Of a stretch of 64,000 bases of DNA, positions 1-64,000 are shown one piece after another (position 1 is the stretch's first letter; the number at the start of each line of letters is the position of its first letter). The DNA lies in NCBI GenBank assembly GCA_025916675.1, contig CP098402.1, positions 429,205 through 493,204 on the forward strand, written 5' to 3'. Origin of the DNA: Phycisphaera sp. (lineage in GTDB: Bacteria > Planctomycetota > Phycisphaerae > Phycisphaerales > UBA1924). The notes under the pieces are model-generated. The model was not told where the DNA came from. It saw only the letters and a program-made list of their open reading frames with translations, and ran no database searches. A program made the translations under genes and the position numbers.

Positions 1-429
1 TTGCTTCGCGAGAGCGACATCGTGAGCCTGCACTGCCCGCTAACGCCCGGGACACGCCACCTGATCGACGGGCGGGCGCTTGCGAGCATGAAGGATGGGG
101 CGATGCTCATCAACACGAGCCGCGGTGGGGTGGTCGATACGAAAGCGGTGATTGACGCGCTCAAGGCGCGGAGGCTCGGGTCGCTGGGTATCGACGTGTA
201 CGAGGAGGAAGGCGACCTGTTCTTCAAGGACCTTTCCGGCGAGATCCTGGACGACGAGGTGTTCGCGCGGTTGCTCACCTTTCCCAATGTGCTGATCACC
301 GGCCACCAGGGCTTCTTCACCCGAGAAGCGCTGGGCAACATCGCACGGACGACCATTAAGAACCTGACGGATTTTGAGGCCGGTGGGCTGGATCCCGAGA
401 ACACCGTGACGATGGCCATGCTCGCCTAG
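1..429 (+). CDS. ldhA: D-2-hydroxyacid (D-lactate) dehydrogenase, C-terminal part
   Basis: Runs in from the left edge, so the true start is outside the window. The 142 visible residues are the C-terminal half of an NAD-dependent D-2-hydroxyacid dehydrogenase: the [10 protein letters not shown] segment carries the catalytic arginine, [11 protein letters not shown] the acidic residue that polarises the histidine, and [12 protein letters not shown] the catalytic histidine. The EEEGDLFF and GHQGFFT wording is typical of fermentative D-lactate dehydrogenase (pyruvate to D-lactate) rather than SerA or glyoxylate reductase. The gene ends tail-to-tail with the next gene, the two stops sharing the palindrome CTAG. 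The family is firm; the substrate is inferred. Confidence 0.85.
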
Positions 430-1463
430 GCGGGCGCCCTGGCGTTGCCGCATTCGGGGCAGGTGGTGAGGCCTTGGATGTCGTAGCCGCAGGCTTCGCA
501 GAGGCCGCGTTTGCGGCGGCGTTTTTTGGTGCCCAGGAGGTGGGTGCCGCCGGCGATGGTGAGCCAGAGCAGGGCGATGGTGCCGGCGTAGGCGGCGGTG
601 TTGGCGGCGAAGCCGGGCCAGAGGGGCATGAGGGGGAGGCTGTGGTGGCCCAGCGGGTGGAGCATGGGGTGCTGGGGCTGGTGGTGGAGGATGAGGCCGC
701 CCTTGAGGCCGTGGCGGAGGCTGACGAGTGGCATGTCTTCGACGCGCTCGATGGGTGGGCGTGGGCCGATGGCGTACTGCTCGGTCATCATGGCGTCCAT
801 GGGCCAGCCGCAGCGTTGGGCGGACCAGCGTTCGACGGGGCGGTGGAGGGCGTGGAGGGATTGGTCGCGGCTGCGTCGGAAGGAGGAGGCGGCGAACCAG
901 CCGGGGGCGTGCGCGAAGTAGCGAGCAGGATCGAACCAGTGGGACTTGAGTGGATCAATGTCGATGGTGCAGTCGGGGACGATGGTTTGGCTCAGCTCGT
1001 ATAGCGGTTCGTTTGGGTTGATCCAGGTGAATTCGTTCGGATGAAGTCGGTAGTGGGCGGAAGGAATCAACGGGGGATTCTTTGGAATGGCATCGCGGTG
1101 GACGGTCTGCGAGTAATCCCACTCGTTTCTATGAATCCAACTCCTGCCGTCACGCTGTATGATGAACCACGGAACTTCCGGCACATGGTGGACATCGATG
1201 GGCACCGATGGCGGTGTGTCGTTCGAGAGATAGAACACGGTCGACTCGAAGATGCCATTGCCTTGGTAGTGGTAATCGAGTGGCGTGATATTTGTGGACG
1301 GATCGATGGACCATGCGGCCATTGACGCCGAGGCTCGGAATGCCCGCCATTGCAGGATCCAACTCGACGCGACCGTGAGGAGTACGCCTGCGAGGAGGAC
1401 GAGGGTGATTCGGCGGGGCCAGCGCCAGTGGCTGGGTTTGCGTTGGTTGGGGTGTTTGGTCAT
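426..1463 (-). CDS. membrane protein with C-terminal zinc ribbon (paralogue 1)
   Basis: Unknown function. The 345 residues begin with a basic stretch and a transmembrane helix (about 18-40), followed by a roughly 230-residue extracytoplasmic region rich in W, H and P, a second helix near 285-310, a KKRRRKR patch and a [10 protein letters not shown]...CPECG zinc ribbon at the C-terminus. From family knowledge, such CxxCGYDxxG...CPECG tails are common on planctomycete membrane proteins of unknown role. It lies 3 nt downstream of a protein of the same architecture on the same strand, so the two probably form an operon and arose by duplication. Confidence 0.75.
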
Positions 1464-1466
1464 GGG

Positions 1467-2273
1467 CTAGGCGTCCCCTTCCACGGGCGTGCCGCACTCG
1501 GGGCATTGTTCGAGGCCTCGCACGTCGTAGCGGCAGGTTTGGCATTGCCCGGGGTAGTGGCGGTTGAGGAGGCGGTCTCGCCAGGCGCGGAGGTGGAGGT
1601 CGGTGCGGCCGAGGATGGGGAGGATGAAGAGGCCCGCGAGGAGGGCGAGGGTGAGGGTGTTTCGAAGGTAGCCGGTCCAGATGATGGAGGTCTCGGTGTC
1701 CTTGCCTTGTGCATAGAGGCGGCGGATATCGTTGAATTCTGACCAATTTCGGAATTCATGGTCTGCTGGCAGTTCGTCGTAGCGTTCGACGAATCTGGAC
1801 ATCATCTTGCTTCGCCTCTCTGGTGTCGTGTCGCCGTGGATGCGGAAAGAGGTCGTTCGTGACGTCACGTGCAGGAGGCCCCGCGTGCGGTTGTGCCACG
1901 TGCTGGCACCACCCATCGGGAGCCAGCGTTCCTGTTCCAGTTGTCGCAGGTCGAGCATCGTTGGGGAGGAAAAACTGCCATAGAGGCCGTGCCACACGAA
2001 CTCGACATCTTCGCCGCGCGTGAAGAAAACGCCTGGAAACCAGTTTCGTGGGCCTGTCGGGCGGGCTTTGCCGAGGAAGCTGGAAGTCGTACGAATAAGG
2101 GCCTGTTTGACTGTGGATGGGCCAAACCACGGGCCGGCTGGGATGGTCGCGAAGTCGGCGAGGGTCACGAGAGCGATGGCACCGATGATCGCCGGGTGGC
2201 CGAACCAGCGGGCTTTGCGGCCTCGCAGGCGTTTCCAGATTCGGGTTGCGGCTTTGTTGGGCATGGCGGGCAT
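1467..2273 (-). CDS. membrane protein with C-terminal zinc ribbon (paralogue 2)
   Basis: Unknown function. The 268 residues have the same plan as the downstream neighbour: a basic N-terminus, a helix around 28-48, an extracytoplasmic middle, a second helix near 205-222 and a terminal CQTCRYDVRG...CPECG zinc ribbon. The middle regions of the two proteins share little obvious sequence. It is the first gene of the pair and divergent from the PhoX-like gene, so the 92-nt gap upstream must hold promoters for both directions. The ATG at 2273 is the first in frame; a second methionine lies three codons on. Confidence 0.7.
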   Translation of the reverse strand: MPAMPNKAATRIWKRLRGRKARWFGHPAIIGAIALVTLADFATIPAGPWFGPSTVKQALIRTTSSFLGKARPTGPRNWFPGVFFTRGEDVEFVWHGLYGSFSSPTMLDLRQLEQERWLPMGGASTWHNRTRGLLHVTSRTTSFRIHGDTTPERRSKMMSRFVERYDELPADHEFRNWSEFNDIRRLYAQGKDTETSIIWTGYLRNTLTLALLAGLFILPILGRTDLHLRAWRDRLLNRHYPGQCQTCRYDVRGLEQCPECGTPVEGDA

Positions 2274-2365
2274 TGGGGCTGGTTTGCGTGAAGCGGGCGC
2301 TAAATGTGGGCCGTACTATCCTTTGTATACGGACTGAAACGGTCCGGGGCTCGTATGTTTTTGCG

Positions 2366-3817
2366 ATGAGTACGCCGTTTTCCAACACTGAGACGACCCG
2401 CCGCCAGTTCATGCAGTCGGCGGCTGCTGTGACGCTGGGGTTTGGTGGGTTGCAGTCGCTGTTTGCGCGGGGGGCGTTCGCGACGCCGGGGAGCGGGGAT
2501 ATCGGGCTTGGGTTTGGGGCGTTGCGGCCTGACCCCAACCGCATCTTCGACCTGCCCGAGGGCTTCCGCTACAAGATCATCAGCCGCATCGGGCAGGTGA
2601 TGAGCGATGGGTTGCTCGTGCCGGGGTTGCCCGACGCGATGGGCGCGTTCGAGGGCGAGGACGGCACGACGATCATCGTGCGCAACCACGAGTTGGACCC
2701 GAGCAAGAGGAACGGCAGCCCGTTTGGTGATGGGCAGCGGCTGGCGGGCCGGCTGCCTCGCGCGAAGTTCTATGATGCGGGTTTTGGCGGCTACCACAGC
2801 TATGGCGGCACGACGACGATCGTGTACGACACGCGCACGGGGACGGTGGAGAAGGAGTTCCTGTCGTTGGCCGGGACGATCCGCAATTGTGCGGGCGGGG
2901 TGACGCCGTGGGGGTCTTGGATCACGTGCGAGGAGACGGCCGAGCGTGCAAGCGATCGGTATGGCGAGAGTCGCGTGTTCGAGCGCGATCACGGGTACAA
3001 CTTCGAGGTGCCGGCGAGCGCGACGCCGGGGCTTGCGGATCCGGTGCCGCTCAAGGCGATGGGGCGGTTCATGCACGAGGCGGTGTGCGTTGACCCTGGG
3101 ACGGGCATCGTGTACCAGACCGAGGATCGGCATGACGGGCTGATTTATCGGTTCGTGCCCGACGTGCCCGGGGAGTTGCAGCGGGGCGGGCGGTTGCAGG
3201 CCCTGTGCATCAAGGGCAGGCTGAGCCTGGACACGCGGAACTGGGAGAAGCAGAAGGTCGCGATCGGCGATCGGCTCGAGGTCGAATGGCTGGACATGGA
3301 CGATGTCGAGAGCCCGAAGGACGACCTGCGCAAGCGTGGGTTTGCCAGGGGCGCGGCCCGGTTTGCGCGCGGCGAGGGCATGTGGTGGGGGGCGCTGGCC
3401 GATGGCTCGCCGGCGTCGGCGTACTTCGCGTGCACGAGTGGCGGGCGGATCAACAAGGGGCAGATCTGGCGGTACACGCCGTCGCCGGCCGAGGGCACGG
3501 ACGGCGAGGCAGGCGAGCCGGGCGTGCTTGAGCTGTTCATCGAGCCGAATAATGCGGGGTTGATCGACAACGCGGACAACCTGACGGTGGCACCGTTCGG
3601 CGACCTGATCGTGTGCGAGGATGGCAGCGAGGAGGACTTCCTCGTTGGCGTGACGCCCGAGGGGCGGATCTACAAGATCGGCCGCAACGCGCGAAACAAC
3701 AGCGAGCTGGCTGGGGCCTGCTTTAGCCCCGATGGCTCGACGCTGTTCGTGAACGTGCAGACCGTGGGCATCACGCTGGCGATCACCGGGCCTTGGGAGT
3801 CTCGTCGGTCGGGTTGA
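2366..3817 (+). CDS. PhoX-type (DUF839) phosphatase-like protein, Tat-exported
   Basis: A 483-residue protein of the PhoX/DUF839 beta-propeller family, which includes Ca/Fe-dependent alkaline phosphatases. The start at 2366 gives a textbook Tat signal (TTRRQFMQSAAAV, then a hydrophobic stretch ending near GAFA), which the longer reading frame from 2246 would bury. Visible family features are TIIVRNHELDP, the WGSWITCEET block, and GGRINKGQIWRY followed by DNLTVAPFGDLIVCEDG late in the chain. Export to the periplasm and phosphomonoesterase activity are expected, but many family members lack demonstrated activity, so the substrate is open. It is not obviously in an operon with mscS, 25 nt downstream. 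Confidence 0.85.
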   Translation: MSTPFSNTETTRRQFMQSAAAVTLGFGGLQSLFARGAFATPGSGDIGLGFGALRPDPNRIFDLPEGFRYKIISRIGQVMSDGLLVPGLPDAMGAFEGEDGTTIIVRNHELDPSKRNGSPFGDGQRLAGRLPRAKFYDAGFGGYHSYGGTTTIVYDTRTGTVEKEFLSLAGTIRNCAGGVTPWGSWITCEETAERASDRYGESRVFERDHGYNFEVPASATPGLADPVPLKAMGRFMHEAVCVDPGTGIVYQTEDRHDGLIYRFVPDVPGELQRGGRLQALCIKGRLSLDTRNWEKQKVAIGDRLEVEWLDMDDVESPKDDLRKRGFARGAARFARGEGMWWGALADGSPASAYFACTSGGRINKGQIWRYTPSPAEGTDGEAGEPGVLELFIEPNNAGLIDNADNLTVAPFGDLIVCEDGSEEDFLVGVTPEGRIYKIGRNARNNSELAGACFSPDGSTLFVNVQTVGITLAITGPWESRRSG

Positions 3818-3842
3818 GCAGGTGCTCGCCCGCGCCGTCATC

Positions 3843-5678
3843 ATGGTTCTAGCATGTCCGATGCTCCGCGTCGCGATTGTCTATCTCGTTCTGCTGTTCG
3901 CTTCACCGGTTTGGGCCCAGGAAACGCCCGAGACCGAGCCACCGCCCGACGCCACGACGAGCGAGCAAGCCCGCGATGGCGAGGGGCTCGACCCTCGATT
4001 TGACAGCCCGCGTTCCACGATGATGACCTTTCTGCGGGCGGTCTCGCGGTACCACGGAAGCGAGCCGTTCAGCGAGGAGCGTGGCCGGGCCGAGGATGAT
4101 CTTGCCACCGCGCTCGGCCTGTCCGGGCCCGAGGCCGTGACGACGCTGAACAGCGCGATCCGGTTGCACGAGAGCCTGAAGCGGCTGGGGCAGGTGTCGC
4201 GGTACGCGCTACCCGATGCGCAGGCGGTGCGGCAGGCCGGGCGTGATGGGTCGCCTATGGATCGGTTCGTGTACTTCCCGCATGAGAGCGAGGAATTGGC
4301 CGAGCTTGGGCAGGCCGAGGCGGCGGATTTGCTGGGCGAGGGTGAGGACGGGCTGGAGATCGCGCTCACCCGGCGCGCTGGGGGTGTGTGGACGTTTGCC
4401 ACTTCTACGGTGGACAACTCCGAGGCGCTGTTCCGGCGGTTGGGGCGGCTGCCGGCGAGGTGGGGCGAGGACATCGGCGAACTGACGCCCGCGCTCCGCA
4501 TCGAGCGTTGGGTGGCGTTCAACCTCGAGAGCGTTGTCGCGGATCGTTATCTGTGGGCGAGCTTCGCCGGCATCCCGGCCTGGAAATGGGCACTGATCGT
4601 GGCCATTGTGTTCGCCGGGTTCGTGGCCGACCTATTGGCGATCGCGTTGGTGCGGTTTCTCTGGTGGGCGGGATTCGCCCGGCGCGGGGTGAAGGCGGAC
4701 CCGAAGGTCGTCAAGCGGGCGGCGCGGCCTTTCGCGTTGCTGGCGGCGGCTGTCGTGTGGTACTACGGGCAGGAGTTGCTGGGCTTGCCGCGGTTGCCCG
4801 AGACGATCATCCGCATCGGGGTGCTGGCCATCCTGGTGGTGTCGGTCGTGTGGGCGGCGTTCAGCGTGGTCGACCTGATCGGTGACGTGCTGACCAAGCG
4901 GGCGAGCAAGACCAGCACCAAGATCGACGACCTGCTGGTGCCATTGGGTCGGAAGACGGCCAAGGCGATCATCACGGTCTTTGGCATCGTGTACATCGCG
5001 CACGCGCTCGACTACGAGGTGCTGCCGCTGCTGACGGGGCTGGGCATTGGCGGTTTGGCTGTTGCATTTGCCGCGAAGGACACGATCGAGAACTTCTTCG
5101 GGTCGATCGCGGTGATCGCGGATCGGCCGTTCGAGGTTGGGGATTGGGTGGTGGTGGATGACGTCGAGGGGACGGTGGTGGAACTCGGGTTGCGCTCGAC
5201 GCGGATCCGGACGTTTTATGACTCGATCGTGACGGTGCCCAACGCGACGCTGGTGCGTGCGACCGTTGACAACTATGGGCGGCGGCGGTACCGGCGGTTC
5301 TCGACGCACGTGAACCTGCCGTACGACACGCCGCCGGACGCGATCGAGAAGTTCTGCGAGGGCGTCCGGCAGATCGTGAAGGACCACCCGAGCACGCGCA
5401 AGGACGTGTTCCACGTGTACCTGAACAAGTTCGGGCCGCATAGCTTGGACGTGCTGATCTATATCTTCCACGAGTGCCCGGATTGGGCGACGGAGCTTGC
5501 CGAGCGGCAGCGGTTCATGCTGGACGTGCTGCGGTTGGCGCAGGGGATGGGCGTGGAGTTTGCGTTCCCGACGCAGACGTTGCATGTGGTTCCGGAGGGG
5601 GACGACCAGTGGGCGCTCGAAGACGCACCGCAGACGCCACGGGAGCCGAACGGCCCTCGCTCGGAGAAGAGGGGATAA
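3843..5678 (+). CDS. MscS-family mechanosensitive channel with large N-terminal region
   Basis: About 611 residues, much longer than E. coli MscS (286). A signal peptide (LRVAIVYLVLLFASPVWAQ) precedes a roughly 200-residue extracytoplasmic region; membrane helices start near residue 240, and the pore helix and beta domain follow (TGLGIGGLAVAFAAKD, then FFGSIAVIADRPFEVGDWV). The family opens under membrane tension to release solutes during osmotic downshock. The start could be 3822 (GTG), 3843 (ATG) or 3861 (ATG); the last gives the cleanest signal peptide. The C-terminus ends in a charged tail next to a repeat element. Confidence 0.88.
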   Translation: MVLACPMLRVAIVYLVLLFASPVWAQETPETEPPPDATTSEQARDGEGLDPRFDSPRSTMMTFLRAVSRYHGSEPFSEERGRAEDDLATALGLSGPEAVTTLNSAIRLHESLKRLGQVSRYALPDAQAVRQAGRDGSPMDRFVYFPHESEELAELGQAEAADLLGEGEDGLEIALTRRAGGVWTFATSTVDNSEALFRRLGRLPARWGEDIGELTPALRIERWVAFNLESVVADRYLWASFAGIPAWKWALIVAIVFAGFVADLLAIALVRFLWWAGFARRGVKADPKVVKRAARPFALLAAAVVWYYGQELLGLPRLPETIIRIGVLAILVVSVVWAAFSVVDLIGDVLTKRASKTSTKIDDLLVPLGRKTAKAIITVFGIVYIAHALDYEVLPLLTGLGIGGLAVAFAAKDTIENFFGSIAVIADRPFEVGDWVVVDDVEGTVVELGLRSTRIRTFYDSIVTVPNATLVRATVDNYGRRRYRRFSTHVNLPYDTPPDAIEKFCEGVRQIVKDHPSTRKDVFHVYLNKFGPHSLDVLIYIFHECPDWATELAERQRFMLDVLRLAQGMGVEFAFPTQTLHVVPEGDDQWALEDAPQTPREPNGPRSEKRG

Positions 5679-5788
5679 CCACAGAGGCGCAGAGGCACAG
5701 AGAAGAGGGGATTGGGGGGAAGAGGAGAGAAGAGGGAGTGAAGACCCCTCACCCCGGCCCTCTCCCTGGGAGGGAGAGGGAGGAAGAG
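5679..5788. repeat. intergenic repeat: CACAGAGGC tandem, GA-rich tract and hairpin
   Basis: Between the convergent mscS and rnr genes. It starts with near-tandem CACAGAGGC units (5684-5702), continues as an almost pure purine tract to about 5743, and ends in a perfect 9-bp hairpin (CCCTCTCCC at 5758-5766, TGGGA loop, GGGAGAGGG at 5772-5780). On the + strand a T-run follows at 5791, inside rnr. Similar CACAGAGGCRCAGAGG and CTCACCCCGGCCCTCTCCC phrases recur between genes in many planctomycete genomes (recall, not checked). The hairpin may also serve as a bidirectional terminator. Confidence 0.6.
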
Positions 5789-8272
5789 TTATTTTTTGTC
5801 TCGGCGGTAGTTTGTTTTGCCCTTGTCGCGTGACTTGCTCTTGCGGCTGCGGCGGGTTCCGCCGGGCATCTTCTTGAAGCCGGCGCCTTCGGCGGCTTCG
5901 AGGCCGCCGCCGCCTTCGCCCAGGGTGAGTCCTTCGACGCCCTTGGTGACGGCCTTGCCGGCGGCGCGGCTTTCGGCGTCGGCGACGAGGAGCTCGAGGC
6001 GACGCTTGGGCAGGTCGACGGCGCCGATCTGCACGCGGAGGCGGTCGCCGAAGTTGAAGGAGCGGCCCGAGTTCTTGTCGACGAGGGCGCCGGTGTCCTT
6101 GACGGTGATCCACTTTGGCGGCCGACCGTCGCGGGTGACGTCTCCTGGCAAATCCTCGACCTTGATGAAGCCGTCGGCGAGGTACTTGTCGATCTGGATG
6201 AAGATGCCGCGGGTGTTGAGGCCGGTGACGACGCCGTCGAAGACCTCCCCGACCTTGTTGGAGAGGAGCTGGAGGACGAGGAAGCTGCGCAGCTCGCGTT
6301 CGGCGTCGGCGGCGTGGGCCTCGGTGTCGCTGATGTGGCGGCCGATGGTGACGAGGTCTTCTTGCGGCACGAACGACTCGGTCTCGCTGAGCTTGCGGCC
6401 GAGGAGTTTCATTTCCTTCTCGCCCTTGGGGGGCTTCTGGCCGTTGTCGGTGATGGCCAGGTAGTCTTGCAGCAGGCGGTGGGTGAGTAGGTCGGCGTAG
6501 CGGCGGATGGGGCTGGTGAAGTGGGAGTAGGCGTCGCTGGCCAGGGCGAAGTGGCCGATGGCGGCGGGTGAGTACTCGGCCTTGCTGAGCGTGCGGAGGA
6601 CGGCCATGTGGACGGCTCGGCCCGAGGCCTTGCCGCGGGTGGCGTCGAGGATGCTCTGGAGCTGCTCGCGGGTTGGGTTCTTTGGGATGGTGTAGCCGGC
6701 GACCTTGGCGACTTTCTGCGCGTCTTCCATGCCTGCGGGGGTGGGTGCGGGGTGGACGCGTCGCATGACGGGGACGTTCATGCGCTCGAAGAGGCGGGCG
6801 ACGGCCTCGTTGGCCTCGACCATGAACATCTCGATGATGGTGTGGGTGAAGGCGTCGTCCTCGGGCTGTGCGTCGATGACGTGCCCGTTGTCGTCGTAGA
6901 TGAGCTCGGCGTCGGGCAGGTCGAGGTGGATCATGCCCGCGGCGCGGCGGCGCTCGCGGATGGTTCGTGCGAGCTCGTCCATGAGCTTGACGGTGTTCTT
7001 GAGCTTGGGGGTGTACTCGGGGGCGGTGCGGGCGTGATTTTTGGCTTCTTCTTCGTTGCCGTCGATGAGGGCTTGCGCTTCCAAATAGGTCATGCGCTTG
7101 GCGCTGTTGATGATGGTCTGGGCGGCGCCGGTGCGGGTGACGCGGCCGGACAGGTCGTAGTGGATGAAGATGCTTTTGGCGAAGCGGGGGACCTGGGGCT
7201 GGAGCGAGCAGATGCCGTTGGAGAGGATCTCGGGTAGCATCGGGATGACGTGGCGGGGGAGGTAGACGCTGTTGCCGCGCTCGCGGGCCTCGACATCGAG
7301 CGGCGAGCCGGGCGTGATGAACGAGGCGACGTCGGCGATGTGGATTCCAAGTTCCCAGCCGTTGTCGGTGCGCTTGACGCTGATGGCGTCGTCGTAGTCC
7401 TTGGCGTCGGGCGGATCGATGGTGGTAATGAAGTCGTTTGTCAGGTCGAGGCGGTCGGGCAGAGCGCTCGGGCCCTCGCCCAGGAAGCGGCCGACGGCGT
7501 CGTCGAAGGCGCGGGTGGCTTCGCGGGCCTGGTCGAGGCAGGCGTCGGGGAATTCGTCTGGCGGCAGGGCGTAGGCGGCGATGATGGCCTGGGTCTCGAC
7601 GTCGGGTTGGCCGGCTTCGCCGAGCACTCGGGTGATGACGCCTTCGGCGAGGGCCTGGCCCTCGGGGTATTCGGTGAGGTCGACGATGACCTTGTCGCCC
7701 TCGCTGACGTGCTTGCTGTCGGCGTCGGCGATGACGACCGGGCCGATGGAGGTGTCGCCGTCGGGCATGGCCAGCCAGGTGGTGCCGCGTTTTTCCATGG
7801 TGGCGGCGTAGCTGGAGCGTTTGCGTTCGAGGATCTCGACGATCGCGCCGATGTACTGTGGGCCGAAGCCCGAGCGGCCGCTGGACTCGCGCTTGCGATC
7901 GCGGCGGATCTTGGCGCGGACGCGGTCTCCCGAGAGGGCACCCATGGTGTCGTCGGGTGGCACGAACACGTCGCCCTCGCGGACGCGGGATTCGGGCTTG
8001 AAGAAGCCGAAGCCCTTGGGGTTGCGGTTGAAGGTGCCCAGGACCTCGCCGTCGGTGTCGCCGAAGCTGGGGAGCAGGACCTGGCCGGCGTTGCTGAGGG
8101 CGAGGATGCCCTGGCCGACGAGTTCGTCGACGGCGCTCTGGAATTGCGCGGGATCGTCGGCGCGGAGGTCTTCGGCCAGCGTCTCGATGGTTGAGGGCGC
8201 GTACTGGGCGTGGCCGACGTGGCGGAGGATGGCCTCGCGGTACTTCAGGACGGCTTCTGTAGATGTGGACAT
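5789..8272 (-). CDS. rnr: ribonuclease R
   Basis: An 827-residue RNase II/R-family 3'-5' exoribonuclease. In order: an N-terminal winged-helix-like segment, cold-shock/OB domains, the RNB catalytic domain with the metal-binding TTIDPPDAKDYDDAIS motif near residue 260, and a C-terminal S1 domain (GEVFDGVVTGLNTRGIFIQI) followed by a strongly basic tail (RRSRKSKSRDKGK). The helix-like N-terminus, S1 domain and basic tail favour RNase R over RNase II; it degrades structured RNA. The start at 8272 (MSTSTEAV) is preferred over an upstream ATG at 8311 that would add 13 uncharacteristic residues. Monocistronic by layout. Confidence 0.95.
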   Translation of the reverse strand: MSTSTEAVLKYREAILRHVGHAQYAPSTIETLAEDLRADDPAQFQSAVDELVGQGILALSNAGQVLLPSFGDTDGEVLGTFNRNPKGFGFFKPESRVREGDVFVPPDDTMGALSGDRVRAKIRRDRKRESSGRSGFGPQYIGAIVEILERKRSSYAATMEKRGTTWLAMPDGDTSIGPVVIADADSKHVSEGDKVIVDLTEYPEGQALAEGVITRVLGEAGQPDVETQAIIAAYALPPDEFPDACLDQAREATRAFDDAVGRFLGEGPSALPDRLDLTNDFITTIDPPDAKDYDDAISVKRTDNGWELGIHIADVASFITPGSPLDVEARERGNSVYLPRHVIPMLPEILSNGICSLQPQVPRFAKSIFIHYDLSGRVTRTGAAQTIINSAKRMTYLEAQALIDGNEEEAKNHARTAPEYTPKLKNTVKLMDELARTIRERRRAAGMIHLDLPDAELIYDDNGHVIDAQPEDDAFTHTIIEMFMVEANEAVARLFERMNVPVMRRVHPAPTPAGMEDAQKVAKVAGYTIPKNPTREQLQSILDATRGKASGRAVHMAVLRTLSKAEYSPAAIGHFALASDAYSHFTSPIRRYADLLTHRLLQDYLAITDNGQKPPKGEKEMKLLGRKLSETESFVPQEDLVTIGRHISDTEAHAADAERELRSFLVLQLLSNKVGEVFDGVVTGLNTRGIFIQIDKYLADGFIKVEDLPGDVTRDGRPPKWITVKDTGALVDKNSGRSFNFGDRLRVQIGAVDLPKRRLELLVADAESRAAGKAVTKGVEGLTLGEGGGGLEAAEGAGFKKMPGGTRRSRKSKSRDKGKTNYRRDKK

Positions 8273-8385
8273 GGTGGGCCCTCCTGGCCGGGAAGCGTTG
8301 GTGGGGGGCAATTCCCCCCGTCAAGGCCCCAACCATATCGACCCGCGGCCGGATTCTCCGGGAAACGCGGTGCAAGACCGGCAGA

Positions 8386-9324
8386 TTACGCGGCCTTGCG
8401 GTCTTCCCCGCCGGTGGCTTCGAGGGCGCGAACGACCGCCCAGAGTTCGTGGCTGAGGCTCTCGCGGCCGGCCTTCTTGAGGGCGGGGCCGAGGGCCTTG
8501 CAGATGGAGCCGAAGTACCAGACGGCGAACTCGCGGCCGCCCTTGAAGAGGGTCCAGGCTTGTTCGCCCGAGCTCTGGTATCGCGCGAGCACGGCGCGGG
8601 CCGAGGCGACCGCGCCGCAGGTGGCCACGAGCAGGGCCGCGGGATCGGCGACTTCAACGAGTTTGGAGTGGACGTTCGAGGGCTTGCCGCTGGGGCTCAT
8701 GGGGACGGTGAGCAGGAGCTCGGCGCGTTCGAGCAGGTCGACGGCAGGCTCGCCGAAACGGACGCTCGCGTCTTCGCGGTCGACGCATGGGGCCTTGGGG
8801 TCGATGGTGTCGAGCAGGCCGGCGGCGACGGACTCGTCCTCGCCGCCGCCATGCTGGATGATGAGCGCGGCGGCCGCGAGGCGTTGGGCCGCGGCGGAAG
8901 AGGCTTCCATGGAGGCGAAGGCGCCGCCGTCGAGGCTGAGCACCGCTTGCATGGCGGTTGCGAGGCCGACCTGGCCGCTGGTGGGTTTTGGCGCCTCTTG
9001 CTTGCGGGGCTTTGGCTCGTGTTGCTCGTTGTTTCCTTGCCCCTGTTCTGGCATGCCGTCTTCCTCCTGCGAGTGTGCGTCCTGTGGCTGTTCGTCGGCC
9101 TGGTTGGGTTCGGGGTTGCTCTTGGCGGCGTGCTTGGCCTCGTTGATGAGCACCTCGGCGTCGTCGAAGCTGTCGAGCTGGTAGGCCACCTCATCGAACG
9201 ATGCCGCGAGGAGCTCGCCGAGGGTCGTGATGCCCTTCTTGTTCAGGCTCATCACCACGCCTGGCGTGGCGGAAGGTAGCTGCGAGATCGGCGTGTCACA
9301 CACCATGTGGGCTCCTGCGGGCAT
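8386..9324 (-). CDS. hypothetical cytosolic protein with acidic Q/P-rich linker
   Basis: No family recognised. The 312 residues fall into three parts: a helical N-terminus (about 15-65) whose NKKGITTLGELLAASFDE phrase resembles helix-hairpin-helix or pathway-sensing modules; a disordered linker rich in Q, E and P (about 70-110); and an alanine-rich helical C-terminal domain (about 115-310) with EQAWTLFKGGREFAVWYFG. No signal peptide or membrane helix. The start at 9324 has a clear AAGGAG site 6 nt upstream; the reading frame stays open for 300 further codons, but that is antisense to the epimerase gene and is rejected. Real coding is likely; function is unknown. Confidence 0.65.
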   Translation of the reverse strand: MPAGAHMVCDTPISQLPSATPGVVMSLNKKGITTLGELLAASFDEVAYQLDSFDDAEVLINEAKHAAKSNPEPNQADEQPQDAHSQEEDGMPEQGQGNNEQHEPKPRKQEAPKPTSGQVGLATAMQAVLSLDGGAFASMEASSAAAQRLAAAALIIQHGGGEDESVAAGLLDTIDPKAPCVDREDASVRFGEPAVDLLERAELLLTVPMSPSGKPSNVHSKLVEVADPAALLVATCGAVASARAVLARYQSSGEQAWTLFKGGREFAVWYFGSICKALGPALKKAGRESLSHELWAVVRALEATGGEDRKAA

Positions 9325-9575
9325 CCAATTCTCCTTCGAGTCCCCGAGCGGGTTCCATATATCATCGGATTCGGATTGGTGCGGGGGCAGTGGTGGTGGT
9401 TTGCGAATATCTCGCGCGGCTTGCGCAACCGGAGCCGGTGGGTGTAACCGCGCCAAGAGGAATGAGACGCGTCCCATAGGAACACCGAGCCCATTGCGCA
9501 AGCGAGGGCGGGGTGGATGTCCGTACGCACATTCCCGTCGCTCGCGCGAGGGGCTCGTGTGGGTCGTGGACTTGC

Positions 9576-10586
9576 TTAGAGCTTGCCGGCGTAGACCGAG
9601 AACGATTCGCGGAAGGGCATGGGTTCGCGGTCGAAGTAGGCGTCGACCTTGTCGAGCGAAGAGGTCGAGTCTTGGCCACCCATGGTGGCCATGCCCTCGT
9701 CGAAGGGCAGGAGGCTGCCCAGGCCCACGAACTGGGCGGCCTTGGCCTGCATCGCGGCGATGTCGGACGGGGCCCATAGCGGATGGACGCCTTCCTTGGC
9801 GTGGGGCACGTGGTCGTGGACGTACTCGAGCATCGCGGGCCAGGAGAGACATTCGCCGCCCACGAGGTTGAAGATCTCGCCGATGGTCTGGGGTCGGTCG
9901 AGCGCGTCGGCGAAGTAGTTGGCCACGTCGGTGACGACGATGGGCTGGACGTCGGGGTCGATGTAGTTGACGCCGCCCAGTGGCACGCTCTGCTCGGTCT
10001 CGGGGCGGCGGAAGTAGGGGATGCCGATCCAGGGGGCGATCTCGCCGCGGCTCCATTGGGCCATCATCTGCGTGAACTCGCCGCCGGGGCCATGGATGAG
10101 CGAGGGTCGGAAGATGGTCCAGTCGAGGTCGCTGGCGCGGACGAGGCCCTCGGCCTTGAACTTGGTCCGCTGGTATTCGGTGCGCGCCTCGTCGGACACG
10201 CCGAGCGCCGACATGTGGATGTAGCGGCCGACGCCGGTGCGCTTGCACGCGGCGATGACGCTGCGGGTGGCTTCGACGTGGAGGGTCTCGAAACGCTTGC
10301 CCTTGCCCTCGCGGATGATGCCGACGAGGTGGACGGCGGCGTCGCAGCCCCGGAGCAGCTCGTTGAGGGCGTCGGGGTCGTTGACGTCGCCCACGACGAC
10401 GGTCAAGGCTTCGCGGTCGCGATCGCGCAGGTCGGCGATTTCCTTCTTGGAGTGGCTCAGGGCCCGGACGGTCCAGCCGCGGTCGAGCAGGGTCCGCACG
10501 ACGTGTCCGCCGACGAATCCGGTGGCACCGGTGACGGCGACGGTGCCGCGATCTTGAGAGTGGCTGCCGTTGGTGCTCTGGTCCAT
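9576..10586 (-). CDS. NAD(P)-dependent epimerase/dehydratase-like protein (atypical SDR)
   Basis: A 336-residue extended short-chain dehydrogenase. The N-terminal Rossmann motif VTGATGFVGGHVV binds NAD(P), GDVNDPDALNELL and DAAVHLVGI follow, and the catalytic Y-x3-K is replaced by YQRTKFKAEGLV, which keeps Y and K. The tail resembles the NDUFA9/YfcH-like atypical SDRs that act on lipid or quinone substrates rather than classical UDP-sugar epimerases. The start at 10586 (MDQSTNGS) avoids a poor upstream extension. It diverges from the ABC ATPase gene across a 72-nt gap. Family firm; substrate unknown. Confidence 0.82.
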   Translation of the reverse strand: MDQSTNGSHSQDRGTVAVTGATGFVGGHVVRTLLDRGWTVRALSHSKKEIADLRDRDREALTVVVGDVNDPDALNELLRGCDAAVHLVGIIREGKGKRFETLHVEATRSVIAACKRTGVGRYIHMSALGVSDEARTEYQRTKFKAEGLVRASDLDWTIFRPSLIHGPGGEFTQMMAQWSRGEIAPWIGIPYFRRPETEQSVPLGGVNYIDPDVQPIVVTDVANYFADALDRPQTIGEIFNLVGGECLSWPAMLEYVHDHVPHAKEGVHPLWAPSDIAAMQAKAAQFVGLGSLLPFDEGMATMGGQDSTSSLDKVDAYFDREPMPFRESFSVYAGKL

Positions 10587-10658
10587 CGCTGGCGGTCTCC
10601 GAATGAACAAAGGGTGAATATCTGGCCGAAGCGTGCCGAGGGCCACTAGCGTAGGGGC

Positions 10659-11480
10659 GTGGTGAGCGAGAAGGCCGTCCAACCTTGTCTGAGCGTGCGG
10701 GGATTGACCCATCGGTATCCCGGGCGGTCGCGTGGGCTGGGGCCGGTGGATCTCGAGCTTGATCCGGGGTCGATCACGGCTCTGGTGGGGCCCAACGGCG
10801 CCGGCAAGTCGACCCTGCTGCGATTGATGGCGGGCGTGCTGACGCCTGACGGTGGATCGGTGGAGGTCGGTGAGCGGCCGATCCGAGGGCTAAGCGAGCG
10901 GGAGCGGGCCCGGGCGCTGGCGTTGGCACCGCAGCGAACGAGCTTGGCGTTCGCGTTTACGGTGCGCGAGTACGTGGGTTTTGGGGCCTACGCCGCCGGT
11001 CGGCGGGGGGCGGGGGTCGCGGTGGATTGTGCCATCGAGCACATGGACCTGGAAGAGCACGCGGCAAGCCCGCTGCCGAGGCTGAGCGTGGGGCAGCAGC
11101 AGCGGGCGACGATCGCGCGGGCGCTGGCACAGCTTGGAACGGGTGATCTTGGTGGCAAGGTGTTGCTGGCCGATGAGCCGGCGAGTTCTCTGGATATTCG
11201 GCACGCTGGGCGGCTGATCGGGACGCTCCGCGAACTCGCGGGGCGGGGGCTTGCGGTGGTGGTGGCGGCCCATGATCTGCCGTGGGCAGCGGCGGTGGCC
11301 GATCGCGGGCTGGCGATCACTGGGGAGGGCGGGTCGATGGTGCTCGAGAATGGGGCCCTGAGCGACCCAGGGGCGCTGGAGGGGGTGTTCGGGGCGGCGT
11401 TCGAGCGGCTGACGAGCGGCGATGGTGGGCGTGTGGTGGCCCTCCCGCGTCTGGCGGCTGGGGGTAGGACTGCCGACTAG
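10659..11480 (+). CDS. ABC transporter ATP-binding protein (FecE/BtuD-like)
   Basis: A 273-residue nucleotide-binding subunit with all motifs: Walker A GPNGAGKST, Q-loop APQRTSLAF, signature LSVGQQQR, Walker B VLLADEPAS and H-loop AAHDL. The sequence is closest in style to the iron-siderophore/haem/cobalamin importer ATPases. No permease or binding protein lies beside it, so its partner must be encoded elsewhere, or the protein serves a non-transport role. GTG codons at 10659 and 10662 are both possible starts. It is followed 9 nt later by a Q-rich membrane-anchored protein. Confidence 0.85.
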   Translation: MVSEKAVQPCLSVRGLTHRYPGRSRGLGPVDLELDPGSITALVGPNGAGKSTLLRLMAGVLTPDGGSVEVGERPIRGLSERERARALALAPQRTSLAFAFTVREYVGFGAYAAGRRGAGVAVDCAIEHMDLEEHAASPLPRLSVGQQQRATIARALAQLGTGDLGGKVLLADEPASSLDIRHAGRLIGTLRELAGRGLAVVVAAHDLPWAAAVADRGLAITGEGGSMVLENGALSDPGALEGVFGAAFERLTSGDGGRVVALPRLAAGGRTAD

Positions 11481-11489
11481 GCTTGCACC

Positions 11490-12257
11490 ATGCTGCAATG
11501 GATCCAGAACAACATCCAGCTCCTGATCCCGATCGTGTTCTTTGGTGTTTCGGGGCTTGGCTGGTTCTTGAAGAAGCTCCAGGAAGCCAAAGAGAAGAAG
11601 CAAGCCGAGGAGTTTCGTAAGCGGGCGAGGCTCGAGGCGCTGCGGACGGGGCGGATCGATGGCCAGCAGCAGTCGTCGCAGCCCGCGGCTTCGCAGGTGC
11701 AGCCGGCGGCCCAGGCCGAGACCCCGCGGCAGCGGTTGGAGGACCTGGCCCGGCGTCGCCAGCAGGGTCAGCAGCAACGCACCGCGGCGCAGCGGACCGA
11801 ACTCGAGGAGCAGCTCCGGCGGCGGCGTGAGGCGATCGATGCGCAGCGTCAGCGCCAGCAGCAGCGCCAGCCATCGCAGGTGCGCTCGCCCGCGCAGCGG
11901 CCGGGGCAGAGGACGTCCCAGCAGGCGTCCCAGCAGCCCATGCAACAGCCCCCCCAGCGGCCGGCACAGCGGACCGCCATGAAGCCGACTCCGCAGCCGC
12001 GCCGGACGGGCGAGCGTCGCCAGGTCGCGCCGCTGCCGACGATGCAGCCGGTTCAAGAGACCGTGATCGCCGACGTGATCGCGGCCAAGCGTGCGGAGGA
12101 AGCCAGGCCCGTCGAGGCCCCGTTGCCCGTGGCTGGCGTGGGTCGCCGCTCGGCACCGATTACGGCCAGGGGTATCGATGTCCGCCAGGCGTTGATCATG
12201 CGTGAAATCCTCGACCGGCCGGTCGGGATGCGCGATCCGTTCGAGTCGGGCTGGTAG
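11490..12257 (+). CDS. glutamine-rich membrane-anchored protein
   Basis: No family recognised. The 255 residues start with one hydrophobic helix (NNIQLLIPIVFFGVSGLGWF, about residues 7-26), followed by a charged coiled-coil-like stretch (KKLQEAKEKKQAEEFRKRARLEALR) and then a long low-complexity region of Q, R, P and A up to about residue 180. The last 60 residues are less biased and contain ADVIAAKRAEEARPVEAPLP. The likely topology is a short N-terminal anchor with a disordered cytoplasmic tail. It sits 9 nt after the ABC ATPase and may be co-transcribed. The strongly biased composition makes homology calls unreliable. Confidence 0.65.
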   Translation: MLQWIQNNIQLLIPIVFFGVSGLGWFLKKLQEAKEKKQAEEFRKRARLEALRTGRIDGQQQSSQPAASQVQPAAQAETPRQRLEDLARRRQQGQQQRTAAQRTELEEQLRRRREAIDAQRQRQQQRQPSQVRSPAQRPGQRTSQQASQQPMQQPPQRPAQRTAMKPTPQPRRTGERRQVAPLPTMQPVQETVIADVIAAKRAEEARPVEAPLPVAGVGRRSAPITARGIDVRQALIMREILDRPVGMRDPFESGW

Positions 12258-12298
12258 TCGTTGCTGGCTGGTGGATGCCGGGGCTGATAGCATGGCCC

Positions 12299-13096
12299 AT
12301 GAGGCGTCTGTTGCTGCTGCTCGTGCCCATCGCGTTTGTCTTGGTCGGCTGCCAGGGCGGGACGGGCGTGCGGTTCGGCGAGGACAGCATCGTCAACAAT
12401 CTGTTTGGCGAATCGCAGGAGAACCCTGCGGAACTGGCGCGAGATCAGTACGACCCCGACGCGCGGTATCGCGGCACGGTGCGCCTGACTGTTGAGTTGC
12501 TCGAGCCGGACGACCGTATTCTGGACATCTTCCGGGTGAACCTGACCGACGAGGACACGTCGGTGCGGGCGGCGGCGGCTCGTGGGCTGGCCACGCACGG
12601 GGTGGCGGCCGATGGGGCTTTGCTCGCGGCGGCGCTGGACGACCCCGAGCCCATCGTGCGTCGGTCGGCCGCACTCGGGTTGCAGCGTATCCACGAGCCC
12701 GGCGCGACCGATCGGTTGTTGCAGTTGATCGAGCCGCTGGTCGAGCCGGATCAGAACGTGCGCGTGGAGGCGGCGCTGGCGCTCGGGCAATATCCACAGA
12801 GCGATGTGGTGGTGGGGCTGGTGAAGTCGTTGCGGTCCGATACCGAGCAGAGCCTGGCCGTGCATGTGGCGGTCGTGCGTTCGTTGGAATTGCTCACGGG
12901 CAAGGACTTCGGGCTCGACTTCATCGCGTGGCAGGGGTGGATCGATGAGAATGGGGCATGGTTCGCGGACCAGCGGGCGTACACCTATCCGGTTTTTAGC
13001 AGATCACGGGGTTGGTGGGAATACCTGCCTCTGATGCCCTTGCCGCCCAACGAAGAGAGCTCGACACCTATTGGTTTGACCCGAACGCCCCGGTAA
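12299..13096 (+). CDS. HEAT-repeat lipoprotein
   Basis: A 265-residue protein with a lipoprotein signal: MRRLLLLLVPIAFVLVGCQGG places the lipobox cysteine at residue 18. Two or three HEAT/PBS-type helical repeats follow, seen as DTSVRAAAARGLATHG, PEPIVRRSAALGLQRI and DQNVRVEAALALGQYP. HEAT repeats are protein-binding scaffolds, so a periplasmic or outer-membrane adaptor role is plausible, but nothing names a partner. The start at 12299 is chosen because an ATG eight codons earlier would bury the signal peptide. The C-terminal 60 residues (KDFGLDFIAWQGWIDENG onward) are shared with many planctomycete HEAT proteins, from recall. Confidence 0.8.
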   Translation: MRRLLLLLVPIAFVLVGCQGGTGVRFGEDSIVNNLFGESQENPAELARDQYDPDARYRGTVRLTVELLEPDDRILDIFRVNLTDEDTSVRAAAARGLATHGVAADGALLAAALDDPEPIVRRSAALGLQRIHEPGATDRLLQLIEPLVEPDQNVRVEAALALGQYPQSDVVVGLVKSLRSDTEQSLAVHVAVVRSLELLTGKDFGLDFIAWQGWIDENGAWFADQRAYTYPVFSRSRGWWEYLPLMPLPPNEESSTPIGLTRTPR

Positions 13097-13142
13097 GGCC
13101 GATGAGGCACTGTCACGACGACTGAAGCCCCTGGAGCCTTCA

Positions 13143-14108
13143 TTGGACGCCATTGTCGCCCGACAGAACCAGCCTGCCTTGATTGATTCCCCCGTCCCGG
13201 CGTGCGAGGCGGGGCAGGCCCTGGTGCGCGTGCGTCTGGCGGGTGACGTGCCGGCGTGGGTTTTGGGCGCTGCGGCGGGCGTGGCCGACGGTTCGGTGCT
13301 GGGGCGCGATGTTGTGGGTATCGTGGCTGACGTCTCCGATGATGCGCCCGAGGGCGTTCGCGAACGGCTGCGCAAGGCGCGGGTCGTGTGCTCGCCCATG
13401 GTCGCGTGCGGCGCGTGCGACATGTGCAAGGCGGGCGTGAGCCAGCATTGCCGCGAGGGCGGGACCCTTGGGAGCGCGGGCGTGCCGGGGAGCATGGCCG
13501 GGACCATCGCGGTGCCGTGGCGGAATCTGGCTTTGGTGCCCGAGGGGCTCGCTGATGACGCGGCGATTCTGGCTGGGCCCTTGTCGCGCGCGGTGCACGC
13601 GGCCCGGATGATCCGAATGGAAGGCAAGGTGTACGTCACGGTGCTGGGCGACAACCTCGCGGCGTTACTGGCGGTGCAGGCGATCGCCAAGCTGAACGCG
13701 ACGGTGCGGTTGTTGGGTTGGCGGCCCGAAGCGTTTGGCCGGGCCGAAAAGTGGGGCGTGTCGCACCGCCACGCGAAGGAGGTCGGCCGCCGGCGCGACC
13801 AGACGGTGGTGGTCGATTGTGTGGGCAGCGAAGCCTCGATGGATCTGGCGCTCGGGATGCTGAGGCCCCGGGGCACGTTCATCCTGGCGGCGGATCCGCA
13901 GCCGGACGTGTCGGTGGATCTCTCGCCGGTGGTGCGGGGCGAGCTCGAGATGATCGGGGCGAGCTTCGGTTCGGTGGCCGACGCGCTGCCGATGCTGGCC
14001 TCAGGCGAGGTGGAGACGGCCGGGCTCGTGGAGGTGCGGACGCGGCCCAGCGAGGCTCCGCGGCTGCTTTCCCGACCCGAGCTGCTGTACGTCGCCGTCG
14101 AGTTCTAA
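13143..14108 (+). CDS. zinc-type medium-chain alcohol dehydrogenase-like protein
   Basis: A 321-residue medium-chain dehydrogenase/reductase. The structural-zinc lobe is visible as CGACDMCKAGVSQHC, and GRDVVGIV matches the GHExxG region of the GroES-like fold with the catalytic histidine and glutamate replaced, so the catalytic zinc may be altered or lost. The Rossmann half has VTVLGDNLAALLAVQ instead of the usual GxGxxG, also degenerate. The start is TTG at 13143 with GGAG upstream. Either a divergent oxidoreductase or one that has lost activity; no substrate can be inferred. Followed 9 nt later by a small membrane protein. Confidence 0.75.
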   Translation: MDAIVARQNQPALIDSPVPACEAGQALVRVRLAGDVPAWVLGAAAGVADGSVLGRDVVGIVADVSDDAPEGVRERLRKARVVCSPMVACGACDMCKAGVSQHCREGGTLGSAGVPGSMAGTIAVPWRNLALVPEGLADDAAILAGPLSRAVHAARMIRMEGKVYVTVLGDNLAALLAVQAIAKLNATVRLLGWRPEAFGRAEKWGVSHRHAKEVGRRRDQTVVVDCVGSEASMDLALGMLRPRGTFILAADPQPDVSVDLSPVVRGELEMIGASFGSVADALPMLASGEVETAGLVEVRTRPSEAPRLLSRPELLYVAVEF

Positions 14109-14117
14109 GATATACGC

Positions 14118-14393
14118 ATGGACGCCGTGCCCGCCCGCAAGCCGTTGCAGCCGCATGAGCCCGTGCCGACGACGCCGGGGCGGATCGCATTGTTGTTCGC
14201 GTGCGCGGGGTTGATGACCTTTGGGGTGCTGAGCCCGATCGCGCTGTTGGTGTCGCTTATCGCGGTGGTGCGCAAGCCGGACTGGTTCGGGGCGGCGGCG
14301 CTATTGCTGAGCGGGGCGGCGGTTGCCGTGCTGGTCGACATCATCTTCTTCGGCGGGTTCTTGTTGCTGCTGATCTACAGCGTGTTCGCCTAG
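14118..14393 (+). CDS. small two-helix membrane protein
   Basis: A 91-residue protein of unknown function. A proline-rich N-terminus (about 1-25) is followed by hydrophobic segments around residues 27-52 and 59-90, with one short RKPDWFG loop. The layout matches the many small DUF4190-like membrane proteins that regulate or accompany other enzymes, but no signature is present. It closes the short run after the dehydrogenase and ends tail-to-tail with uppP, the two stops overlapping in CTAG. Confidence 0.6.
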   Translation: MDAVPARKPLQPHEPVPTTPGRIALLFACAGLMTFGVLSPIALLVSLIAVVRKPDWFGAAALLLSGAAVAVLVDIIFFGGFLLLLIYSVFA

Positions 14394-15259
14394 GCGGCTT
14401 CGGGAACGAAGGCAATCCAGCCGGCGAGCAGGGCGCCGAGCAAGACGGCGGTGAGCGCGAGGCGGTACCAGCCGAACGGGGCGAGGCCGTGCTTGTTGAG
14501 GAAGCCGACGAGCCACTTGACGGCGAGCATGGCCGAGATGGTCGAGACGACCATGCCGACGAGGATCGCCGGCCATCCGATGACGTCGAACATCGAGGGC
14601 TCATCGCTCAACACATCTTTGAAGAGCGTGAGCACGCACGCCCCGCCGAGGGTGGGCAGGCCCAGCAGGAAGCTGAACTCGGCGGCGTCTTTGGGCTTGA
14701 GGCCCACGAGCACGCCGCCGGTGATGGTCATCATCGAGCGGCTGGTGCCGGGGACCATGGCGACGCATTGGAGCAGCCCGATGATCAGGGCCTGGCCCGG
14801 GCGGAGTTGTTCGATGGTCCTTCCGGCTTGTTCTTTTCGGCGTGGGGCGATGATGGCCTTGTCGAGGGCGATCATGTAGACGCCGCCGAGGGCGAGCATG
14901 GTGAGCACGACGGTGGCGGTAAAGAGGTGCTCTTCGATGGCGTCGTTGAAGGCGAGCCCGAGCACCGCGGCGGGGATGAACGCGATGATGATGTTGACGG
15001 CCATGCGGAGGCCGACGGGGTCCTTGCCGAGCAGGCCCTGGACCATCTGCCAGACGCGCTGGCGGTAGAGGCCCAGGACGGCGAGGATGGCGCCGCCCTG
15101 GATGACGATGTTGAAGGCGCTGACGGCCTTGTGGCCCTCGGGCGTGTCGCTGAGGCCCATGAGCCCCGAGGCGAGGATGAGGTGGCCCGTGGAGCTCACC
15201 GGGAGGTACTCGGTGATGCCCTCGACGATGCCCAGCACGATGGCTTGCCAGAGTTCCAC
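14390..15259 (-). CDS. uppP: undecaprenyl-diphosphatase
   Basis: A 289-residue polytopic BacA/UppP-family enzyme that recycles undecaprenyl diphosphate to the monophosphate carrier for peptidoglycan synthesis. Key motifs: the N-terminal EGITEYLPVSSTGHLIL, containing the conserved acidic and serine/histidine residues, and PGTSRSMMTITGG with the PGxSRS catalytic arginine. About seven to eight hydrophobic segments are visible. The start is GTG at 15259 (VELWQAIVLG), 10 nt after an AGGAG site; the open frame extends to 15346 but that N-terminus is proline/arginine-rich and unlike the family. Confidence 0.95.
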   Translation of the reverse strand: MELWQAIVLGIVEGITEYLPVSSTGHLILASGLMGLSDTPEGHKAVSAFNIVIQGGAILAVLGLYRQRVWQMVQGLLGKDPVGLRMAVNIIIAFIPAAVLGLAFNDAIEEHLFTATVVLTMLALGGVYMIALDKAIIAPRRKEQAGRTIEQLRPGQALIIGLLQCVAMVPGTSRSMMTITGGVLVGLKPKDAAEFSFLLGLPTLGGACVLTLFKDVLSDEPSMFDVIGWPAILVGMVVSTISAMLAVKWLVGFLNKHGLAPFGWYRLALTAVLLGALLAGWIAFVPEAA

Positions 15260-15374
15260 GTGCTCAAGTCTCCTGCGCCGGGGGGGTGGGGAAGGGTCCG
15301 ATACGCCCGGGACGCTCGTGCGTTCGTGGGCGGGCAGATTAGCCATCGGGTGATGAGCGGCGCATGATGAACCC

Positions 15375-16229
15375 GTGACGACCGCCGCCGGCCCGCAATT
15401 CGTGCCAATCGAGGACCTCTCGCACCCGGGGCTCGAGCCCTACCGCGACCAGAAGGACGCGTGGTTGCGGGTGCAGCGCGATGGTGGGACGGGGCTTGGC
15501 GGGTTGTTCCTGGCCGAGGGCGAGATCGTGGCGCGGGAGCTGTTCGCGTCTCGGTTCAAGGTTCGTTCGGTATTGGTCACGCCGACGCGGTTGCTGTCGA
15601 TGCGAGATGCGATCGAGGGGCTGCCGGCTGGCACACCGGTGTTTGTGGCCGAGCGGGGCGTGGCGGAGGGCATCGTGGGCTTCGACATGCACCGGGGGGT
15701 GCTGGCGCTGGGGGAGCGGGGTGAGGCTCCGGCGTTGGCGTCGGTGGTCGAGGACGCGCGGTGCCTGCTGGTGCTCGAGGGGCTGAGCAATCACGACAAC
15801 GTGGGGTCGCTGTACCGGAGTTTGTCGGCGCTCGGGCCGGCGGGATCGGCGGTGGTGCTGGGGCCGGGGTGCGCCGACCCGTTCTATCGCAAGAGTTTGC
15901 GGGTATCGATGGGGCACGTGCTGCGTGTGCCGACGGCGTGGGCGGAGGACTGGCCCGGGGACGTGCGTGCGATCGAGGTGGCGGGCTTCCGGACGCTGGC
16001 TTTGACCCCGGACCCTGGGGCGGCTGCGATCGGCGAGGTGGATCTGCGGTGCCCGCCCGTGCGGATTGCCTTGTTGTTGGGGGCCGAGGGGCCTGGGCTG
16101 ACCGAGGGGGTGATGTCGGCGGTGACGCAGCGTGTGCGCATCCCGATGAATGATGGCGTCGATTCGTTGAATGTTGGGGTCGCGGCCGCGGTGGCTCTGG
16201 CGGGGCTGTGCAGGCCGGGCGAGCGCTGA
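15375..16229 (+). CDS. TrmH/SpoU-family RNA 2'-O-methyltransferase
   Basis: A 284-residue SPOUT methyltransferase. An N-terminal substrate-binding domain (about 1-115) precedes the trefoil-knot catalytic domain with its three motifs: NHDNVGSLYRSLSALG (motif 1), LLLGAEGPGL (motif 2) and IPMNDGVDSLNVGVAAAVAL (motif 3). The enzyme transfers a methyl from SAM to a ribose 2'-OH of rRNA or tRNA; the exact nucleotide cannot be read from sequence. The start is GTG at 15375. Transcribed divergently from uppP with 115 nt between them. Confidence 0.88.
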   Translation: MTTAAGPQFVPIEDLSHPGLEPYRDQKDAWLRVQRDGGTGLGGLFLAEGEIVARELFASRFKVRSVLVTPTRLLSMRDAIEGLPAGTPVFVAERGVAEGIVGFDMHRGVLALGERGEAPALASVVEDARCLLVLEGLSNHDNVGSLYRSLSALGPAGSAVVLGPGCADPFYRKSLRVSMGHVLRVPTAWAEDWPGDVRAIEVAGFRTLALTPDPGAAAIGEVDLRCPPVRIALLLGAEGPGLTEGVMSAVTQRVRIPMNDGVDSLNVGVAAAVALAGLCRPGER

Positions 16230-16277
16230 GGGGAACATGTGGCGGCCTTCGGCGTCTATAGATGTGATTCTCAACGG

Positions 16278-16300
16278 CGCATGTTTGAGCGTGGTATCCT
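16278..16300 (+). promoter_or_regulatory. candidate extended -10 promoter (TGGTATCCTG)
   Basis: The hexamer TATCCT at 16295-16300 is preceded by TG one base upstream, giving an extended -10, in the 163-nt gap before the exported thioredoxin-like gene. No convincing -35 lies 16-18 nt upstream. The wording GTGGTATCCTGCA closely resembles the sequence upstream of fliA (GTGGTATTCTGTA) and the pseudopilin promoter (CTGGTATACTGGA), which is the main reason for calling it. Confidence 0.4.
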
Positions 16301-16392
16301 GCACGTAGCGCACAAGTGGGCGGACGAGTAGCTAGCTGCGATCAAAATGCAAACAAAATTGAACCCAGACGGGTAGCAGAGGGCGGAACATC

Positions 16393-17718
16393 ATGCGAGC
16401 AATTCTTTCAGCAACCATCGTGGCATTGGCGGCGTGTTCGGGCCTGGCCCAGAGCGATGAGGTCATCCGTGAGGGATCTGGCGATCGTCGCGAGGCCCTG
16501 AATGCCATGGAGTTGAGCGCGTTCGATCGCTCGCTGCTGGATGGGTTGACCGAATGGACCGGCGAGCCGATCAAGGCCGACGACCTCGACGGCAAGCCCT
16601 TGCTCATCCTGACATGGGCGAGTTGGCACACCGGCTCGACGGCCTCGGCCCGCATGGCCGAGCAGATGGCCAAGACGTTCGCGGACAAGGGCCTGGTGGT
16701 CCTCGGCGTGCACTCGGACGAGGGCTACGACACGGCCGCGCAGACGGCCGAGCGGCTCCGGCTGAGCTATCCGGTGGCGCGCGACGAGGGCACGAAATTT
16801 CGTGCGGGTATCCGTGCCGACATGGACCCGAACTTCTATGTCGTCGACCGCGCGGGGCAGTTGCGTTTTGCGGACATCACGCGGACCAGCGTGCGTGATG
16901 CCCTGCGGATCGTGACCGACGAGACGCGTGAGCAGGCCGCCGGGGCGATGGCCCGCCGGAGCGATTCGAATGAGCCCGCGTCGCGGGTGATCGCGAGTGT
17001 GGCCGAGCATGATGCGGCGAATATTCCGAATTGGAGCATCCCGCCGCAGGACGTGACGCTGTACCAAGATGCCAACTGGCCGGCCCGATGGCTTGCGGCC
17101 GAGACACAGGCTGGCGCGGACTTTGAGAATCGCGGCCGGACGGAGTTGCCGATCGTTGATTTCAATACCGAGTTGGTCAACTGGCTGGGCCCGAAGCCGA
17201 CGCTCGATGGGCGTGTTCGGGTGGTGTATTACTGGGCGCACACGATTGGTGGCAGCTACGAGCGTGTGCAGCCCTACATGGACGAATTGCAACGCCGCCA
17301 TGGGCGCGATATCGCCGTGATCGGCATGGCCGAGCCTATCCTGACGATCGATCGGCGTGAGGCTCGTCGCAACCCGACGATGCTGGACGATGCGCTCAAC
17401 GAGTTCTTCAAGTCCCTGACTGCCATCGTGACCCGCACCCAGGTGAAGCACTCCGTGGCATTCGATCGGCAGTTCGAGATGTACTCCTCGTCGCTCGGCA
17501 AGGAGATCAGGGGCAACGACGCCGTGATCCAGATGGCCCGCGAGTTCAAGTATCCGATCGCGGTTATTTACAGCACCGACAACTCGGTGCGTTGGCTGGG
17601 CAACCCGCTGAACGATCGTTTTGAGGTGGCGTTGAACCGGATCGTTGATCTCGATCCCGCCGTCCAGATCCGTCGCCAGCGCGATGAGGCGTATCTGGCG
17701 CGTCAGAACCGACGCTAA
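16393..17718 (+). CDS. exported protein with two cysteine-less thioredoxin-like domains
   Basis: A 441-residue protein with a short signal peptide (MRAILSATIVALAACSGLAQ). Residues about 45-175 look like a TlpA/AhpC-type thioredoxin fold (LDGKPLLILTWASWHTGS ... VVLGVHSDEG ... FYVVDRAGQLRFADI), but the CxxC position reads WHTGS. A second similar fold follows (VRVVYYWAHTIGGSYERVQPYMDELQ ... DIAVIGMAEP ... IAVIYSTDNSVRWLGNPL), also without cysteines. It therefore cannot act as a dithiol oxidoreductase by the usual chemistry; binding or chaperone use is one possibility. Followed 11 nt later by trmL. Confidence 0.7.
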   Translation: MRAILSATIVALAACSGLAQSDEVIREGSGDRREALNAMELSAFDRSLLDGLTEWTGEPIKADDLDGKPLLILTWASWHTGSTASARMAEQMAKTFADKGLVVLGVHSDEGYDTAAQTAERLRLSYPVARDEGTKFRAGIRADMDPNFYVVDRAGQLRFADITRTSVRDALRIVTDETREQAAGAMARRSDSNEPASRVIASVAEHDAANIPNWSIPPQDVTLYQDANWPARWLAAETQAGADFENRGRTELPIVDFNTELVNWLGPKPTLDGRVRVVYYWAHTIGGSYERVQPYMDELQRRHGRDIAVIGMAEPILTIDRREARRNPTMLDDALNEFFKSLTAIVTRTQVKHSVAFDRQFEMYSSSLGKEIRGNDAVIQMAREFKYPIAVIYSTDNSVRWLGNPLNDRFEVALNRIVDLDPAVQIRRQRDEAYLARQNRR

Positions 17719-17729
17719 CCCGACCGGCC

Positions 17730-18245
17730 ATGGGATCCAGCACGAGCGTTCCGCGATTCCACGTCGTGCTGCACGAGCCGGAAATCCCGAACAACACGGG
17801 CAACATCGGCCGCACCTGTCTGGCGATGGGTGCGGCCTTGCATTTGATCGAGCCGCTCGGTTTCGATTTGGATGAGAAGGCGCTGCGGCGCGCGGGGCTC
17901 GATTACTGGCCGCGATTGGATCCGAGCGTGTACCCGAACTGGGCGGCGTATCTGGCGGCGTTTCCGGATGCCCGGCGGTGGTACTTCACCTCCCGGCGTG
18001 GACGGCCCCACTTCGAGGCGGTGTTCGAGCCGGGCGATCACCTGGTGTTTGGCAAAGAGACGGCGGGTCTGCCGGCCGAGATTCTTGCCGGGCAGGAAGC
18101 CTGGGGCGTTGGCATCCCGCTGCGGGTAGGCGAACGGAGCCTGAACCTGTCGACGGCGGTGGCCCTCGGTCTCGGTGAGGGGGTCCGCCAACTCGTCGCC
18201 GATGGCCGCCAGGGGCTAGTGGACGGGCTGCACCTGCCCGTGTGA
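17730..18245 (+). CDS. trmL: tRNA (cytidine(34)-2'-O)-methyltransferase
   Basis: A 171-residue minimal SPOUT methyltransferase that methylates the wobble ribose of certain leucine tRNAs. The family motifs are complete: EPEIPNNTGNIGRTCLAMGA (motif 1 with the SAM-site NTG), LVFGKETAGLP (motif 2) and IPLRVGERSLNLSTAVALGLGE (motif 3; NLSxxVA). The length equals the usual 150-170 residues and there is no accessory domain, which separates it from TrmH and RlmB. It is 11 nt behind the thioredoxin-like gene, and a hairpin with T-run directly follows the stop. Confidence 0.92.
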   Translation: MGSSTSVPRFHVVLHEPEIPNNTGNIGRTCLAMGAALHLIEPLGFDLDEKALRRAGLDYWPRLDPSVYPNWAAYLAAFPDARRWYFTSRRGRPHFEAVFEPGDHLVFGKETAGLPAEILAGQEAWGVGIPLRVGERSLNLSTAVALGLGEGVRQLVADGRQGLVDGLHLPV

Positions 18246-18263
18246 GTTCTTGCGGGTTGGTAG

Positions 18264-18288
18264 TGTTGCGAAATCGCAACATTTGTTT
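18264..18288 (+). terminator. intrinsic terminator after trmL
   Basis: TGTTGCG (18264-18270) pairs perfectly with CGCAACA (18275-18281) across an AAAT loop, and TTTGTTT follows. It is 19 nt after the trmL stop, so it probably ends the preceding transcript. The 7-bp stem is short but the T-run is good. Confidence 0.6.
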
Positions 18289-18321
18289 GAGCCAAAATCG
18301 AACAAACAAGTGCTGAGAACG

Positions 18322-18327
18322 TATAGC
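18322..18327 (+). promoter_or_regulatory. candidate -10 box for the structured RNA
   Basis: TATAGC at 18322-18327 lies 5-7 nt before the point where the structured RNA begins (TGTGG at 18332), which is the right distance for a transcription start. No clear -35 hexamer is present 16-18 nt upstream. Called mainly for its position between the trmL terminator and the structured element. Confidence 0.35.
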
Positions 18328-18331
18328 TTTA

Positions 18332-18453
18332 TGTGGACCGCCCCGGCCGGGAACGCAAGGGCCGGGGGACGCCCAGGAAGGGCCGGACCCACACGCATCT
18401 CTCTCTCCTCCTCCGGTGTACGACACGTCTTGAAACGTGTCGTACACTGTTTT
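18332..18453 (+). ncRNA. candidate structured small RNA (three-way junction, CU-rich seed, terminator)
   Basis: No known RNA family recognised. An outer stem (TGTGG 18332-18336 with CCACA 18389-18393; CCG 18338-18340 with CGG 18384-18386) encloses two hairpins: CCCCGGCC/GGCCGGGG (18341-18348 and 18360-18367, loop GGGAACGCAAG) and GCCC/GGGC (18371-18374 and 18380-18383, loop AGGAA). An unpaired pyrimidine stretch (18396-18414) containing CCTCC then precedes a strong terminator-like hairpin at 18416-18447. The set could be a stand-alone small RNA whose CCUCC segment can pair with Shine-Dalgarno sequences, or a 5' leader of the next gene. Pairing was found by eye. Confidence 0.5.
18416..18453 (+). 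terminator. 13-bp perfect hairpin with T-run before lipoprotein gene
   Basis: GTGTACGACACGT (18416-18428) and ACGTGTCGTACAC (18435-18447) are perfect complements across the loop CTTGAA, followed by TGTTTT. As RNA this is a strong intrinsic terminator that would end the structured RNA. As DNA it is also a long dyad that could bind a repressor. It lies directly against the ATG at 18454, so it would also affect translation of the downstream gene. Confidence 0.6.
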
Positions 18454-18687
18454 ATGGCTAAGAGATTTCGCCGAATGAATCGATCGGGGCGTCTGGCACT
18501 GTCGGTTGTTGTCGGCACGGTGGCCACCTGCTCGGCGGGCTGTCGTGATCCTCTGATCACTGAGAACCAGGTCCGCAGCCCCTTCCACCGCTACGACCGG
18601 ATCCGCAATCAGGATTCGGACACGTTTGTTCGCGACGAGTTTGGCCGTGCGAGGCCGAACGTGGCCGCTCGGCTTGCGCCAAAATGA
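18454..18687 (+). CDS. small lipoprotein
   Basis: A 77-residue protein (70 if ATG 18475 is used). The N-terminus is basic, then a hydrophobic stretch (LALSVVVGTVATCSAGC) ends in a lipobox-like SAGC, so export and lipidation are likely. The mature part is short, charged and has no known domain (DPLITENQVRSPFHRYDRIR ... RPNVAARLAPK). The ATG at 18454 abuts the upstream hairpin and lacks a ribosome site; ATG 18475 has AAGAGA about 9 nt upstream and may be the real start. Function unknown. Confidence 0.6.
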   Translation: MAKRFRRMNRSGRLALSVVVGTVATCSAGCRDPLITENQVRSPFHRYDRIRNQDSDTFVRDEFGRARPNVAARLAPK

Positions 18688-18831
18688 GCCTATAACAGCG
18701 GCATTCGCTGCGACTGTCATCGCTTACGCATAATCGGACGCAAATAAGCAAAGCGGAGCTTCGGTGTATTCCGATGCACTCTTGCGCGATCGTGCGCTAC
18801 TCTCGCTTCACACCGATTCACTGGACCCGGC

Positions 18832-19551
18832 ATGACCATGGATGGCAGGCTGAATATGGACTCGCGGGACTCAAGGTCTACGGGCGGCCAGGCCGTTTTG
18901 AGCGCGTTGCTGCGGTCTCGCCGGGGCATGGTGCTCACGAGCTTCGCGGCATCGATGGTGGGGCTGGCTTCGATGCTGGTGCTGATCGAGGGGCAGCGGA
19001 CGCCGACGGTTGGTGGTCGTAGCATTGCCCCGATGGCGGTTTCGGCGGTGGGTGTGTCGCTCGAGGCGATCACCGAGCCGCCGGCAAGCCTCGATCGGAA
19101 TCGCTGGAAGCGGATCGTGATCCACCACAGCCGGTCTCGCCACGGCGACGCGGCCCAGCTCGCCCGGACCCATCAGTCGATGGGGCTGGCTGGGCTCGGG
19201 TACCACTTTGTGATTGGCAATGGCCGTGGCATGTCCGACGGCGAGTTGCACGTGGCCGAGCGTTGGCTGCGTCAGCAGCCGGGTGCCCACGTTGCGGGGC
19301 CGGATAGCCTGGCGTACAACCGCGACTCGATCGGCGTTTGCCTGGTGGGCGACGGGCGGCTGGAGGCGTTTGGGCGTGGCCAGATGGACCGGCTCGTGGC
19401 GGCGGTTTCGACGCTGGCGCGGGAGCTGGATATCCCTGCGAGCCAGATCCACATGCACGAGGACGTGGCTGGGGTTGACGATCCGGGTCCGTACTTCCCC
19501 CGGGACAGCTTCTACCAGCGTCTGGCGGAAGCGGGCGTGCGGTCTCGATAA
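18832..19551 (+). CDS. N-acetylmuramoyl-L-alanine amidase (Amidase_2/PGRP type), membrane-anchored
   Basis: A 239-residue zinc amidase that cleaves the bond between MurNAc and L-alanine in peptidoglycan. A transmembrane helix (about 33-52) anchors the catalytic domain outside the membrane. Zinc ligands fit the family: the first histidine in RIVIHHSRS (98/99), the second in QIHMHEDVAG, and an aspartate in VDDPGPYFP in the third position, as in AmpD rather than the cysteine of T7 lysozyme. LGYHFVIGNGRGMSDGEL and NRDSIGVCLVGDG are typical of the fold. ATG at 18832 or 18838. Confidence 0.88.
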   Translation: MTMDGRLNMDSRDSRSTGGQAVLSALLRSRRGMVLTSFAASMVGLASMLVLIEGQRTPTVGGRSIAPMAVSAVGVSLEAITEPPASLDRNRWKRIVIHHSRSRHGDAAQLARTHQSMGLAGLGYHFVIGNGRGMSDGELHVAERWLRQQPGAHVAGPDSLAYNRDSIGVCLVGDGRLEAFGRGQMDRLVAAVSTLARELDIPASQIHMHEDVAGVDDPGPYFPRDSFYQRLAEAGVRSR

Positions 19552-19675
19552 CCCGTACGCGGGCCGCTGGCTGCAACCGATCCTGCTCGAAGCCGAACAT
19601 ACCGGTGAGCCGCGACGTTCCCTACCGCGGTGAAAGTGTGCGTGAGTCTTCCGGACAAACGACGCTAGCGGAACG

Positions 19676-20848
19676 ATGGAACAATTACGAAAGCTGTCGT
19701 TGAACAGGGCCCCGGAAGGGGCAATCGCCTGGGCCGGAGGATCGGCCCCGGCGCGTCCGAGAGTTGGTGCTTTGGGCGGGCCTGGGCCGTCGGGGCAAGT
19801 TGCCGCGAATCCGGGGCCGTCACGGGCCGATAGACCGGCTACCGTAGTCGCCCCTGCGGTAGCCCCTGCGAAGAATGGGCTGTCGGGGCGATTGGGGCGT
19901 TTGAGAACGGATTCCCGAGATACATCGGGGCACGCCTCAAGCTGGAACTGGGAGGAGCAGTCACCTTTGGAGCCGCTTCGCAAGGGTGAGGTCATCGAGG
20001 GGCACCGTGTGCTCGACGAACTCGGCCGGGGGGCCGCGTCGATTATCTATTTGGCCCAGGATGAGAAGTCCAAGCAGATTTACGCGTTGAAGCACGTGAA
20101 GCGTGAGACGACCAAGGACCAGCGGTTCCTGGAGCAGGCCGAGTATGAGTACAAGGTGGCCAGCAAGCTGGACCACCCGAACATTCGCAAGATCCGGCGG
20201 ATGATGAAGCGCAAGCACCTGCTGAAGGTGAAGGACCTGTTCCTGGTGATGGAGCTGGTTGACGGCTTGGCGATGGACGAGAACCCGCCGAAGACGTTCG
20301 ATGACGCGTTGTCGGTGTTCCACCAGGTGGCGCTGGCGTTGGGGCACATGCACGAGCGTGGGTTCGTACACGCCGACATGAAGCCCAACAACGTGGTGGT
20401 GTCTCCCGATGGGACGGTGAAGATCATCGACTTGGGGCAATCGTGCGCGACGGGGACCATCAAGCCCCGGATCCAGGGCACGCCGGACTTTATTGCCCCC
20501 GAGCAGGTGCACCGCCGGGCGATCACGCCCAAGACGGACATCTACAACCTTGGCGCGACGATGTACGCGGTGCTGACCGATAAGCGTGTGCCGACGGCGC
20601 TGGCGAACGACGACTCGCTGCTGGGGTCGCTGGACGACAGCATGATCGAGAAGCCCACGCCGGCGATCGAGCTGAACGAGCGCATCCATCCGAAGCTGAA
20701 CGACGTGATCATGCAGTGCGTCGAGGTCGACCCTGCCAAGCGGCCCGAGTCGATGGTGTACGTGGCCGACCGGCTGAACCTGGTGCAGGGCATCATGCGG
20801 GCCGAGGCGGAGAAGGCGACTCCGGTGCGTTCCACGCCCACGACCTGA
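19676..20848 (+). CDS. soluble Ser/Thr protein kinase (non-RD)
   Basis: A 390-residue Hanks-type kinase without any membrane helix or C-terminal sensor. A low-complexity N-terminus (1-100) precedes the kinase domain: ELGRGAASIIYLA (P-loop), catalytic lysine K139 in YALKHVKRE, catalytic loop HADMKPNN (D234, K236, N239), metal-binding D252 in IIDLGQ and FIAPEQ. The HRD arginine is alanine, so this is a non-RD kinase and may not need activation-loop phosphorylation. A metallophosphatase starts 34 nt downstream, then the flagellar cluster, suggesting a reversible phosphorylation pair. Confidence 0.9.
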   Translation: MEQLRKLSLNRAPEGAIAWAGGSAPARPRVGALGGPGPSGQVAANPGPSRADRPATVVAPAVAPAKNGLSGRLGRLRTDSRDTSGHASSWNWEEQSPLEPLRKGEVIEGHRVLDELGRGAASIIYLAQDEKSKQIYALKHVKRETTKDQRFLEQAEYEYKVASKLDHPNIRKIRRMMKRKHLLKVKDLFLVMELVDGLAMDENPPKTFDDALSVFHQVALALGHMHERGFVHADMKPNNVVVSPDGTVKIIDLGQSCATGTIKPRIQGTPDFIAPEQVHRRAITPKTDIYNLGATMYAVLTDKRVPTALANDDSLLGSLDDSMIEKPTPAIELNERIHPKLNDVIMQCVEVDPAKRPESMVYVADRLNLVQGIMRAEAEKATPVRSTPTT

Positions 20849-20882
20849 AGCCGGCGAATGTCGCTGGGCGAGGACGGCCCGT

Positions 20883-21803
20883 ATGCAGGTACACGCATTC
20901 GATGGGCTCGATCTCGCTTCGGTGGACGAGGTGTGCCGGCTTCTCGAGTCGGCCGCGGCGGCCAGCAGGGACGCGGTGTGCCGGCGTGGCTCGGTGGACT
21001 GGGTGGAGGCGCCCGGTCGGCTGGTGGCCACGGGCGATATCCACGACAATCCGCTGCACCTGTCGAGGGTGATCGAGGCTGCGGGGCTGAACGGCGATCC
21101 GTCGGAAACGCCCGAGAGCGAGCGCAGCCATCTGACGCTGCACGAATTGATCCACGGCGAGAACCTGATGGGGGGCGTGGACTTCAGCTATCGGGCGCTG
21201 ACGCGGGTCGCGGCGCTCAAGGTTGCCTTCCCCGAGCACGTCCACGTGCTGCTGGCCAACCATGAGCTGGCTCAGATCATCGGCTCGGGCATCGTGAAGG
21301 ACGGCGTGCGTGTGGTCGAGGCGTTCAATGACGGTGTCGAGCGGGTGTTCGGCGATGATGCCGACCGGGTGCATGGGGCGATCGCGTCGTTCGTGCGGGC
21401 GATGCCGCTGGCGCTTCGGTGCGAGACGCCTCGCGGGGTGATCCAGTGCAGCCACAGCGTGCCGAGCCCGGCGATGATGGGGCGGTTTGATGTTGGTGTG
21501 CTGGATCGGGAACTGACGGACGAGGACTACCAGCCGCTGACGGGCAGCGCCCACATGATGGTGTGGGGGCGGCACTACGACGCGGAGAGCCTGGAAGACC
21601 TGGTGGAGCGGTGGGGCGTGACGATGTTCGTGCTGGGGCACGAGAAGGTGCCCGAGGGGGCGCGTTTCGTCGAGCCTTGCGCGGTGGTGCTGAACAGCGA
21701 CCACGGCAATGGGGTGTACCTTCCCATCGACCTGACCGAGCCGCCAGCACCGGAGGGGGCGCCGATGCTGGCGCGGCGGCTGGCCGAGCCGGTGTTCGAG
21801 TAG
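20883..21803 (+). CDS. calcineurin-like metallophosphoesterase
   Basis: A 306-residue protein of the PPP/metallophosphoesterase superfamily. Metal-ligand blocks appear in order: VATGDIHDNP (GDxHD), LLANHELAQ (variant of GNHE), IQCSHSVPS and FVLGHEKVPEG (GH-x). The GDIHDN and ANHE wording resembles Ser/Thr PPP phosphatases more than nucleotidases. A phosphoprotein substrate is an inference from its position directly after the Ser/Thr kinase. The ATG at 20883 has only a modest ribosome site. Confidence 0.75.
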   Translation: MQVHAFDGLDLASVDEVCRLLESAAAASRDAVCRRGSVDWVEAPGRLVATGDIHDNPLHLSRVIEAAGLNGDPSETPESERSHLTLHELIHGENLMGGVDFSYRALTRVAALKVAFPEHVHVLLANHELAQIIGSGIVKDGVRVVEAFNDGVERVFGDDADRVHGAIASFVRAMPLALRCETPRGVIQCSHSVPSPAMMGRFDVGVLDRELTDEDYQPLTGSAHMMVWGRHYDAESLEDLVERWGVTMFVLGHEKVPEGARFVEPCAVVLNSDHGNGVYLPIDLTEPPAPEGAPMLARRLAEPVFE

Positions 21804-21909
21804 CTTCGGCCGGGTCGGCGGCACTTCTTGCGCGTTGATTGAAGAAATTTGCCTGAAGCGTCCGATGGCAGCGGCGAGGGCGTGGAGTGCGCCCGGTCTG
21901 GAGGTCAGG

Positions 21910-22392
21910 ATGACCCAAGGCGAGGCGTGCGGTCCGGATTCTTCCCGGGCGTTGCTGCGCGATCGGGTGATGCCGGCGTTGGAACGCCAGGCGGCCCTGT
22001 ATGACCAACTTGCGGCCTTTGGGCCCAGGCAGGATGAGCTGATCGCCAACGGCGAGGGCGATGCGTTGCTGCGCCTGATGGGCGATCGGCAGGCGGTGGT
22101 CGACGAGCTGGTCGAGGTGCATCGCGGGCTCGAGGACGTGCGTGGCGATTGGCAGGGGTTCGTTGGCGGCTTGCCCGACGACGAGCGGGCGGCGCTAGGC
22201 GAGCGGCTCGATGAGCTCAAGGCGTTGGCGGCGCGGGTGCATGACCAGGACTCGCAGACGCGGCAGCACCTGGACGGGGCTCGCGACAGGGTGAGCTCGA
22301 GCATGAGCGGGCTGGGGCGGGCCAAGGGCGCGATGCGGGCCTATGGCGGCGCGGCGACGCGGGCGCCCATCCATCAGGATCGGGAGGCCTGA
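21910..22392 (+). CDS. flgN: FlgN-like export chaperone
   Basis: About 160 residues, almost entirely helical and charged, with heptad-like leucines (LLRDRVMPALERQAALYDQL ... LLRLMGDRQAVVDELVEVHRGLEDV). This fits FlgN, the cytosolic chaperone that holds hook-associated proteins FlgK and FlgL before export. FlgN is poorly conserved in sequence, so the call rests on size, helical content and its position as first gene of the flagellar block. The start at 21910 is preferred over 21835, whose extra 25 residues are atypical. Followed 2 nt later by the sensor kinase. Confidence 0.6.
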   Translation: MTQGEACGPDSSRALLRDRVMPALERQAALYDQLAAFGPRQDELIANGEGDALLRLMGDRQAVVDELVEVHRGLEDVRGDWQGFVGGLPDDERAALGERLDELKALAARVHDQDSQTRQHLDGARDRVSSSMSGLGRAKGAMRAYGGAATRAPIHQDREA

Positions 22393-22394
22393 GC

Positions 22395-23279
22395 GTGGCT
22401 CAGGTGGCGGCTGGTGATACGGCTCTAGCGCCCCCCGTGACGCCGGAGGATCTGGCCGAGTTGATGCGGGCGTTCAACTCTGCGGCTGGCGAGCTTGGCC
22501 AGACGCACGAGGCGCTGCGGGCCGAGGTCTCGCGGTTGAAGGGTGAACTGAACGAGGCGAACGTGCGGCTGGAGCGATCTCGGCGGCTGGCGGCGCTGGG
22601 TGAGATGGCGGCGGGGATTGCGCACGAGGTTCGGAACCCGCTGGCGGCGATCGCGTTGCACGCCGAAATGCTGCGGGATGACTTGGGCGTAACCGAGGAA
22701 GCACAGACCGCCGGGAAGATCTTGCGGGCGGCGCGGGAGCTCGATGGCGTCGTCGGCGACGTTCTGCGGTTTGCGCGGGAGCTGGCGCCGGCGGTGGGCA
22801 TCGTGGATGCGGCCGAGCCGGCGCGGCGGGCGGTGTCGACGTGCCAGATGATGGCCGAGGCGGCGGGCGTGGGGCTTGGGCTTGGTGAGGTGCCAGCGTT
22901 CGAGGACATAGAGGTCGACGCGGGGCTCGTGGCGCAGGCCTTGGCGAACCTGATCCGCAACGCGGTGGAGGCCATCGTCGATGGTGGTTCCGGTGGATCG
23001 GGTCGTGTCTGGCTCTCGGTTGAGGTTTGCGACGGCGTGGTGTCGTACGAGGTTCGGGATAACGGTCCGGGGTTGCCCGAGGGCGTTGTGGAGCGGATGT
23101 TCAATCCGTTCTATACGACGCGGCAGACGGGGTGCGGGCTGGGGCTGGCGATGGTGCAGCGGATCGTGGATGCGCATGGCGGTCGGGTTGACGCCGCGAG
23201 CATGGATGCTGGCGGGGCGCGGTTCGTGTTAGCGCTGCCGACACAGGCGGCGGCGATGGTGACGGAGGGCGTGGCTTGA
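22395..23279 (+). CDS. cytosolic NtrB/FlrB-like sensor histidine kinase
   Basis: A 294-residue soluble kinase. A coiled coil (about 25-65) leads into HisKA with H77 in GIAHEVRNPL, then HATPase_c with N-box NLIRNAVEA, G1 DNGPGLP, the F-box PFYTTRQTG and G2 GLGLAM. There is no membrane helix or PAS domain, so it senses a cytosolic cue. The gene overlaps the response regulator start by 4 nt (TTGA) and lies 2 nt after flgN, matching the FlrBC/FleSR arrangement in which such a pair switches on middle flagellar genes. GTG start. Confidence 0.9.
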   Translation: MAQVAAGDTALAPPVTPEDLAELMRAFNSAAGELGQTHEALRAEVSRLKGELNEANVRLERSRRLAALGEMAAGIAHEVRNPLAAIALHAEMLRDDLGVTEEAQTAGKILRAARELDGVVGDVLRFARELAPAVGIVDAAEPARRAVSTCQMMAEAAGVGLGLGEVPAFEDIEVDAGLVAQALANLIRNAVEAIVDGGSGGSGRVWLSVEVCDGVVSYEVRDNGPGLPEGVVERMFNPFYTTRQTGCGLGLAMVQRIVDAHGGRVDAASMDAGGARFVLALPTQAAAMVTEGVA

Positions 23280-24793
23280 GCACGGTACTGGTTGTCGACG
23301 ACAAGGAAATGATGCGCGACAGCGTGTGCTCGGTGCTGCGGCGGGCGGGCATGACCGCGCTGGCTGCGACCAACGGGCCCGAGGCGCTCGAGCGGGTGGC
23401 GCTGCAGCGGCCCGACGCGGTGGTGAGCGACCTGAAGATGCCGGGCATGACCGGCGTGGAGCTGCTGGCGCAGGTGCGCAAGATCGACGAGGAATTGCCG
23501 GTCGTGCTGATGACGGCGTTCGGTTCGGTGCAGACGGCCGTCGAGGCGATGAAGCTCGGGGCGTTCGACTATCTGACCAAGCCTTTCGAGGGGGATGAGC
23601 TGCTGATCTGCGTGAAGCGGGCCATCCAGCACGCGAAGCTGCGACGCGAGAATGCGGTGCTGCGGGCGCAGGGCAGCCAGGCGGAGGTCGAGGGCAGCGG
23701 GAAGATCGTGACCGAGGGCGCGCCGTTCGGGCTCGATCGGTTGGTGGGGGCGTCTCCGGCGATGCGGAGCGTGAAGGCGCAGGCGCAGGCGGTGGCCGAC
23801 AGCCACGGCACGGTGCTGATCGTGGGTGAGAGCGGGACGGGCAAGGAAGTTGTCGCGCGGGCCATCCACGAGCTGAGCCCGCGGCGGACGGGGCCGTTTC
23901 TGGCGGTGAACTGCGCGGCGCTGAGCGAGACGCTGCTTGAGAGCGAGCTATTCGGGCACGAGAAGGGGGCGTTCACGGGTGCGGACAAGATGCGGAAGGG
24001 GCGCTTCGAGCTGGCCCACGGCGGGACCTTGCTGCTGGACGAGGTGAGCGAGGTGAGCCCGGCGATCCAGGCGAAGCTGCTGCGGGTGCTGCAGGAGCGG
24101 GCCTTCGAGCGGGTGGGCAGCAGTCAGACGATCTCGATCGACGTGCGCGTGCTGGCGACGAGCAACCGGGACCTGCCCAAGGCGGTGGCGGCGGGGGACT
24201 TCCGGCAGGACTTGTTCTTCAGGCTGAACGTGCTGCCGATCCACTTGCCGGCGCTGTGCGACAAGGTCGAGGACGTGCCGATGCTGGCCGAGACGTTCCT
24301 GGGTCAGATTGCGCGGCGTGAGGGCCGGGGGCGTGTGCGGCTGGAGCCCGGCGCGGTCGAGCTGCTGTGCGGGTACGAGTGGCCCGGGAACGTTCGGGAA
24401 CTGCAGAACGTGTGCGAGCGGGCGGTGGTGCTGAGCGCCACGGGCTCGCGGCACGATGAGGTGGTGATCCGGCGGGAGATGCTCGAGCCCTGGTTGGCGT
24501 GGCAGACGACGCCGGTGCAGCGGCCGGCGGTGGCGATCGAGGCGTCTCCGCGTGTGGAGCAGGCGGTGGCGATCGGGGCGGGTGGGCCGCCGGAGTTGGA
24601 TAACGGGGCCATCACGTTCGCGCCGGGTGACACGACGCTGGACGACATGGAGCGCGACGCGATCGTGCGGACGCTGGAGCGGTACGACGGGCACCGGCAG
24701 AAGTCGGCCGACGCGCTGGGTATCGGCGTGCGGACGCTGGGGATCAAGCTGAAGAAGTGGAAGGACGAGCGGCTGGTGCCCGAGGACCTGTAG
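23276..24793 (+). CDS. NtrC-family sigma-54 activator (FlrC-like)
   Basis: A 505-residue three-domain regulator: receiver with phosphoacceptor D52 in VVSDLKMPG; AAA+ domain with Walker A GESGTGKE, the sigma-54-contact loop GAFTGA, Walker B GGTLLLDEVSE and the R-finger region; and a Fis-type helix-turn-helix at the C-terminus (RYDGHRQKSADALGIGVRTL). It activates RNA polymerase carrying sigma-54. Sigma-54 promoters just downstream (flgB, fliF) make control of the flagellar cluster the natural reading, as with FlrC. The start is TTG, overlapping the kinase stop. Confidence 0.93.
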   Translation: MSTVLVVDDKEMMRDSVCSVLRRAGMTALAATNGPEALERVALQRPDAVVSDLKMPGMTGVELLAQVRKIDEELPVVLMTAFGSVQTAVEAMKLGAFDYLTKPFEGDELLICVKRAIQHAKLRRENAVLRAQGSQAEVEGSGKIVTEGAPFGLDRLVGASPAMRSVKAQAQAVADSHGTVLIVGESGTGKEVVARAIHELSPRRTGPFLAVNCAALSETLLESELFGHEKGAFTGADKMRKGRFELAHGGTLLLDEVSEVSPAIQAKLLRVLQERAFERVGSSQTISIDVRVLATSNRDLPKAVAAGDFRQDLFFRLNVLPIHLPALCDKVEDVPMLAETFLGQIARREGRGRVRLEPGAVELLCGYEWPGNVRELQNVCERAVVLSATGSRHDEVVIRREMLEPWLAWQTTPVQRPAVAIEASPRVEQAVAIGAGGPPELDNGAITFAPGDTTLDDMERDAIVRTLERYDGHRQKSADALGIGVRTLGIKLKKWKDERLVPEDL

Positions 24794-24796
24794 GAC

Positions 24797-24812
24797 TGGC
24801 CCGGTGTTTGCG
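24797..24812 (+). promoter_or_regulatory. sigma-54 (-24/-12) promoter before flgB
   Basis: TGGCCCGGTGTTTGCG matches the TGGCACGN4TTGCW consensus, with GG and GC in exactly the required spacing and one mismatch in the -24 block. It lies 18 nt upstream of the flgB start and 4 nt after the stop of the sigma-54 activator gene, which very likely drives it. Confidence 0.8.
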
Positions 24813-24829
24813 TTGGAGTTACTCACGCG

Positions 24830-25279
24830 ATGTTGAAAGAAACCCTCCAGGCCGGCTCGCTCCCCACGCTCGAGGCGATGATGCGCTTCACAGGGCAGCG
24901 GCAGCGGCTGCTGGCCCACAACGTGGCGAACCTGACGACCCCCAACTTCCAGGCCGTGGACGTGTCGCCCAAGGCCTTCCAGGAGATGCTGGGCGAGGCC
25001 GTGGAGGCCCGGCGGAAGGAGAACGGGGGCATCGGTGGGCGGCTGGAGATGCGCAGCTCGCGCGAGGTGCGGACGGGGCCCGATGGCGCGCTGAGCCTGC
25101 GACCGCTGAAGGGCACGGGCAGCGTGGGTGGGGTGCTGCTGCACGACCGCAACGACCGGGACGTGGAGCGGCTGATGCAATCGATGACCGAGAACTATGG
25201 GGCGTACCGCGTGGCGGCCGACCTGATGCGCAGCCGTGTGGGCGTGTTGCGGACGGCGATCAGCCAGCGTGTGGGGTGA
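24830..25279 (+). CDS. flgB: flagellar basal-body rod protein FlgB
   Basis: A 149-residue proximal rod protein. The N-terminal helix ends in the rod/hook signature QRLLAHNVANLTTPNFQAVDV (compare the NxANxxTPGF motif), and the C-terminus (QSMTENYGAYRVAADLMRSR) forms the partner helix of the coiled coil. Exported by the flagellar type III system and built into the rod with FlgC and FliE. First gene after the sigma-54 promoter; flgC follows after 12 nt. Confidence 0.92.
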   Translation: MLKETLQAGSLPTLEAMMRFTGQRQRLLAHNVANLTTPNFQAVDVSPKAFQEMLGEAVEARRKENGGIGGRLEMRSSREVRTGPDGALSLRPLKGTGSVGGVLLHDRNDRDVERLMQSMTENYGAYRVAADLMRSRVGVLRTAISQRVG

Positions 25280-25291
25280 GGGGTGTAGGCC

Positions 25292-25708
25292 TTGTTTGGA
25301 AGCCTTGACATCTCGACCAGTGGTATGATCGCCCAGCGTGCGCGGCTGACGGCTTCGTCGGCGAACATCGCCGGCGCGAACGTGATCGAGGACCAGTGGG
25401 GCAATTACGACCCATTCCTGCGGCGCGAGGTGGTGCTGGCGGCGGGGGATCCGTCGGCCAGCAGTGCCAGGGGGCGGGAGTTGGGCGTGCACGTGCGTGA
25501 GGTGTTCCACAACGACGAGGCGCTCAGGCCCCGGTGGGACCCCTCGAGCAAGCACGCGGACGAGAACGGGTACGTGATGGGGCCTGACATCAGCAGCGTG
25601 GCCGAGCAGGTGGACGCGATGGAGGCGTCGCGTGCGTATGAGGCCAATGTTGCGGCCGCGGAAGTGACCAAGGCGATGTTGGCCCAGGCTTTGCGGTTGA
25701 TCGCGTAG
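25292..25708 (+). CDS. flgC: flagellar basal-body rod protein FlgC
   Basis: A 138-residue rod protein. The N-terminus (MFGSLDISTSGMIAQRARLTASSANIAGAN) carries the rod motif in a slightly changed form (SSANIAGAN for the usual NLANxxT), and the C-terminal EASRAYEANVAAAEVTKAM is the classic FlgC/FlgG helix. It packs with FlgB in the proximal rod. The start is TTG at 25292. Confidence 0.92.
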   Translation: MFGSLDISTSGMIAQRARLTASSANIAGANVIEDQWGNYDPFLRREVVLAAGDPSASSARGRELGVHVREVFHNDEALRPRWDPSSKHADENGYVMGPDISSVAEQVDAMEASRAYEANVAAAEVTKAMLAQALRLIA

Positions 25709-25718
25709 GATGACCCGG

Positions 25719-25734
25719 CGGCTGGTGTTTTGCC
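25719..25734 (+). promoter_or_regulatory. weaker sigma-54-like site before fliE
   Basis: CGGCTGGTGTTTTGCC keeps GG and GC at the correct 10-nt spacing and has TTGC in the -12 block, but the -24 block lacks the CAC. It lies 25 nt before fliE. Could be a minor promoter or a chance match. Confidence 0.35.
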
Positions 25735-25758
25735 GGCGGACCTCGGAGGCGGATTGGC

Positions 25759-26067
25759 ATGAGCGACCCTGTTGGCCTGATTGGCGGCGCGTCTGGACCC
25801 CTGCGTGATGGGCAGCCGGTGCGGCCCCAGAGCGACCCGACCGACGGGGAGGCGTTCCGCAAGGCGCTGTTCGGGCAGCTCAAAGAGGCCTCGGAGATGC
25901 GTCAGGACGCCGACAAGGCCGTCGAGGACCTGATGACCGGCCAGCGGACCGACCTCGAGGGCGTGCTGCTGGCGACGCAGAAGGCCGACACGGCTTTTCA
26001 GTTGTTGCAGCAGATGCGCAACAAGGTGATGGAAGCGTACCAGGAAGTCCAGCAGATGCGTGTGTGA
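25759..26067 (+). CDS. fliE: flagellar hook-basal body protein FliE
   Basis: A 102-residue small rod-junction protein linking the MS ring (FliF) to the rod. The C-terminal half holds the family signature: DLEGVLLATQKADTAFQLL followed by RNKVMEAYQEVQQMRV. Length and place after flgBC are standard. An ATG start with GGAGG at 25746-25750. Confidence 0.92.
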   Translation: MSDPVGLIGGASGPLRDGQPVRPQSDPTDGEAFRKALFGQLKEASEMRQDADKAVEDLMTGQRTDLEGVLLATQKADTAFQLLQQMRNKVMEAYQEVQQMRV

Positions 26068-26069
26068 GC

Positions 26070-26110
26070 AACGCGCAGTTGTTGCGCGTTTTGGGCCCGC
26101 TTCGCGCGGG
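26070..26110 (+). terminator. tandem hairpins after fliE
   Basis: Two stem-loops follow the fliE stop: AACGCGCA/TGCGCGTT (26070-26077 and 26083-26090) and CCCGC/GCGGG (26096-26100 and 26106-26110). The first is followed by only TTTTGGG-like sequence, so termination may be partial. This would insulate flgBC-fliE from fliF, which has its own sigma-54 promoter 78 nt further on. The core GCGCAGTTGTTGCGC recurs at 47888. Confidence 0.5.
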
Positions 26111-26187
26111 TTGTGCATAGTCGCTGTCGGGTATTCAAGCCCGGGCCTCTGACAAGCCGACCACGAACTGGCGTGTTGCCTGCTGAG

Positions 26188-26203
26188 CGGCACGGTTTTT
26201 GCG
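26188..26203 (+). promoter_or_regulatory. sigma-54 (-24/-12) promoter before fliF
   Basis: CGGCACGGTTTTTGCG matches the consensus TGGCACGN4TTGCW at every key position except the first and last base. It lies 25 nt before the fliF GTG and behind two hairpins, so it likely starts the long fliF-flhG transcript. Confidence 0.85.
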
Positions 26204-26227
26204 CGTGGAACGCGCGGGAGTTCGGGC

Positions 26228-27934
26228 GTGGAGACGGCCACCAAGCAACCCAAAGAGAAGCTGCGCCAACTGGCGGGCTATCTCGGTCGCCTCGGGACGA
26301 TCGAGAAGCTGCTGGTCGGCTGTGTCGTGCTCATCGTGGCGATGGCGTTCTTTTTGGTGTCCCAGTACGCCGGGCAGAGTTCGGCGGTGCAGGTGGCGTT
26401 GGTGTCGGACCCCGGCGAGCAGGCTCGGGCGGTGAGCGCCCTCGAGACCGCGGGCATCCGGGCGGACACGAGCCCGACCGGGCAGATCATGGTGAACCAG
26501 GATTACGCGTTGCGGGCGCGGGCGATGCTGATGGAGCAGCAGATCGCCCCGACGCAGACTGCGTCGTTCGTGGAGCGGTTGATCGCGGCGCGCAGCTGGA
26601 TGAACTCGCGTCAGGACAACCACCAGCAGTACTGGGCGATCTACTCGGAGCATCTCTCCGAGATCTTGACGATGTGGCAATCGTTGAGCCAGGCGAAGGT
26701 GGTTATCAACATGCCCGAGCAGGGGGGGCTGGGGCGCACGCACCGGGCTCCCACGGCAACGGTCTCGGTGTGGCCGGTAGGCGGTGACCTGAGCCAGGAC
26801 GCGGTCGATGCCATCGCGATCGGTGTTGCCGGAGGCGTGCCGGGGCTTGAGCCGCCGGGCGTTTCGATCGTTGACGGCGTGAGCATGATGGCGTATTACG
26901 CCAGTGATGACACGCGTCTGAGCGCGCGGCGGTCGCTTGAGCACAAGGCCCAGCTCGAGGCGATGATCGAGGGCAAGATCCGCGGGTTCTTGCGCGACAT
27001 TCCCGGGATGTCTCTGGGGGTGCTGGCGCGGGTGGACAGCACGCGTCGGACGCAGCAGAGCCAGCAGTTCGAGCGCCCGGTTTCGGGGCTGGTCAGCGAG
27101 AGCCGCACGGAACAGGTGCAGCAGAGCACGGTTCGGGGGGGCGTGAGCGGCACGCGATCGAATGAGCCCGCGTCGATCAGCCAGGGTTCGGCGGACGGAT
27201 CGAGCTTTACCGAGACGACCGAGGACAGCACCTTCGACTCGCGCTTCCCGTCGATGACCGAGAACGTCGAGGATCCGGGCGGCGACCTGCTGGGCGTGTC
27301 GGTGATGCTGGGCGTGCCGAGGAGCCATGTGCTGCGGTTGATCGAGCAGGAGACGGCCGCGCCGGCCGAGGACGCCGAGCCCGTGGCGCCGACGCCTCAG
27401 GAAATTGCGGACCGGTTCGATCGGGTGCGGAGCGATCTTGAGGCGCGAATCCAGGTGGTGCTGGGCAATATCGTGACGGGCGACCCGGCGGACGTGGCGG
27501 TGACGGTGTCGATGCTGAGCGACATGCCACTGGTTGGCAGCAGCGCCTCGAGTGCCGGGTTTGGTGGTGGTGGCATGGGTGGCGGCGGGGCCGGATTCAT
27601 GGGGCTTGCCAGCGGTGGGCTGATCGACAAGGCGGTGCTGGGCGTGCTGGCGTTGGTGAGCCTGGCGATGATGGCGATGCTGATGCGCAAGGCGACCAAG
27701 CGGGCCGAATTGCCGACGGCCGAGGAGTTGGTCGGCATTCCGCCGGCGTTGCAGGCCGACGGCGACCTGTTCGGCGAGGCCGACGAGGGGGACGTGCCGA
27801 TGTCTGGCATCGAGCTAGACGAGGAGCAGGTGCGCGCTGGCAAGATGTTGGACCAGGTGGGCGAGTTGGTGGCGTCTTCGCCCGAGACGGCCGCGTCGCT
27901 GTTGCAGAGCTGGGTTGCCTCGGATCGTGACTGA
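26228..27934 (+). CDS. fliF: flagellar MS-ring protein FliF
   Basis: A 568-residue ring protein of the inner membrane on which the motor and export gate are built. An N-terminal helix (about 32-55, LLVGCVVLIVAMAFFLVS) and a C-terminal helix (about 465-485, VLGVLALVSLAMMAML) flank the periplasmic ring-building domains (for example SLSQAKVVINMPEQGG and GLEPPGVSIVDG). The cytoplasmic tail (EQVRAGKMLDQVGELV) is the FliG-binding segment. GTG start at 26228, 24 nt before fliG. Confidence 0.95.
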   Translation: METATKQPKEKLRQLAGYLGRLGTIEKLLVGCVVLIVAMAFFLVSQYAGQSSAVQVALVSDPGEQARAVSALETAGIRADTSPTGQIMVNQDYALRARAMLMEQQIAPTQTASFVERLIAARSWMNSRQDNHQQYWAIYSEHLSEILTMWQSLSQAKVVINMPEQGGLGRTHRAPTATVSVWPVGGDLSQDAVDAIAIGVAGGVPGLEPPGVSIVDGVSMMAYYASDDTRLSARRSLEHKAQLEAMIEGKIRGFLRDIPGMSLGVLARVDSTRRTQQSQQFERPVSGLVSESRTEQVQQSTVRGGVSGTRSNEPASISQGSADGSSFTETTEDSTFDSRFPSMTENVEDPGGDLLGVSVMLGVPRSHVLRLIEQETAAPAEDAEPVAPTPQEIADRFDRVRSDLEARIQVVLGNIVTGDPADVAVTVSMLSDMPLVGSSASSAGFGGGGMGGGGAGFMGLASGGLIDKAVLGVLALVSLAMMAMLMRKATKRAELPTAEELVGIPPALQADGDLFGEADEGDVPMSGIELDEEQVRAGKMLDQVGELVASSPETAASLLQSWVASDRD

Positions 27935-27958
27935 GTCCAGATTGGGCTGGAGAACGTA

Positions 27959-28996
27959 TTGCCTCGCAAACCGCACGAAAAGCTGCCGGCGAACCCGATC
28001 GACCTTGATGGTGCGACGAAGTCTGCGATCCTGTTGCTGGCCGTGGGGCACGAGCGGGCGTCGATCGTTTTGAAGTCGATGCCCGCCGAGGTGGTTGAGG
28101 AGGTCACGCGCGAGTTGGCGAGCCTGGGGCGGGTGCCGAGTAAGCTGCAAGAGGCGGTTGTTCGTGAGTTCTACGACCTGACGGTGGCCAACGAGTTCGC
28201 GGGCGAGGGTAATCTGGACTTTGCAAAGGAGTTGCTGCAGAACTCGCTCGACCCCGATCAGGCGTCGAAGGTGCTGATGCAGATCCAGACGCAGGTGCAG
28301 AAGACGCCGTTCAGTTTTCTGCAGCGCGCCGAGAGCGAGAACCTGCTGACGTTTATCCAGGACGAGCACCCGCAGACGATCGCGCTCATCTTGTGCCACC
28401 TGACGCACAACAAGTCGGCGGAGATCCTGGTCGGCCTTCCCATGCAGAAGCAGATCGAGGTGATCAAGCGCATCGCGAACATGGAGCAGACCAACCCTGA
28501 CGTGATCCGCGAGGTCGAGAAGGGGCTCGAGAGCCGGCTGAGCAACATGCTCATGCAGAACATGGAGAAGAGCGGCGGCGTGCCGACGGTGGCCGAGATG
28601 CTGAACCTGGCCGATCGCTCGACCGAGAAGGCGATCATGGAGGGGCTCGAGTCGGAGGACCCCGACCTGGTCGAGCAGATCCGGCGGTTGATGTTCGTGT
28701 TCGAGGACATCATGATGGTCAACGACAAGGGCATCCAGTCGGTGCTCAAGGAAGTCGACAACGACGAGCTGGCGCTGGCGCTCAAGACGGCATCGGAGGA
28801 GTTGCAGCAGAAGATCTTCGGCAACATGTCAGCACGGGCGGCCGAGATGATCAAGGAAGACATGGAGTTTATGGGCCCGGTGCGCATCAGCGACGTGGAG
28901 ACGGCGCAGCAGCGGATCGTCGACATTGTGCGCAGGCTCGAAGAGGCCGGCGACCTGATGATCCAGGGCCGCGGCGATACGGAACTGGTGGTCTGA
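27959..28996 (+). CDS. fliG: flagellar motor switch protein FliG
   Basis: A 345-residue switch protein that couples FliF to the stator and sets rotation direction. All three armadillo-like domains are present; the middle domain has the EHPQ motif (QDEHPQTIALILCHL) and the C-terminal domain carries the charged torque helix (LALALKTASEELQQKIFGNMS). The TTG start at 27959 gives MPRKPHEKL. FliG normally contacts FliM, which is missing from this cluster. Confidence 0.95.
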   Translation: MPRKPHEKLPANPIDLDGATKSAILLLAVGHERASIVLKSMPAEVVEEVTRELASLGRVPSKLQEAVVREFYDLTVANEFAGEGNLDFAKELLQNSLDPDQASKVLMQIQTQVQKTPFSFLQRAESENLLTFIQDEHPQTIALILCHLTHNKSAEILVGLPMQKQIEVIKRIANMEQTNPDVIREVEKGLESRLSNMLMQNMEKSGGVPTVAEMLNLADRSTEKAIMEGLESEDPDLVEQIRRLMFVFEDIMMVNDKGIQSVLKEVDNDELALALKTASEELQQKIFGNMSARAAEMIKEDMEFMGPVRISDVETAQQRIVDIVRRLEEAGDLMIQGRGDTELVV

Positions 28997-29015
28997 GCAT
29001 GTGCGGGGTGATGCC

Positions 29016-29720
29016 ATGCCGATGATCCGCCGCGCCGATGCGGCCTCGCTGGCGCGCGAGGCCGTGGTGCTCGACTTGGGCGATCTTGCGCGGCAGGGGC
29101 GGGCGCTGACCGAGCGTGCGCAGCACGAGGCCGACAGGATTGTCGATGAGGCGAAGGCCGAGCGGGAGCGGTTGATCTCTGACGCCGCCGAGCAGGGGCA
29201 CGCCGAGGGGTTGGCCAAGGGACAGGCCGAGGGGCACGCCGAGGGGATGGAGCGTGGGCGGGCGGAGGCGATCGCGGCCGAGGCCGAGGCGCTGGGGGCG
29301 CTCGAGGCATCGTGGAACGGAGCGCTCGATCGGTTTGAGGCCATGCGGACGGCGCTCTACGCCGAGGCGGAGCGGGGCGTGCTGGCGCTGGCGGTTCGGC
29401 TGGGTGAGCGTGTGGCCAAGCGAGCGGTGGAACTTGACGGCGAGGCTGCGGCGCGGCAGCTTTTTGAGGCGATCGATCTGACGATGCGGCCGAGCCGGGT
29501 GCGGGTGCGAGTGTCGCCCGGGGATGCCGAAGCGGTGCGTGCGGCCATGCCGGGGATCGCGGACCGGCTGGCCGAGTCGACGAACGCGGTTGTGGTCGAG
29601 GATGAATCGTTGTCGCACGGCTCGGTGGTGGTCGAGGCGGACGAGTCGAAGATTGATGGCACGATCGAGACGCAACTGGCACGGATCGTGGACGTGCTGC
29701 TGCCGGGCGAGTCGCCGTGA
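29016..29720 (+). CDS. fliH: flagellar export ATPase regulator FliH
   Basis: A 234-residue FliH. A long helix carries GxxxG-type repeats (AEGLAKGQAEGHAEGMERG near residues 66-84), a hallmark of FliH, and the C-terminal part resembles the V-ATPase E subunit fold. FliH dimers bind FliI and hold it at the export gate. It overlaps fliI by 4 nt. ATG codons at 29016 and 29022 are both possible starts. Confidence 0.88.
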   Translation: MPMIRRADAASLAREAVVLDLGDLARQGRALTERAQHEADRIVDEAKAERERLISDAAEQGHAEGLAKGQAEGHAEGMERGRAEAIAAEAEALGALEASWNGALDRFEAMRTALYAEAERGVLALAVRLGERVAKRAVELDGEAAARQLFEAIDLTMRPSRVRVRVSPGDAEAVRAAMPGIADRLAESTNAVVVEDESLSHGSVVVEADESKIDGTIETQLARIVDVLLPGESP

Positions 29721-31072
29721 GTGTGCTGGAGCGCGCGGGCGCGGCTCTTGACGCGACGGTGGCGATGGGCGTGTCGGGCCGGGTGTCGACGCTGCGTGGG
29801 TCGACGCTGCTGGTGGGCGGGCTGCCGATGCCGGTGGGCTCGGTGGTTCGGGTGCGTTCGTCGCTGTCGGGCGGTGGGGAGCAGCTCGGGGAGATCGTGG
29901 GGCTGGCCGACGGGCACGCCATCGTGATGCTGATGGGGCGGGGCGATGGCATCCGCGCGGGCGACGTGGTCGAGGGGTTGCAGGCGTGGGCGAGCGTGGC
30001 GGTGGGGCCGGGGCTGCTCGGGCGTGTGATCGACGCGATGGGGCGGCCGCTGGATGGCTTGCCCTCGCCGCGCGAGCATGGATGGGCGCCGCTCGATGCC
30101 CGTCGTGTCGGGCCCATGACGCGCGAGCCGATCAGCGAGCCGCTGCGGACGGGGATCCGGTCGATCGACCTGGTGACGCCGATCGGGCGAGGGCAGCGGA
30201 TGGGGATCTTCGCGGGGCCGGGCGTGGGCAAGAGCACGCTGCTGGGGCAGATCACGCGGCAGACCGACGCGGACGTGGTAGTCGTGGCGCTGGTGGGCGA
30301 GCGCGGCCGCGAGGTGCGCGAGTTCATCGAGGATGCGTTGGGTGGAGAGGGGCTGGCGCGGAGCGTCGTGGTGTGTGCGACGGCCGACGAGCCGCCGTTG
30401 GTGCGGGCGCGTGCGGCGCGGTCGGCGTGCGCTGTGGCGGAGCATTTTCGCGATCAGGGGCTGAGCGTGCTGCTGGTGATGGATTCGCTGACGAGGTATG
30501 CGCACGCGCTGCGACAGATCGGGCTGGCCGCGGGCGAGCCGCCGACGAGCCGGGGGTACACGCCCGGCGTGTTCGCGAGCATGGCGACGCTGCTGGAACG
30601 CGCGGGGGCCGTAGAGCTTGGCGGCGGGCGTGTGGGATCGATCACCGGGCTGTACACCGTGCTTGTGGAGGGCGATGACTTCAATGAGCCGGTATCGGAC
30701 GCGGTGCGGGGCGTGCTGGACGGGCACGTGCTGCTATCGCGCGAGCTGGCAACGCGGGGGCATTATCCGGCGATCGACGTGCTGGGATCGGTCAGCCGGC
30801 TTGCACCGCGGTTGATGGATGCCGAGCACGCGGGGGCTCGGGAGCGGCTTGTTCGCTTGCTGGCGGCGTACTCGAAGTCGGAGGACCTGGTGCGCATCGG
30901 GGCGTACGCGAAGGGATCGAGCGCGGAGGTGGACGCCGCGATCGAGCTGATGCCGGCGATGGAGGGGTTGCTGCGGCAGTCCGTTGATGATGCTGGGGCG
31001 TTCGAGGATGCGCGGCTGCGGCTGCTGACGCTCGGCGGCGAGATCGCAACCCGGCTGGGCGAAGGGGGCTAA
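29717..31072 (+). CDS. fliI: flagellum-specific ATP synthase FliI
   Basis: A 451-residue F1-beta-like ATPase that energises export. Walker A is AGPGVGKST, the following GERGREVREF holds the catalytic glutamate, and Walker B is LLVMDSLTRYA; SRGYTPGVFASMATLLERAG is a FliI/YscN signature. Overlaps fliH by 4 nt and precedes fliJ by 3 nt, giving the standard fliHIJ set. The start is GTG at 29717. Confidence 0.96.
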   Translation: MSVLERAGAALDATVAMGVSGRVSTLRGSTLLVGGLPMPVGSVVRVRSSLSGGGEQLGEIVGLADGHAIVMLMGRGDGIRAGDVVEGLQAWASVAVGPGLLGRVIDAMGRPLDGLPSPREHGWAPLDARRVGPMTREPISEPLRTGIRSIDLVTPIGRGQRMGIFAGPGVGKSTLLGQITRQTDADVVVVALVGERGREVREFIEDALGGEGLARSVVVCATADEPPLVRARAARSACAVAEHFRDQGLSVLLVMDSLTRYAHALRQIGLAAGEPPTSRGYTPGVFASMATLLERAGAVELGGGRVGSITGLYTVLVEGDDFNEPVSDAVRGVLDGHVLLSRELATRGHYPAIDVLGSVSRLAPRLMDAEHAGARERLVRLLAAYSKSEDLVRIGAYAKGSSAEVDAAIELMPAMEGLLRQSVDDAGAFEDARLRLLTLGGEIATRLGEGG

Positions 31073-31075
31073 GGC

Positions 31076-31534
31076 GTGGCGCGGCGGTTTGCATTTGAGT
31101 TGGAAGTGGTGCTTGAGCAGCGGCGGCGGGCGGAGCGTGATGCCCTGGGCGTGCTGGCGATGGCGCAGAACGAGCGGGCCGCTGTGGAGGCGGAGATGGT
31201 CGAACTCCGGGGGGTGGTCGAGGCCGAGCGGGACGTGGCGCGGGAGTTGATGGTTGGCCGGGTGTCGGCGCGGTCGTTGCGAGAGCACGTGGCGGGAGAA
31301 TTGGGGGCGGATCGCAAGGCCCGGGCGCTGGCGGTGAGGCTGGCGGGCGTGCAGAAGCGGATCGACAAGGCGCGGGAGTTGCTGCGGGAGGCGTCGGTGG
31401 GGCGCGAGGCGATCGAGAAGCTGCGCGAGCGCCGGTACAAGGCGTGGGTAGACGAGTTGGAGAAGGCCGAGCGGCTGGAATTGGACGACCTGTTCGTGAT
31501 GCGTCGCGGGCATACAGGATCGGTGGAGGGCTAG
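31076..31534 (+). CDS. fliJ: flagellar export protein FliJ
   Basis: A 152-residue antiparallel coiled coil (FELEVVLEQRRRAERDALGVL ... at the start; KLRERRYKAWVDELEKAERLELDDL at the end). FliJ sits in the FliI hexamer like the gamma subunit of F1 and activates the FlhA channel. Sequence identity is weak in this family; length, coiled coil and position after fliI carry the call. GTG start. Confidence 0.85.
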   Translation: MARRFAFELEVVLEQRRRAERDALGVLAMAQNERAAVEAEMVELRGVVEAERDVARELMVGRVSARSLREHVAGELGADRKARALAVRLAGVQKRIDKARELLREASVGREAIEKLRERRYKAWVDELEKAERLELDDLFVMRRGHTGSVEG

Positions 31535-31537
31535 GCC

Positions 31538-32293
31538 ATGCGGAACCTGTGGACGATTGCGTCGGTGCTGGCGATCGCGAATCTGTTTGCGATTGGCTCG
31601 GTCGTGGGGTGGCTGGGCGCGAGCGGGCGGCTGGATCGCGAGCGGTTCGATGACCTGAAGCAGATGCTGGCCGAGACGCCGGAGGAGCGCGAGGCTCGGC
31701 TGGCGGCTGATGTGACCGAGGCCGAGCAGCGTGAGGACGAGGTGCAGCAACTCCGCGATCGGGTAGAGCGGCTGATGACCTCGCCCATGACGGCCGAGGA
31801 ACTGGTGGAACTGCAGCAGGAGGCCGCGATGGCGGCCGACCAGCGCATGACGCGGGCGATGCGCGAGTTGGAAGACCTGCGCGACCTGCTGGCGCGAGAG
31901 CGGGCCGAGACGGATCGGCTGGGCGAGGCGATCGAGATGCAGCGTGCGGCGTTCGAAGCGAGGATCGCCGAGCGGGACAATCTGGTTGGCCAGACCCAGT
32001 TTCGTACGGCCGTCGACGCGCTGCAGGGCCAGCGGGCGCCGGCGGCGCGGGCGATGCTGATGGCGATGTGGGACGGGCAGGCCGAGCCGCCCGAGGGTGA
32101 GTTAGACGGGCAGGCGATTGTGGTGGAGTACTTGCGGGCGATGGAAGATCGGCAGCGGAACAAGGTGATCGCCGAGTTTGCCAAGGACGACCCGACGTTG
32201 GCCGCTGTTTTGCTGGAGCGTTTGCGGACGGACGGCGTAACGCCGGAGGTAGCCGATGCCGCAGCATCTCCAGATGAGCCCCAAGCCCCCTGA
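31538..32293 (+). CDS. membrane-anchored coiled-coil protein (MotE/FlbB-like)
   Basis: A 251-residue protein with an N-terminal helix (LWTIASVLAIANLFAIGSVV, about 4-23), a long charged coiled coil to about residue 150, and a compact helical C-terminus (RTAVDALQGQRAPAARAMLMAM ... VVEYLRAMEDRQRNKVIAEF) like the MgtE-N/FliG-M-type module of MotE. Proteins of this shape commonly sit between fliJ and fliK and are thought to assist stators or MotB. Identity is by architecture and position only. Its last 38 nt overlap fliK. Confidence 0.6.
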   Translation: MRNLWTIASVLAIANLFAIGSVVGWLGASGRLDRERFDDLKQMLAETPEEREARLAADVTEAEQREDEVQQLRDRVERLMTSPMTAEELVELQQEAAMAADQRMTRAMRELEDLRDLLARERAETDRLGEAIEMQRAAFEARIAERDNLVGQTQFRTAVDALQGQRAPAARAMLMAMWDGQAEPPEGELDGQAIVVEYLRAMEDRQRNKVIAEFAKDDPTLAAVLLERLRTDGVTPEVADAAASPDEPQAP

Positions 32294-33410
32294 GGCCCAG
32301 AACGTGCAACGCTCGCAGCGCGAGCGTGAGTTGCGTGTGCAGGGCGATGCGGGGGCGTTTGGTATGCTGCTGGGGGCGTTGCAGGGCGGAGAGTCTGGGA
32401 TCGTGCGGGGTGAGGCCCGGAATGATTCGGCCGCCGAGTGGAACGCACAGGACGCGCAGAAGGGCCGGCAGGAAACGCGCGAGGGGGCGCAGCCTCCGAC
32501 GCCAAGGGCGCAGGAGTCGCGCGAGGGCTTGGAGAAGCTCGCGGGTGCGAGTCGGCAGCAGGTAGGCCAGCAGACGCCAGCCTCGCGTGCGGGTGATGAG
32601 GCGATCGAAGCGCCGGTTCCGAACAAGGGCGAGGCGCGGGGCAAGACACAGAACGCTGCTCCCAAGGGCGATGAGCCGATGAAGCAGGGGGACCAGCGGC
32701 CAGCGCCGGTAGCGAACCCTGCGCAGGCGAGAGCGCAAGCGGTTCCGGCACCGGCTTCGGTGGCAACGGGTGCGGTGGCGGCCCAGGCCTCGGCGAGCGG
32801 GACAAATCAGAATTCACAAGCCACGGCCATCGGAGCCGCCCGCGGGCCGCAGAGTGGTGCGGCCCGCGGGAAGGCTCCCGAGGTGGCGACGCCCCGGGGC
32901 GATCGGGCGTTGCGCTTCGAGCGGGTGTTCGAGGCGCAGGTGGGGCGCGGGCTGGCGCAGGCGCTGCGCTCGGGCACTGGCGAGGTGACGCTGCGATTGC
33001 GGCCCCAGAACCTTGGGCAGCTCAGCGTGCGGGTGCAGGTCGAGAACAGCCGGGTGACGGCGACGTTCGAGGCTCACAGTGCCGAAGCGCAACGCATGAT
33101 TGAGGGTTCGCGGGACTCGCTGCGGCAGCAACTCGAGATGCGCGGGCTGAGCGTGGAGCGGATCGATGTGAAGCTGGTTGAGGACGGATCGCAGGCTGGT
33201 ACGCGGCTTGCGGTACGGCCCGATGGCGGAGCCGACGGTGGCCAGGATGGCCGAGCGTTTGCCGGAGATCGCGAGGGGCGTGGAGCGCCCGATGGCGGTG
33301 GGGCGGACGATGGATCGCGACGCGGAGCGACGCGAGAGGATGACGAACCGGCCGCCCGGGCGGAGCCCTGGCGAGCGATGGGCACGGTGAGGCTGGACGC
33401 CACCGCGTAG
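32256..33410 (+). CDS. fliK: flagellar hook-length control protein FliK
   Basis: A 384-residue FliK: a low-complexity, Q/A/G/E-rich N-terminal ruler region (1-200) followed by the conserved hook-length domain (LRSGTGEVTLRLRPQNLGQL, RVQVENSRVTATFEAHS, DSLRQQLEMRGLSVERIDV). It is secreted, measures the hook and switches export specificity through FlhB. A second possible start is ATG 32274. The frame overlaps the previous gene by 38 nt. The last 70 residues are acidic and repetitive. Confidence 0.88.
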   Translation: MPQHLQMSPKPPEAQNVQRSQRERELRVQGDAGAFGMLLGALQGGESGIVRGEARNDSAAEWNAQDAQKGRQETREGAQPPTPRAQESREGLEKLAGASRQQVGQQTPASRAGDEAIEAPVPNKGEARGKTQNAAPKGDEPMKQGDQRPAPVANPAQARAQAVPAPASVATGAVAAQASASGTNQNSQATAIGAARGPQSGAARGKAPEVATPRGDRALRFERVFEAQVGRGLAQALRSGTGEVTLRLRPQNLGQLSVRVQVENSRVTATFEAHSAEAQRMIEGSRDSLRQQLEMRGLSVERIDVKLVEDGSQAGTRLAVRPDGGADGGQDGRAFAGDREGRGAPDGGGADDGSRRGATREDDEPAARAEPWRAMGTVRLDATA

Positions 33411-33448
33411 GCGGTTGGTGGGCTTCACGCGCCTCCGGGGTGCGTCGC

Positions 33449-33871
33449 ATGAGTGCTATATCCGCGAACTCGGGGCTTGCCTCGGGAGCTTCACAACCGA
33501 ATCGCTTGGGCGAATTGGACTCTCAGGAGTTCCTGGGCATCATCCTGGCCGAATTGCAGGCGCAGGACCCGCTGGCGCCCAATGACACGAACGCGCTGGT
33601 GCAGCAGTTGTCCAGCGTGCGTTCGATCGAGAGCGACTTGAACCTGACCGAGAAGCTCGAGTCGCTGGTCGCCGACAACCGGCTGGCGAGCGCGACGTCG
33701 CTGGTGGGGCGGCGTGTCGAGGGCATCGATGAGGCGGGGCAGAGCATCGTGGGCACGGTGGGCGCGGTGCGCACGCGGGATGGCTCGCCGACGCTGCTGC
33801 TGCAGGATGGCTCGACGATTGGTATTGACAAGCTGACCGGCGTGGGCGAGTACGCGGAGCTGCTGCCGTGA
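33449..33871 (+). CDS. flgD: flagellar hook assembly scaffold FlgD
   Basis: A 140-residue short FlgD. The conserved N-terminal block is clear (LDSQEFLGIILAELQAQDPLAPNDTNALVQQLSS; compare the QxPLxPxDxxxFxxQLA motif), with LASATSLVGRRVEG following. The FlgD-type Ig/tudor C-terminal half found in enterobacteria is mostly missing, as in many other phyla. Caps the growing hook. GTG 33440 is an alternative start. Overlaps the next gene by 4 nt. Confidence 0.88.
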   Translation: MSAISANSGLASGASQPNRLGELDSQEFLGIILAELQAQDPLAPNDTNALVQQLSSVRSIESDLNLTEKLESLVADNRLASATSLVGRRVEGIDEAGQSIVGTVGAVRTRDGSPTLLLQDGSTIGIDKLTGVGEYAELLP

Positions 33872-34317
33872 CCGGGACGCCGCTCGACCTGCTGAGCCTG
33901 GTTGGCCTCGGTTCGAGGCTGCTTGGCGTTGGCGGGAGTGAGAAGGCCGATGCGAGTGGTGACTTTGGTAAGGCGTTGGAGGCGGCCAAGGACGGCGGCC
34001 TGGAAACCGGGCGGGCCGTGGTGTCGGGGCCGGAGCTTGGTGTTGATTTGAGCAGCGACCAGTTGCAGCGGCTCTCGCACGCGGCCGATATGGCCGAGGC
34101 GCAGGGGGCCAAGACGGCCGCCGTGCTGATGGACGGCATGGTGATCCGCCTGGATGTCGAGAGCCGGATGGCGCTGGAGAGCGCGCCGGCCGAGAGCGCG
34201 TTGATGTCCGATGTCGACGCGGTGCTATCGGCCGGGCCGACGAGCGAGCCAGCGCCGGCGAGCGATGCGCTCTTGCGCAGGCTGGCACCGGCGGGCTCAC
34301 CCGAATTGCAGAACTGA
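33868..34317 (+). CDS. flagellar-operon protein between flgD and flgE (TIGR02530-like)
   Basis: A 149-residue protein with no catalytic motif. The central part, LSSDQLQRLSHAADMAEAQG then GAKTAAVLMDGMVIRLDVESR, matches the pattern of the small 'flagellar operon protein' family that sits between flgD and flgE in Firmicutes and spirochaetes (recalled pattern: Lxx...GVxxAxxKGxKxxLVLMDxxAxIVxVKNRTV). Its role is not established there either. Overlaps flgD by 4 nt, so it is co-translated with it. Confidence 0.6.
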   Translation: MTGTPLDLLSLVGLGSRLLGVGGSEKADASGDFGKALEAAKDGGLETGRAVVSGPELGVDLSSDQLQRLSHAADMAEAQGAKTAAVLMDGMVIRLDVESRMALESAPAESALMSDVDAVLSAGPTSEPAPASDALLRRLAPAGSPELQN

Positions 34318-34355
34318 TTTATCGCGCCATGAGCGCCGTGTGAAGGAACGTACCC

Positions 34356-36119
34356 ATGGCATCGACCACGGCCCTGTTTGCCAGCCTGAGCGGCTTGAAC
34401 GTCGAGACGCGTCGGCTCGACGTGATCGGCAACAACATCGCCAACGTGAACACCACGGCCTTCAAGGGTTCGCGGATGTACCAGGCGAACCAGAACCCGC
34501 GGACGTTCAGCCTGGGCAACGAGCCAACGGCGGCGCTGGGCGGCACCAACCCGATGCAGGTGGGCGTGGGCACGAAGATCGCCGGCATCCAGCGGAACAT
34601 GGGCGGCGGGACGATCACGCCCACGGGCAGCCCGACCGACGTGGCCATCGACGGCGCGGGGTTCTTCGTGCTGCGAGGGTCCGAAGATCGGTTCTACGGC
34701 CGTGCTGGTGCGTTCACGCTGAATGAGAACAACGAGCTGGTGACCGTCAACGGCGAGCGTGTGCAGGGCTGGGGCGTCAACGACAGCTTCGAGGTGCAGC
34801 AGGGTCAGCTCGATGACATCACGATCGAGCTCGGCTCGCTGACGATCGCGCAGGCGACGTCGACGGTGCGGTTCAACGGCGTGCTCGACGCGGGCGGGGA
34901 CGTGGCGCAGGTTGGCTCGCGCACGCTGCTGAGTGGTGGGGATGGCCTCGGGCTTGCGGCCCTCGGTGGTGAACCGTTGACGGTCGACACGCCGCTGGTT
35001 GGGCTTGAGAATCCGTTGCAGCGCGGCTCGGGCACGGCGATGTTCACCGATGGACAGACCTTGCAACTGGGTGAGAGCTCGACGGTTGGGGATGGCGTGC
35101 AGGTGCGCGGGGCGGAGAAGGGCGGGCGGACGCTGCCGATCGCGCAGCTGGCCATTGGCGCGGCGACGACGATCGGCGACTTCCTGGGCTTCTTGGGTTC
35201 GGCCCTTGGCATCCAGCCGCAGACGGGCGCTGGAGCGCCTGGCGTGACGCTTGATACCGAGACCGGGCAGATCCAGGTGGTCGGCAACGCGGGCGAGGCG
35301 AACGACCTTGACATCGAGACGGGCGACATCGTGGTGCTCGACGAGAACGGGCAGGCGACCGGCATCAACCCCTTCGCGGCACAGACGGCGCGGGAGGCAA
35401 ATGGTGAGTCGCAGCGTACGCCGTTCTTTGTGTACGACTCGCTGGGCGGGCTGGTACTTGCCGACCTGACGATGGTGATGGAAGACAAGACCGACGCGGG
35501 CACGACGTGGCGGTACTACGTCGAGAGCGACGAGGCGGCCGGGAGCCCGGCGCTGGCGACGGGGACGGTCGAGTTCGACACCAATGGCAACCTGCGGCAG
35601 GCCGAGCCGGTGGGCGTGGTGCTGAATCGTGGGGCGACGGGCGCGGCTCAGCCGCTGGCGTTCGACTTGCTCTTCCAGGGCGAGGGCTCGCGCTTGCAGG
35701 CGCTCGACGTGGGCGAGGGCGAGGCGAACATCGCGGTGGACGACCAAGACGGGTTGCCCGCGGGCACGCTGAACGCGTTCGGCATCGGGCCCGATGGGGT
35801 GATCTCCGGGGCGTTCACGAACGGCTTGAGCCGACCGATCGGGCAGATCGCGCTGGCGACGTTCGCCAATGCGCAGGGGCTGACCGACGAGGGTGACAAC
35901 CTGTTCCGCGTGGGGCCCAACAGCGGCGAGGCGGTGATCACCGAGCCCGGGGGATTCGGCACGGGCCGGACGCTTGGCGGTCAGCTCGAGCAATCGAACA
36001 TCGACCTGAGCCAGGAGTTCATCGGGCTGATCCTGGCGCAGACGGGATACACGGCCAACGCGCGGGTGATCCGCACGACCGACGAGCTGTTGCAGCAGCT
36101 CGTGGTGATCGGCCGCTAG
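34356..36119 (+). CDS. flgE: flagellar hook protein FlgE
   Basis: A 587-residue hook subunit, longer than the E. coli protein (402). The N-terminal LFASLSGLNVETRRLDVIGNN with NIANVNTTAFKGSRMY and the C-terminal LEQSNIDLSQEFIGLILAQT with YTANARVIRTTDELLQQLV are the paired D0 helices. Between them lie variable outer domains with the FlgE-type insert GEPLTVDTPLVG and many G/T/D turns. Extra length probably forms an added surface domain on the hook. Confidence 0.93.
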   Translation: MASTTALFASLSGLNVETRRLDVIGNNIANVNTTAFKGSRMYQANQNPRTFSLGNEPTAALGGTNPMQVGVGTKIAGIQRNMGGGTITPTGSPTDVAIDGAGFFVLRGSEDRFYGRAGAFTLNENNELVTVNGERVQGWGVNDSFEVQQGQLDDITIELGSLTIAQATSTVRFNGVLDAGGDVAQVGSRTLLSGGDGLGLAALGGEPLTVDTPLVGLENPLQRGSGTAMFTDGQTLQLGESSTVGDGVQVRGAEKGGRTLPIAQLAIGAATTIGDFLGFLGSALGIQPQTGAGAPGVTLDTETGQIQVVGNAGEANDLDIETGDIVVLDENGQATGINPFAAQTAREANGESQRTPFFVYDSLGGLVLADLTMVMEDKTDAGTTWRYYVESDEAAGSPALATGTVEFDTNGNLRQAEPVGVVLNRGATGAAQPLAFDLLFQGEGSRLQALDVGEGEANIAVDDQDGLPAGTLNAFGIGPDGVISGAFTNGLSRPIGQIALATFANAQGLTDEGDNLFRVGPNSGEAVITEPGGFGTGRTLGGQLEQSNIDLSQEFIGLILAQTGYTANARVIRTTDELLQQLVVIGR

Positions 36120-36139
36120 GGCGCGGGGAGGCTGAGGGC

Positions 36140-36337
36140 ATGATTGTGCTAACGCGGCTGAACGGCAAGGGCTTCGTGCTGAATGCCGAGCTTATCCGGA
36201 CTATCGAAGAGAACCCCGACACCACCATCACGCTGGTGAGCGGCGATCACATCGTGGTGAAGGAGAAGATGGTCGAGGTAGTGACGCGGTCGATCGACTA
36301 CGGGCGGCTGCTTCGGAAGCTGATGCCTCCGAGTTGA
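36140..36337 (+). CDS. flbD: flagellar protein FlbD
   Basis: A 65-residue FlbD/SwrD-family protein: MIVLTRLNGKGFVLNAELI, RTIEENPDTTITLVSGDHI and VVKEKMVEVVTRSI cover essentially the whole family profile. In Bacillus the homologue raises flagellar motor power, which suits its place just before motAB. Not the sigma-54 regulator of the same name from Caulobacter. Spacing of 20 nt from flgE suggests one operon. Confidence 0.9.
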   Translation: MIVLTRLNGKGFVLNAELIRTIEENPDTTITLVSGDHIVVKEKMVEVVTRSIDYGRLLRKLMPPS

Positions 36338-36353
36338 GGGTCGGTGGGTCCGT

Positions 36354-36373
36354 ATTGGCCTCAAGAGGTCAAT
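36354..36373. promoter_or_regulatory. palindrome between flbD and motA
   Basis: ATTGGCCTC and GAGGTCAAT are complementary except for one pair (G opposite T) around a central AA. No T-run follows, so it is not a terminator; a protein-binding dyad or RNA processing site ahead of motAB is possible. Unproven. Confidence 0.3.
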
Positions 36374-36444
36374 AAGGCTCGACGATGATGGATGGGGCCC
36401 CGGAGGGCCTCGGGCGGCCGAGCCACCATCGGAGCGAGTGCGGT

Positions 36445-37230
36445 ATGGACCTTGGTACGGTTATCGGAGTCGTACTCGCCGTCGTGGCGTTGTTCATCGG
36501 CATCTTCATCGGTGGCGGCGGCGACATCATGGCGATCTTCGACGTGGTGTCGGTGTTCATCGTGGTGTTCGGCACCATTGGCGCGGTGATGATGAGCTTC
36601 CCCATGGCGCGCATCACCGGGTTGGTGGGCGTGGTCAAGAAGGCCTTCTTTAATGACACGAGCGACCCGGCCGAGACGATCGCCGAACTGGTCAAGTACG
36701 CCGAGGTCGCCCGCCGCGAGGGCATCCTGAGCCTCGAGAACCTGATGGGCGAGATGAAGGACCCGTTCATCGTGCGCGGCGTGAAGATGGCCGTGGACGG
36801 GACCGATCCGGAGCTGATCCGGGCGATCCTGGATACCGAGCTGGATGCGCTGAGCGATCGGCACGGGAACGCGAAGGCGGTGCTCGATGGCATTGCCAAG
36901 TACGCGCCTGCGTTCGGCATGATCGGGACGTTGCTGGGTTTGATCTTCATGCTCAAGAGCATGGACGACCCCAGCAAGATCGGCCCGGGCATGGCAGTGG
37001 CCCTCATCACGACGCTGTACGGAGCGATGATGGCCAACATGTTCGCCTCGCCGCTGGCCGACAAGCTCTCGGCCAAGGACGCCGAGGAATTGCTGGTCAA
37101 GACGATCATCGTGACGGGGGTGATGTCGATCCAGAGCGGCGACAACCCGCGCGTGGTGGAGAGCAAGCTGCTGACGTTCCTGCCGCCGGCGAAGCGGGAC
37201 GCGTTCGCGGCGGCGCGCGAGGCGGCCTGA
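36445..37230 (+). CDS. motA: flagellar motor stator protein MotA
   Basis: A 261-residue stator subunit with four membrane helices, two near the N-terminus (GTVIGVVLAVVALFIGIFIG; IFDVVSVFIVVFGTIGAVM) and two around residues 155-210 (YAPAFGMIGTLLGLIFML; GMAVALITTLYGAMMANM). The cytoplasmic loop and the PAFGMIGTLLG proton-channel motif are intact. The start at 36445 (MDLGTV) is used, since the longer frame from 36385 adds 20 hydrophilic residues. motB follows after 1 nt. Confidence 0.93.
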   Translation: MDLGTVIGVVLAVVALFIGIFIGGGGDIMAIFDVVSVFIVVFGTIGAVMMSFPMARITGLVGVVKKAFFNDTSDPAETIAELVKYAEVARREGILSLENLMGEMKDPFIVRGVKMAVDGTDPELIRAILDTELDALSDRHGNAKAVLDGIAKYAPAFGMIGTLLGLIFMLKSMDDPSKIGPGMAVALITTLYGAMMANMFASPLADKLSAKDAEELLVKTIIVTGVMSIQSGDNPRVVESKLLTFLPPAKRDAFAAAREAA

Positions 37231-37231
37231 G

Positions 37232-37975
37232 ATGGGTAAACGCAAGAAGCGAGAACCCGCGGGCGTTCCCGAGTGGGTGGTGACCTACGGCGACCTGATG
37301 TCGCTGCTCCTTTGCTTCTTCATCTTGCTGGCGGCGTTCAGCGAGCTGAAGCAGGAACGCGACTATCAGGACGTGGTGCGGAGCATCCAGGAGGCGTTCG
37401 GGTACAACGGCGGCATCGGCAAGATCCGAGTCGAGGACATTCCGTACATGACGGTCGACAGCCTGGACACCGATAACTCTGAGTCGGCCGAGAAGCCATT
37501 CATCAGTGCCGAGACCACCAGCGAGTCGATCGCGGGGCGGAACGAGAGCACGAACGTCATCAACGAGGGGCTGCGTTTCGCCGTGGGCGCGAGCCTGACG
37601 TTCGAGGCCGGTTCGGCCGAGCTGAGCCCCCGCGCGCAGCGGCAGCTCAGCGAGGAGATCGGCCCGGCGTTGCGTGGGCACCGGGTGAAGATCGAGGTGC
37701 TCGGGCACGCCTGGGGAGCCGAGGACCGCATCTCGGGGTTGGATTTTTACGATCTTTCCTATCGCAGGGCCAAGGCGGTGATGGACTACCTGGTGGCGGA
37801 GGTCAATCTGGACCCCAGGCTCATGGAGCTGGAGGCAAAGGCCGATTCCGAACCTGCGGTGGCTGCCCGCGGCCCTGGGGCGGCGGCGGCATCGAATCGC
37901 CGGGTGCAGGTGATCCGCACGGAGATCAACCCCGACGAGACGCATCCCGATCCGAACTGGACGGGGCGGCCGTAG
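37232..37975 (+). CDS. motB: flagellar motor protein MotB
   Basis: A 247-residue stator subunit. One membrane helix carries the proton-binding aspartate D21 ([18 protein letters not shown]), then a linker/plug region and an OmpA-type peptidoglycan-binding domain ([20 protein letters not shown], then [16 protein letters not shown] and [10 protein letters not shown]). The NRRVQV end is the expected NRRVEI-type motif, so wall anchoring should work. Pairs with motA. Confidence 0.93.
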
Positions 37976-38017
37976 CCGATAACACGAGCGGGGATCGCCG
38001 CAGCGCGGAGGATAGCG

Positions 38018-38557
38018 ATGGCCGAGGAAGCGACCAAGGACAAAGAGGGCGAGAGCACCGAGGAGAAGAAGGGCGGCAAGGGCGGCCTTTCGACGAAGCT
38101 GCTCGCGGTGATCCTGGCGATCATGGCCATCGAGGGCGTGGGCGTGTTCCTGTTCGTCACGATGATGTCGAGCACCCCCAAGGACGCGGCGGCCGAGATC
38201 GTGAGCGACGAGGACGACCCCGAGGCCCTCGTCGAGATCATGCTGACCGAAGAGCAGTACCAGAACATGACCAGCAACCAGGTGTGGATCTGGGAAGCCG
38301 AGATCTACATCAAGGTGCGCCGCAAGAACCAGGACTTCGTGCAGGGGCAACTCGAGCAGCGGTCGGCCGAGATCCAGGAGGGCATTACCCAGATCTTCCG
38401 CCGGGCCAAGCTGACCGAATTGCGCGAGCCGGACTTCCGGACGGGGTCGCGTCAGCTCACGGCGCTGGTGAACGAGGTGTTCGGCAACGACGCCGACGGG
38501 CTGCCGCGGGTCGAGCGTCTGGTGATCGCCAAGCTGCGGGGCTTCCCGCGGAACTGA
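38018..38557 (+). CDS. fliL: flagellar basal body-associated protein FliL
   Basis: A 179-residue single-pass protein: charged K/E-rich cytoplasmic start (1-25), helix ([24 protein letters not shown], split here as about residues 28-50), and a periplasmic domain ([21 protein letters not shown] ... [19 protein letters not shown]) of the stomatin-like FliL fold that rings the stator. In most bacteria fliM follows directly; here a 170-nt non-coding gap follows instead. Confidence 0.88.
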
Positions 38558-38573
38558 CGATTCTGACTGGCGA

Positions 38574-38602
38574 ACGCGCAGGTCCTGCGCGTGCCCGGGC
38601 AC
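38574..38602. repeat. palindrome cluster in the fliL-fliN gap
   Basis: ACGCGCAGG/CCTGCGCGT (38574-38582, 38584-38592) is a perfect 9-bp inverted repeat around one base, overlapping the perfect 12-bp palindrome GTGCCCGGGCAC (38591-38602). No T-run follows. It resembles the hairpins after fliE (26070) and after flhG (47887). The rest of the 170-nt gap shows no gene or clear promoter. Confidence 0.5.
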
Positions 38603-38727
38603 ACTGCGGCAAAAGCTGCGGATGCGAGGGCTCGGGCTCCGATGTTGCACAAGCCGGCGGAGTCCGGCGTTGTCTGGTCGGCACGCGCCGATCTGGCGGA
38701 TACCGACCGCGCACGAGAGCGAGCAGG

Positions 38728-39324
38728 ATGCCCGAAGAGCGCCCCGAAGAAACGACCGGACCCGAACCCGCCGACGAGCAGGGGGGCGCCCAACAGCCCG
38801 AGGTGGCGGGCGATGGTGCCGACCAGCCAGATGAAGCGTCCGAGGCGCTCAAGGCGGCCAAGGACGCGCTGGAGAGCATCCAGGCCGAGGCCGACGCGGC
38901 GGCGAGTGGCGGCAGTACCGATTCAGAGAAGCCAGCCGATGGCGATAGCCAGACCATGGCCAACGAGGTCGTGGAGGCGGCGTTACAGGCGGCTGGCGGC
39001 GGGGGCAAGCCGCTCGAGCTCCCAGACTTCGACCTCTCGAGCGTCGCGGGCGCCCAGCACGGGCTGGACATGCTGGCCGACGTTCAGCTTGATGTTCGCA
39101 TCGAGCTGGGGCGGACGAGGATGCTGGTCGAGGACGTGCTGCGGCTGAACTCCGGGGCCGTGGTGGAGCTGGACAAGCTGGCCGGCGACCCGTTGGACGT
39201 GTACGTGAACGACCGATTGGTGGCGCGGGGCGAGGTGCTCGTGCTGAACGACAATTTCTGTATCCGTGTGAATGAGATCATCGACTCGGTGGGCGAGCAT
39301 GCCAAGGAGCCGGCCGAGTCGTAA
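38728..39324 (+). CDS. fliN: flagellar motor switch protein FliN
   Basis: A 198-residue protein. The last 85 residues form a SpoA/FliN domain ([61 protein letters not shown]). The first 110 are acidic and A/E/D-rich without a FliM- or CheC-like domain, so it is FliN with an extended tail, not a FliY or a FliM-FliN fusion. It should form the lower C-ring with FliM, yet fliM is not next to it. The start at 38728 has AGCAGG upstream. Confidence 0.9.
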
Positions 39325-39393
39325 GCAGGATTCGCTTGGTGGTACTCACCAGCCGTGCGGCGGAGCCCGCGCGTGCCCAGCCAGGAAGGCGAC

Positions 39394-40086
39394 ATGGCAG
39401 TTCGACGCTTCGCATGGCTGGTTTTGGGTGCGCTCGCGCTGAGCGCGACGGCCACGCATGGGCAGGTCGGTCCGCCGATTGGCGATGAAGCCTCCGCATC
39501 GACCCAGCAGCAACTGAGTGCATCAACTCCGGCAACGGCTCGTCCGGCCGAGTCGGACATGCCGCTCATGGCTGCGCCGCGTCGGGACGAGGCGGCAGCG
39601 GAGGAGCCGGCGGCGGGCTCGGGCGGCTGGGTCCGGTCGCTGGCATCGGTGGCGATGGTCGTTGGGTTGATCCTGGTGCTGGCGGCGGCGGCGCGGTTCT
39701 TCTCTCGGCGCAGCGGGTCGGTGGCGGCGATGATCGGCCCCGGCGGGCGTGCGCCCAGCGGGGTGATCGAGGTGCTGGCGCGGTACCCGGTGGGCCGGGG
39801 GCAGGTGCTGGTGCTGCTGCGGATCGACCGCCGCGTGCTGCTGCTGAGCCAGAGCGTGTCGGGCAAGGGCGGGGCGTTTACCACGCTGTCGCAGTTCGAC
39901 GACCCGAGCGAGGTGGCCGCCATCTTGCGGCAGACGCGCGACGAGGCCAGCGAGAGCGTGTCGGCCCGGTTCCGCCAGGCGATGGAGCGGTTCCAGGGGG
40001 CCGACGATGGGGTCGATCGAGGTGAGATCATCGAGGTCGGGGCGCGGGGCGAGCCGTTGCCCAAGGGGCGTGGGGTGTGGGCGTGA
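39394..40086 (+). CDS. fliO: flagellar biosynthesis protein FliO
   Basis: A 230-residue FliO-like protein: a signal-type N-terminus (RRFAWLVLGALALSATATHG), a periplasmic low-complexity part, a membrane helix (SVAMVVGLILVLAAAARFF, about 88-106) and the short cytoplasmic FliO domain (GVIEVLARYPVGRGQVLVLL, DRRVLLLSQSVSG). FliO helps the FliP complex assemble. The start at 39394 has GGAAGG just upstream. Overlaps fliP by 4 nt (GTGA). Confidence 0.85.
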   Translation: MAVRRFAWLVLGALALSATATHGQVGPPIGDEASASTQQQLSASTPATARPAESDMPLMAAPRRDEAAAEEPAAGSGGWVRSLASVAMVVGLILVLAAAARFFSRRSGSVAAMIGPGGRAPSGVIEVLARYPVGRGQVLVLLRIDRRVLLLSQSVSGKGGAFTTLSQFDDPSEVAAILRQTRDEASESVSARFRQAMERFQGADDGVDRGEIIEVGARGEPLPKGRGVWA

Positions 40087-41087
40087 GGTGGCTGCTGCTC
40101 GCAGTCGTGGCGGTGGCGGTCCTCGCGGCTGGTGCGCATGCGCAGGGCGTGATGGGGCCGCCGGCCGTGCCGCCGGTGGCCGAGGCTCCCGGCGCGGCGA
40201 TAGCGCGTGAGCTTGCCAACGCGCTCGAGGGGCGCGATGGCGGGCCAAACCCCCTGAGCGTGCTTGGTGCGGCGGCCGAGGTCTTGCCGGCCGACGGGCA
40301 GGGGAACAAGCCGGGCATCAGCGCGGCGGTGAGCATCATGCTGGTGCTCACGGTGATCACGCTGGTGCCGTCGATCATGCTGATGACCACGTCGTTCGTG
40401 CGGATCATCATCGTGCTGGGCTTGCTGAAGCAGGCGATGGGCACGCAGACGGTGCCGCCGGGGCAGGTGATCCTGGCGCTCAGCCTGTTCCTGACGCTGT
40501 TCATCATGACGCCGACGATCGGGCGGATCTACGACGAAGCGATCGTGCCGTATGAGCAGGGTGAGATCACCGAGTACGAGCAGCTCTGGGACGCCGGTGC
40601 CCGGCCGCTGCGGGACTTCATGTTCGACCAGATCGAGGCGACGGGGAACTGGTCGAGCCTGCTGACGATCATGGAGTATCGCGGGCACGACGTGAGCGAC
40701 CCGAGCAAGCTCACGCGGGCCGACGTGGGCATGGCCGAGTTGGTGCCGGCGTACATGCTGAGCGAGCTGAAGGTCGCGTTCCTGATGGGATTCCGGATTT
40801 ACCTGCCGTTTTTGGTGATCGACATGGTGATCGCCAGCGTCTTGATCTCGATGAGCATGATGATGCTGCCGCCGGTGCTCATCAGTTTACCGTTTAAGCT
40901 ATTGCTGTTTGTGCTCGCCGATGGGTGGCAGTTGCTGGCGGGGTCGCTGCTGGAGAGCTTCGTGCTGGAGGGGCAGATCGAGCGGCTGAGCGATCAGGTA
41001 TCGCGCGCCGCGAGCGAGGGGGCGGTTGTGGCGGCGCCGATGGTCGGGGCATTGGCGAACTGGGTGGCGTGGCTGCCGGGCGTGTAG
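40083..41087 (+). CDS. fliP: flagellar export gate protein FliP
   Basis: A 334-residue core gate subunit. Signal-like N-terminus, then the conserved block (LMTTSFVRIIIVLGLLKQAMG, VPPGQVILALSLFLTLFIM) and the signature ELVPAYMLSELKVAFLMGF with MMMLPPVLISLPFKLLLFVLADGW. The usual C-terminus at GWQLL..SL..SF is followed by an extra 45 residues (LEGQIERLSDQVSRAASEG ...) not seen in E. coli FliP (245 aa). GTG 40077 is an alternative start. Confidence 0.93.
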   Translation: MRWLLLAVVAVAVLAAGAHAQGVMGPPAVPPVAEAPGAAIARELANALEGRDGGPNPLSVLGAAAEVLPADGQGNKPGISAAVSIMLVLTVITLVPSIMLMTTSFVRIIIVLGLLKQAMGTQTVPPGQVILALSLFLTLFIMTPTIGRIYDEAIVPYEQGEITEYEQLWDAGARPLRDFMFDQIEATGNWSSLLTIMEYRGHDVSDPSKLTRADVGMAELVPAYMLSELKVAFLMGFRIYLPFLVIDMVIASVLISMSMMMLPPVLISLPFKLLLFVLADGWQLLAGSLLESFVLEGQIERLSDQVSRAASEGAVVAAPMVGALANWVAWLPGV

Positions 41088-41102
41088 CGGGGGGCGGTGG
41101 CG

Positions 41103-41357
41103 ATGGGCGGCGATTGGATTGTCGAGATGGTGCGCGACGTGCTGCTGCTGGTGCTACGCGTGGGCGGGCCGGTGCTGATCGCGGGCGTGATCATCGGGCT
41201 GGTGGTGAGCCTGTTCCAGTCGCTGACGTCGATCCAGGACCAGACGTTGTCGTTCGTGCCGAAGATTATCGGGATGATCGTGGTGGCGCTCTTGCTGCTG
41301 CCTTGGATGATCGCGCAGCTCGTTGAGTTCACGATCGAGATGTTCAGGTTGTTCTAG
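41103..41357 (+). CDS. fliQ: flagellar export gate protein FliQ
   Basis: An 84-residue protein with two helices (VLLLVLRVGGPVLIAGVIIGL; IIGMIVVALLLLPWMIAQLV) and the FliQ signature SLFQSLTSIQDQTLSFVPK between them. Four copies join FliP and FliR in the export gate. Start ATG 41103; GTG 41097 is possible. Confidence 0.94.
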   Translation: MGGDWIVEMVRDVLLLVLRVGGPVLIAGVIIGLVVSLFQSLTSIQDQTLSFVPKIIGMIVVALLLLPWMIAQLVEFTIEMFRLF

Positions 41358-41372
41358 TAAGGATGGTGGCCG

Positions 41373-42170
41373 TTGGACCCGGCGGTGGCGAGCATCCTGG
41401 AGCACCTGCTGCCGTTCTGGCTGGTGGCGGCCCGCGTGAGCGGGTTGTTCCTGTTCGCGCCGGTGCTGGCCAGCAGGCTGGTGATGCGGCGGGTGCGGGT
41501 GCTGTTGCTGCTGATGCTGACGGTCGCGTTGTATCCGGCCGTGGCGGTGGGGTGTGTTCAGGTACCGCCGATGGAGCTCGGCACGGTGGCGATGGTGCTG
41601 CTGGGCGAGGTGCTCATCGGGCTGGCCATCGGCATGATGGCGACGATGCCGCTGGTGGCGATCCAGGTGGCCGGCAGCGTGATCAGCTACAAGCTGGGCC
41701 TCGCGCTAGCGCAGGTGTACAACCCGGAGTTTGATGCGCAGTCTGAGGTGATCGGACAGGTGCTCTACCTGATGGGCCTGGGGCTGTTCATCCAGATCGG
41801 CGGGCTCGAGCACATGGTGGTGGCGATCATGGACACGTTCGCCATGCTGCCGCCCGGGACGGCGTGGGTGGACGTCGCGCCCGCGCAGCTGATGGCGGCG
41901 TTGATCGATGCGGCCTTTGTGGTGGGCCTGCGCATCGCGATGCCCGTGCTGCTGATGGCCACGCTGGCCAGTCTGGCAATGGGTGTGCTGATGCGGACGA
42001 TTCCGCAGATCAACATCATGTCCATCGGCTTCGCGATCCAGATCTTGCTTGGCATGTCGGTGCTGGTGGTGTCGATCTTCGCTATCGGCGACGTTGCGAG
42101 CGAGGCGATCACCGATGGGCTGGGCTACGTGTACGACTGGGCGCGGTCGCTGGGGGTGAGCGATGGCTGA
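41373..42170 (+). CDS. fliR: flagellar export gate protein FliR
   Basis: A 265-residue polytopic membrane protein with about six helices. Visible family blocks: RVSGLFLFAPVLASRLVMRR, GEVLIGLAIGMMATMPLVAI and the late TIPQINIMSIGFAIQILLGM (PxxNxxxxGFPxK-like). It completes the FliP5Q4R1 gate. TTG start at 41373, overlapping flhB by 8 nt. Confidence 0.93.
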   Translation: MDPAVASILEHLLPFWLVAARVSGLFLFAPVLASRLVMRRVRVLLLLMLTVALYPAVAVGCVQVPPMELGTVAMVLLGEVLIGLAIGMMATMPLVAIQVAGSVISYKLGLALAQVYNPEFDAQSEVIGQVLYLMGLGLFIQIGGLEHMVVAIMDTFAMLPPGTAWVDVAPAQLMAALIDAAFVVGLRIAMPVLLMATLASLAMGVLMRTIPQINIMSIGFAIQILLGMSVLVVSIFAIGDVASEAITDGLGYVYDWARSLGVSDG

Positions 42171-43257
42171 CGACCCGGGCGAGAAGACCGAAGACCCCAC
42201 CCAGCAGAAGCTGCGCAAGGCCCGCGAGCAGGGGCGCGTGGGCAAGAGCCAGGACTTCGGGGCCGTGGTGATGATGGCCGGGGCGGCGTTGCTAGTGGCG
42301 GCGCTGGGTCTGCTGGCGACGGGTCTGGTCTCGGCGATGATGCGCGACGTGATGGCGGGGAGCGCTCCCGGGCACGCGACGGTTGCGGAGGACGTGAACC
42401 GCGTGGTGCGATGGATCGGGGTGCGCATGGGGCTCATCCTGTTTCCCACGATGGCGGTGATGTTCATCGTGGCGTTGTTCTCGCAGCTCGTGCAGGTGGG
42501 GTGGTCGGTCTCGCCGCAGGCCATCACGCCCAAGCTCGACCGGCTGAACCCGATCAGCGGTGCCAAGCGGATCTTCGGGCCCAAGGGGGCGGTGAAGCTG
42601 GGGATGGACTTCGCGAAGTTGATCCTGGTGGTGATCGTCGTGGTGATCGTCTTGGCGCGGTGGATCCCGGCGTTGGGTTCGATGCCGCTGATGGACATCA
42701 GGGCCGCGACGATCCTGAGCTTGCGGGCGGTCGTGGAGCTGGCGATCTGGATGCTGGCGGTGCTGCTGGTGATCGGCTTGGCCGACCTGAAGTACCAGAA
42801 GTGGCAGCACAAGAGCGACAACAAGATGTCCAAGCAGGAGGTCAAGGAGGAGCAGAAATCGATGGACGGCGACCCGGAGATGCGGCAGCGCCGCGCGCGG
42901 GTGGCTCGCGAGATCGCCTCGCAGCGGGTCCAGAGCGACGTGCCGGGGGCCGACGTCGTCGTGACGAACCCCACGCACTTCTCGGTGGCGATCAAGTACG
43001 ATGCCAATGAGATGGCGGCGCCCGAGGTGATCGCCAAGGGGGCCGATTATGTCGCGCTGAAGATCCGCGAGGTCGCGCGGACGCACGGGGTGCCGGTGGT
43101 GGAACGCCCGCCGTTGGCGCGGGCGTTGTACCGCGGGGTGGAGGTCGGGCAGACCATCAGCCCCGAGCATTATGAGGCGGTGGCGGAAGTGCTGGCGTAC
43201 GTGTACCGGCTGGAAGGCAGCCACCGGGCGCCGGCACCGGCGGGGGCAGGTAGCTGA
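42163..43257 (+). CDS. flhB: flagellar export switch protein FlhB
   Basis: A 364-residue protein: four helices in the first 220 residues, starting from the conserved EKTEDPTQQKLRKAREQGRV, then the cytoplasmic domain with the autocleavage site NPTH (VVVTNPTHFSVAIKY, about residues 267-270). Cleavage there lets FliK switch export from rod-hook to filament proteins. All key residues are present, so the switch should be functional. Its stop and the flhA start share one base. Confidence 0.95.
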   Translation: MADDPGEKTEDPTQQKLRKAREQGRVGKSQDFGAVVMMAGAALLVAALGLLATGLVSAMMRDVMAGSAPGHATVAEDVNRVVRWIGVRMGLILFPTMAVMFIVALFSQLVQVGWSVSPQAITPKLDRLNPISGAKRIFGPKGAVKLGMDFAKLILVVIVVVIVLARWIPALGSMPLMDIRAATILSLRAVVELAIWMLAVLLVIGLADLKYQKWQHKSDNKMSKQEVKEEQKSMDGDPEMRQRRARVAREIASQRVQSDVPGADVVVTNPTHFSVAIKYDANEMAAPEVIAKGADYVALKIREVARTHGVPVVERPPLARALYRGVEVGQTISPEHYEAVAEVLAYVYRLEGSHRAPAPAGAGS

Positions 43258-45374
43258 TGGCCGCGGGTGATGGCATCCTGGGGCGGCTTGAATCGCTGGC
43301 CAAGTGGCGGGGCATCATCGTGCCCATCGGCTTCGTCGCGTTGCTGGCGGTGCTGATCGTGCCGTTGCCGAGCTTTTTGCTCGACCTGATGATCTCGACC
43401 AACGTCTCGCTGTCGGTAGTGATCCTGCTGACGGTGCTGTACATGGATCGGCCGCTGAAGTTCAGCGTGTTTCCTTCGTTGTTGTTGGGCGTGACGATGT
43501 TCCGGCTGGTGCTGAACATCGCCTCGACTCGGCTGATCCTGACCGCCGACGCGGCCTCGCCGGCCGAGGCGATGGACGTGGCGGGCAAGGTCATCGAGGC
43601 ATTCGGCAACTTCGTGGCGGGCGACTCGCTGTTCGTGGGCGTGGTGATCTTCCTGATTCTGGTGGCGGTGCAGTTTCTGGTCATCACCAAGGGCGCCACG
43701 CGCATCAGCGAGGTCGCGGCCCGGTTTACACTCGACGCCATGCCCGGCAAGCAGATGGCCATCGACGCCGACCTGAACGCGGGGATCATCAGCGAGACCG
43801 AGGCGCGGGATCGGCGCGAGGAGATCCGGCGCGAGGCCGACTTCTTTGGCGCCATGGACGGTGCCAGCAAGTTCGTGCGCGGTGACGCGATCGCGGGCAT
43901 CGTGATCACGGGGGTGAACATCGCGGGCGGGTTCGCGGTGGGGGCCATCGAGCGGGGCTGGCCCGCGGCGCAGACGGCCGAGACGTTCAGCCGGCTGACG
44001 ATCGGGGATGGTCTGACAAGCCAGATCCCCTCGTTCATCATCGCGATCGCGGCGGCGCTCATCGTGACGCGCTCGGGCGACAAGGGCGAGCTTGGCCTGG
44101 AATTGACCGGCCAGGTCTTCAGCCAGCCCAAGGGCTTGGCGATCACGTCGGGGTTCCTGGCCGTTCTCGCGTTTACGGGGTTGCCGGCGGTGCCGCTGCT
44201 GGCGACGTCGCTCGGGTTGGGCGGCATCGCCTTCGCGATGAAGCGGGCGACGCGGCCGCCTCCGCCCCCGCCGCCCGCGCCGCCGCCGCCCCCGCCGGGG
44301 GTCGAGAGCCTGCTGAAGGTTGATTTGCTGGAACTGGAGGTTGGCCAGGCGCTGGTGCCCCTGGTGGGCACGGGGGATGGCAGCGACCTGCTCGAACGGA
44401 TCTCGGCCGTGCGGCGGCAGCTCGCACTTGATAGTGGGTTTGTCATGCCGCCGGTGCGGATCCGGGACAATCTGCAACTGCCGCCGACGCACTACCGGGT
44501 TCGCATCCGCGGTGCCGACGTGGCGCGGGGCGAGACGCGGCCCGACCAGTTGCTGGCGATGGATCCGGGTATCGCCACTGGCAAGCTGCAGGGCGAGGCA
44601 ACCAGGGAGCCGGCCTTCGGGCTCGATGCGTGGTGGATCACCACCGACATGCGGATGCGGGCCGAGTCGATGAACTACACGGTGGTCGACGCGACCAGCG
44701 TGCTGACCACGCACCTGACCGAGGTGGTGAAGGCCCACGCCAGCGAGTTGCTGACGCGCGAGGAGGTGGGGAATCTGCTGGAGGGTGTCAAGGAGCGGGC
44801 GCCGAAGCTGGTCGAGGAGGCGTTGGCCGGCTCGCTGAAGCTTGCCGACCTGCAGCACGTGCTTCAGAATCTGCTGCGCGAGCGCGTGCCGATCCGCGAC
44901 ATGGAGACCGTGCTCGAGGTGCTGGCCGACTGGGGCGGGAAGACCAAAGACGTGGACGTGCTGACCGAGTACGTCCGCAACGGGCTGAGGCGGGCCATCT
45001 GCCACCAGTACGCCGTGGACGAGGGCGAGGGGCAACTCGTGCTGTCGTGCGCCACCGTCGACCCGGCCATGGAAGACCTCATCAGCAGCTATATCGATCG
45101 TGGGAGCGAGAGCACGACGCTGACGATGCCGGCTGGGGTGACCAACGCCGTGGCCGGGGAAATCAACCGTGCCCTCGAGCCGGTGGTGAATTCGGGGCAC
45201 GCGCCGGTGGTGCTGGCCTCGCCGACGGTGCGGGCGGTGCTGTTCCAGATCATGGAGCCCAGGCTGCCGGGCATCGCGGTGCTGGGGTACAACGAGGTGG
45301 ACCAGAATGTGGAGCTGAACGCGATGGGGTTGGTGCGGCCGCCGAGCGAGGGGGCCGTGGCGCAGGCGGGGTGA
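43257..45374 (+). CDS. flhA: flagellar export protein FlhA
   Basis: A 705-residue FHIPEP-family protein. The membrane half has about eight helices and the family block TNVSLSVVILLTVLYMDRP with PSLLLGVTMFRLVLNIASTR; the cytoplasmic half forms the nonameric ring that receives chaperone-substrate complexes. The linker between them holds a polyproline run (about residues 331-346), longer than usual. The C-terminal MNYTVVDATSVLTTHLTEV and VPIRDMETVLEVLADWG are typical. Confidence 0.96.
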   Translation: MAAGDGILGRLESLAKWRGIIVPIGFVALLAVLIVPLPSFLLDLMISTNVSLSVVILLTVLYMDRPLKFSVFPSLLLGVTMFRLVLNIASTRLILTADAASPAEAMDVAGKVIEAFGNFVAGDSLFVGVVIFLILVAVQFLVITKGATRISEVAARFTLDAMPGKQMAIDADLNAGIISETEARDRREEIRREADFFGAMDGASKFVRGDAIAGIVITGVNIAGGFAVGAIERGWPAAQTAETFSRLTIGDGLTSQIPSFIIAIAAALIVTRSGDKGELGLELTGQVFSQPKGLAITSGFLAVLAFTGLPAVPLLATSLGLGGIAFAMKRATRPPPPPPPAPPPPPPGVESLLKVDLLELEVGQALVPLVGTGDGSDLLERISAVRRQLALDSGFVMPPVRIRDNLQLPPTHYRVRIRGADVARGETRPDQLLAMDPGIATGKLQGEATREPAFGLDAWWITTDMRMRAESMNYTVVDATSVLTTHLTEVVKAHASELLTREEVGNLLEGVKERAPKLVEEALAGSLKLADLQHVLQNLLRERVPIRDMETVLEVLADWGGKTKDVDVLTEYVRNGLRRAICHQYAVDEGEGQLVLSCATVDPAMEDLISSYIDRGSESTTLTMPAGVTNAVAGEINRALEPVVNSGHAPVVLASPTVRAVLFQIMEPRLPGIAVLGYNEVDQNVELNAMGLVRPPSEGAVAQAG

Positions 45375-45522
45375 GCATGGAGTCGGACGGGTCGGCCAGC
45401 GGCCCGACCATGACCCTGCCAGCGTGAAAAAGTCGTCATTGCGACGCGGGCGGGCCGATAGTTCGGGCGATCCCCAGCCGGGCCGGAGGCCCGACTCGAA
45501 TTCGGAAGGAGCCACGGAGGGC

Positions 45523-46956
45523 ATGGGTATTCGAACGTATCGTGCACGCTCGATGGCAGACGCCATCGACGCCGTCCAACGTGAGTTGGGCCGCGATGCG
45601 ATCATCCTGCACACACGCAATTACAAGGTTGGCGGGCTGTTTGGCATTGGTGGCCGGCCTGTCGTCGAGGTGACCGCGTCGCCCGCTTCGGTGGTGCGCG
45701 AGCGCCAGCGTGGGCAGGGCCAGCGTGGTCAGGCCCAGCCGCAGCCGGCGGCCCGAACTGGGCAGAAACCCAGGCCCCAGCCGAGGCCAGCCAAACCGGC
45801 GGCTGACGTTCCTGCCGATCCGACGTCTCCTCAGCATCGGCAGGAGTTGCTCGAGCGATACACGGCTTTGGCGTCGGCCCAAGTGCCTCCGCAGCCTGTG
45901 CCGGAACCGGCAGCCAAGCCCGAGCCGGTCCCGTTCGAGAACCCCAAGAGTGAACAGCCCCAGGCCGAACGGATGCGTGTGCGGAGTTCAGCGGCGCAGG
46001 CCCATTCGGATGGTGTTGAAGGGGAACTCCGCAGCCTGCGGCAGTTGATGGGCCGCATGATGCACACCCAGCAGGCCGGGCCGGTGTCGGCGTCGGCGCT
46101 GGGCGAGCCGCTGGCCGAGGCGTACGTGAAGATGATCGAGGCCGAGGTCGGCCGCGAATTGGCCGACGAGGTTGTTTCACAAGTCAGGCATTCGCTGGGA
46201 CGCGAGGAACTCGGCGATGCGTCCTTGGTCCGTTCCGCTTCGCTGACAGCGTTGGCAGAGGCGATCCCGATCGCCAAACCCGGACGTGGGCGGACGGGCG
46301 ATGGGCCGTTGACGATTGCGCTCGTGGGCCCCACCGGGGTGGGCAAGACCACCACGATCGCTAAGCTGGCGGCGGCATACAAGCTCCGGCGTGGGCAGCG
46401 TGTGGGATTGATCACCACCGATACGTTCCGCATCGCCGCCGTCGAGCAGCTCCGGACGTACGCGAGCATCATCAGCGTGCCGCTGCGGGTGGTGATGAGC
46501 CCGGCGGAGATGGCCTCGGCCTGCCGGGCGATGGCCGACTGCGACGTGGTGCTGATCGATACCGCCGGGCGTTCGCCGCGAGATGGGCAACGGGTCGAGG
46601 AGCTCTCGGCCTACCTGGAGGCCGCCCAGCCTCACGAGACGCACTTGGTGTTGTCGGCCACGGCGGGCCCCTCGGCGTTGCGGAGCGCGGCCAAGGGGTT
46701 CTCGATGGCCGGGCCCGATCGGATGATCTTCACCAAGCTCGACGAGGCCGAGAGCGTGGGCACGGTGATCTCGATGGTGCATGCGCTGGGGTTGCCGTTG
46801 AGTTTCGTGACCACCGGGCAGGAGGTGCCCGACCACATCGAGCCTGGCCGGGCAGACCGGCTGGCGCGGCTGGTGCTGGGTAGCACTTCAACCGCGAAGA
46901 AGCCCGAGCCGGCACCGCTGCGCCGCGAGACCCCGCTGGCTGAGGCGGCGCTGTGA
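45523..46956 (+). CDS. flhF: flagellar SRP-like GTPase FlhF
   Basis: A 477-residue SRP-type GTPase that sets flagellar position and number together with FlhG. N-terminal B domain (MGIRTYRARSMADAIDAVQR), a low-complexity linker (P/Q/R-rich, to about 170), then N-G domains with G1 GPTGVGKTTT (near 269), TTDTFRIAAVEQLRTYA and the G3 region IDTAGRSPRD. The start at 45523 has GGAGG 4 nt upstream and restores the normal N-terminus; the frame is open for 33 more codons. Confidence 0.93.
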   Translation: MGIRTYRARSMADAIDAVQRELGRDAIILHTRNYKVGGLFGIGGRPVVEVTASPASVVRERQRGQGQRGQAQPQPAARTGQKPRPQPRPAKPAADVPADPTSPQHRQELLERYTALASAQVPPQPVPEPAAKPEPVPFENPKSEQPQAERMRVRSSAAQAHSDGVEGELRSLRQLMGRMMHTQQAGPVSASALGEPLAEAYVKMIEAEVGRELADEVVSQVRHSLGREELGDASLVRSASLTALAEAIPIAKPGRGRTGDGPLTIALVGPTGVGKTTTIAKLAAAYKLRRGQRVGLITTDTFRIAAVEQLRTYASIISVPLRVVMSPAEMASACRAMADCDVVLIDTAGRSPRDGQRVEELSAYLEAAQPHETHLVLSATAGPSALRSAAKGFSMAGPDRMIFTKLDEAESVGTVISMVHALGLPLSFVTTGQEVPDHIEPGRADRLARLVLGSTSTAKKPEPAPLRRETPLAEAAL

Positions 46957-47864
46957 TGGCAACCGCGGCGACCGATCAGGCCACCGCGCTGCGTCGCATG
47001 GCCCAGCGCCGCGCTGGCGGCGAGGCCCCGGTGCGCCGCGCTCCGGTCATCGCCATCGCCTCGGGCAAGGGTGGCGTGGGCAAGACCACGATCGCGGTCT
47101 CGATGGCCATCGGCCTGGCCAAGCGGGGGTTGAAGGTTGCTCTCGTCGACGCCGACCTGGGACTGGCCAATGCTGATCTGATCTGCGGGCTGCGCCCGAC
47201 CGCGAGGCTGACCGAGGCCGTGTGGCGTGTGGCACAGGGTGGACGCGTGAGCGCGGACCTGTTGCGGCGCATCTCGATGCCCGGGCCAGCCGGGGTCGTC
47301 ATCGTGCCGGGCATGGTCGGCCCATTGGCGAACGCGTCGAGCATGGACGCCCGGGCGGCGGTGTCGCAAACGGTGGATCTGCTCTCGCGGGCGATGGATG
47401 TCGTGGTCGTCGACCACGGCGCGGGACTCGGTGCTTCGGTGCGCGAGGGGCTGGCGGGCGCGACGCTGCCGATTGCCGTCGCTACGCCCGATCCGGCATC
47501 GCTGGCCGACGCCTATGCGCTCATTAAGTCTCTGCGTACTTCTGCGAACGAACGTATTCCTTACTTGCTCGTCAACCGAGCAAAGTCTGCCGAGGAAGCG
47601 CAGGCCGCGCACGCGCGAGTTGCGGAAGTGGCCGCGAAATTCCTCGGGTGCGGCTTGCCCATGCTGGGCCACATTCCCGAAGATCCGATGGTGTCGCGTT
47701 GCACCCGGATCCGGCGGCCGGTGGCGCTCGCGGCCCCGAAGTCGCAGGCGTCACGCCATCTAACTCGTGTGGTCGAACGGCTTTGCGAACAGATCGAACC
47801 TGCTAAGTTGGGTTTTGATCGGAATCGCCGCGGGTTCCTGGCACGCCTCGTGCGGGGCCGATAG
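46956..47864 (+). CDS. flhG: MinD/ParA-type ATPase FlhG
   Basis: A 302-residue FlhG (YlxH/FleN). A short basic N-terminus (about 1-25, with ALRRMAQRR), which in homologues stimulates FlhF, precedes the deviant Walker A IASGKGGVGKTTIAVS, then VALVDADLGLANADLICGL and VVVDHGAGLG. Controls flagellar number by acting on FlhF. ATG 46956 overlaps the flhF stop by one base. A small membrane protein follows 103 nt later. Confidence 0.93.
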   Translation: MATAATDQATALRRMAQRRAGGEAPVRRAPVIAIASGKGGVGKTTIAVSMAIGLAKRGLKVALVDADLGLANADLICGLRPTARLTEAVWRVAQGGRVSADLLRRISMPGPAGVVIVPGMVGPLANASSMDARAAVSQTVDLLSRAMDVVVVDHGAGLGASVREGLAGATLPIAVATPDPASLADAYALIKSLRTSANERIPYLLVNRAKSAEEAQAAHARVAEVAAKFLGCGLPMLGHIPEDPMVSRCTRIRRPVALAAPKSQASRHLTRVVERLCEQIEPAKLGFDRNRRGFLARLVRGR

Positions 47865-47886
47865 CCGCGTCCGCACGGTGCGGTGT

Positions 47887-47903
47887 TGCGCAGTTGCTGC
47901 GCA
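47887..47903. repeat. short hairpin after flhG (GCGCAGTTGCTGCGC)
   Basis: TGCGCAG/CTGCGCA (47887-47893 and 47897-47903) around TTG. The 15-nt core differs by one base from the hairpin after fliE (26073-26087). No T-run follows. Small palindromes of the form CCGCAC/GTGCGG lie just before it. Confidence 0.4.
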
Positions 47904-47967
47904 GAAGTCCACAAAAGCGCGCAATTCGGCTTGAGTCGACCTGACTCGTGGCCGATGGAGGTGGCAC

Positions 47968-48261
47968 GTGCCGCCGTCAACATCGATCCATCCGTTTCCA
48001 TCGCGCGTGTGCGGCCCACTTTGTGGGTTGTGCGGGTTCGCGGTGGCGATGGCTTCGGGGCTCTTGTCTTCGGGCGAGGCCGCGTCGGTGTTGACCCGTG
48101 CGATGGTTTCCTGCCTTGGTTGTTATGGGCTGGGCCTCGCCGTTGGGTACGTCTTTGAGCTTGTAGCTTTTCGTGTGGTCGATCGCGAGCGTGGGCTGGG
48201 GGGCGTTGCGGAGCGCGGCCCGGAACCAGCCAATAAGAAAACATCTGTCCAAGATTCTTGA
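47968..48261 (+). CDS. small membrane protein between flhG and fliA
   Basis: A 97-residue protein, not recognised. A proline/cysteine-rich N-terminus is followed by two hydrophobic segments (LCGFAVAMASGLLSS, about 20-34; MVSCLGCYGLGLAVGYVFELVAF, about 46-68) and a charged tail ending at the TGA at 48261. The GTG start has GGAGG 6 nt upstream, which supports it as coding. It lies inside the flagellar block and could be a motility accessory, but only position supports that. Confidence 0.55.
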   Translation: MPPSTSIHPFPSRVCGPLCGLCGFAVAMASGLLSSGEAASVLTRAMVSCLGCYGLGLAVGYVFELVAFRVVDRERGLGGVAERGPEPANKKTSVQDS

Positions 48262-48295
48262 AACGCTGGCGTTCGACCGTGGTATTCTGTATACT
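48258..48295 (+). promoter_or_regulatory. candidate promoter for fliA (TGGTATTCTG)
   Basis: An extended -10 (TG-G-TATTCT, hexamer 48283-48288) lies 19 nt after a -35-like TTGAAA (48258-48263); a second hexamer TATACT follows at 48290-48295. The site sits about 100 nt before the fliA start. The spacing is slightly long, but the same TGGTATnCTG phrase occurs at 16293 and, on the minus strand, near 52889. Confidence 0.45.
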
Positions 48296-48392
48296 CAAGG
48301 GCGTGTGACCACGGATGGCACGCGTCACCACAGCCCGAAGACCGGATTCCCGGGGTTTTGGGTTCGATGGAACAGGGGTCAGGGAGCCGACC

Positions 48393-49244
48393 ATGCCGAC
48401 CGCTCTCAAATCATCATCGCGTCCATCTCGTTTTCGTGTGACCGAGGCCACGGCTCCCGAGCCCAGTGCTTCGGTGTACGACGACATGGATATCCGCGAG
48501 GTCTGGAAGCTCTTTGCTGCCAAACCGAACGACGAAATCCGCAACTATCTCTGGGAGAGATTTCTGCCGATCGTGCGGTACAACGCCGAGCGCATCCATG
48601 CGCGACTGCCCGACGAGGTCGATGTCGAGGACCTGGTGCAGGCGGGCATGTTCGGGCTCATGGGGGCCATCTCGGCCTTCAAGCTCGAGAAGAACGTGAA
48701 GTTCGAGACGTACTGCGCCAGGCGCGTGCAGGGCGCCATCCTCGACGAGCTCCGCGCCATGGACTGGGTCCCGCGACTGGTTCGAAGCCGTTCGTCGAAG
48801 GTCGACGGCGTGCGCCGTTCGATCGAGATGGAGACCGGCGAGCCGGCTTCGGACAACGACGTGGCCAAGCGCCTCGGCGTTGGCAAGGAAGAATTCGACA
48901 AGATCCGGCGTGACAGCCGGGCGGTCTCGACCATGTCGATGACCCGCAAGGCCAGCGACTCGAGCGGCGGCGAGACCCGCGACCTGGAGGTCATCCGCGA
49001 CGGCTGCGACAACCCCGTGCGGAGCATGCAACGCAAGGACTTGCGGGACATGCTTACCAAGGGCCTCAGCCGGGCCGAGCGCCTGATTGTCATCCTCTAC
49101 TACTACGAGAGCATGACGATGAAGGAGATCGGCGCCACGCTGGCGCTGTCCGAGAGCCGGGTCAGCCAGATGCACAGCGCCATTCTGGAGCGGCTCAAGG
49201 CCCAGATGCAGCACCGCACCCGCGAGCTCGAGCCCGTCGAGTAG
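48393..49244 (+). CDS. fliA: RNA polymerase sigma factor FliA/WhiG (sigma-28)
   Basis: A 283-residue sigma-70-type factor of the FliA group. Region 2 reads RFLPIVRYNAERIHARLPDE and VDVEDLVQAGMFGLMGAISAF with FETYCARRVQGAILDELRAMDWVPR; region 3 and region 4 (LSRAERLIVILYYYESMTMK, EIGATLALSESRVSQMHSAI) follow. It directs transcription of late genes such as flagellin, none of which are in the window. The ATG at 48393 follows AGGGAG, so the longer frame from 48315 is rejected. Confidence 0.94.
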   Translation: MPTALKSSSRPSRFRVTEATAPEPSASVYDDMDIREVWKLFAAKPNDEIRNYLWERFLPIVRYNAERIHARLPDEVDVEDLVQAGMFGLMGAISAFKLEKNVKFETYCARRVQGAILDELRAMDWVPRLVRSRSSKVDGVRRSIEMETGEPASDNDVAKRLGVGKEEFDKIRRDSRAVSTMSMTRKASDSSGGETRDLEVIRDGCDNPVRSMQRKDLRDMLTKGLSRAERLIVILYYYESMTMKEIGATLALSESRVSQMHSAILERLKAQMQHRTRELEPVE

Positions 49245-49276
49245 ACCCAGCCCCATTGCTCAAAAATGACCGATGC

Positions 49277-49313
49277 CGGCCGCTTGCCCACCACGCGAGC
49301 GGCCGCTTTCATT
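49277..49313 (+). terminator. intrinsic terminator after fliA
   Basis: CGGCCGCT (49277-49284) pairs with AGCGGCCG (49298-49305) over a 13-nt loop, with CTTTCATT after it. It is 33 nt after the fliA stop. It also settles the folK start: an ATG at 49273 would put the hairpin inside folK, so GTG 49318 is preferred. Confidence 0.65.
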
Positions 49314-49317
49314 CGGT

Positions 49318-49854
49318 GTGGACAACCCCAAAGAAGACGCCTGGTACCTGGAAGCACGCCCACCCTTGCCCGAGAGCCGCAAGGCCTATGTGGCACTGGG
49401 GAGCAACCTGGGCAACCCCGCCGGCAACGTCATCGGTGCGGCCAGCGAGATGGGCGAGATCCCCGGCGTGCGGGTCATTGCTACCAGCCGGCTGTACACG
49501 ACCGCACCGGTGGGCGTGAAGAACCAGCCGGACTTCGTCAACGCCGTGGCGATGCTCGAGGTCGAGTGCGCCGCGCGCGAACTGCTCGACGGATTGTTGG
49601 CGATCGAGAAGCGTTACGGCCGCAATCGTGATGGCGAGCAGCGGTGGGGGCCACGCACGCTCGATCTGGACCTGCTGTTGTTCTGCGAGCAGACCATCGA
49701 TGAGCCGGGGCTGACCGTGCCACATCCGCGGATGGGGGAGCGACGCTTCGTGATCGAGCCGCTGGCCGACCTGGCACCGGCGCTGGTGCCCCCGGGCTGG
49801 GAAAAGAGCGTCGCGCGGACGCTCGAAGCGATGGGTACTGGGGTGAAGGCGTGA
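49318..49854 (+). CDS. folK: 2-amino-4-hydroxy-6-hydroxymethyldihydropteridine diphosphokinase
   Basis: A 178-residue HPPK, which transfers diphosphate from ATP to the pterin in folate synthesis. Motifs: YVALGSNLGNP at the start, SRLYTTAPVG with QPDFVNAVAMLEV, RWGPRTLDLDLLLF (the metal-binding DLDLL) and VPHPRMGERRFVIEPLADL. Complete length. The GTG at 49318 follows the fliA terminator. It overlaps the next gene by 4 nt. Confidence 0.93.
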   Translation: MDNPKEDAWYLEARPPLPESRKAYVALGSNLGNPAGNVIGAASEMGEIPGVRVIATSRLYTTAPVGVKNQPDFVNAVAMLEVECAARELLDGLLAIEKRYGRNRDGEQRWGPRTLDLDLLLFCEQTIDEPGLTVPHPRMGERRFVIEPLADLAPALVPPGWEKSVARTLEAMGTGVKA

Positions 49855-51038
49855 GGCGGATCGCGGCTGGGCTGGGCGTGCTCGTGGTTGCGGCTGTCGC
49901 ATGGGCCCAGGAAGGGTCGGCCATCGCGCCGATAAGCGAGGCCTACCGCCAGCAGCCCACCGCCGAGCGGATGGAGATCGAGGTCTCCCGCGGTAAGGCG
50001 CCCGCGGCGCGCAGCGAGATGATCGTGGCTGTCCGGCCTGGCGAGCAACCGGCCATCGCGTTGGCCCTGGGGCGTGGCGATCCGCTTCGCATCTATGCCG
50101 AGCCCGGGCGGTTGCTCGCCTGGCGGCAGAGCGACCGCTCGCGCGTGTTTACGGCCGTGCTGCCCGAGCCATTCGGCCGTGGGGCGATCGAGAGCGTGCT
50201 GCCACCGTTGCTGGCACCGCAGATCGATCTGGCGCTGGCTGGCGAACCCGATCGTTTGCTCGCGCTGATGCCGCCGCTGTCGTGGTCGAGGGTGGCGTCG
50301 GGCGAGAGCGATCGCTACGCCGGTGTTGCGTTTGGAGCCGCCTTGGAATTGAACGTAGGGGCCGACTTCCGGCTTGTCGCCATGGAGGTGCAGCGCGAGG
50401 GCACGGTGCTGGCGCGGGCGACGATCGAATCCGTGGAGGTCGATTCGGCGTGGTTCGAGCCCATCCCGCTGGACGGCACGATCGTTGAATCGTTGGCGGA
50501 ACTGGGGCGTACGCCCGGGCCGGTGCGTGAGAACGAGATCTTCGGGCACGCGATCGGCGTCGATGCTCGGGGACGCGCGACCACGTTGCATGCCGTAGCT
50601 GTAGCCGGCGACGCGGAGCGCGTCGTTGTGCTCATGGTTGATGCCAGGCAGGCCGAGGACCGGATGCGGCTTGCCGGTGCCCTCGCGGAGGCCGATCTGG
50701 CTGGCATCGCGACGGCGCTCGATGCGAGAGTTGTTGTGCTCGCGGTCGGAGAAGGCACCGTTGCATCGCTCTTCGAACGGGTGACGCGATCTTCGAGGTC
50801 GGACACCTCACGCGTGCGGGCGCTGGCGATCGATGCGACGCCCGCGTGGGCCCCGCCTCTGGGGGAGGGGATCGCGTTCGCGGTGCACGGGCCATCGTGG
50901 CTGCTGGTGGGCTCGCACGCGGTGCCGGCCGCCGAGCAGCAGCCGACGGGCATGGATGATCCGTTCGAGGTATCCGAGGCACCGCGATCGCTAGCCGAGC
51001 GGCTGGCGGAGGTCGTGGGGGCGGCGGCGCGGGAGTAG
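49851..51038 (+). CDS. exported protein of unknown function
   Basis: A 395-residue protein with a signal peptide (RRIAAGLGVLVVAAVAWAQ). The mature part has no named domain; it contains alternating beta-like stretches (LRIYAEPGRLLAWRQSDRS, RLVAMEVQREGTVLARATI) reminiscent of the LolA/DUF2092-type lipid carriers that measure how a lipoprotein carrier is loaded, then a second half with VVVLMVDARQAEDRM. The similarity is only suggestive. It overlaps folK by 4 nt (GTGA), so it is co-transcribed. Few cysteines; no membrane anchor besides the signal. Confidence 0.65.
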   Translation: MRRIAAGLGVLVVAAVAWAQEGSAIAPISEAYRQQPTAERMEIEVSRGKAPAARSEMIVAVRPGEQPAIALALGRGDPLRIYAEPGRLLAWRQSDRSRVFTAVLPEPFGRGAIESVLPPLLAPQIDLALAGEPDRLLALMPPLSWSRVASGESDRYAGVAFGAALELNVGADFRLVAMEVQREGTVLARATIESVEVDSAWFEPIPLDGTIVESLAELGRTPGPVRENEIFGHAIGVDARGRATTLHAVAVAGDAERVVVLMVDARQAEDRMRLAGALAEADLAGIATALDARVVVLAVGEGTVASLFERVTRSSRSDTSRVRALAIDATPAWAPPLGEGIAFAVHGPSWLLVGSHAVPAAEQQPTGMDDPFEVSEAPRSLAERLAEVVGAAARE

Positions 51039-51061
51039 GGCGGGCCAAGTATTGGAATCCG

Positions 51062-51143
51062 AAGACCCCGCGCTCGCGCTTGGGCCTCGGATGGATGGGC
51101 ACCCTCCTCAGATCCGAGCCCCAAGCGCGAGCGCGGGGTTCTT
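51062..51143. repeat. large imperfect inverted repeat (REP/MITE-like)
   Basis: Two arms of about 30 nt face each other over an 18-20 nt centre: the left arm (51062-51092) runs through CCCCGCGCTCGCGCTTGGG, the right arm (51112-51143) through its reverse complement CCCAAGCGCGAGCGCGGGG, with the flanks (CTCGGAT/ATCCGAG, AAGA/TTCTT) continuing the match with small indels. It starts 23 nt after the preceding stop and runs into the dockerin remnant. No transposase or target duplication seen; likely a mobile palindromic element or a relic of one. Confidence 0.6.
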
Positions 51144-51145
51144 GG

Positions 51146-51319
51146 ACCGGCTGCACGGCCGACCTCGACTGCGACGGCAGCCTGACCATCTTCGACCAGC
51201 AGGCCTTCGGCAACGCCTTCGACGCGATGGATCCGGTGGCGGATTGGGACGGGGATGGGTCGTTCACGATCTTTGACTATCAGGAATTTGGCAACACGTA
51301 CGATCTTGGTTGCCCATAA
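51146..51319 (+). pseudogene. orphan dockerin-like C-terminal fragment
   Basis: About 57 residues with two calcium-binding dockerin-type repeats: CTADLDCDGSLTIFDQQAF and PVADWDGDGSFTIFDYQEF, ending DLGCP. Such DGDGxLTIFD pairs occur as the last segment of large secreted planctomycete proteins. Here no upstream secreted protein exists; the open frame back to ATG 51080 is encoded by the inverted repeat. The likely reading is the tail of a lost or truncated gene. A 79-residue peptide starting at 51080 could still be made. Confidence 0.6.
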
Positions 51320-51343
51320 GAAAATGCGGAGCATCGAACAACG

Positions 51344-51376
51344 CGCCCCGGGCGATCGGATTGATCGCCCGGGGCG
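51344..51376. terminator. strong bidirectional terminator
   Basis: CGCCCCGGGCGATC (51344-51357) and GATCGCCCGGGGCG (51363-51376) form a perfect 14-bp stem with loop GGATT; TTGATCTTGTG follows on the + strand. It separates the rightward dockerin fragment from the leftward gene at 51411. Confidence 0.75.
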
Positions 51377-51410
51377 TTGATCTTGTGTTAAGGGTACAGG
51401 CAGAGCCCGT

Positions 51411-51680
51411 TTAGCTGCCCGGTGCGACTCTCGATCCGCCGGGAATTTCTCTCGGTGGGGCGTCAGGCTCTGGCTCGGCGTCTGGTATCACGGCATCAGG
51501 ATTCCGTGCGTTTGAGGTCAGTGGCTTGCCACTGGGAACGATCGCCCAGAGCAGGACACCGAAGCCGATCACGACGATCCCGACATAAATGAGTAAGCGT
51601 CCGATGGGCTTCTCGCCCATGCCGAGTTTCTCTTGGATTGGTTGGAGTTTGTACTTCAACTCCTGCACGAAATCTGACAT
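51411..51680 (-). CDS. small single-helix membrane protein
   Basis: An 89-residue protein of unknown function: a charged N-terminus (MSDFVQELKYKLQPIQEKLGMGEKPI), one helix (IGRLLIYVGIVVIGFGVLLWAIV, about residues 26-48) and a proline/acidic tail (PDAEPEPDAPPREIPG). The start at 51680 is chosen because the frame extends to 51737 only through an unrelated-looking stretch. It lies 98 nt downstream of the pseudopilin-like gene on the same strand and may be co-transcribed. Confidence 0.6.
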   Translation of the reverse strand: MSDFVQELKYKLQPIQEKLGMGEKPIGRLLIYVGIVVIGFGVLLWAIVPSGKPLTSNARNPDAVIPDAEPEPDAPPREIPGGSRVAPGS

Positions 51681-51778
51681 CGATGGCAACTCCTTGGGGC
51701 ATCCAACTGGAACCCGTGGGGATAGAGAAAGAGCCACGCGGAGCGCGGCCCTTCTGTAGCCTCACGAACTCGTGATGT

Positions 51779-52699
51779 TTAGCGAGGGTTGAAGATAAAT
51801 GTGTAGAACTCGGTCGAAAGGTTGCCATCGGGATCCGAGGGATCCTTGGGCTCGATGCTCAGGTATGCGGCGTGGCCGTCATAGAAAGCCATCACGCTCT
51901 TGTTGTTCTCGTTGAACTCGCCGAGCCAATCGCGGCCTTGAGGGTCGTTGGCGACGACGTCGGCGGTCTGATCGTGGATCCAGACCATCTTTGACGCATC
52001 GAAGAACTCGGCCTGACGGAAACGCTTCATACCCTCTTCCCAGCGGGCGCTGCCCTTGGGATACCGAATCGGTGAGGGGCCCCATGCCGAGAACGACCGC
52101 ATGTCGCCGGCATCCCACCAACGCATGTTCACGTGGTAGCTGGTGCCCACATCGTCGTAGCTGCTGAGCTGGGTGTTGGGAGCGGGCCAGCTCCGCTGGT
52201 GGGTCTTCTTATCCCCGGGGGAGCGGAAGGCCGGCATTTCCACAATCTCGCGCTGATCGTCGTCGGGGCGGCCTTCTTCGTAACGGATTGGGTCGGGGTT
52301 GTACCCCGTTGGCTCGGGCAGGTTGAGATCTGGATACACGTAGGGGTTGAGCGGCTTGGTGAACGCTGGCTCGTCGAAGACACCGCCGGCATACGTGCGG
52401 TAATACTCGGATGCGTCCTTGCCGCCGAAGCTCCACGTACACCAACCGCCGATGCCACCATTGCGCCACGACATCTTCATGGGGATGTCGTCGTTGAAGT
52501 CGGCCTTGTAGTTGAAGAAGGCGACTTGCAACTGCCGGACGTTGCTGAGCGAGACGGCTTGGTACCCGAGCAGACGGGCACTCCCCAGCGCCGGCAGCAG
52601 GATGCCGATCAGAAGGGCGATGATGGCGATGACGACCAGCAACTCGATGAGCGTGAAGCCCCTCTTGTGCTGGCTACGGCCGAGTCTTTGCACTCGCAT
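51779..52699 (-). CDS. prepilin-type (pseudopilin-like) protein
   Basis: A 306-residue protein with a type IV prepilin leader: QHKRGFTLIELLVVIAIIALL, where prepilin peptidase cuts after the G and methylates F. The mature part (NVRQLQVAFFNYKADFNDD, with many W/Y/D and no obvious fold) belongs to the large class of solitary planctomycete 'xcpT/GspG-leader' proteins (DUF1559-like group), whose roles are not settled. Ends MAFYDGHAAYLSIEP, seen in the same group. Start ATG 52699; the frame runs 54 codons further but those lie before the leader. Confidence 0.8.
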   Translation of the reverse strand: MRVQRLGRSQHKRGFTLIELLVVIAIIALLIGILLPALGSARLLGYQAVSLSNVRQLQVAFFNYKADFNDDIPMKMSWRNGGIGGWCTWSFGGKDASEYYRTYAGGVFDEPAFTKPLNPYVYPDLNLPEPTGYNPDPIRYEEGRPDDDQREIVEMPAFRSPGDKKTHQRSWPAPNTQLSSYDDVGTSYHVNMRWWDAGDMRSFSAWGPSPIRYPKGSARWEEGMKRFRQAEFFDASKMVWIHDQTADVVANDPQGRDWLGEFNENNKSVMAFYDGHAAYLSIEPKDPSDPDGNLSTEFYTFIFNPR

Positions 52700-53004
52700 G
52701 GAACTGTCCCCGTCGCTACGGAATGGTCTGCCCCGGGCAGTTGCCGGTCGGGCGTCGTGATGACGGCCGAGGGAACACCGGCGGGACTTTCGGGCTGCAA
52801 CCAAACCTATGTCGCTTGGGCCCTGTAGCCCGAGCGACGCCTCGCTGACAGAGGGCGGCACGTGCCGCGACCTCCCCTATGTGCTTCCAGTATACCAGAA
52901 TCACACGGAATCACAATACGATTCGTACACAGTTTGGTCTTGGGTGCAATCGGGAATGTCCCTAATTTCCCTCATGGCGTGGGCAGAATCCGGTTGAAAC
53001 CCGA
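52700..53004. other. 305-nt gap between purM end and pseudopilin start
   Basis: No convincing gene. It contains the promoter for the pseudopilin gene and an untranslated leader of about 185 nt. The part next to purM (52917-53004) is AT-richer than its neighbours and shows nothing recognisable; I saw no clear terminator for purM. Confidence 0.5.
52889..52916 (-). promoter_or_regulatory. sigma-70-type promoter for the pseudopilin gene
   Basis: Read on the minus strand: -35 TTGTGA (52911-52916), a 16-nt spacer ending in TGG, and -10 TATACT (52889-52894), which is also an extended -10 (TG-G-TATACT). It is the best sigma-70-type promoter seen in the window. Confidence 0.65.
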
Positions 53005-54177
53005 TCAAGACCTAAACAAGACGCGGCCCTCGCCCTTTCGGATCACGCCGATCCGGGTCACCCCTTCGCCGAGGCGCGCGAGCTTGTCGGCGATGGCGTC
53101 GGCGAAGGTGGGGCGGACGATGACGCAGTAGCCCACGCCCATGTTGAAGACCTTGTCCATCTCGGGGGCGCGGATGTTGCCGTGCTTCTTGAGGAAGTTG
53201 AAGATGGGCGGGACGGGCCAGGCCTTGCGGTCGAGGACTGCGTCGACGCCAGGGTGGAGGCTTCGCTCGAGGTTGCCGGCCAGCCCGCCGCCGGTGATGT
53301 GGGCCATGCCGCTGACGACGCGCTTGACCTTGTAGCCGCGCAAGATGCGGGTGATGCTGTTGGCGTAGATGCGCGTGGGGGTGAGCAGGACTTGGCCGAG
53401 TGATTGTTCGGCGTCGAGCTCGGGGTAGACGGTGTGCAGGTCGAGGTTGGCGTGGTCGATGACCCGGCGGACGAGGCTAAATCCGTTGGAGTGGACGCCG
53501 CTGGAGGCCAGGCCCAGGACGACGTCTCCGGGCTCGACCTTCATGCTGCTGGTGGCGCGTCGGAGCTCGACGACACCCACGGCGAAGCCGGCCATGTCGA
53601 ACTCGCCCTCGGGGTAGATGCCCGGGAGCTCGGCGGTCTCGCCGCCCAGCAGGCTGCATCCGGCCAGTTCGCAGCCCTTGGAGACGCCCTTGACGAGGTC
53701 GACGAGCATCTGGTGCTCGACCTTGGGGATGGCCAGGTAGTCGAGGAAGAACAGGGGCTCGGCGGCCTCGACGATGAGGTCGTTGACGCACATGGCCACG
53801 AGGTCCTGGCCCACGGTGTCGAAGGTGTCCATGTCTCGGGCGAGCTTGAGCTTGGTGCCCACGCCGTCGGTGGCGGCGACGAGGACGGGCTCCTTGTAGT
53901 TCCGCTTGAAGAGCTTCTCGTTGAAGTCCAGGCGGAAGAGGCCGGCGAATCCGCCGTCGTTCCTGAGGACGCGGGGGCCGTGGGTGCGTCGCATGAGGCC
54001 CATGATGGCGCCCACGAAGCGGTCGCCGGCGTCGATGTCGACGCCCGAGTCGGCATAGGTGAGGGCCTTTTTGGAATCGGTGCCGTTTGGGGATGTTTTG
54101 GTCGTCTGGCGCTTGGTGGGCCGCTTGGTCGGCTTGGCGGATCGCGTTCTGGGGCCGGCGGGGGTGGGCATGGACAA
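53005..54177 (-). CDS. purM: phosphoribosylformylglycinamidine cyclo-ligase
   Basis: A 390-residue PurM (AIR synthetase), converting FGAM to AIR with ATP in purine synthesis. Key blocks: YADSGVDIDAGDRFVGAI, VLVAATDGVGTKLKLARD, QDLVAMCVNDLIVEAAEPLF, GCSLLGGETAELPGIY and GLASSGVHSNGFSLVR. The first 40 residues are K/T/S/P-rich and absent from the E. coli enzyme (345 aa). Divergent from metK. ATG at 54177 or 54171. Confidence 0.95.
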   Translation of the reverse strand: MSMPTPAGPRTRSAKPTKRPTKRQTTKTSPNGTDSKKALTYADSGVDIDAGDRFVGAIMGLMRRTHGPRVLRNDGGFAGLFRLDFNEKLFKRNYKEPVLVAATDGVGTKLKLARDMDTFDTVGQDLVAMCVNDLIVEAAEPLFFLDYLAIPKVEHQMLVDLVKGVSKGCELAGCSLLGGETAELPGIYPEGEFDMAGFAVGVVELRRATSSMKVEPGDVVLGLASSGVHSNGFSLVRRVIDHANLDLHTVYPELDAEQSLGQVLLTPTRIYANSITRILRGYKVKRVVSGMAHITGGGLAGNLERSLHPGVDAVLDRKAWPVPPIFNFLKKHGNIRAPEMDKVFNMGVGYCVIVRPTFADAIADKLARLGEGVTRIGVIRKGEGRVLFRS

Positions 54178-54316
54178 GCCTAGGGCGAGACATGCGGGTT
54201 CTGGCCGCTAGACTGACTTCTTGAGAGGCTTCAGGACGGGGTTGGCCCGAGCGAGCCTCGACGAATCCGACGCCCCAGATGGCTCGCTTTGCCGCTTGCC
54301 GGGAGACCGAAAGTCC

Positions 54317-55513
54317 ATGGCCGACAACCGCACCTCGCTGTTTACCTCAGAGTCCGTGTCGATGGGCCATCCCGACAAGGTGGCCGACCAGATCTCGGAT
54401 GCCATCCTTGACGTGATGCTCAAGGACGACCCGCACTCGCGGGTGGCGGTCGAGACGATGGTGGCCACAGGGCTGGTCGTGGTGTCGGGCGAGGTGACGA
54501 CGAGCACCTACGTGGACATCCAGGACATCGTGCGTGACACGATCCGCGAGATCGGGTACGACGACGCGGAGATGCGTTTTGATTGCGACTCGTGCGCGGT
54601 GCTGGTGGCGCTCAACAAGCAGAGCCCCGACATCGCCCAGGGCGTCGACCGCGAGGGCGCGGGCGACCAGGGTCTCATGTTCGGCTTCGCGTGCCGCGAG
54701 ACCGAGGAGCTGATGCCGCTGCCGATCCAGCTCTCGCATCGTTTGGTCGAGCGTCAGGCGCAGGTGCGCCGCGACGGGATCATCCCCGGACTGCGACCCG
54801 ACGCCAAGAGCCAGGTGACCATCGAGTACGAGGGGCTGCGGCCGGTGCGTGTCGACACGGTGCTCATGAGCACCCAGCACGACCGGAGCTGGAGCGGCAA
54901 GCAGAAGCAGGAAGAGCTGCGCAAGCAGGTGATCGAGCACATCTTCAAGCCCGTGCTCGGGAGCTGGTGGAACCCGGGCATCACGGTGCACGTGAACCCG
55001 ACGGGCCAGTTCGAGATCGGCGGGCCGCACGGCGACGCCGGGCTGACGGGCCGCAAGATCATCGTTGACACCTACGGCGGTCGCGGCAGGCACGGTGGTG
55101 GGGCGTTCAGCGGCAAGGATCCGACGAAGGTCGATCGCTCGGCGGCGTACATGGCCCGGTATATCGCCAAGAACGTTGTGGCGGCCGAACTGGCCGACGT
55201 GTGCGAGGTGCAGCTGAGCTACGCGATTGGTGTGGTCGAGCCGACCAGCGTGCATGTGGATTGCTTTGGGACTGAAAAGGCAGACCTGGACCAGATCGAG
55301 AAGGCCATCCGCAAGGTGTTCCCGCTGACGCCGCGGGGCATCATCGAGACGCTGCAGCTCCGCAAGCCGATCTACAAGCTGACCGCCCGGCACGGGCACT
55401 TCGGTCGCAAGCCCTTCGAGCGTGAGGGCAAGAGCTACTTCACGTGGGAGAAGACCGACAAGGTCGAGGACCTGAAGAACGCTGTAGGTGGCGCGGTGGC
55501 GGCGGGGGCGTGA
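54317..55513 (+). CDS. metK: S-adenosylmethionine synthetase
   Basis: A 398-residue MetK making SAM from methionine and ATP. Motifs: [32 protein letters not shown] (ATP site), VKxDRSWSGK-like [13 protein letters not shown] and the glycine-rich [20 protein letters not shown] loop. Full length. The ATG at 54317 restores the normal start ([14 protein letters not shown]); the frame is open for 32 more codons. The 133-nt leader has one 8-bp stem (AGCGAGCC/GGCTCGCT) but no known SAM riboswitch pattern. Confidence 0.96.
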
Positions 55514-55517
55514 TCGC

Positions 55518-56204
55518 TCAGCTCAGGCCGTAAAGAGCGTTCTGCCGGGCGTAGGCCAGCACTTTCGGGTGCAGCGGCGTCTCGAAGGGCGAGCCCTTGG
55601 CGTCGCGGACCTCGGTCGAGGCGGCCGGCAACGAGTCAATATCGACGAAGGACTCGGCCCAGTGGTCGAGTTCTTTTTCGTTCCAGAAATCAGTATTCGC
55701 CATCGCCGCGCGCAGATCGGTTGCACTGGTAATCGGCTCGCGGGGCAGGATGGTGGGTTGGGCGAATTGGAGCATCTCTCGGGGTGTGCGCCAGCGGTGG
55801 AAGCTGGTGGCTTGGTCGGCGCCGATGATGAACCAGAGCGTGCGGTCGGGCAGGATCGACTTGGCGCGCTCGAGCGTGCGGGCCCAGTAGCTGGGCTCGC
55901 CGTGGGTGGCACGGTCGAGTTCGTCGGTCCAGATGCCGGCGTGTTCGAGGCCCTCGGTCGCCAGGGCGAGCATGTCGAGGCGCTGGGCGTCGGTGGCGGT
56001 GGGGGCGTTGTCCTTGTGGGGCGAGCGGGCGGCGGGCACGAAGGCCAGGAAAACCGGCGCGCTGACTCGGCCTTCGAGTTCGCGGCGACCGAGGTCGGCT
56101 AGCGTGACGTGGGCCAGGTGTGGCGGGTCAAAGGTGCCGCCGAAGAGCGCGACGTGGGCGCATTCGCTGGGTATAGGCAGGGATGTCGGCGCTTTGGGCG
56201 TCAC
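55518..56204 (-). CDS. nadD: nicotinate-nucleotide adenylyltransferase
   Basis: About 228 residues. The nucleotidyltransferase motif HVALFGGTFDPPHLAHVTLA (GxFDPxHxGH) is near the N-terminus, with AARSPHKDN (substrate loop) and FIIGADQATSFHRW (IGxDxxxxxxxW) following; NadD joins nicotinate mononucleotide and ATP in NAD synthesis. The start is uncertain: GTG 56204 (VTPKAPTSL) is the only reasonable codon before the motif and lacks a clear ribosome site. It faces metK tail to tail with 4 nt between them. The last 40 residues (DFWNEKELDHWAESFVDID) are unusual for the family. Confidence 0.85.
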   Translation of the reverse strand: MTPKAPTSLPIPSECAHVALFGGTFDPPHLAHVTLADLGRRELEGRVSAPVFLAFVPAARSPHKDNAPTATDAQRLDMLALATEGLEHAGIWTDELDRATHGEPSYWARTLERAKSILPDRTLWFIIGADQATSFHRWRTPREMLQFAQPTILPREPITSATDLRAAMANTDFWNEKELDHWAESFVDIDSLPAASTEVRDAKGSPFETPLHPKVLAYARQNALYGLS

Positions 56205-56238
56205 CGGATAGGGTAGGGGCCGGCGTGCGAGGTTGGGC

Positions 56239-56595
56239 CTAATAGTCGTCGTCAGGGACGACCATGAGCGGGCCCAGGTCGTTCCCGAACTCGTCGGCCC
56301 AAAAGTCTTGGGGGGCCAGCAGCGGGTACTTCTGGCCGAGCATCTCGAGCGGGAGGCGCTCGTCGATGACCACGCCGTCGTGATCGACAACGGTGTAGAC
56401 GTGGCCGGCCTCGGTGACCTCGATGCGCACGTCGTAGTCTCGGCCCTGGAGGGTGCCCAGATCGACCGCGGGCTCGTACGGCTCGGGGAGTTGGTGCTGG
56501 AGGGTGGCTTCACCCTGGCGGGGTTCGATCGACACGAACAGGACGACGGCCCCGGCGGCGAGCATCAGGATGGTGATGGCGTGCTTGCGTCCCAT
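56239..56595 (-). CDS. small exported or membrane-anchored protein
   Basis: A 118-residue protein with an N-terminal helix (KHAITILMLAAGAVVLFVSI, about 4-23) and a compact acidic domain (VDLGTLQGRDYDVRIEVTEAG, VYTVVDHDGVVIDERL, LLAPQDFWADEFGNDLG). No family recognised; similar short planctomycete proteins contain DYxVxI...V.D..G strands (recall). Start ATG 56595 with AGGAG 7 nt upstream. It lies between prfA and nadD, 34 nt before nadD, on the same strand. Confidence 0.7.
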   Translation of the reverse strand: MGRKHAITILMLAAGAVVLFVSIEPRQGEATLQHQLPEPYEPAVDLGTLQGRDYDVRIEVTEAGHVYTVVDHDGVVIDERLPLEMLGQKYPLLAPQDFWADEFGNDLGPLMVVPDDDY

Positions 56596-56649
56596 AGCGA
56601 TTCTCCTATGGGGCGCATCGGCTGGCACGGGATGTGTCTTGAGGCGTTT

Positions 56650-57753
56650 TTACAGGTCGGTCAGCCGCTGGGCGGTGCGCTGCTCGATCAGGGCGGTCAT
56701 GAGGGGCGTGAGGTCGCCGTCGAAGAGGGTCTGGCGGAGCTGGAACTTGGTGTCGAGGCGTTGGTCGGCGACGATGCCGTCCTGGTAGCGGTAGACGCGG
56801 ACTTTTTCGGACCTTTCGCCGGTGCCGACTTGGCTCTTGCGTTCGGCGGAGCGTTCGGCCTCGATCTCGCGGAGCTGGCGTTCGTAGAGGCGTGCCATGA
56901 GCAGGCGGCGAGCCTTCTCGCGGTTCTGGTGCTGGCTCTTGCTCTCCTGCATGCGGACCTCGATGCCGGTGGGGTCGTGGACGAGGTGGACGGCGGTGGC
57001 GACCTTGTTGACGTTCTGCCCGCCGGGGCCCTGCGAGGTGGTGACGTGCTCGGTGACGTCATTGGCCCAGTCGATCTTAACCTCAACGGCCTTGGGCTCG
57101 GGCAGCACGGCGACGGTGGCGGTGGACGTGTGGACGCGGCCGTGCGATTCGGTGGCGGGGACGCGCTTGACGGAATGCACGCCGGCCTCGAAGCTGAGTT
57201 CGGCCCAGACGCCCTCGCCCTTGACGCTGGCCGTGGCCGAGCGGACGCCGCCGTGGCTCTCGCCGCCGGTGAAGTCGAGGGCCTCGAAGGCCCAGCCCTT
57301 CTGGCTCGCGTACTTCTCGTACATGGCCAGCAGGTCTTTGGCCCAGATCTGGGCCTCGTCTCCACCGGTGCCGGCGCGGAGCTCGAGGATGACCGAGCCG
57401 ACGAGGTTGTCGTCGCTGGAGACCAGGGCGGCCTTGACGGACTCGATCTCTTCGGCGGCGCGGGCTTCGAGGATGGGCAGCTCGGCACGGGCCATCTCGG
57501 CCAGTTCGGCGTCTTCGCCCGAGTCGATGGCCTGGCGGAGGTCGGCGGCTTCTTCGAGCAGGCCGGTGTAGCGCTGGTAGCCCTCGACGACGGCGGCCAG
57601 GGCCGAGCGGCGGATGGAGAGATCGCGGACCTGCTCGTGGTCGGCCAGGACGCTTGGGTCTTCGAGCTGCGTGCCCACGGCGCGGTACTGCTCGGTGAGC
57701 TCGTCGAGCTTGGCACGGACGGCGGGGGTGAGGGTGTCGGCGGTGGTGGTCAC
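56650..57753 (-). CDS. prfA: peptide chain release factor 1
   Basis: A 367-residue class I release factor. The GGQ motif (GPGGQNVNKVATAVHL) that triggers peptidyl-tRNA hydrolysis is intact and the codon-recognition tripeptide reads PAT (RVPATESHGRVHTS), which marks RF1 (UAA/UAG) rather than RF2 (SPF). The start is GTG 57753 (VTTTADTLT). No recognisable prmC or hemA neighbour is beside it. Confidence 0.95.
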   Translation of the reverse strand: MTTTADTLTPAVRAKLDELTEQYRAVGTQLEDPSVLADHEQVRDLSIRRSALAAVVEGYQRYTGLLEEAADLRQAIDSGEDAELAEMARAELPILEARAAEEIESVKAALVSSDDNLVGSVILELRAGTGGDEAQIWAKDLLAMYEKYASQKGWAFEALDFTGGESHGGVRSATASVKGEGVWAELSFEAGVHSVKRVPATESHGRVHTSTATVAVLPEPKAVEVKIDWANDVTEHVTTSQGPGGQNVNKVATAVHLVHDPTGIEVRMQESKSQHQNREKARRLLMARLYERQLREIEAERSAERKSQVGTGERSEKVRVYRYQDGIVADQRLDTKFQLRQTLFDGDLTPLMTALIEQRTAQRLTDL

Positions 57754-57805
57754 ACTAGCATCATTGCCCACTTGCGGCGATCGAGTTCGCCGCAAGTTGT
57801 GGTAT

Positions 57806-58438
57806 TCAGCTCGGCTGCTTCGTCGTCCGCAGATATGGCTTCACCTCGGTAAAACCACCCGGGAAGAGCTCCTTCGCCTCGTCGTTGCTGACGGCCGGGA
57901 CGATGATGCAGTCTTCGCCCTGCTTCCAGTTAGCCGGCGTGGCCAGCTTGTGCTTGGCGGTGAGCTGGAGCGAGTCGATGACGCGGAGGAGCTCGTCGAA
58001 GTTTCGGCCCGTGCTGGCGGGGTAGGTCAGGGTGAGCTTGACCTTCTTGTCCGGGCCGATGACGAAGACCGAGCGCACGGTCATGGTGTTGTCGGCGCTC
58101 GGGTGGATCATGTCGTAGGCGTCGGAGACTTTTCGGTCGTCGTCGGCGATGAGCGGGAAGTTGAGGGCGGCGCCCTGGGTTTCCTCGATGTCTCCCGCCC
58201 ACTTCTCGTGGCTGTCGAGCGGGTCGACCGAGAGGCCGGCGACCTTGACGTTGCGCTTGTCGAACTCGGGCTTGAGCTTGGCGACGGCGCCGAGCTCGGT
58301 GGTGCAGACGGGCGTGAAGTCTGCCGGGTGGCTGAAGAGCACGCCCCAGCTCTCGCCGAGCCAGTTGTGCCAATTGATGTCGCCCTGGGTGCTCTTGGCG
58401 GTGAAGTCCGGTGCGGTGTCGCCGAGTCGGATGGCCAT
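57806..58438 (-). CDS. 1-Cys peroxiredoxin (Prx6 type)
   Basis: A 210-residue peroxiredoxin. The peroxidatic cysteine is C45 in SHPADFTPVCTTELG; the Prx6-group features IHPSADNTMTVRSVFVIGPD and TPANWKQGEDCIIVPAVSND are present. Prx6 enzymes usually work with a single catalytic cysteine and reduce hydrogen peroxide or lipid peroxides; the later cysteine in QGEDCII is a common variant residue. The start at 58438 has AGGAG 7 nt upstream. Confidence 0.93.
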   Translation of the reverse strand: MAIRLGDTAPDFTAKSTQGDINWHNWLGESWGVLFSHPADFTPVCTTELGAVAKLKPEFDKRNVKVAGLSVDPLDSHEKWAGDIEETQGAALNFPLIADDDRKVSDAYDMIHPSADNTMTVRSVFVIGPDKKVKLTLTYPASTGRNFDELLRVIDSLQLTAKHKLATPANWKQGEDCIIVPAVSNDEAKELFPGGFTEVKPYLRTTKQPS

Positions 58439-58512
58439 GGGAAATCTCCTGTTCTTGGGGTGGGAAACAAGGATAGGTCGGCCTCGCTCGACTGGGTTCA
58501 TACACTGGGCTC

Positions 58513-59868
58513 ATGAGCCAGCCGACCGAAGCCGTTGCCGCCGACCATCTCCTTGCCCGCCGCCGGCGGACCGCAGCGGCGTTGCGTGAGCGGGCGCGGG
58601 AGGTGGTGGGGGCGTCGGGGCCCATGCCGGTTGTGTTGTTGGGGGCGGGGGAGATGATCTCGGTGCCCGGGCAGCACGACCGGGTGTACCCGTTCATGGC
58701 CCACAGCGATTACTACTACCTGACCGAGCAGCAATGCCCGGGGGGTGTGCTGGCGATCGACCTTGCCGACGAGAGCGAGACGCCGTGGCGGGTGTTCGCG
58801 CCCGAGGTGACGCAGGCGCATCGCACGTGGGAGGGTGACGTGACGTGGGAGGGCGCGCCGCTGGCCGAGCTTGGGTCGTGGCTGGTGGAGCGTCGCGGGC
58901 GCTCGGTGGCGATGCTGGGGTGCCCGGTTGGTGGGTATGGCGGGGGTGTCGATGCGAAGCTGAGCGCGGAGCTGGCCGAGGCGTTGCTGCACTCGCGGCG
59001 GGTGTTAGATGAAGTGGAGATTGCCAACATGCGCAACGCCGCTGCGGCTACCGCGGCGGGGCACGCGTACGCGCACCGCGTGCTGACCAGCGGAGAGGCC
59101 GCGCGCATGACCGAGCGGCAGTTGCAGGTGGAGATCGAGGCGGAGTTCTTTCGCAATGGTGGGGACGGCACGCCGTACGACACGATCGTGGGCAGCGGGC
59201 CGAATGCGGCGGTGCTGCACTTTGCGCCGGGGGATCGGGTGATCTCGAAGGGTGAGTGCGTGCTGGTCGATTCGGGCGCGTCGCACAAGCGCTACGCGGG
59301 CGACGTGACACGCACCTGGTCGGTGGGCGAGCCGACGCAAACGCAGCGGGACGTGATCAACATCGTGATCGACTCGGAAGAGGCCGGGCTGGCGATGTGC
59401 AAGCCGGGTGTGGAGTGGCACGACGTGCACCGACGGTGCAGCGAGGTGGTGCTCGAGGGGCTGATCGGCCTGGGCGCACTCAAGGGCGACGCGGCGGAAC
59501 TGGTCGAGCGCGGCGTGGCGGGCTTATTCTTTCCGCACGGTGTTGGGCACATGATCGGCCTGGGCGTGCGCGGCGCGGGCGGGCGGCTGCCCGGGCGCGA
59601 GCCGCGGAAGGGGCCGGGTGGTGTGGGCGTTCGTGTCGACATCCCGCTGGAGGCGGGGCACGGGTTCACCATCGAGCCTGGGCTGTACTTCATTCCTGGG
59701 TTGATCGAGGTGGCCGAGACGCGGGAGAAGTTTGGCGATGCCGTGCAGTGGGGGGTGGTCGATTCGTTGCGCAAGGAGATCCAGGGCGTGCGGATCGAGG
59801 ACGATGTGGTGATTACCGAGGGTGGGCGCGAGAATCTGACGGCAGGGATCGTGAAGGGGCTGGATTGA
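58513..59868 (+). CDS. pepP: Xaa-Pro aminopeptidase (M24B)
   Basis: A 451-residue proline aminopeptidase that removes an N-terminal residue before proline. An aminopeptidase-P N-terminal domain (FMAHSDYYYLTEQQCPGGVL) leads into the pita-bread fold with two-metal ligands: aspartates in LVDSGASHKRYAGDVTRTW, histidine in GVGHMIGLGVR, glutamates in TIEPGLYF and RIEDDVVIT. GSGPNAAVLHF supplies the substrate-binding histidine. ATG at 58513. Divergent from the peroxiredoxin with a 74-nt gap. Confidence 0.93.
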   Translation: MSQPTEAVAADHLLARRRRTAAALRERAREVVGASGPMPVVLLGAGEMISVPGQHDRVYPFMAHSDYYYLTEQQCPGGVLAIDLADESETPWRVFAPEVTQAHRTWEGDVTWEGAPLAELGSWLVERRGRSVAMLGCPVGGYGGGVDAKLSAELAEALLHSRRVLDEVEIANMRNAAAATAAGHAYAHRVLTSGEAARMTERQLQVEIEAEFFRNGGDGTPYDTIVGSGPNAAVLHFAPGDRVISKGECVLVDSGASHKRYAGDVTRTWSVGEPTQTQRDVINIVIDSEEAGLAMCKPGVEWHDVHRRCSEVVLEGLIGLGALKGDAAELVERGVAGLFFPHGVGHMIGLGVRGAGGRLPGREPRKGPGGVGVRVDIPLEAGHGFTIEPGLYFIPGLIEVAETREKFGDAVQWGVVDSLRKEIQGVRIEDDVVITEGGRENLTAGIVKGLD

Positions 59869-59972
59869 CCCCGTGCCGGGCGGCGACTTCCAGTGCGGCG
59901 CGTACTTGGGTGGGGCCTGTCCCGTAGCGCGTACGATTGGGATTGGCCAATCTCCTTGCGACGGAGTGTGAG

Positions 59973-61661
59973 ATGCCCCCCGGCTTTGCCGACAAGATCG
60001 AGATGCAGGATCGTTTGTTTGCCGAGCTTTCGGCGATGTTCGGGCGGGAGGTGCCGTTGTATGACAAGGCGCAGGCGGTCAACGCGGTGTGCAACCGGGC
60101 GGTGTGCGGGCTGCTGTCGGTGCGGCACCCGGGCTTTGTGGTGAGCGACGAGGAGGTCGAGCGCACGGGCGGTGAGCGGCACGGGGCGATCCGGATCGGA
60201 CGGGCCGACGAGTACCGGCTCGTGACGCGGTTCTTCGGGTGCTTCGGGATGGAGCCACATAACTTCTATGACACGACGTCGATCGGTGCGAAGAGCCAGC
60301 CTGTGATCGCGACGGCGTTCCGCTCGCCCGAGAAGCCCGAGCACCGGGTGTTCACGTCGCTGCTGATGACCGACTACTTCGATGAGAGTACACGGGCGCG
60401 CATCGAGGCGGTGCTGGCGGACCGGCAGGTGTTTTCGGAACGTGCCATCGAATTGGTTAACAAGAGTGAGAGCGACGGCGGGCTGACTTGGGACGATGCC
60501 GACGAGTTGATCGGTGAGGCGACGGGGCGGATCTTCAAGTGGACGGGGCGGGCCCGCGACCACGGGTTGTACACGGACTTGTGCCAGGGTGGGTTCAAGA
60601 TCGCCGCCGACATCGCGTGCTTCGAGCGGCACCACCTGAACCACCTGACGCCCAACACGCTGTGCATGGACGTGTACACGGCGGCGATGAAGTTCTGCAT
60701 GGGCGAGAGCGATCGGGCGACGTTCGAGACGCGGGCGGCTCGGGCGTTCGAGGGCATGCTGCTGATGAGCGGGCCCGACTGGCTGGCGTTGCATTTCAAG
60801 CACCTTGGCGCAGATAGGGTGCGGGGCGTCGGTGATGCCGATATCGATTCGGGCGTGCTGGGCTCGCACATTGCGGCGTTGGCCGATCGGCTGGGCGAGG
60901 CGGATCTGGACTTGTCGGAACTGCCGCACGCGGGCTTCAAGGACTTTACCGAGGGCCCGGCGGCGGACACGCCGGTGTTGCTACGGCAGGATGCGTACCG
61001 GGCGCTGACCGAGCCGGTGGTGTTCGTAGAAGCGGACGGCAGCGAGGTCGAGGGATCGCACACCGCGCGTTTCGGCGAGATCGAGCAGCGCTTCTACGCG
61101 ACGACGCCGGCGGGGCGAGCGATGTACGACCGGTGCCTGGCCGCGTTCGAAGGGGCGCGGGCGGAAGATCCCGATCTGGCCAAGCGTGACGAGAAAGCAT
61201 TCTTGCAGATGCACACCGACGCGTTCGCGAGTTTCCCGAAAACGCTGGGTGGCTTGTTGGCCAAGGGCTTGGTGTATGCTGAGTACGTACCGACCAAGGC
61301 GGGACTGGCGGCGGCCGGCTCGATGACCGAGACCGATATGCAGGAACTCGTGAGGCAGGGGTGTGTCTCTCACGAAGGCTTGCGGTACGAGGACTTTCTG
61401 CCGGTGAGCGCGGCAGGGATTTTTGCATCAAACCTGAACCAGTACGGCACGGCATCCACGGCGGCCAACAAGCCCGAGTACTCACGCGAGCAGCTCGAGA
61501 TGATCATGGACAAGCGCGTGATTGATACCGATGCGGCGTATGCGGCTGCCGACGCGCGGTCGCGGTTGGACGTGTACGAAGCACTGGGATTGACCGGCCG
61601 GCTTGATGAGGCCGAGCGTCAACGGCTGGAGCGTGCGGCCGGTGCCGATCGGGTTGTGTGA
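59973..61661 (+). CDS. DUF1338 / 2-oxoadipate dioxygenase/decarboxylase-like protein
   Basis: A 562-residue protein of the DUF1338 family (YdcJ/HglS), an Fe(II) enzyme related to VOC folds. In characterised members (Pseudomonas HglS) it converts 2-oxoadipate to 2-hydroxyglutarate with loss of CO2 in D-lysine breakdown. Visible hallmarks: GERHGAIRIG and FERHHLNHLTPNTLCMD, which hold the metal histidines, and the C-terminal block LRYEDFLPVSAAGIFASNL (the conserved glutamate region). Start ATG 59973 with GGAG upstream. No other lysine-catabolism gene is nearby, so the substrate is inferred. Confidence 0.8.
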   Translation: MPPGFADKIEMQDRLFAELSAMFGREVPLYDKAQAVNAVCNRAVCGLLSVRHPGFVVSDEEVERTGGERHGAIRIGRADEYRLVTRFFGCFGMEPHNFYDTTSIGAKSQPVIATAFRSPEKPEHRVFTSLLMTDYFDESTRARIEAVLADRQVFSERAIELVNKSESDGGLTWDDADELIGEATGRIFKWTGRARDHGLYTDLCQGGFKIAADIACFERHHLNHLTPNTLCMDVYTAAMKFCMGESDRATFETRAARAFEGMLLMSGPDWLALHFKHLGADRVRGVGDADIDSGVLGSHIAALADRLGEADLDLSELPHAGFKDFTEGPAADTPVLLRQDAYRALTEPVVFVEADGSEVEGSHTARFGEIEQRFYATTPAGRAMYDRCLAAFEGARAEDPDLAKRDEKAFLQMHTDAFASFPKTLGGLLAKGLVYAEYVPTKAGLAAAGSMTETDMQELVRQGCVSHEGLRYEDFLPVSAAGIFASNLNQYGTASTAANKPEYSREQLEMIMDKRVIDTDAAYAAADARSRLDVYEALGLTGRLDEAERQRLERAAGADRVV

Positions 61662-61828
61662 CGCTTCTGGCGCATGAAATGGCCATAGCTTTCTTCCCAC
61701 CCTCGTAGATTCCTGATCCAGTTCGACGAGTTGGTTACGGGACGTGGCCTTGTGGGTTTCAAGCCACTTTGAGTAGGGGAAACGGGGGTGCTACACCGAT
61801 GGTCCGGGTACTTTGACCTCAGGATGGG

Positions 61829-64000
61829 TTGCGGTGTGCCGACAGACCTCGTGCTTTGTCGCTTCACAGCCCCCTAAATAATGTCGCCATTGAGACAGTC
61901 CAAGACGACAGGATCGAGCGCGGGAGTCGCTTCTGGGTGTCGCACGCGGTGCGCCTGATCGGCGTGATCGCGTGCGGGGTTACCGCTCTGGTTATGCTGG
62001 CCTGGAAGTTCCACTGGGAGAGTGTGACTTCTCTGCTGCCCGGATTGCCGGCGATGACGTTCAATACAGCGCTCGGGCTGTGCCTGGGCGGTGTCTCGCT
62101 GCTCTGCCTCAACATGCCGTACCGAAACTGCCGCCGGAGCACCTGGCCACGTCGCCTTGCGTTGGTTGCCGCGAGTCTCGCTGGTGTGCTCGCCTTGCTC
62201 ACCATCACGGAGATGGTGGCGGGCGTGAACCTTGGCATCGACGAATTGTTTGCGATCGACACGATCTCTCGCGTACGAGACACCGGGCACCTGCCGGGGC
62301 GCATGTCGCAGGCCACGGCTCTGGCGATGTTGCTGATGAGCGTGCCGCTTGCTCTCTGCTCAACTCGGAACTCGCGAGAGTCCATGAAGTGGCTCGCATC
62401 CGCGTTCACGATGGGAACGATCGCGATCGGCTTCATGGCCGGGGCGTCATCGCTCATCGACGATGGGGCCCTCTGGAGCGTGCCGTTCTTCTCCACGATG
62501 GCCTTGCACACTTCTTGGCTCTTCGTGCTGCTTGGAGCGTCCACGTTTATGACCCGAGTCACGCAATCGAATGCAGAGGTGGCCATTGCGCGCCGCCCGA
62601 AGACCCGGGCCCGGCTCTGGCTTGCGGCCACCGTTGTCCTGGTGTTCGCCATTGGGATCGCGATGACGGCGTTGGTCTCCAAGCGGACCACTTCTCGAGA
62701 GATCGAAACCGCCCAGATTCAGTTTGAGAGGCTCACGGATCGTGTCATCGTCGAAGCGGGCCGGCGTGTCTATCTTCCGGTGTATGGGTTGAAAGGCGCA
62801 AGAGGCATGTACGCTGGCAGTGAACATGTCAGCCGCTTGGAGTTTCGCGATTATGTCAAGTCTCGAGATCTCGCCGAGGAGTTCCCCGGGACCATCGGGA
62901 TGGGGTTCATCGAGCGTGTGCCCAAGGAAGAACTCGAGCAGTTCCTCGCACGCGAACGGGCTGATCATGCGCCGGAGTATCGCATCAAGACGGTTGGCGA
63001 GCACGACGTGCTCTACCCGATCAAGTTCATCGATCCGCTCGAGGACAACATGCTCGCGTGGGGATACGACGTGGGTTCGGAATCGAACCGTCGCAACGCC
63101 GTCGAGACGGCCATTTGGACGGGAGAGCCGACGCTCACCCATCGCATCACGCTGGTGCAGGACAAACTAGAGCAGCCCGGCGTTCGATGCAGGCGTCCAT
63201 TCTTCGTAGAGCACGATTGGGATGCTATACGGCCTGGTCTTGAGTACTCTGACGGCGGGCTTCGTCTGGCTACTTGGGTGCGCCCGGGCGAATGCGTTGG
63301 CGCTGGTTGAGAGCAGGACCCGTGACCTGCAGGCCACGACCGAGGACCTCCGCAGGTCGAGCGATCTCATCGCAAAGCAGAACACGGATCTGAACGCGAT
63401 GGCCGAGCGAGCACATCGCGTCGTCGATGATGTGTCGCACGAGTTCCGAACTCCGCTGGCGGTGATCAAGGAATTTGCATCGATCATCAACGACGGGTTG
63501 GCAGGGCCTGTTTCCGGACAAGAGGGAGAGTATCTCAAGATCATGTCCGGTGCGGTCGTTGACCTAAACCACATGGTCGAAGATTTGCTCGATTCGAGTA
63601 AGCTGTGCGCTGGACGGTTGCGCGTGGAGCATCGGTCGTATACCGCGGAGACCATATTTGAGAACGGCCGCGCGGCCCTGGCACGCAAGGCCTCGTCCCG
63701 GTCAATCGTGATCGAAGAATACGTCGAGGAAGGCCTGCCGATGGTTTTTGCCGACGAAGAGAAAGTGCGCCGCGTCATTAGTAACCTGATGACCAACACC
63801 ATCAAGTTCTCGCCCGAGGGCAGCACGATCGTGCTCAGTGCCATCAGTTCAGACGTTCCCGGCGAAGTCAGGATTGGTGTGACCGACCGCGGGCCCGGGC
63901 TCTCGCTGGTGATGGGCCGACCGGCCTGGCCGCAGCCCAGGCCAGCCTCCCGGATGTCATCCTGCTCGACCTGCGGATGCCAGACATGGATGGGTTCGAG
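61829..64000 (+). pseudogene. CHASE-domain hybrid histidine kinase, frameshifted and internally deleted
   Basis: Three pieces in two frames. 61829-63195: several N-terminal helices and a partial CHASE sensor (RITLVQDKLEQPG). 63210-63905, another frame: a membrane helix (GMLYGLVLSTLTAGFVWLLG), HisKA with DDVSHEFRTPLAVIKE, and the start of HATPase (N-box NLMTNTIKFSPEG, G1 DRGPGLS). 63909-64000, the first frame again: a receiver core LPDVILLDLRMPDMDGFE. The end of CHASE, most of HATPase and the start of the receiver are missing. Probably a decayed gene; assembly error is possible. It runs off the right edge. Confidence 0.7.

Follow-up and report, generated by a model that had tools for sequence, protein, structure and literature searches.

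A candidate trans-acting small RNA with an exposed CU tract, probably under an ECF sigma factor, in Phycisphaerae

The plus strand at 18300-18453 of the window, the 64,000-nucleotide stretch of Phycisphaera sp. DNA analysed here, has the full layout of a small RNA (sRNA) gene: an ECF-type promoter, a structured 5′ body, an unpaired 17-nucleotide CU tract and a 15-bp terminator. The best explanation overall, and one we consider probable, is that this is a gene for a trans-acting sRNA, sRNA-A, which forms an independent transcription unit, is induced by an ECF sigma factor and represses through its CU tract. It would be a new sRNA of the known CU-rich, ECF-dependent type, in a lineage, the Phycisphaerae, for which the literature matches listed (coverage leaving out most subscription journals) describe no trans-acting sRNA. 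If true, this would give the lineage an sRNA regulon open to experiment, its sigma factor named, its seed defined and siblings to compare, and it would place an ECF-sigma stress response coupled to CU-rich repressor RNAs at a great distance from Proteobacteria and Firmicutes.

The unit lies between trmL (17730-18245; the best NCBIfam model is TrmL, at a score below its cut-off) and the gene for a 77-amino-acid lipoprotein (18454-18687), in a genome (G000) assembled as a single contig of 3.6 Mb. The features are as follows:

18300-18323, plus strand: ECF-sigma-type promoter, with −35 GAAC at 18300-18303, a 16-nucleotide spacer and −10 CGTA at 18320-18323
18331-18453, plus strand: predicted sRNA-A transcript of about 120 nucleotides, from the promoter and terminator positions and a fold z of −3.8
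18332-18393, plus strand: structured 5′ body, outer stem 18332-18336/18389-18393 enclosing hairpins 18341-18367 and 18371-18383
18398-18414, plus strand: CU tract TCTCTCTCTCCTCCTCC, 17 nucleotides, with a CTCCTC core and unpaired in genus folds; proposed anti-Shine-Dalgarno seed
18414-18453, plus strand: intrinsic terminator, a 15-bp stem (18414-18449) plus TTTT, its hairpin covarying over 19 segments
18443-18448, plus strand: TACACT, probable −10 of the lipoprotein gene, in the terminator 3′ arm; enriched at 36 family loci
18454-18687, plus strand: neighbouring 77-amino-acid lipoprotein gene, not part of the sRNA; present in 157 of 163 family genomes

A discrete sRNA-A transcript is predicted from these signals, its 5′ end being placed 7-9 nucleotides downstream of CGTA. 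The original prediction had proposed the order promoter, body, CU stretch with a CCTCC-type motif and terminator, and every one of these parts is present in the sequence. Its details needed revision: the hairpin described as 13 perfect base pairs actually has 15 pairs, one of them G-U, and ends in a short T-run, and the TATAGC taken for a −10 element is better read as part of the ECF-type −10 CGTA, paired with the −35 GAAC, because GAAC-N16/17-CGTA is kept across genera and the bases that follow vary. A sigma-70 reading of this promoter was rejected: 17000-20000 yielded no consensus site, and what follows CGTA differs between genera. Further upstream, at 18262-18278, lies the palindrome GTTGCGAAATCGCAAC, with similar palindromes at a like position in several genus members; the original prediction took it for the trmL terminator, and alternatively it is perhaps an operator upstream of the sRNA promoter.

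The body (18331-18394) folds as an outer stem with two hairpins at −33.7 kcal/mol (z −2.1; 6 of 200 shuffles equally stable), and none of 200 shuffles was as stable as the CU tract with its terminator (18395-18453; z −7.0) or as the whole RNA (18331-18453; z −3.8). Rfam 15 gave no match at gathering scores, either in the window or in eight loci with A-, B- or C-type units (B and C being the siblings described below), which bears out the claim that no known family fits; the unit is almost certainly an sRNA gene outside Rfam. Sub-threshold matches in 18200-18560 (MIR5304, mir-944 and mmgR/suhB) were discarded as chance, lying far below gathering scores and, for two of them, on the terminator arms alone. 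Rhodopirellula-1, a candidate RNA of Proteobacteria and Planctomycetes, appears without an Rfam number in the table of PMC2864571.

Within the genus, BLASTN matched all six other genomes, in G002 by just the 3′ part, and the promoter-plus-tract pattern is present in 7/7 (the G003 contig ends before the hairpin); outside the genus BLASTN found no clear homologue (best E about 0.005). The folds of the window, G001, G004, G005 and G006 show a three-way-junction body, which is alignable in G003; G002 has one long hairpin in its place, and comparison with other genera showed that the three-way body is not conserved there. The CU tract is unpaired in all six full-length genus folds, and its length varies, reaching 21 nucleotides in G001.

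Over the six alignable genus sequences the named structure holds in 94.9% of cells, and 4 of 35 pairs have changed on both sides, 3 of them in the terminator and 1 among the 20 body pairs; by this comparison the body is conserved in the genus but barely tested by covariation. The CTCCTC core of the CU tract is invariant in 19 chosen aligned segments, over which the terminator hairpin holds in 89.8% of cells, with 12 of 14 modelled pairs changed on both sides. The terminator covariation score over these segments was 0.70, against 0.23 ± 0.03 for shuffled and at most 0.22 for slid versions; since terminators at unrelated sites may have independent origins, this shows selection for the hairpin and not descent. 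Compensatory change in the stems, which the original prediction had named as a check, was thus found in part: the terminator covaries beside an invariant CU core, the body stems do so slightly, and the body itself is absent in G002 and outside the genus.

Beyond the genus, we sorted the family genomes by eye from sequence and found a clear unit in 27 of 37 and a probable one in 5 (G012, G016, G019, G028 and G032); in the other 5 (G010, G011, G021, G024 and G035) no A-type unit was found by the patterns used. Clear copies also occur in 4 of 24 genomes from other families of the order (G038, G049, G053 and G056). In 61 genomes, promoter and tract separated by 20-50 nucleotides were found at 16 places, spread over 13 genomes, with 7 places for the control; a separation of 51-81 nucleotides gave 19 places, in 19 genomes, with 12 for the control. 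These counts lie modestly above their controls and hence are not decisive alone. Such places run on into a hairpin, nearly always with a T-run, in 11 of the 16 short-gap cases and 14 of the 19 long-gap cases (G003 additionally being cut off). We did not count L091, L094, L100, L101, L102, L133, L134, L143, L150 and L191 as members; L096, with a strong hairpin and a poor T-run, was counted.

A covariance model, R1, drew training sequences from 16 of the 37 family genomes. It matched 36 of the 37, the best E in each being no higher than 2e-7, and 20 of the 21 that had not contributed to training. Among the 24 genomes from the rest of the order R1 matched 15 at E ≤ 0.1 and 7 at E ≤ 0.001; two of the seven were training sources. 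In a class sample it matched 31 of 198 at E ≤ 0.001, with rough E-values: 11 from the family, 6 from the rest of the order and 14 from other orders, where the respective denominators (11, 23 and 164) were judged by list order and 147 unmatched genomes have no individual listing.

In nine of the 27 family genomes with a clear unit (G007, G013, G017, G020, G022, G025, G026, G030 and G034) the unit lies away from the lipoprotein gene, and all of these but G017 (8/9) have no promoter motif at the lipoprotein locus. The neighbours of the unlinked copies, named by eye, differ: one position is after dnaK, another between miaA and topA, others near glyA- or moxR-like genes or upstream of a nucleoside-transporter-like gene. 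This independence from the lipoprotein gene is the main argument for a trans-acting RNA, the reading that the original prediction had favoured and that also draws on the presence of the unit throughout the genus, the fixed spacing of its promoter and the covarying terminator beside an invariant core.

The promoter spacing was evident from 36 family regions of 400 nucleotides upstream of the lipoprotein gene (L036 was left out before counting, for a contig end). GAAC-Nk-CGTA occurred there at k = 16 in 13 regions and at k = 17 in 9, together in 21 regions, and no other k between 8 and 27 was seen in more than 1 of 36; the reversed, complemented and reverse-complemented control motifs occurred in 0, 1 and 0. 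Outside the family, 1 of 13 upstream regions had the motif with N16/17. Where the motif is present, a pyrimidine tract and hairpin usually lie downstream, and the intervening body differs in length and sequence. Across the whole genome the longer GAACN{16,17}CGTATA occurs at three places, one of them inside a gene, against one for the control, so no wider regulon is definable from it.

Among the 27 Sigma70_r2 matches of G000, just one sigma gene, G000:C1:2453985-2454611, has GAAC-N16/17-CGTA within 550 nucleotides upstream, where chance would give about 0.45 such genes by rough estimate. We found orthologues of this gene in 24 of 25 genomes and, with L257 and L274 left out beforehand for contig ends, the motif lay within 300 nucleotides upstream in 14 of 22 (k = 16 in 3, k = 17 in 11, any other k in at most 1); since the motif was the reason for choosing the gene, its own copy is best left out, which makes 13 of 21. 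All six genus orthologues have it, 70-99 nucleotides before the matched start. Control motifs were found in 0 of 22, and the motif itself upstream of none of the other 26 sigma genes of G000. The 8 of 22 orthologues without it include those of G008 and G015, whose sRNA-A does carry the motif.

Pfam classes the product of G000:C1:2453985-2454611 as an ECF sigma. The highest-scoring NCBIfam models for it, the unnamed sigma PRK12513 followed by SigW, stay below their cut-offs, and the adjacent protein gives a weak anti-sigma match. SigW reads a CGTA −10 and serves envelope stress. Canonical EcfG promoters, as given in PMC8103513, have AAC/CGTT. Judged from its GAAC-N16/17-CGTA promoter, sRNA-A is very likely under an ECF sigma. 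That the motif is kept upstream of the orthologues of one ECF sigma gene (6/6 in the genus, 14/22 overall) suggests that this sigma probably autoregulates and drives sRNA-A as well, and we consider it likely that G000:C1:2453985-2454611 encodes the factor concerned.

The neighbouring 77-amino-acid lipoprotein has no Pfam or NCBIfam match. Its gene is found in 61 of 61 relatives (E ≤ 0.1, weakest 0.08) as well as in 157 of 163 family genomes, and served as the anchor for locating upstream regions beyond the genus; the pattern PLL...RSPFDRYD...DEFGRR.PNL.GRL occurs family-wide. TACACT lies within 130 nucleotides upstream of the lipoprotein match at 26 of 36 family loci and 1 of 13 others, 89 permuted hexamers at the same 36 loci giving a mean of 0.4 and a maximum of 6, and it is also present at lipoprotein loci without any sRNA; it is probably the −10 of this gene. 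At loci with a linked sRNA-A, the terminator usually has TACACT in its 3′ arm, as it does here, 5 nucleotides before the ATG. The ATG (18454) follows directly on the T-run, so that the terminator overlaps the gene's probable promoter. TACACT a few bases before a start codon is also seen at window position 58501 and at many lipoprotein loci, and it may serve leaderless or short-leader mRNAs of the lineage as a general −10.

In the window and in several relatives the lipoprotein start comes right after the terminator, an arrangement that would suit a cis-acting leader, a riboswitch or attenuator whose body decides whether the terminator forms and so controls read-through into the lipoprotein gene; the original prediction had offered such a leader as its alternative. 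We find this improbable, for the unit occurs without that gene adjoining it in nine family genomes and the gene occurs without the unit at other loci, where it still has its own probable −10. Nor is the body conserved between genera as an aptamer would be, and the minimum-energy structures of the full-length genus folds contain no alternative pairing of tract with terminator. The reading frame is uninterrupted here from 18250 to 18687, across the element, but a coding role for the element, as a peptide or an N-terminal extension of the lipoprotein, is scarcely credible and was rejected: the ATG at 18331 is ACG in G001, G005 and G006 and the alignment has gaps of 1 and 2 nucleotides, so neither start nor frame is kept.

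GGA is present in both body loops of the window sequence, which would suit an RNA that acts chiefly through protein binding, such as a CsrA-type sponge, and not by pairing. We place this reading low, since these loops are not a constant feature: neither loop of G006 contains GGA, the body of G002 is a different one, and none of this body occurs in other genera. The part that is conserved is the CU tract. The tract might itself be a by-product, such as a U-rich pause or Rho-related site without regulatory role, in a promoter/terminator remnant or ordinary intergenic terminator; terminators and pyrimidine runs are common, and the targets discussed below are candidates. An invariant CTCCTC core directly before terminators across contexts and genera, promoters of fixed spacing and three genus-wide copies make that unlikely, and we prefer a trans-acting sRNA that acts through its tract.

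GGAG/GAGGAGA matches the CU tract by complementarity. The genome contains 19 copies of GGAGGAGAG, against 6 for its control; three of the 19 are complements of CU tracts, and few are at gene starts. The best sites lie at the start of the gene for a 499-amino-acid exported-looking protein (L189; predicted duplex −24.1 kcal/mol) and in the GGAGGAGAGGAGAG leader of a second protein of exported appearance (L196, G000:C1:3140064 region; −29.4 kcal/mol). The L196 gene adjoins a similar second gene, and its leader is a strong candidate pairing site. Among crude start regions in the window, 6 of 46 beat the 5% control in predicted pairing; the lipoprotein's own start region pairs poorly with the tract (−7.2). 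Shine-Dalgarno motifs precede 9 of 46 window starts, against 8% at random places, and Shine-Dalgarno use in this genome looks modest.

We lean towards the view that sRNA-A acts by pairing of its CU tract with leaders, for which an anti-Shine-Dalgarno mechanism, by analogy with LhrC and from the tract itself, is most likely. Stress would lead the ECF sigma of G000:C1:2453985-2454611 to read the GAAC/CGTA promoter and sRNA-A to be made; the 5′ body would be an exchangeable structured cap and not the active part, and the exposed tract would pair with Shine-Dalgarno or leader sequences of the GGAG/GAGGAGA type, lowering the translation or stability of those mRNAs. The siblings B and C have a tract and terminator of this type behind promoters of their own; they would respond to different signals, and their targets would overlap with those of sRNA-A.

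LhrC1-5 of Listeria monocytogenes is, in the account of PMC4132741, a multicopy sRNA of 111-114 nucleotides whose CU-rich sites pair with the Shine-Dalgarno region of its target and which is induced by cell-envelope stress through the two-component system LisRK. It is a multicopy CU-rich sRNA of similar kind with a stress link, and no sequence relation to sRNA-A is known. LhrC, as described there, has three CUCCC-type sites, two of them in loops, and almost identical copies, whereas sRNA-A has one single-stranded tract before the terminator, an exchangeable body and copies with different promoters. The RpoE (sigma-E)-dependent sRNAs MicA, RybB and MicL of Escherichia coli are presented in PMC8103513 as made by an ECF sigma and forming the repressive arm of its regulon. 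Their seeds and structures differ from those of sRNA-A, whose link to a sigma factor consists solely of a shared promoter motif. Cuckoo/CcsR-type RNAs of Proteobacteria are stress-linked, bear anti-Shine-Dalgarno-like CCUCC motifs in hairpin loops and are processed from a transcript with a small protein gene; in sRNA-A, by contrast, the motif is single-stranded and the gene stands alone.

R1 finds three copies in G000, namely A, B (G000:C1:1933456-1933509) and C (G000:C1:3103386-3103438). B and C are likewise present in 7/7 genus genomes, so that the genus has several genes per genome sharing one type of unpaired CU tract. B (L228, L185) consists of little beyond tract and terminator, with a sigma-70-like −10 upstream by eye, and has close relatives in the six other family genera examined. 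C (L235), upstream of a prepilin-like gene, has CCGATTA in 7/7 genus genomes, and CTTTCTCCCTCC. GAAC-N16/17-CGTA is absent before the B and C tracts in the stretches scanned (about 90-100 nucleotides at minus-strand loci, 190 elsewhere).

We give roughly even odds to a wider reading that joins two propositions. One is that related anti-Shine-Dalgarno-like sRNAs, undescribed in the papers searched, form a family of siblings that extends across this planctomycete family and, less densely, the order and class, with, in this genus, three genes per genome that share a seed under three different promoters, one of which answers to an autoregulated ECF sigma and so supplies it with a repressive arm. 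The other is that in many members the hairpin that ends sRNA-A also serves as promoter for the gene behind it, which would set the ending of the sRNA and the start of the lipoprotein mRNA in competition for one piece of DNA; such an overlap of terminator and −10 would be a simple form of coupling between neighbours, and one open to testing. Near G000:C1:1955780 (L186), outside the R1 matches, a further CU tract stands directly before a terminator hairpin with a long T-run.
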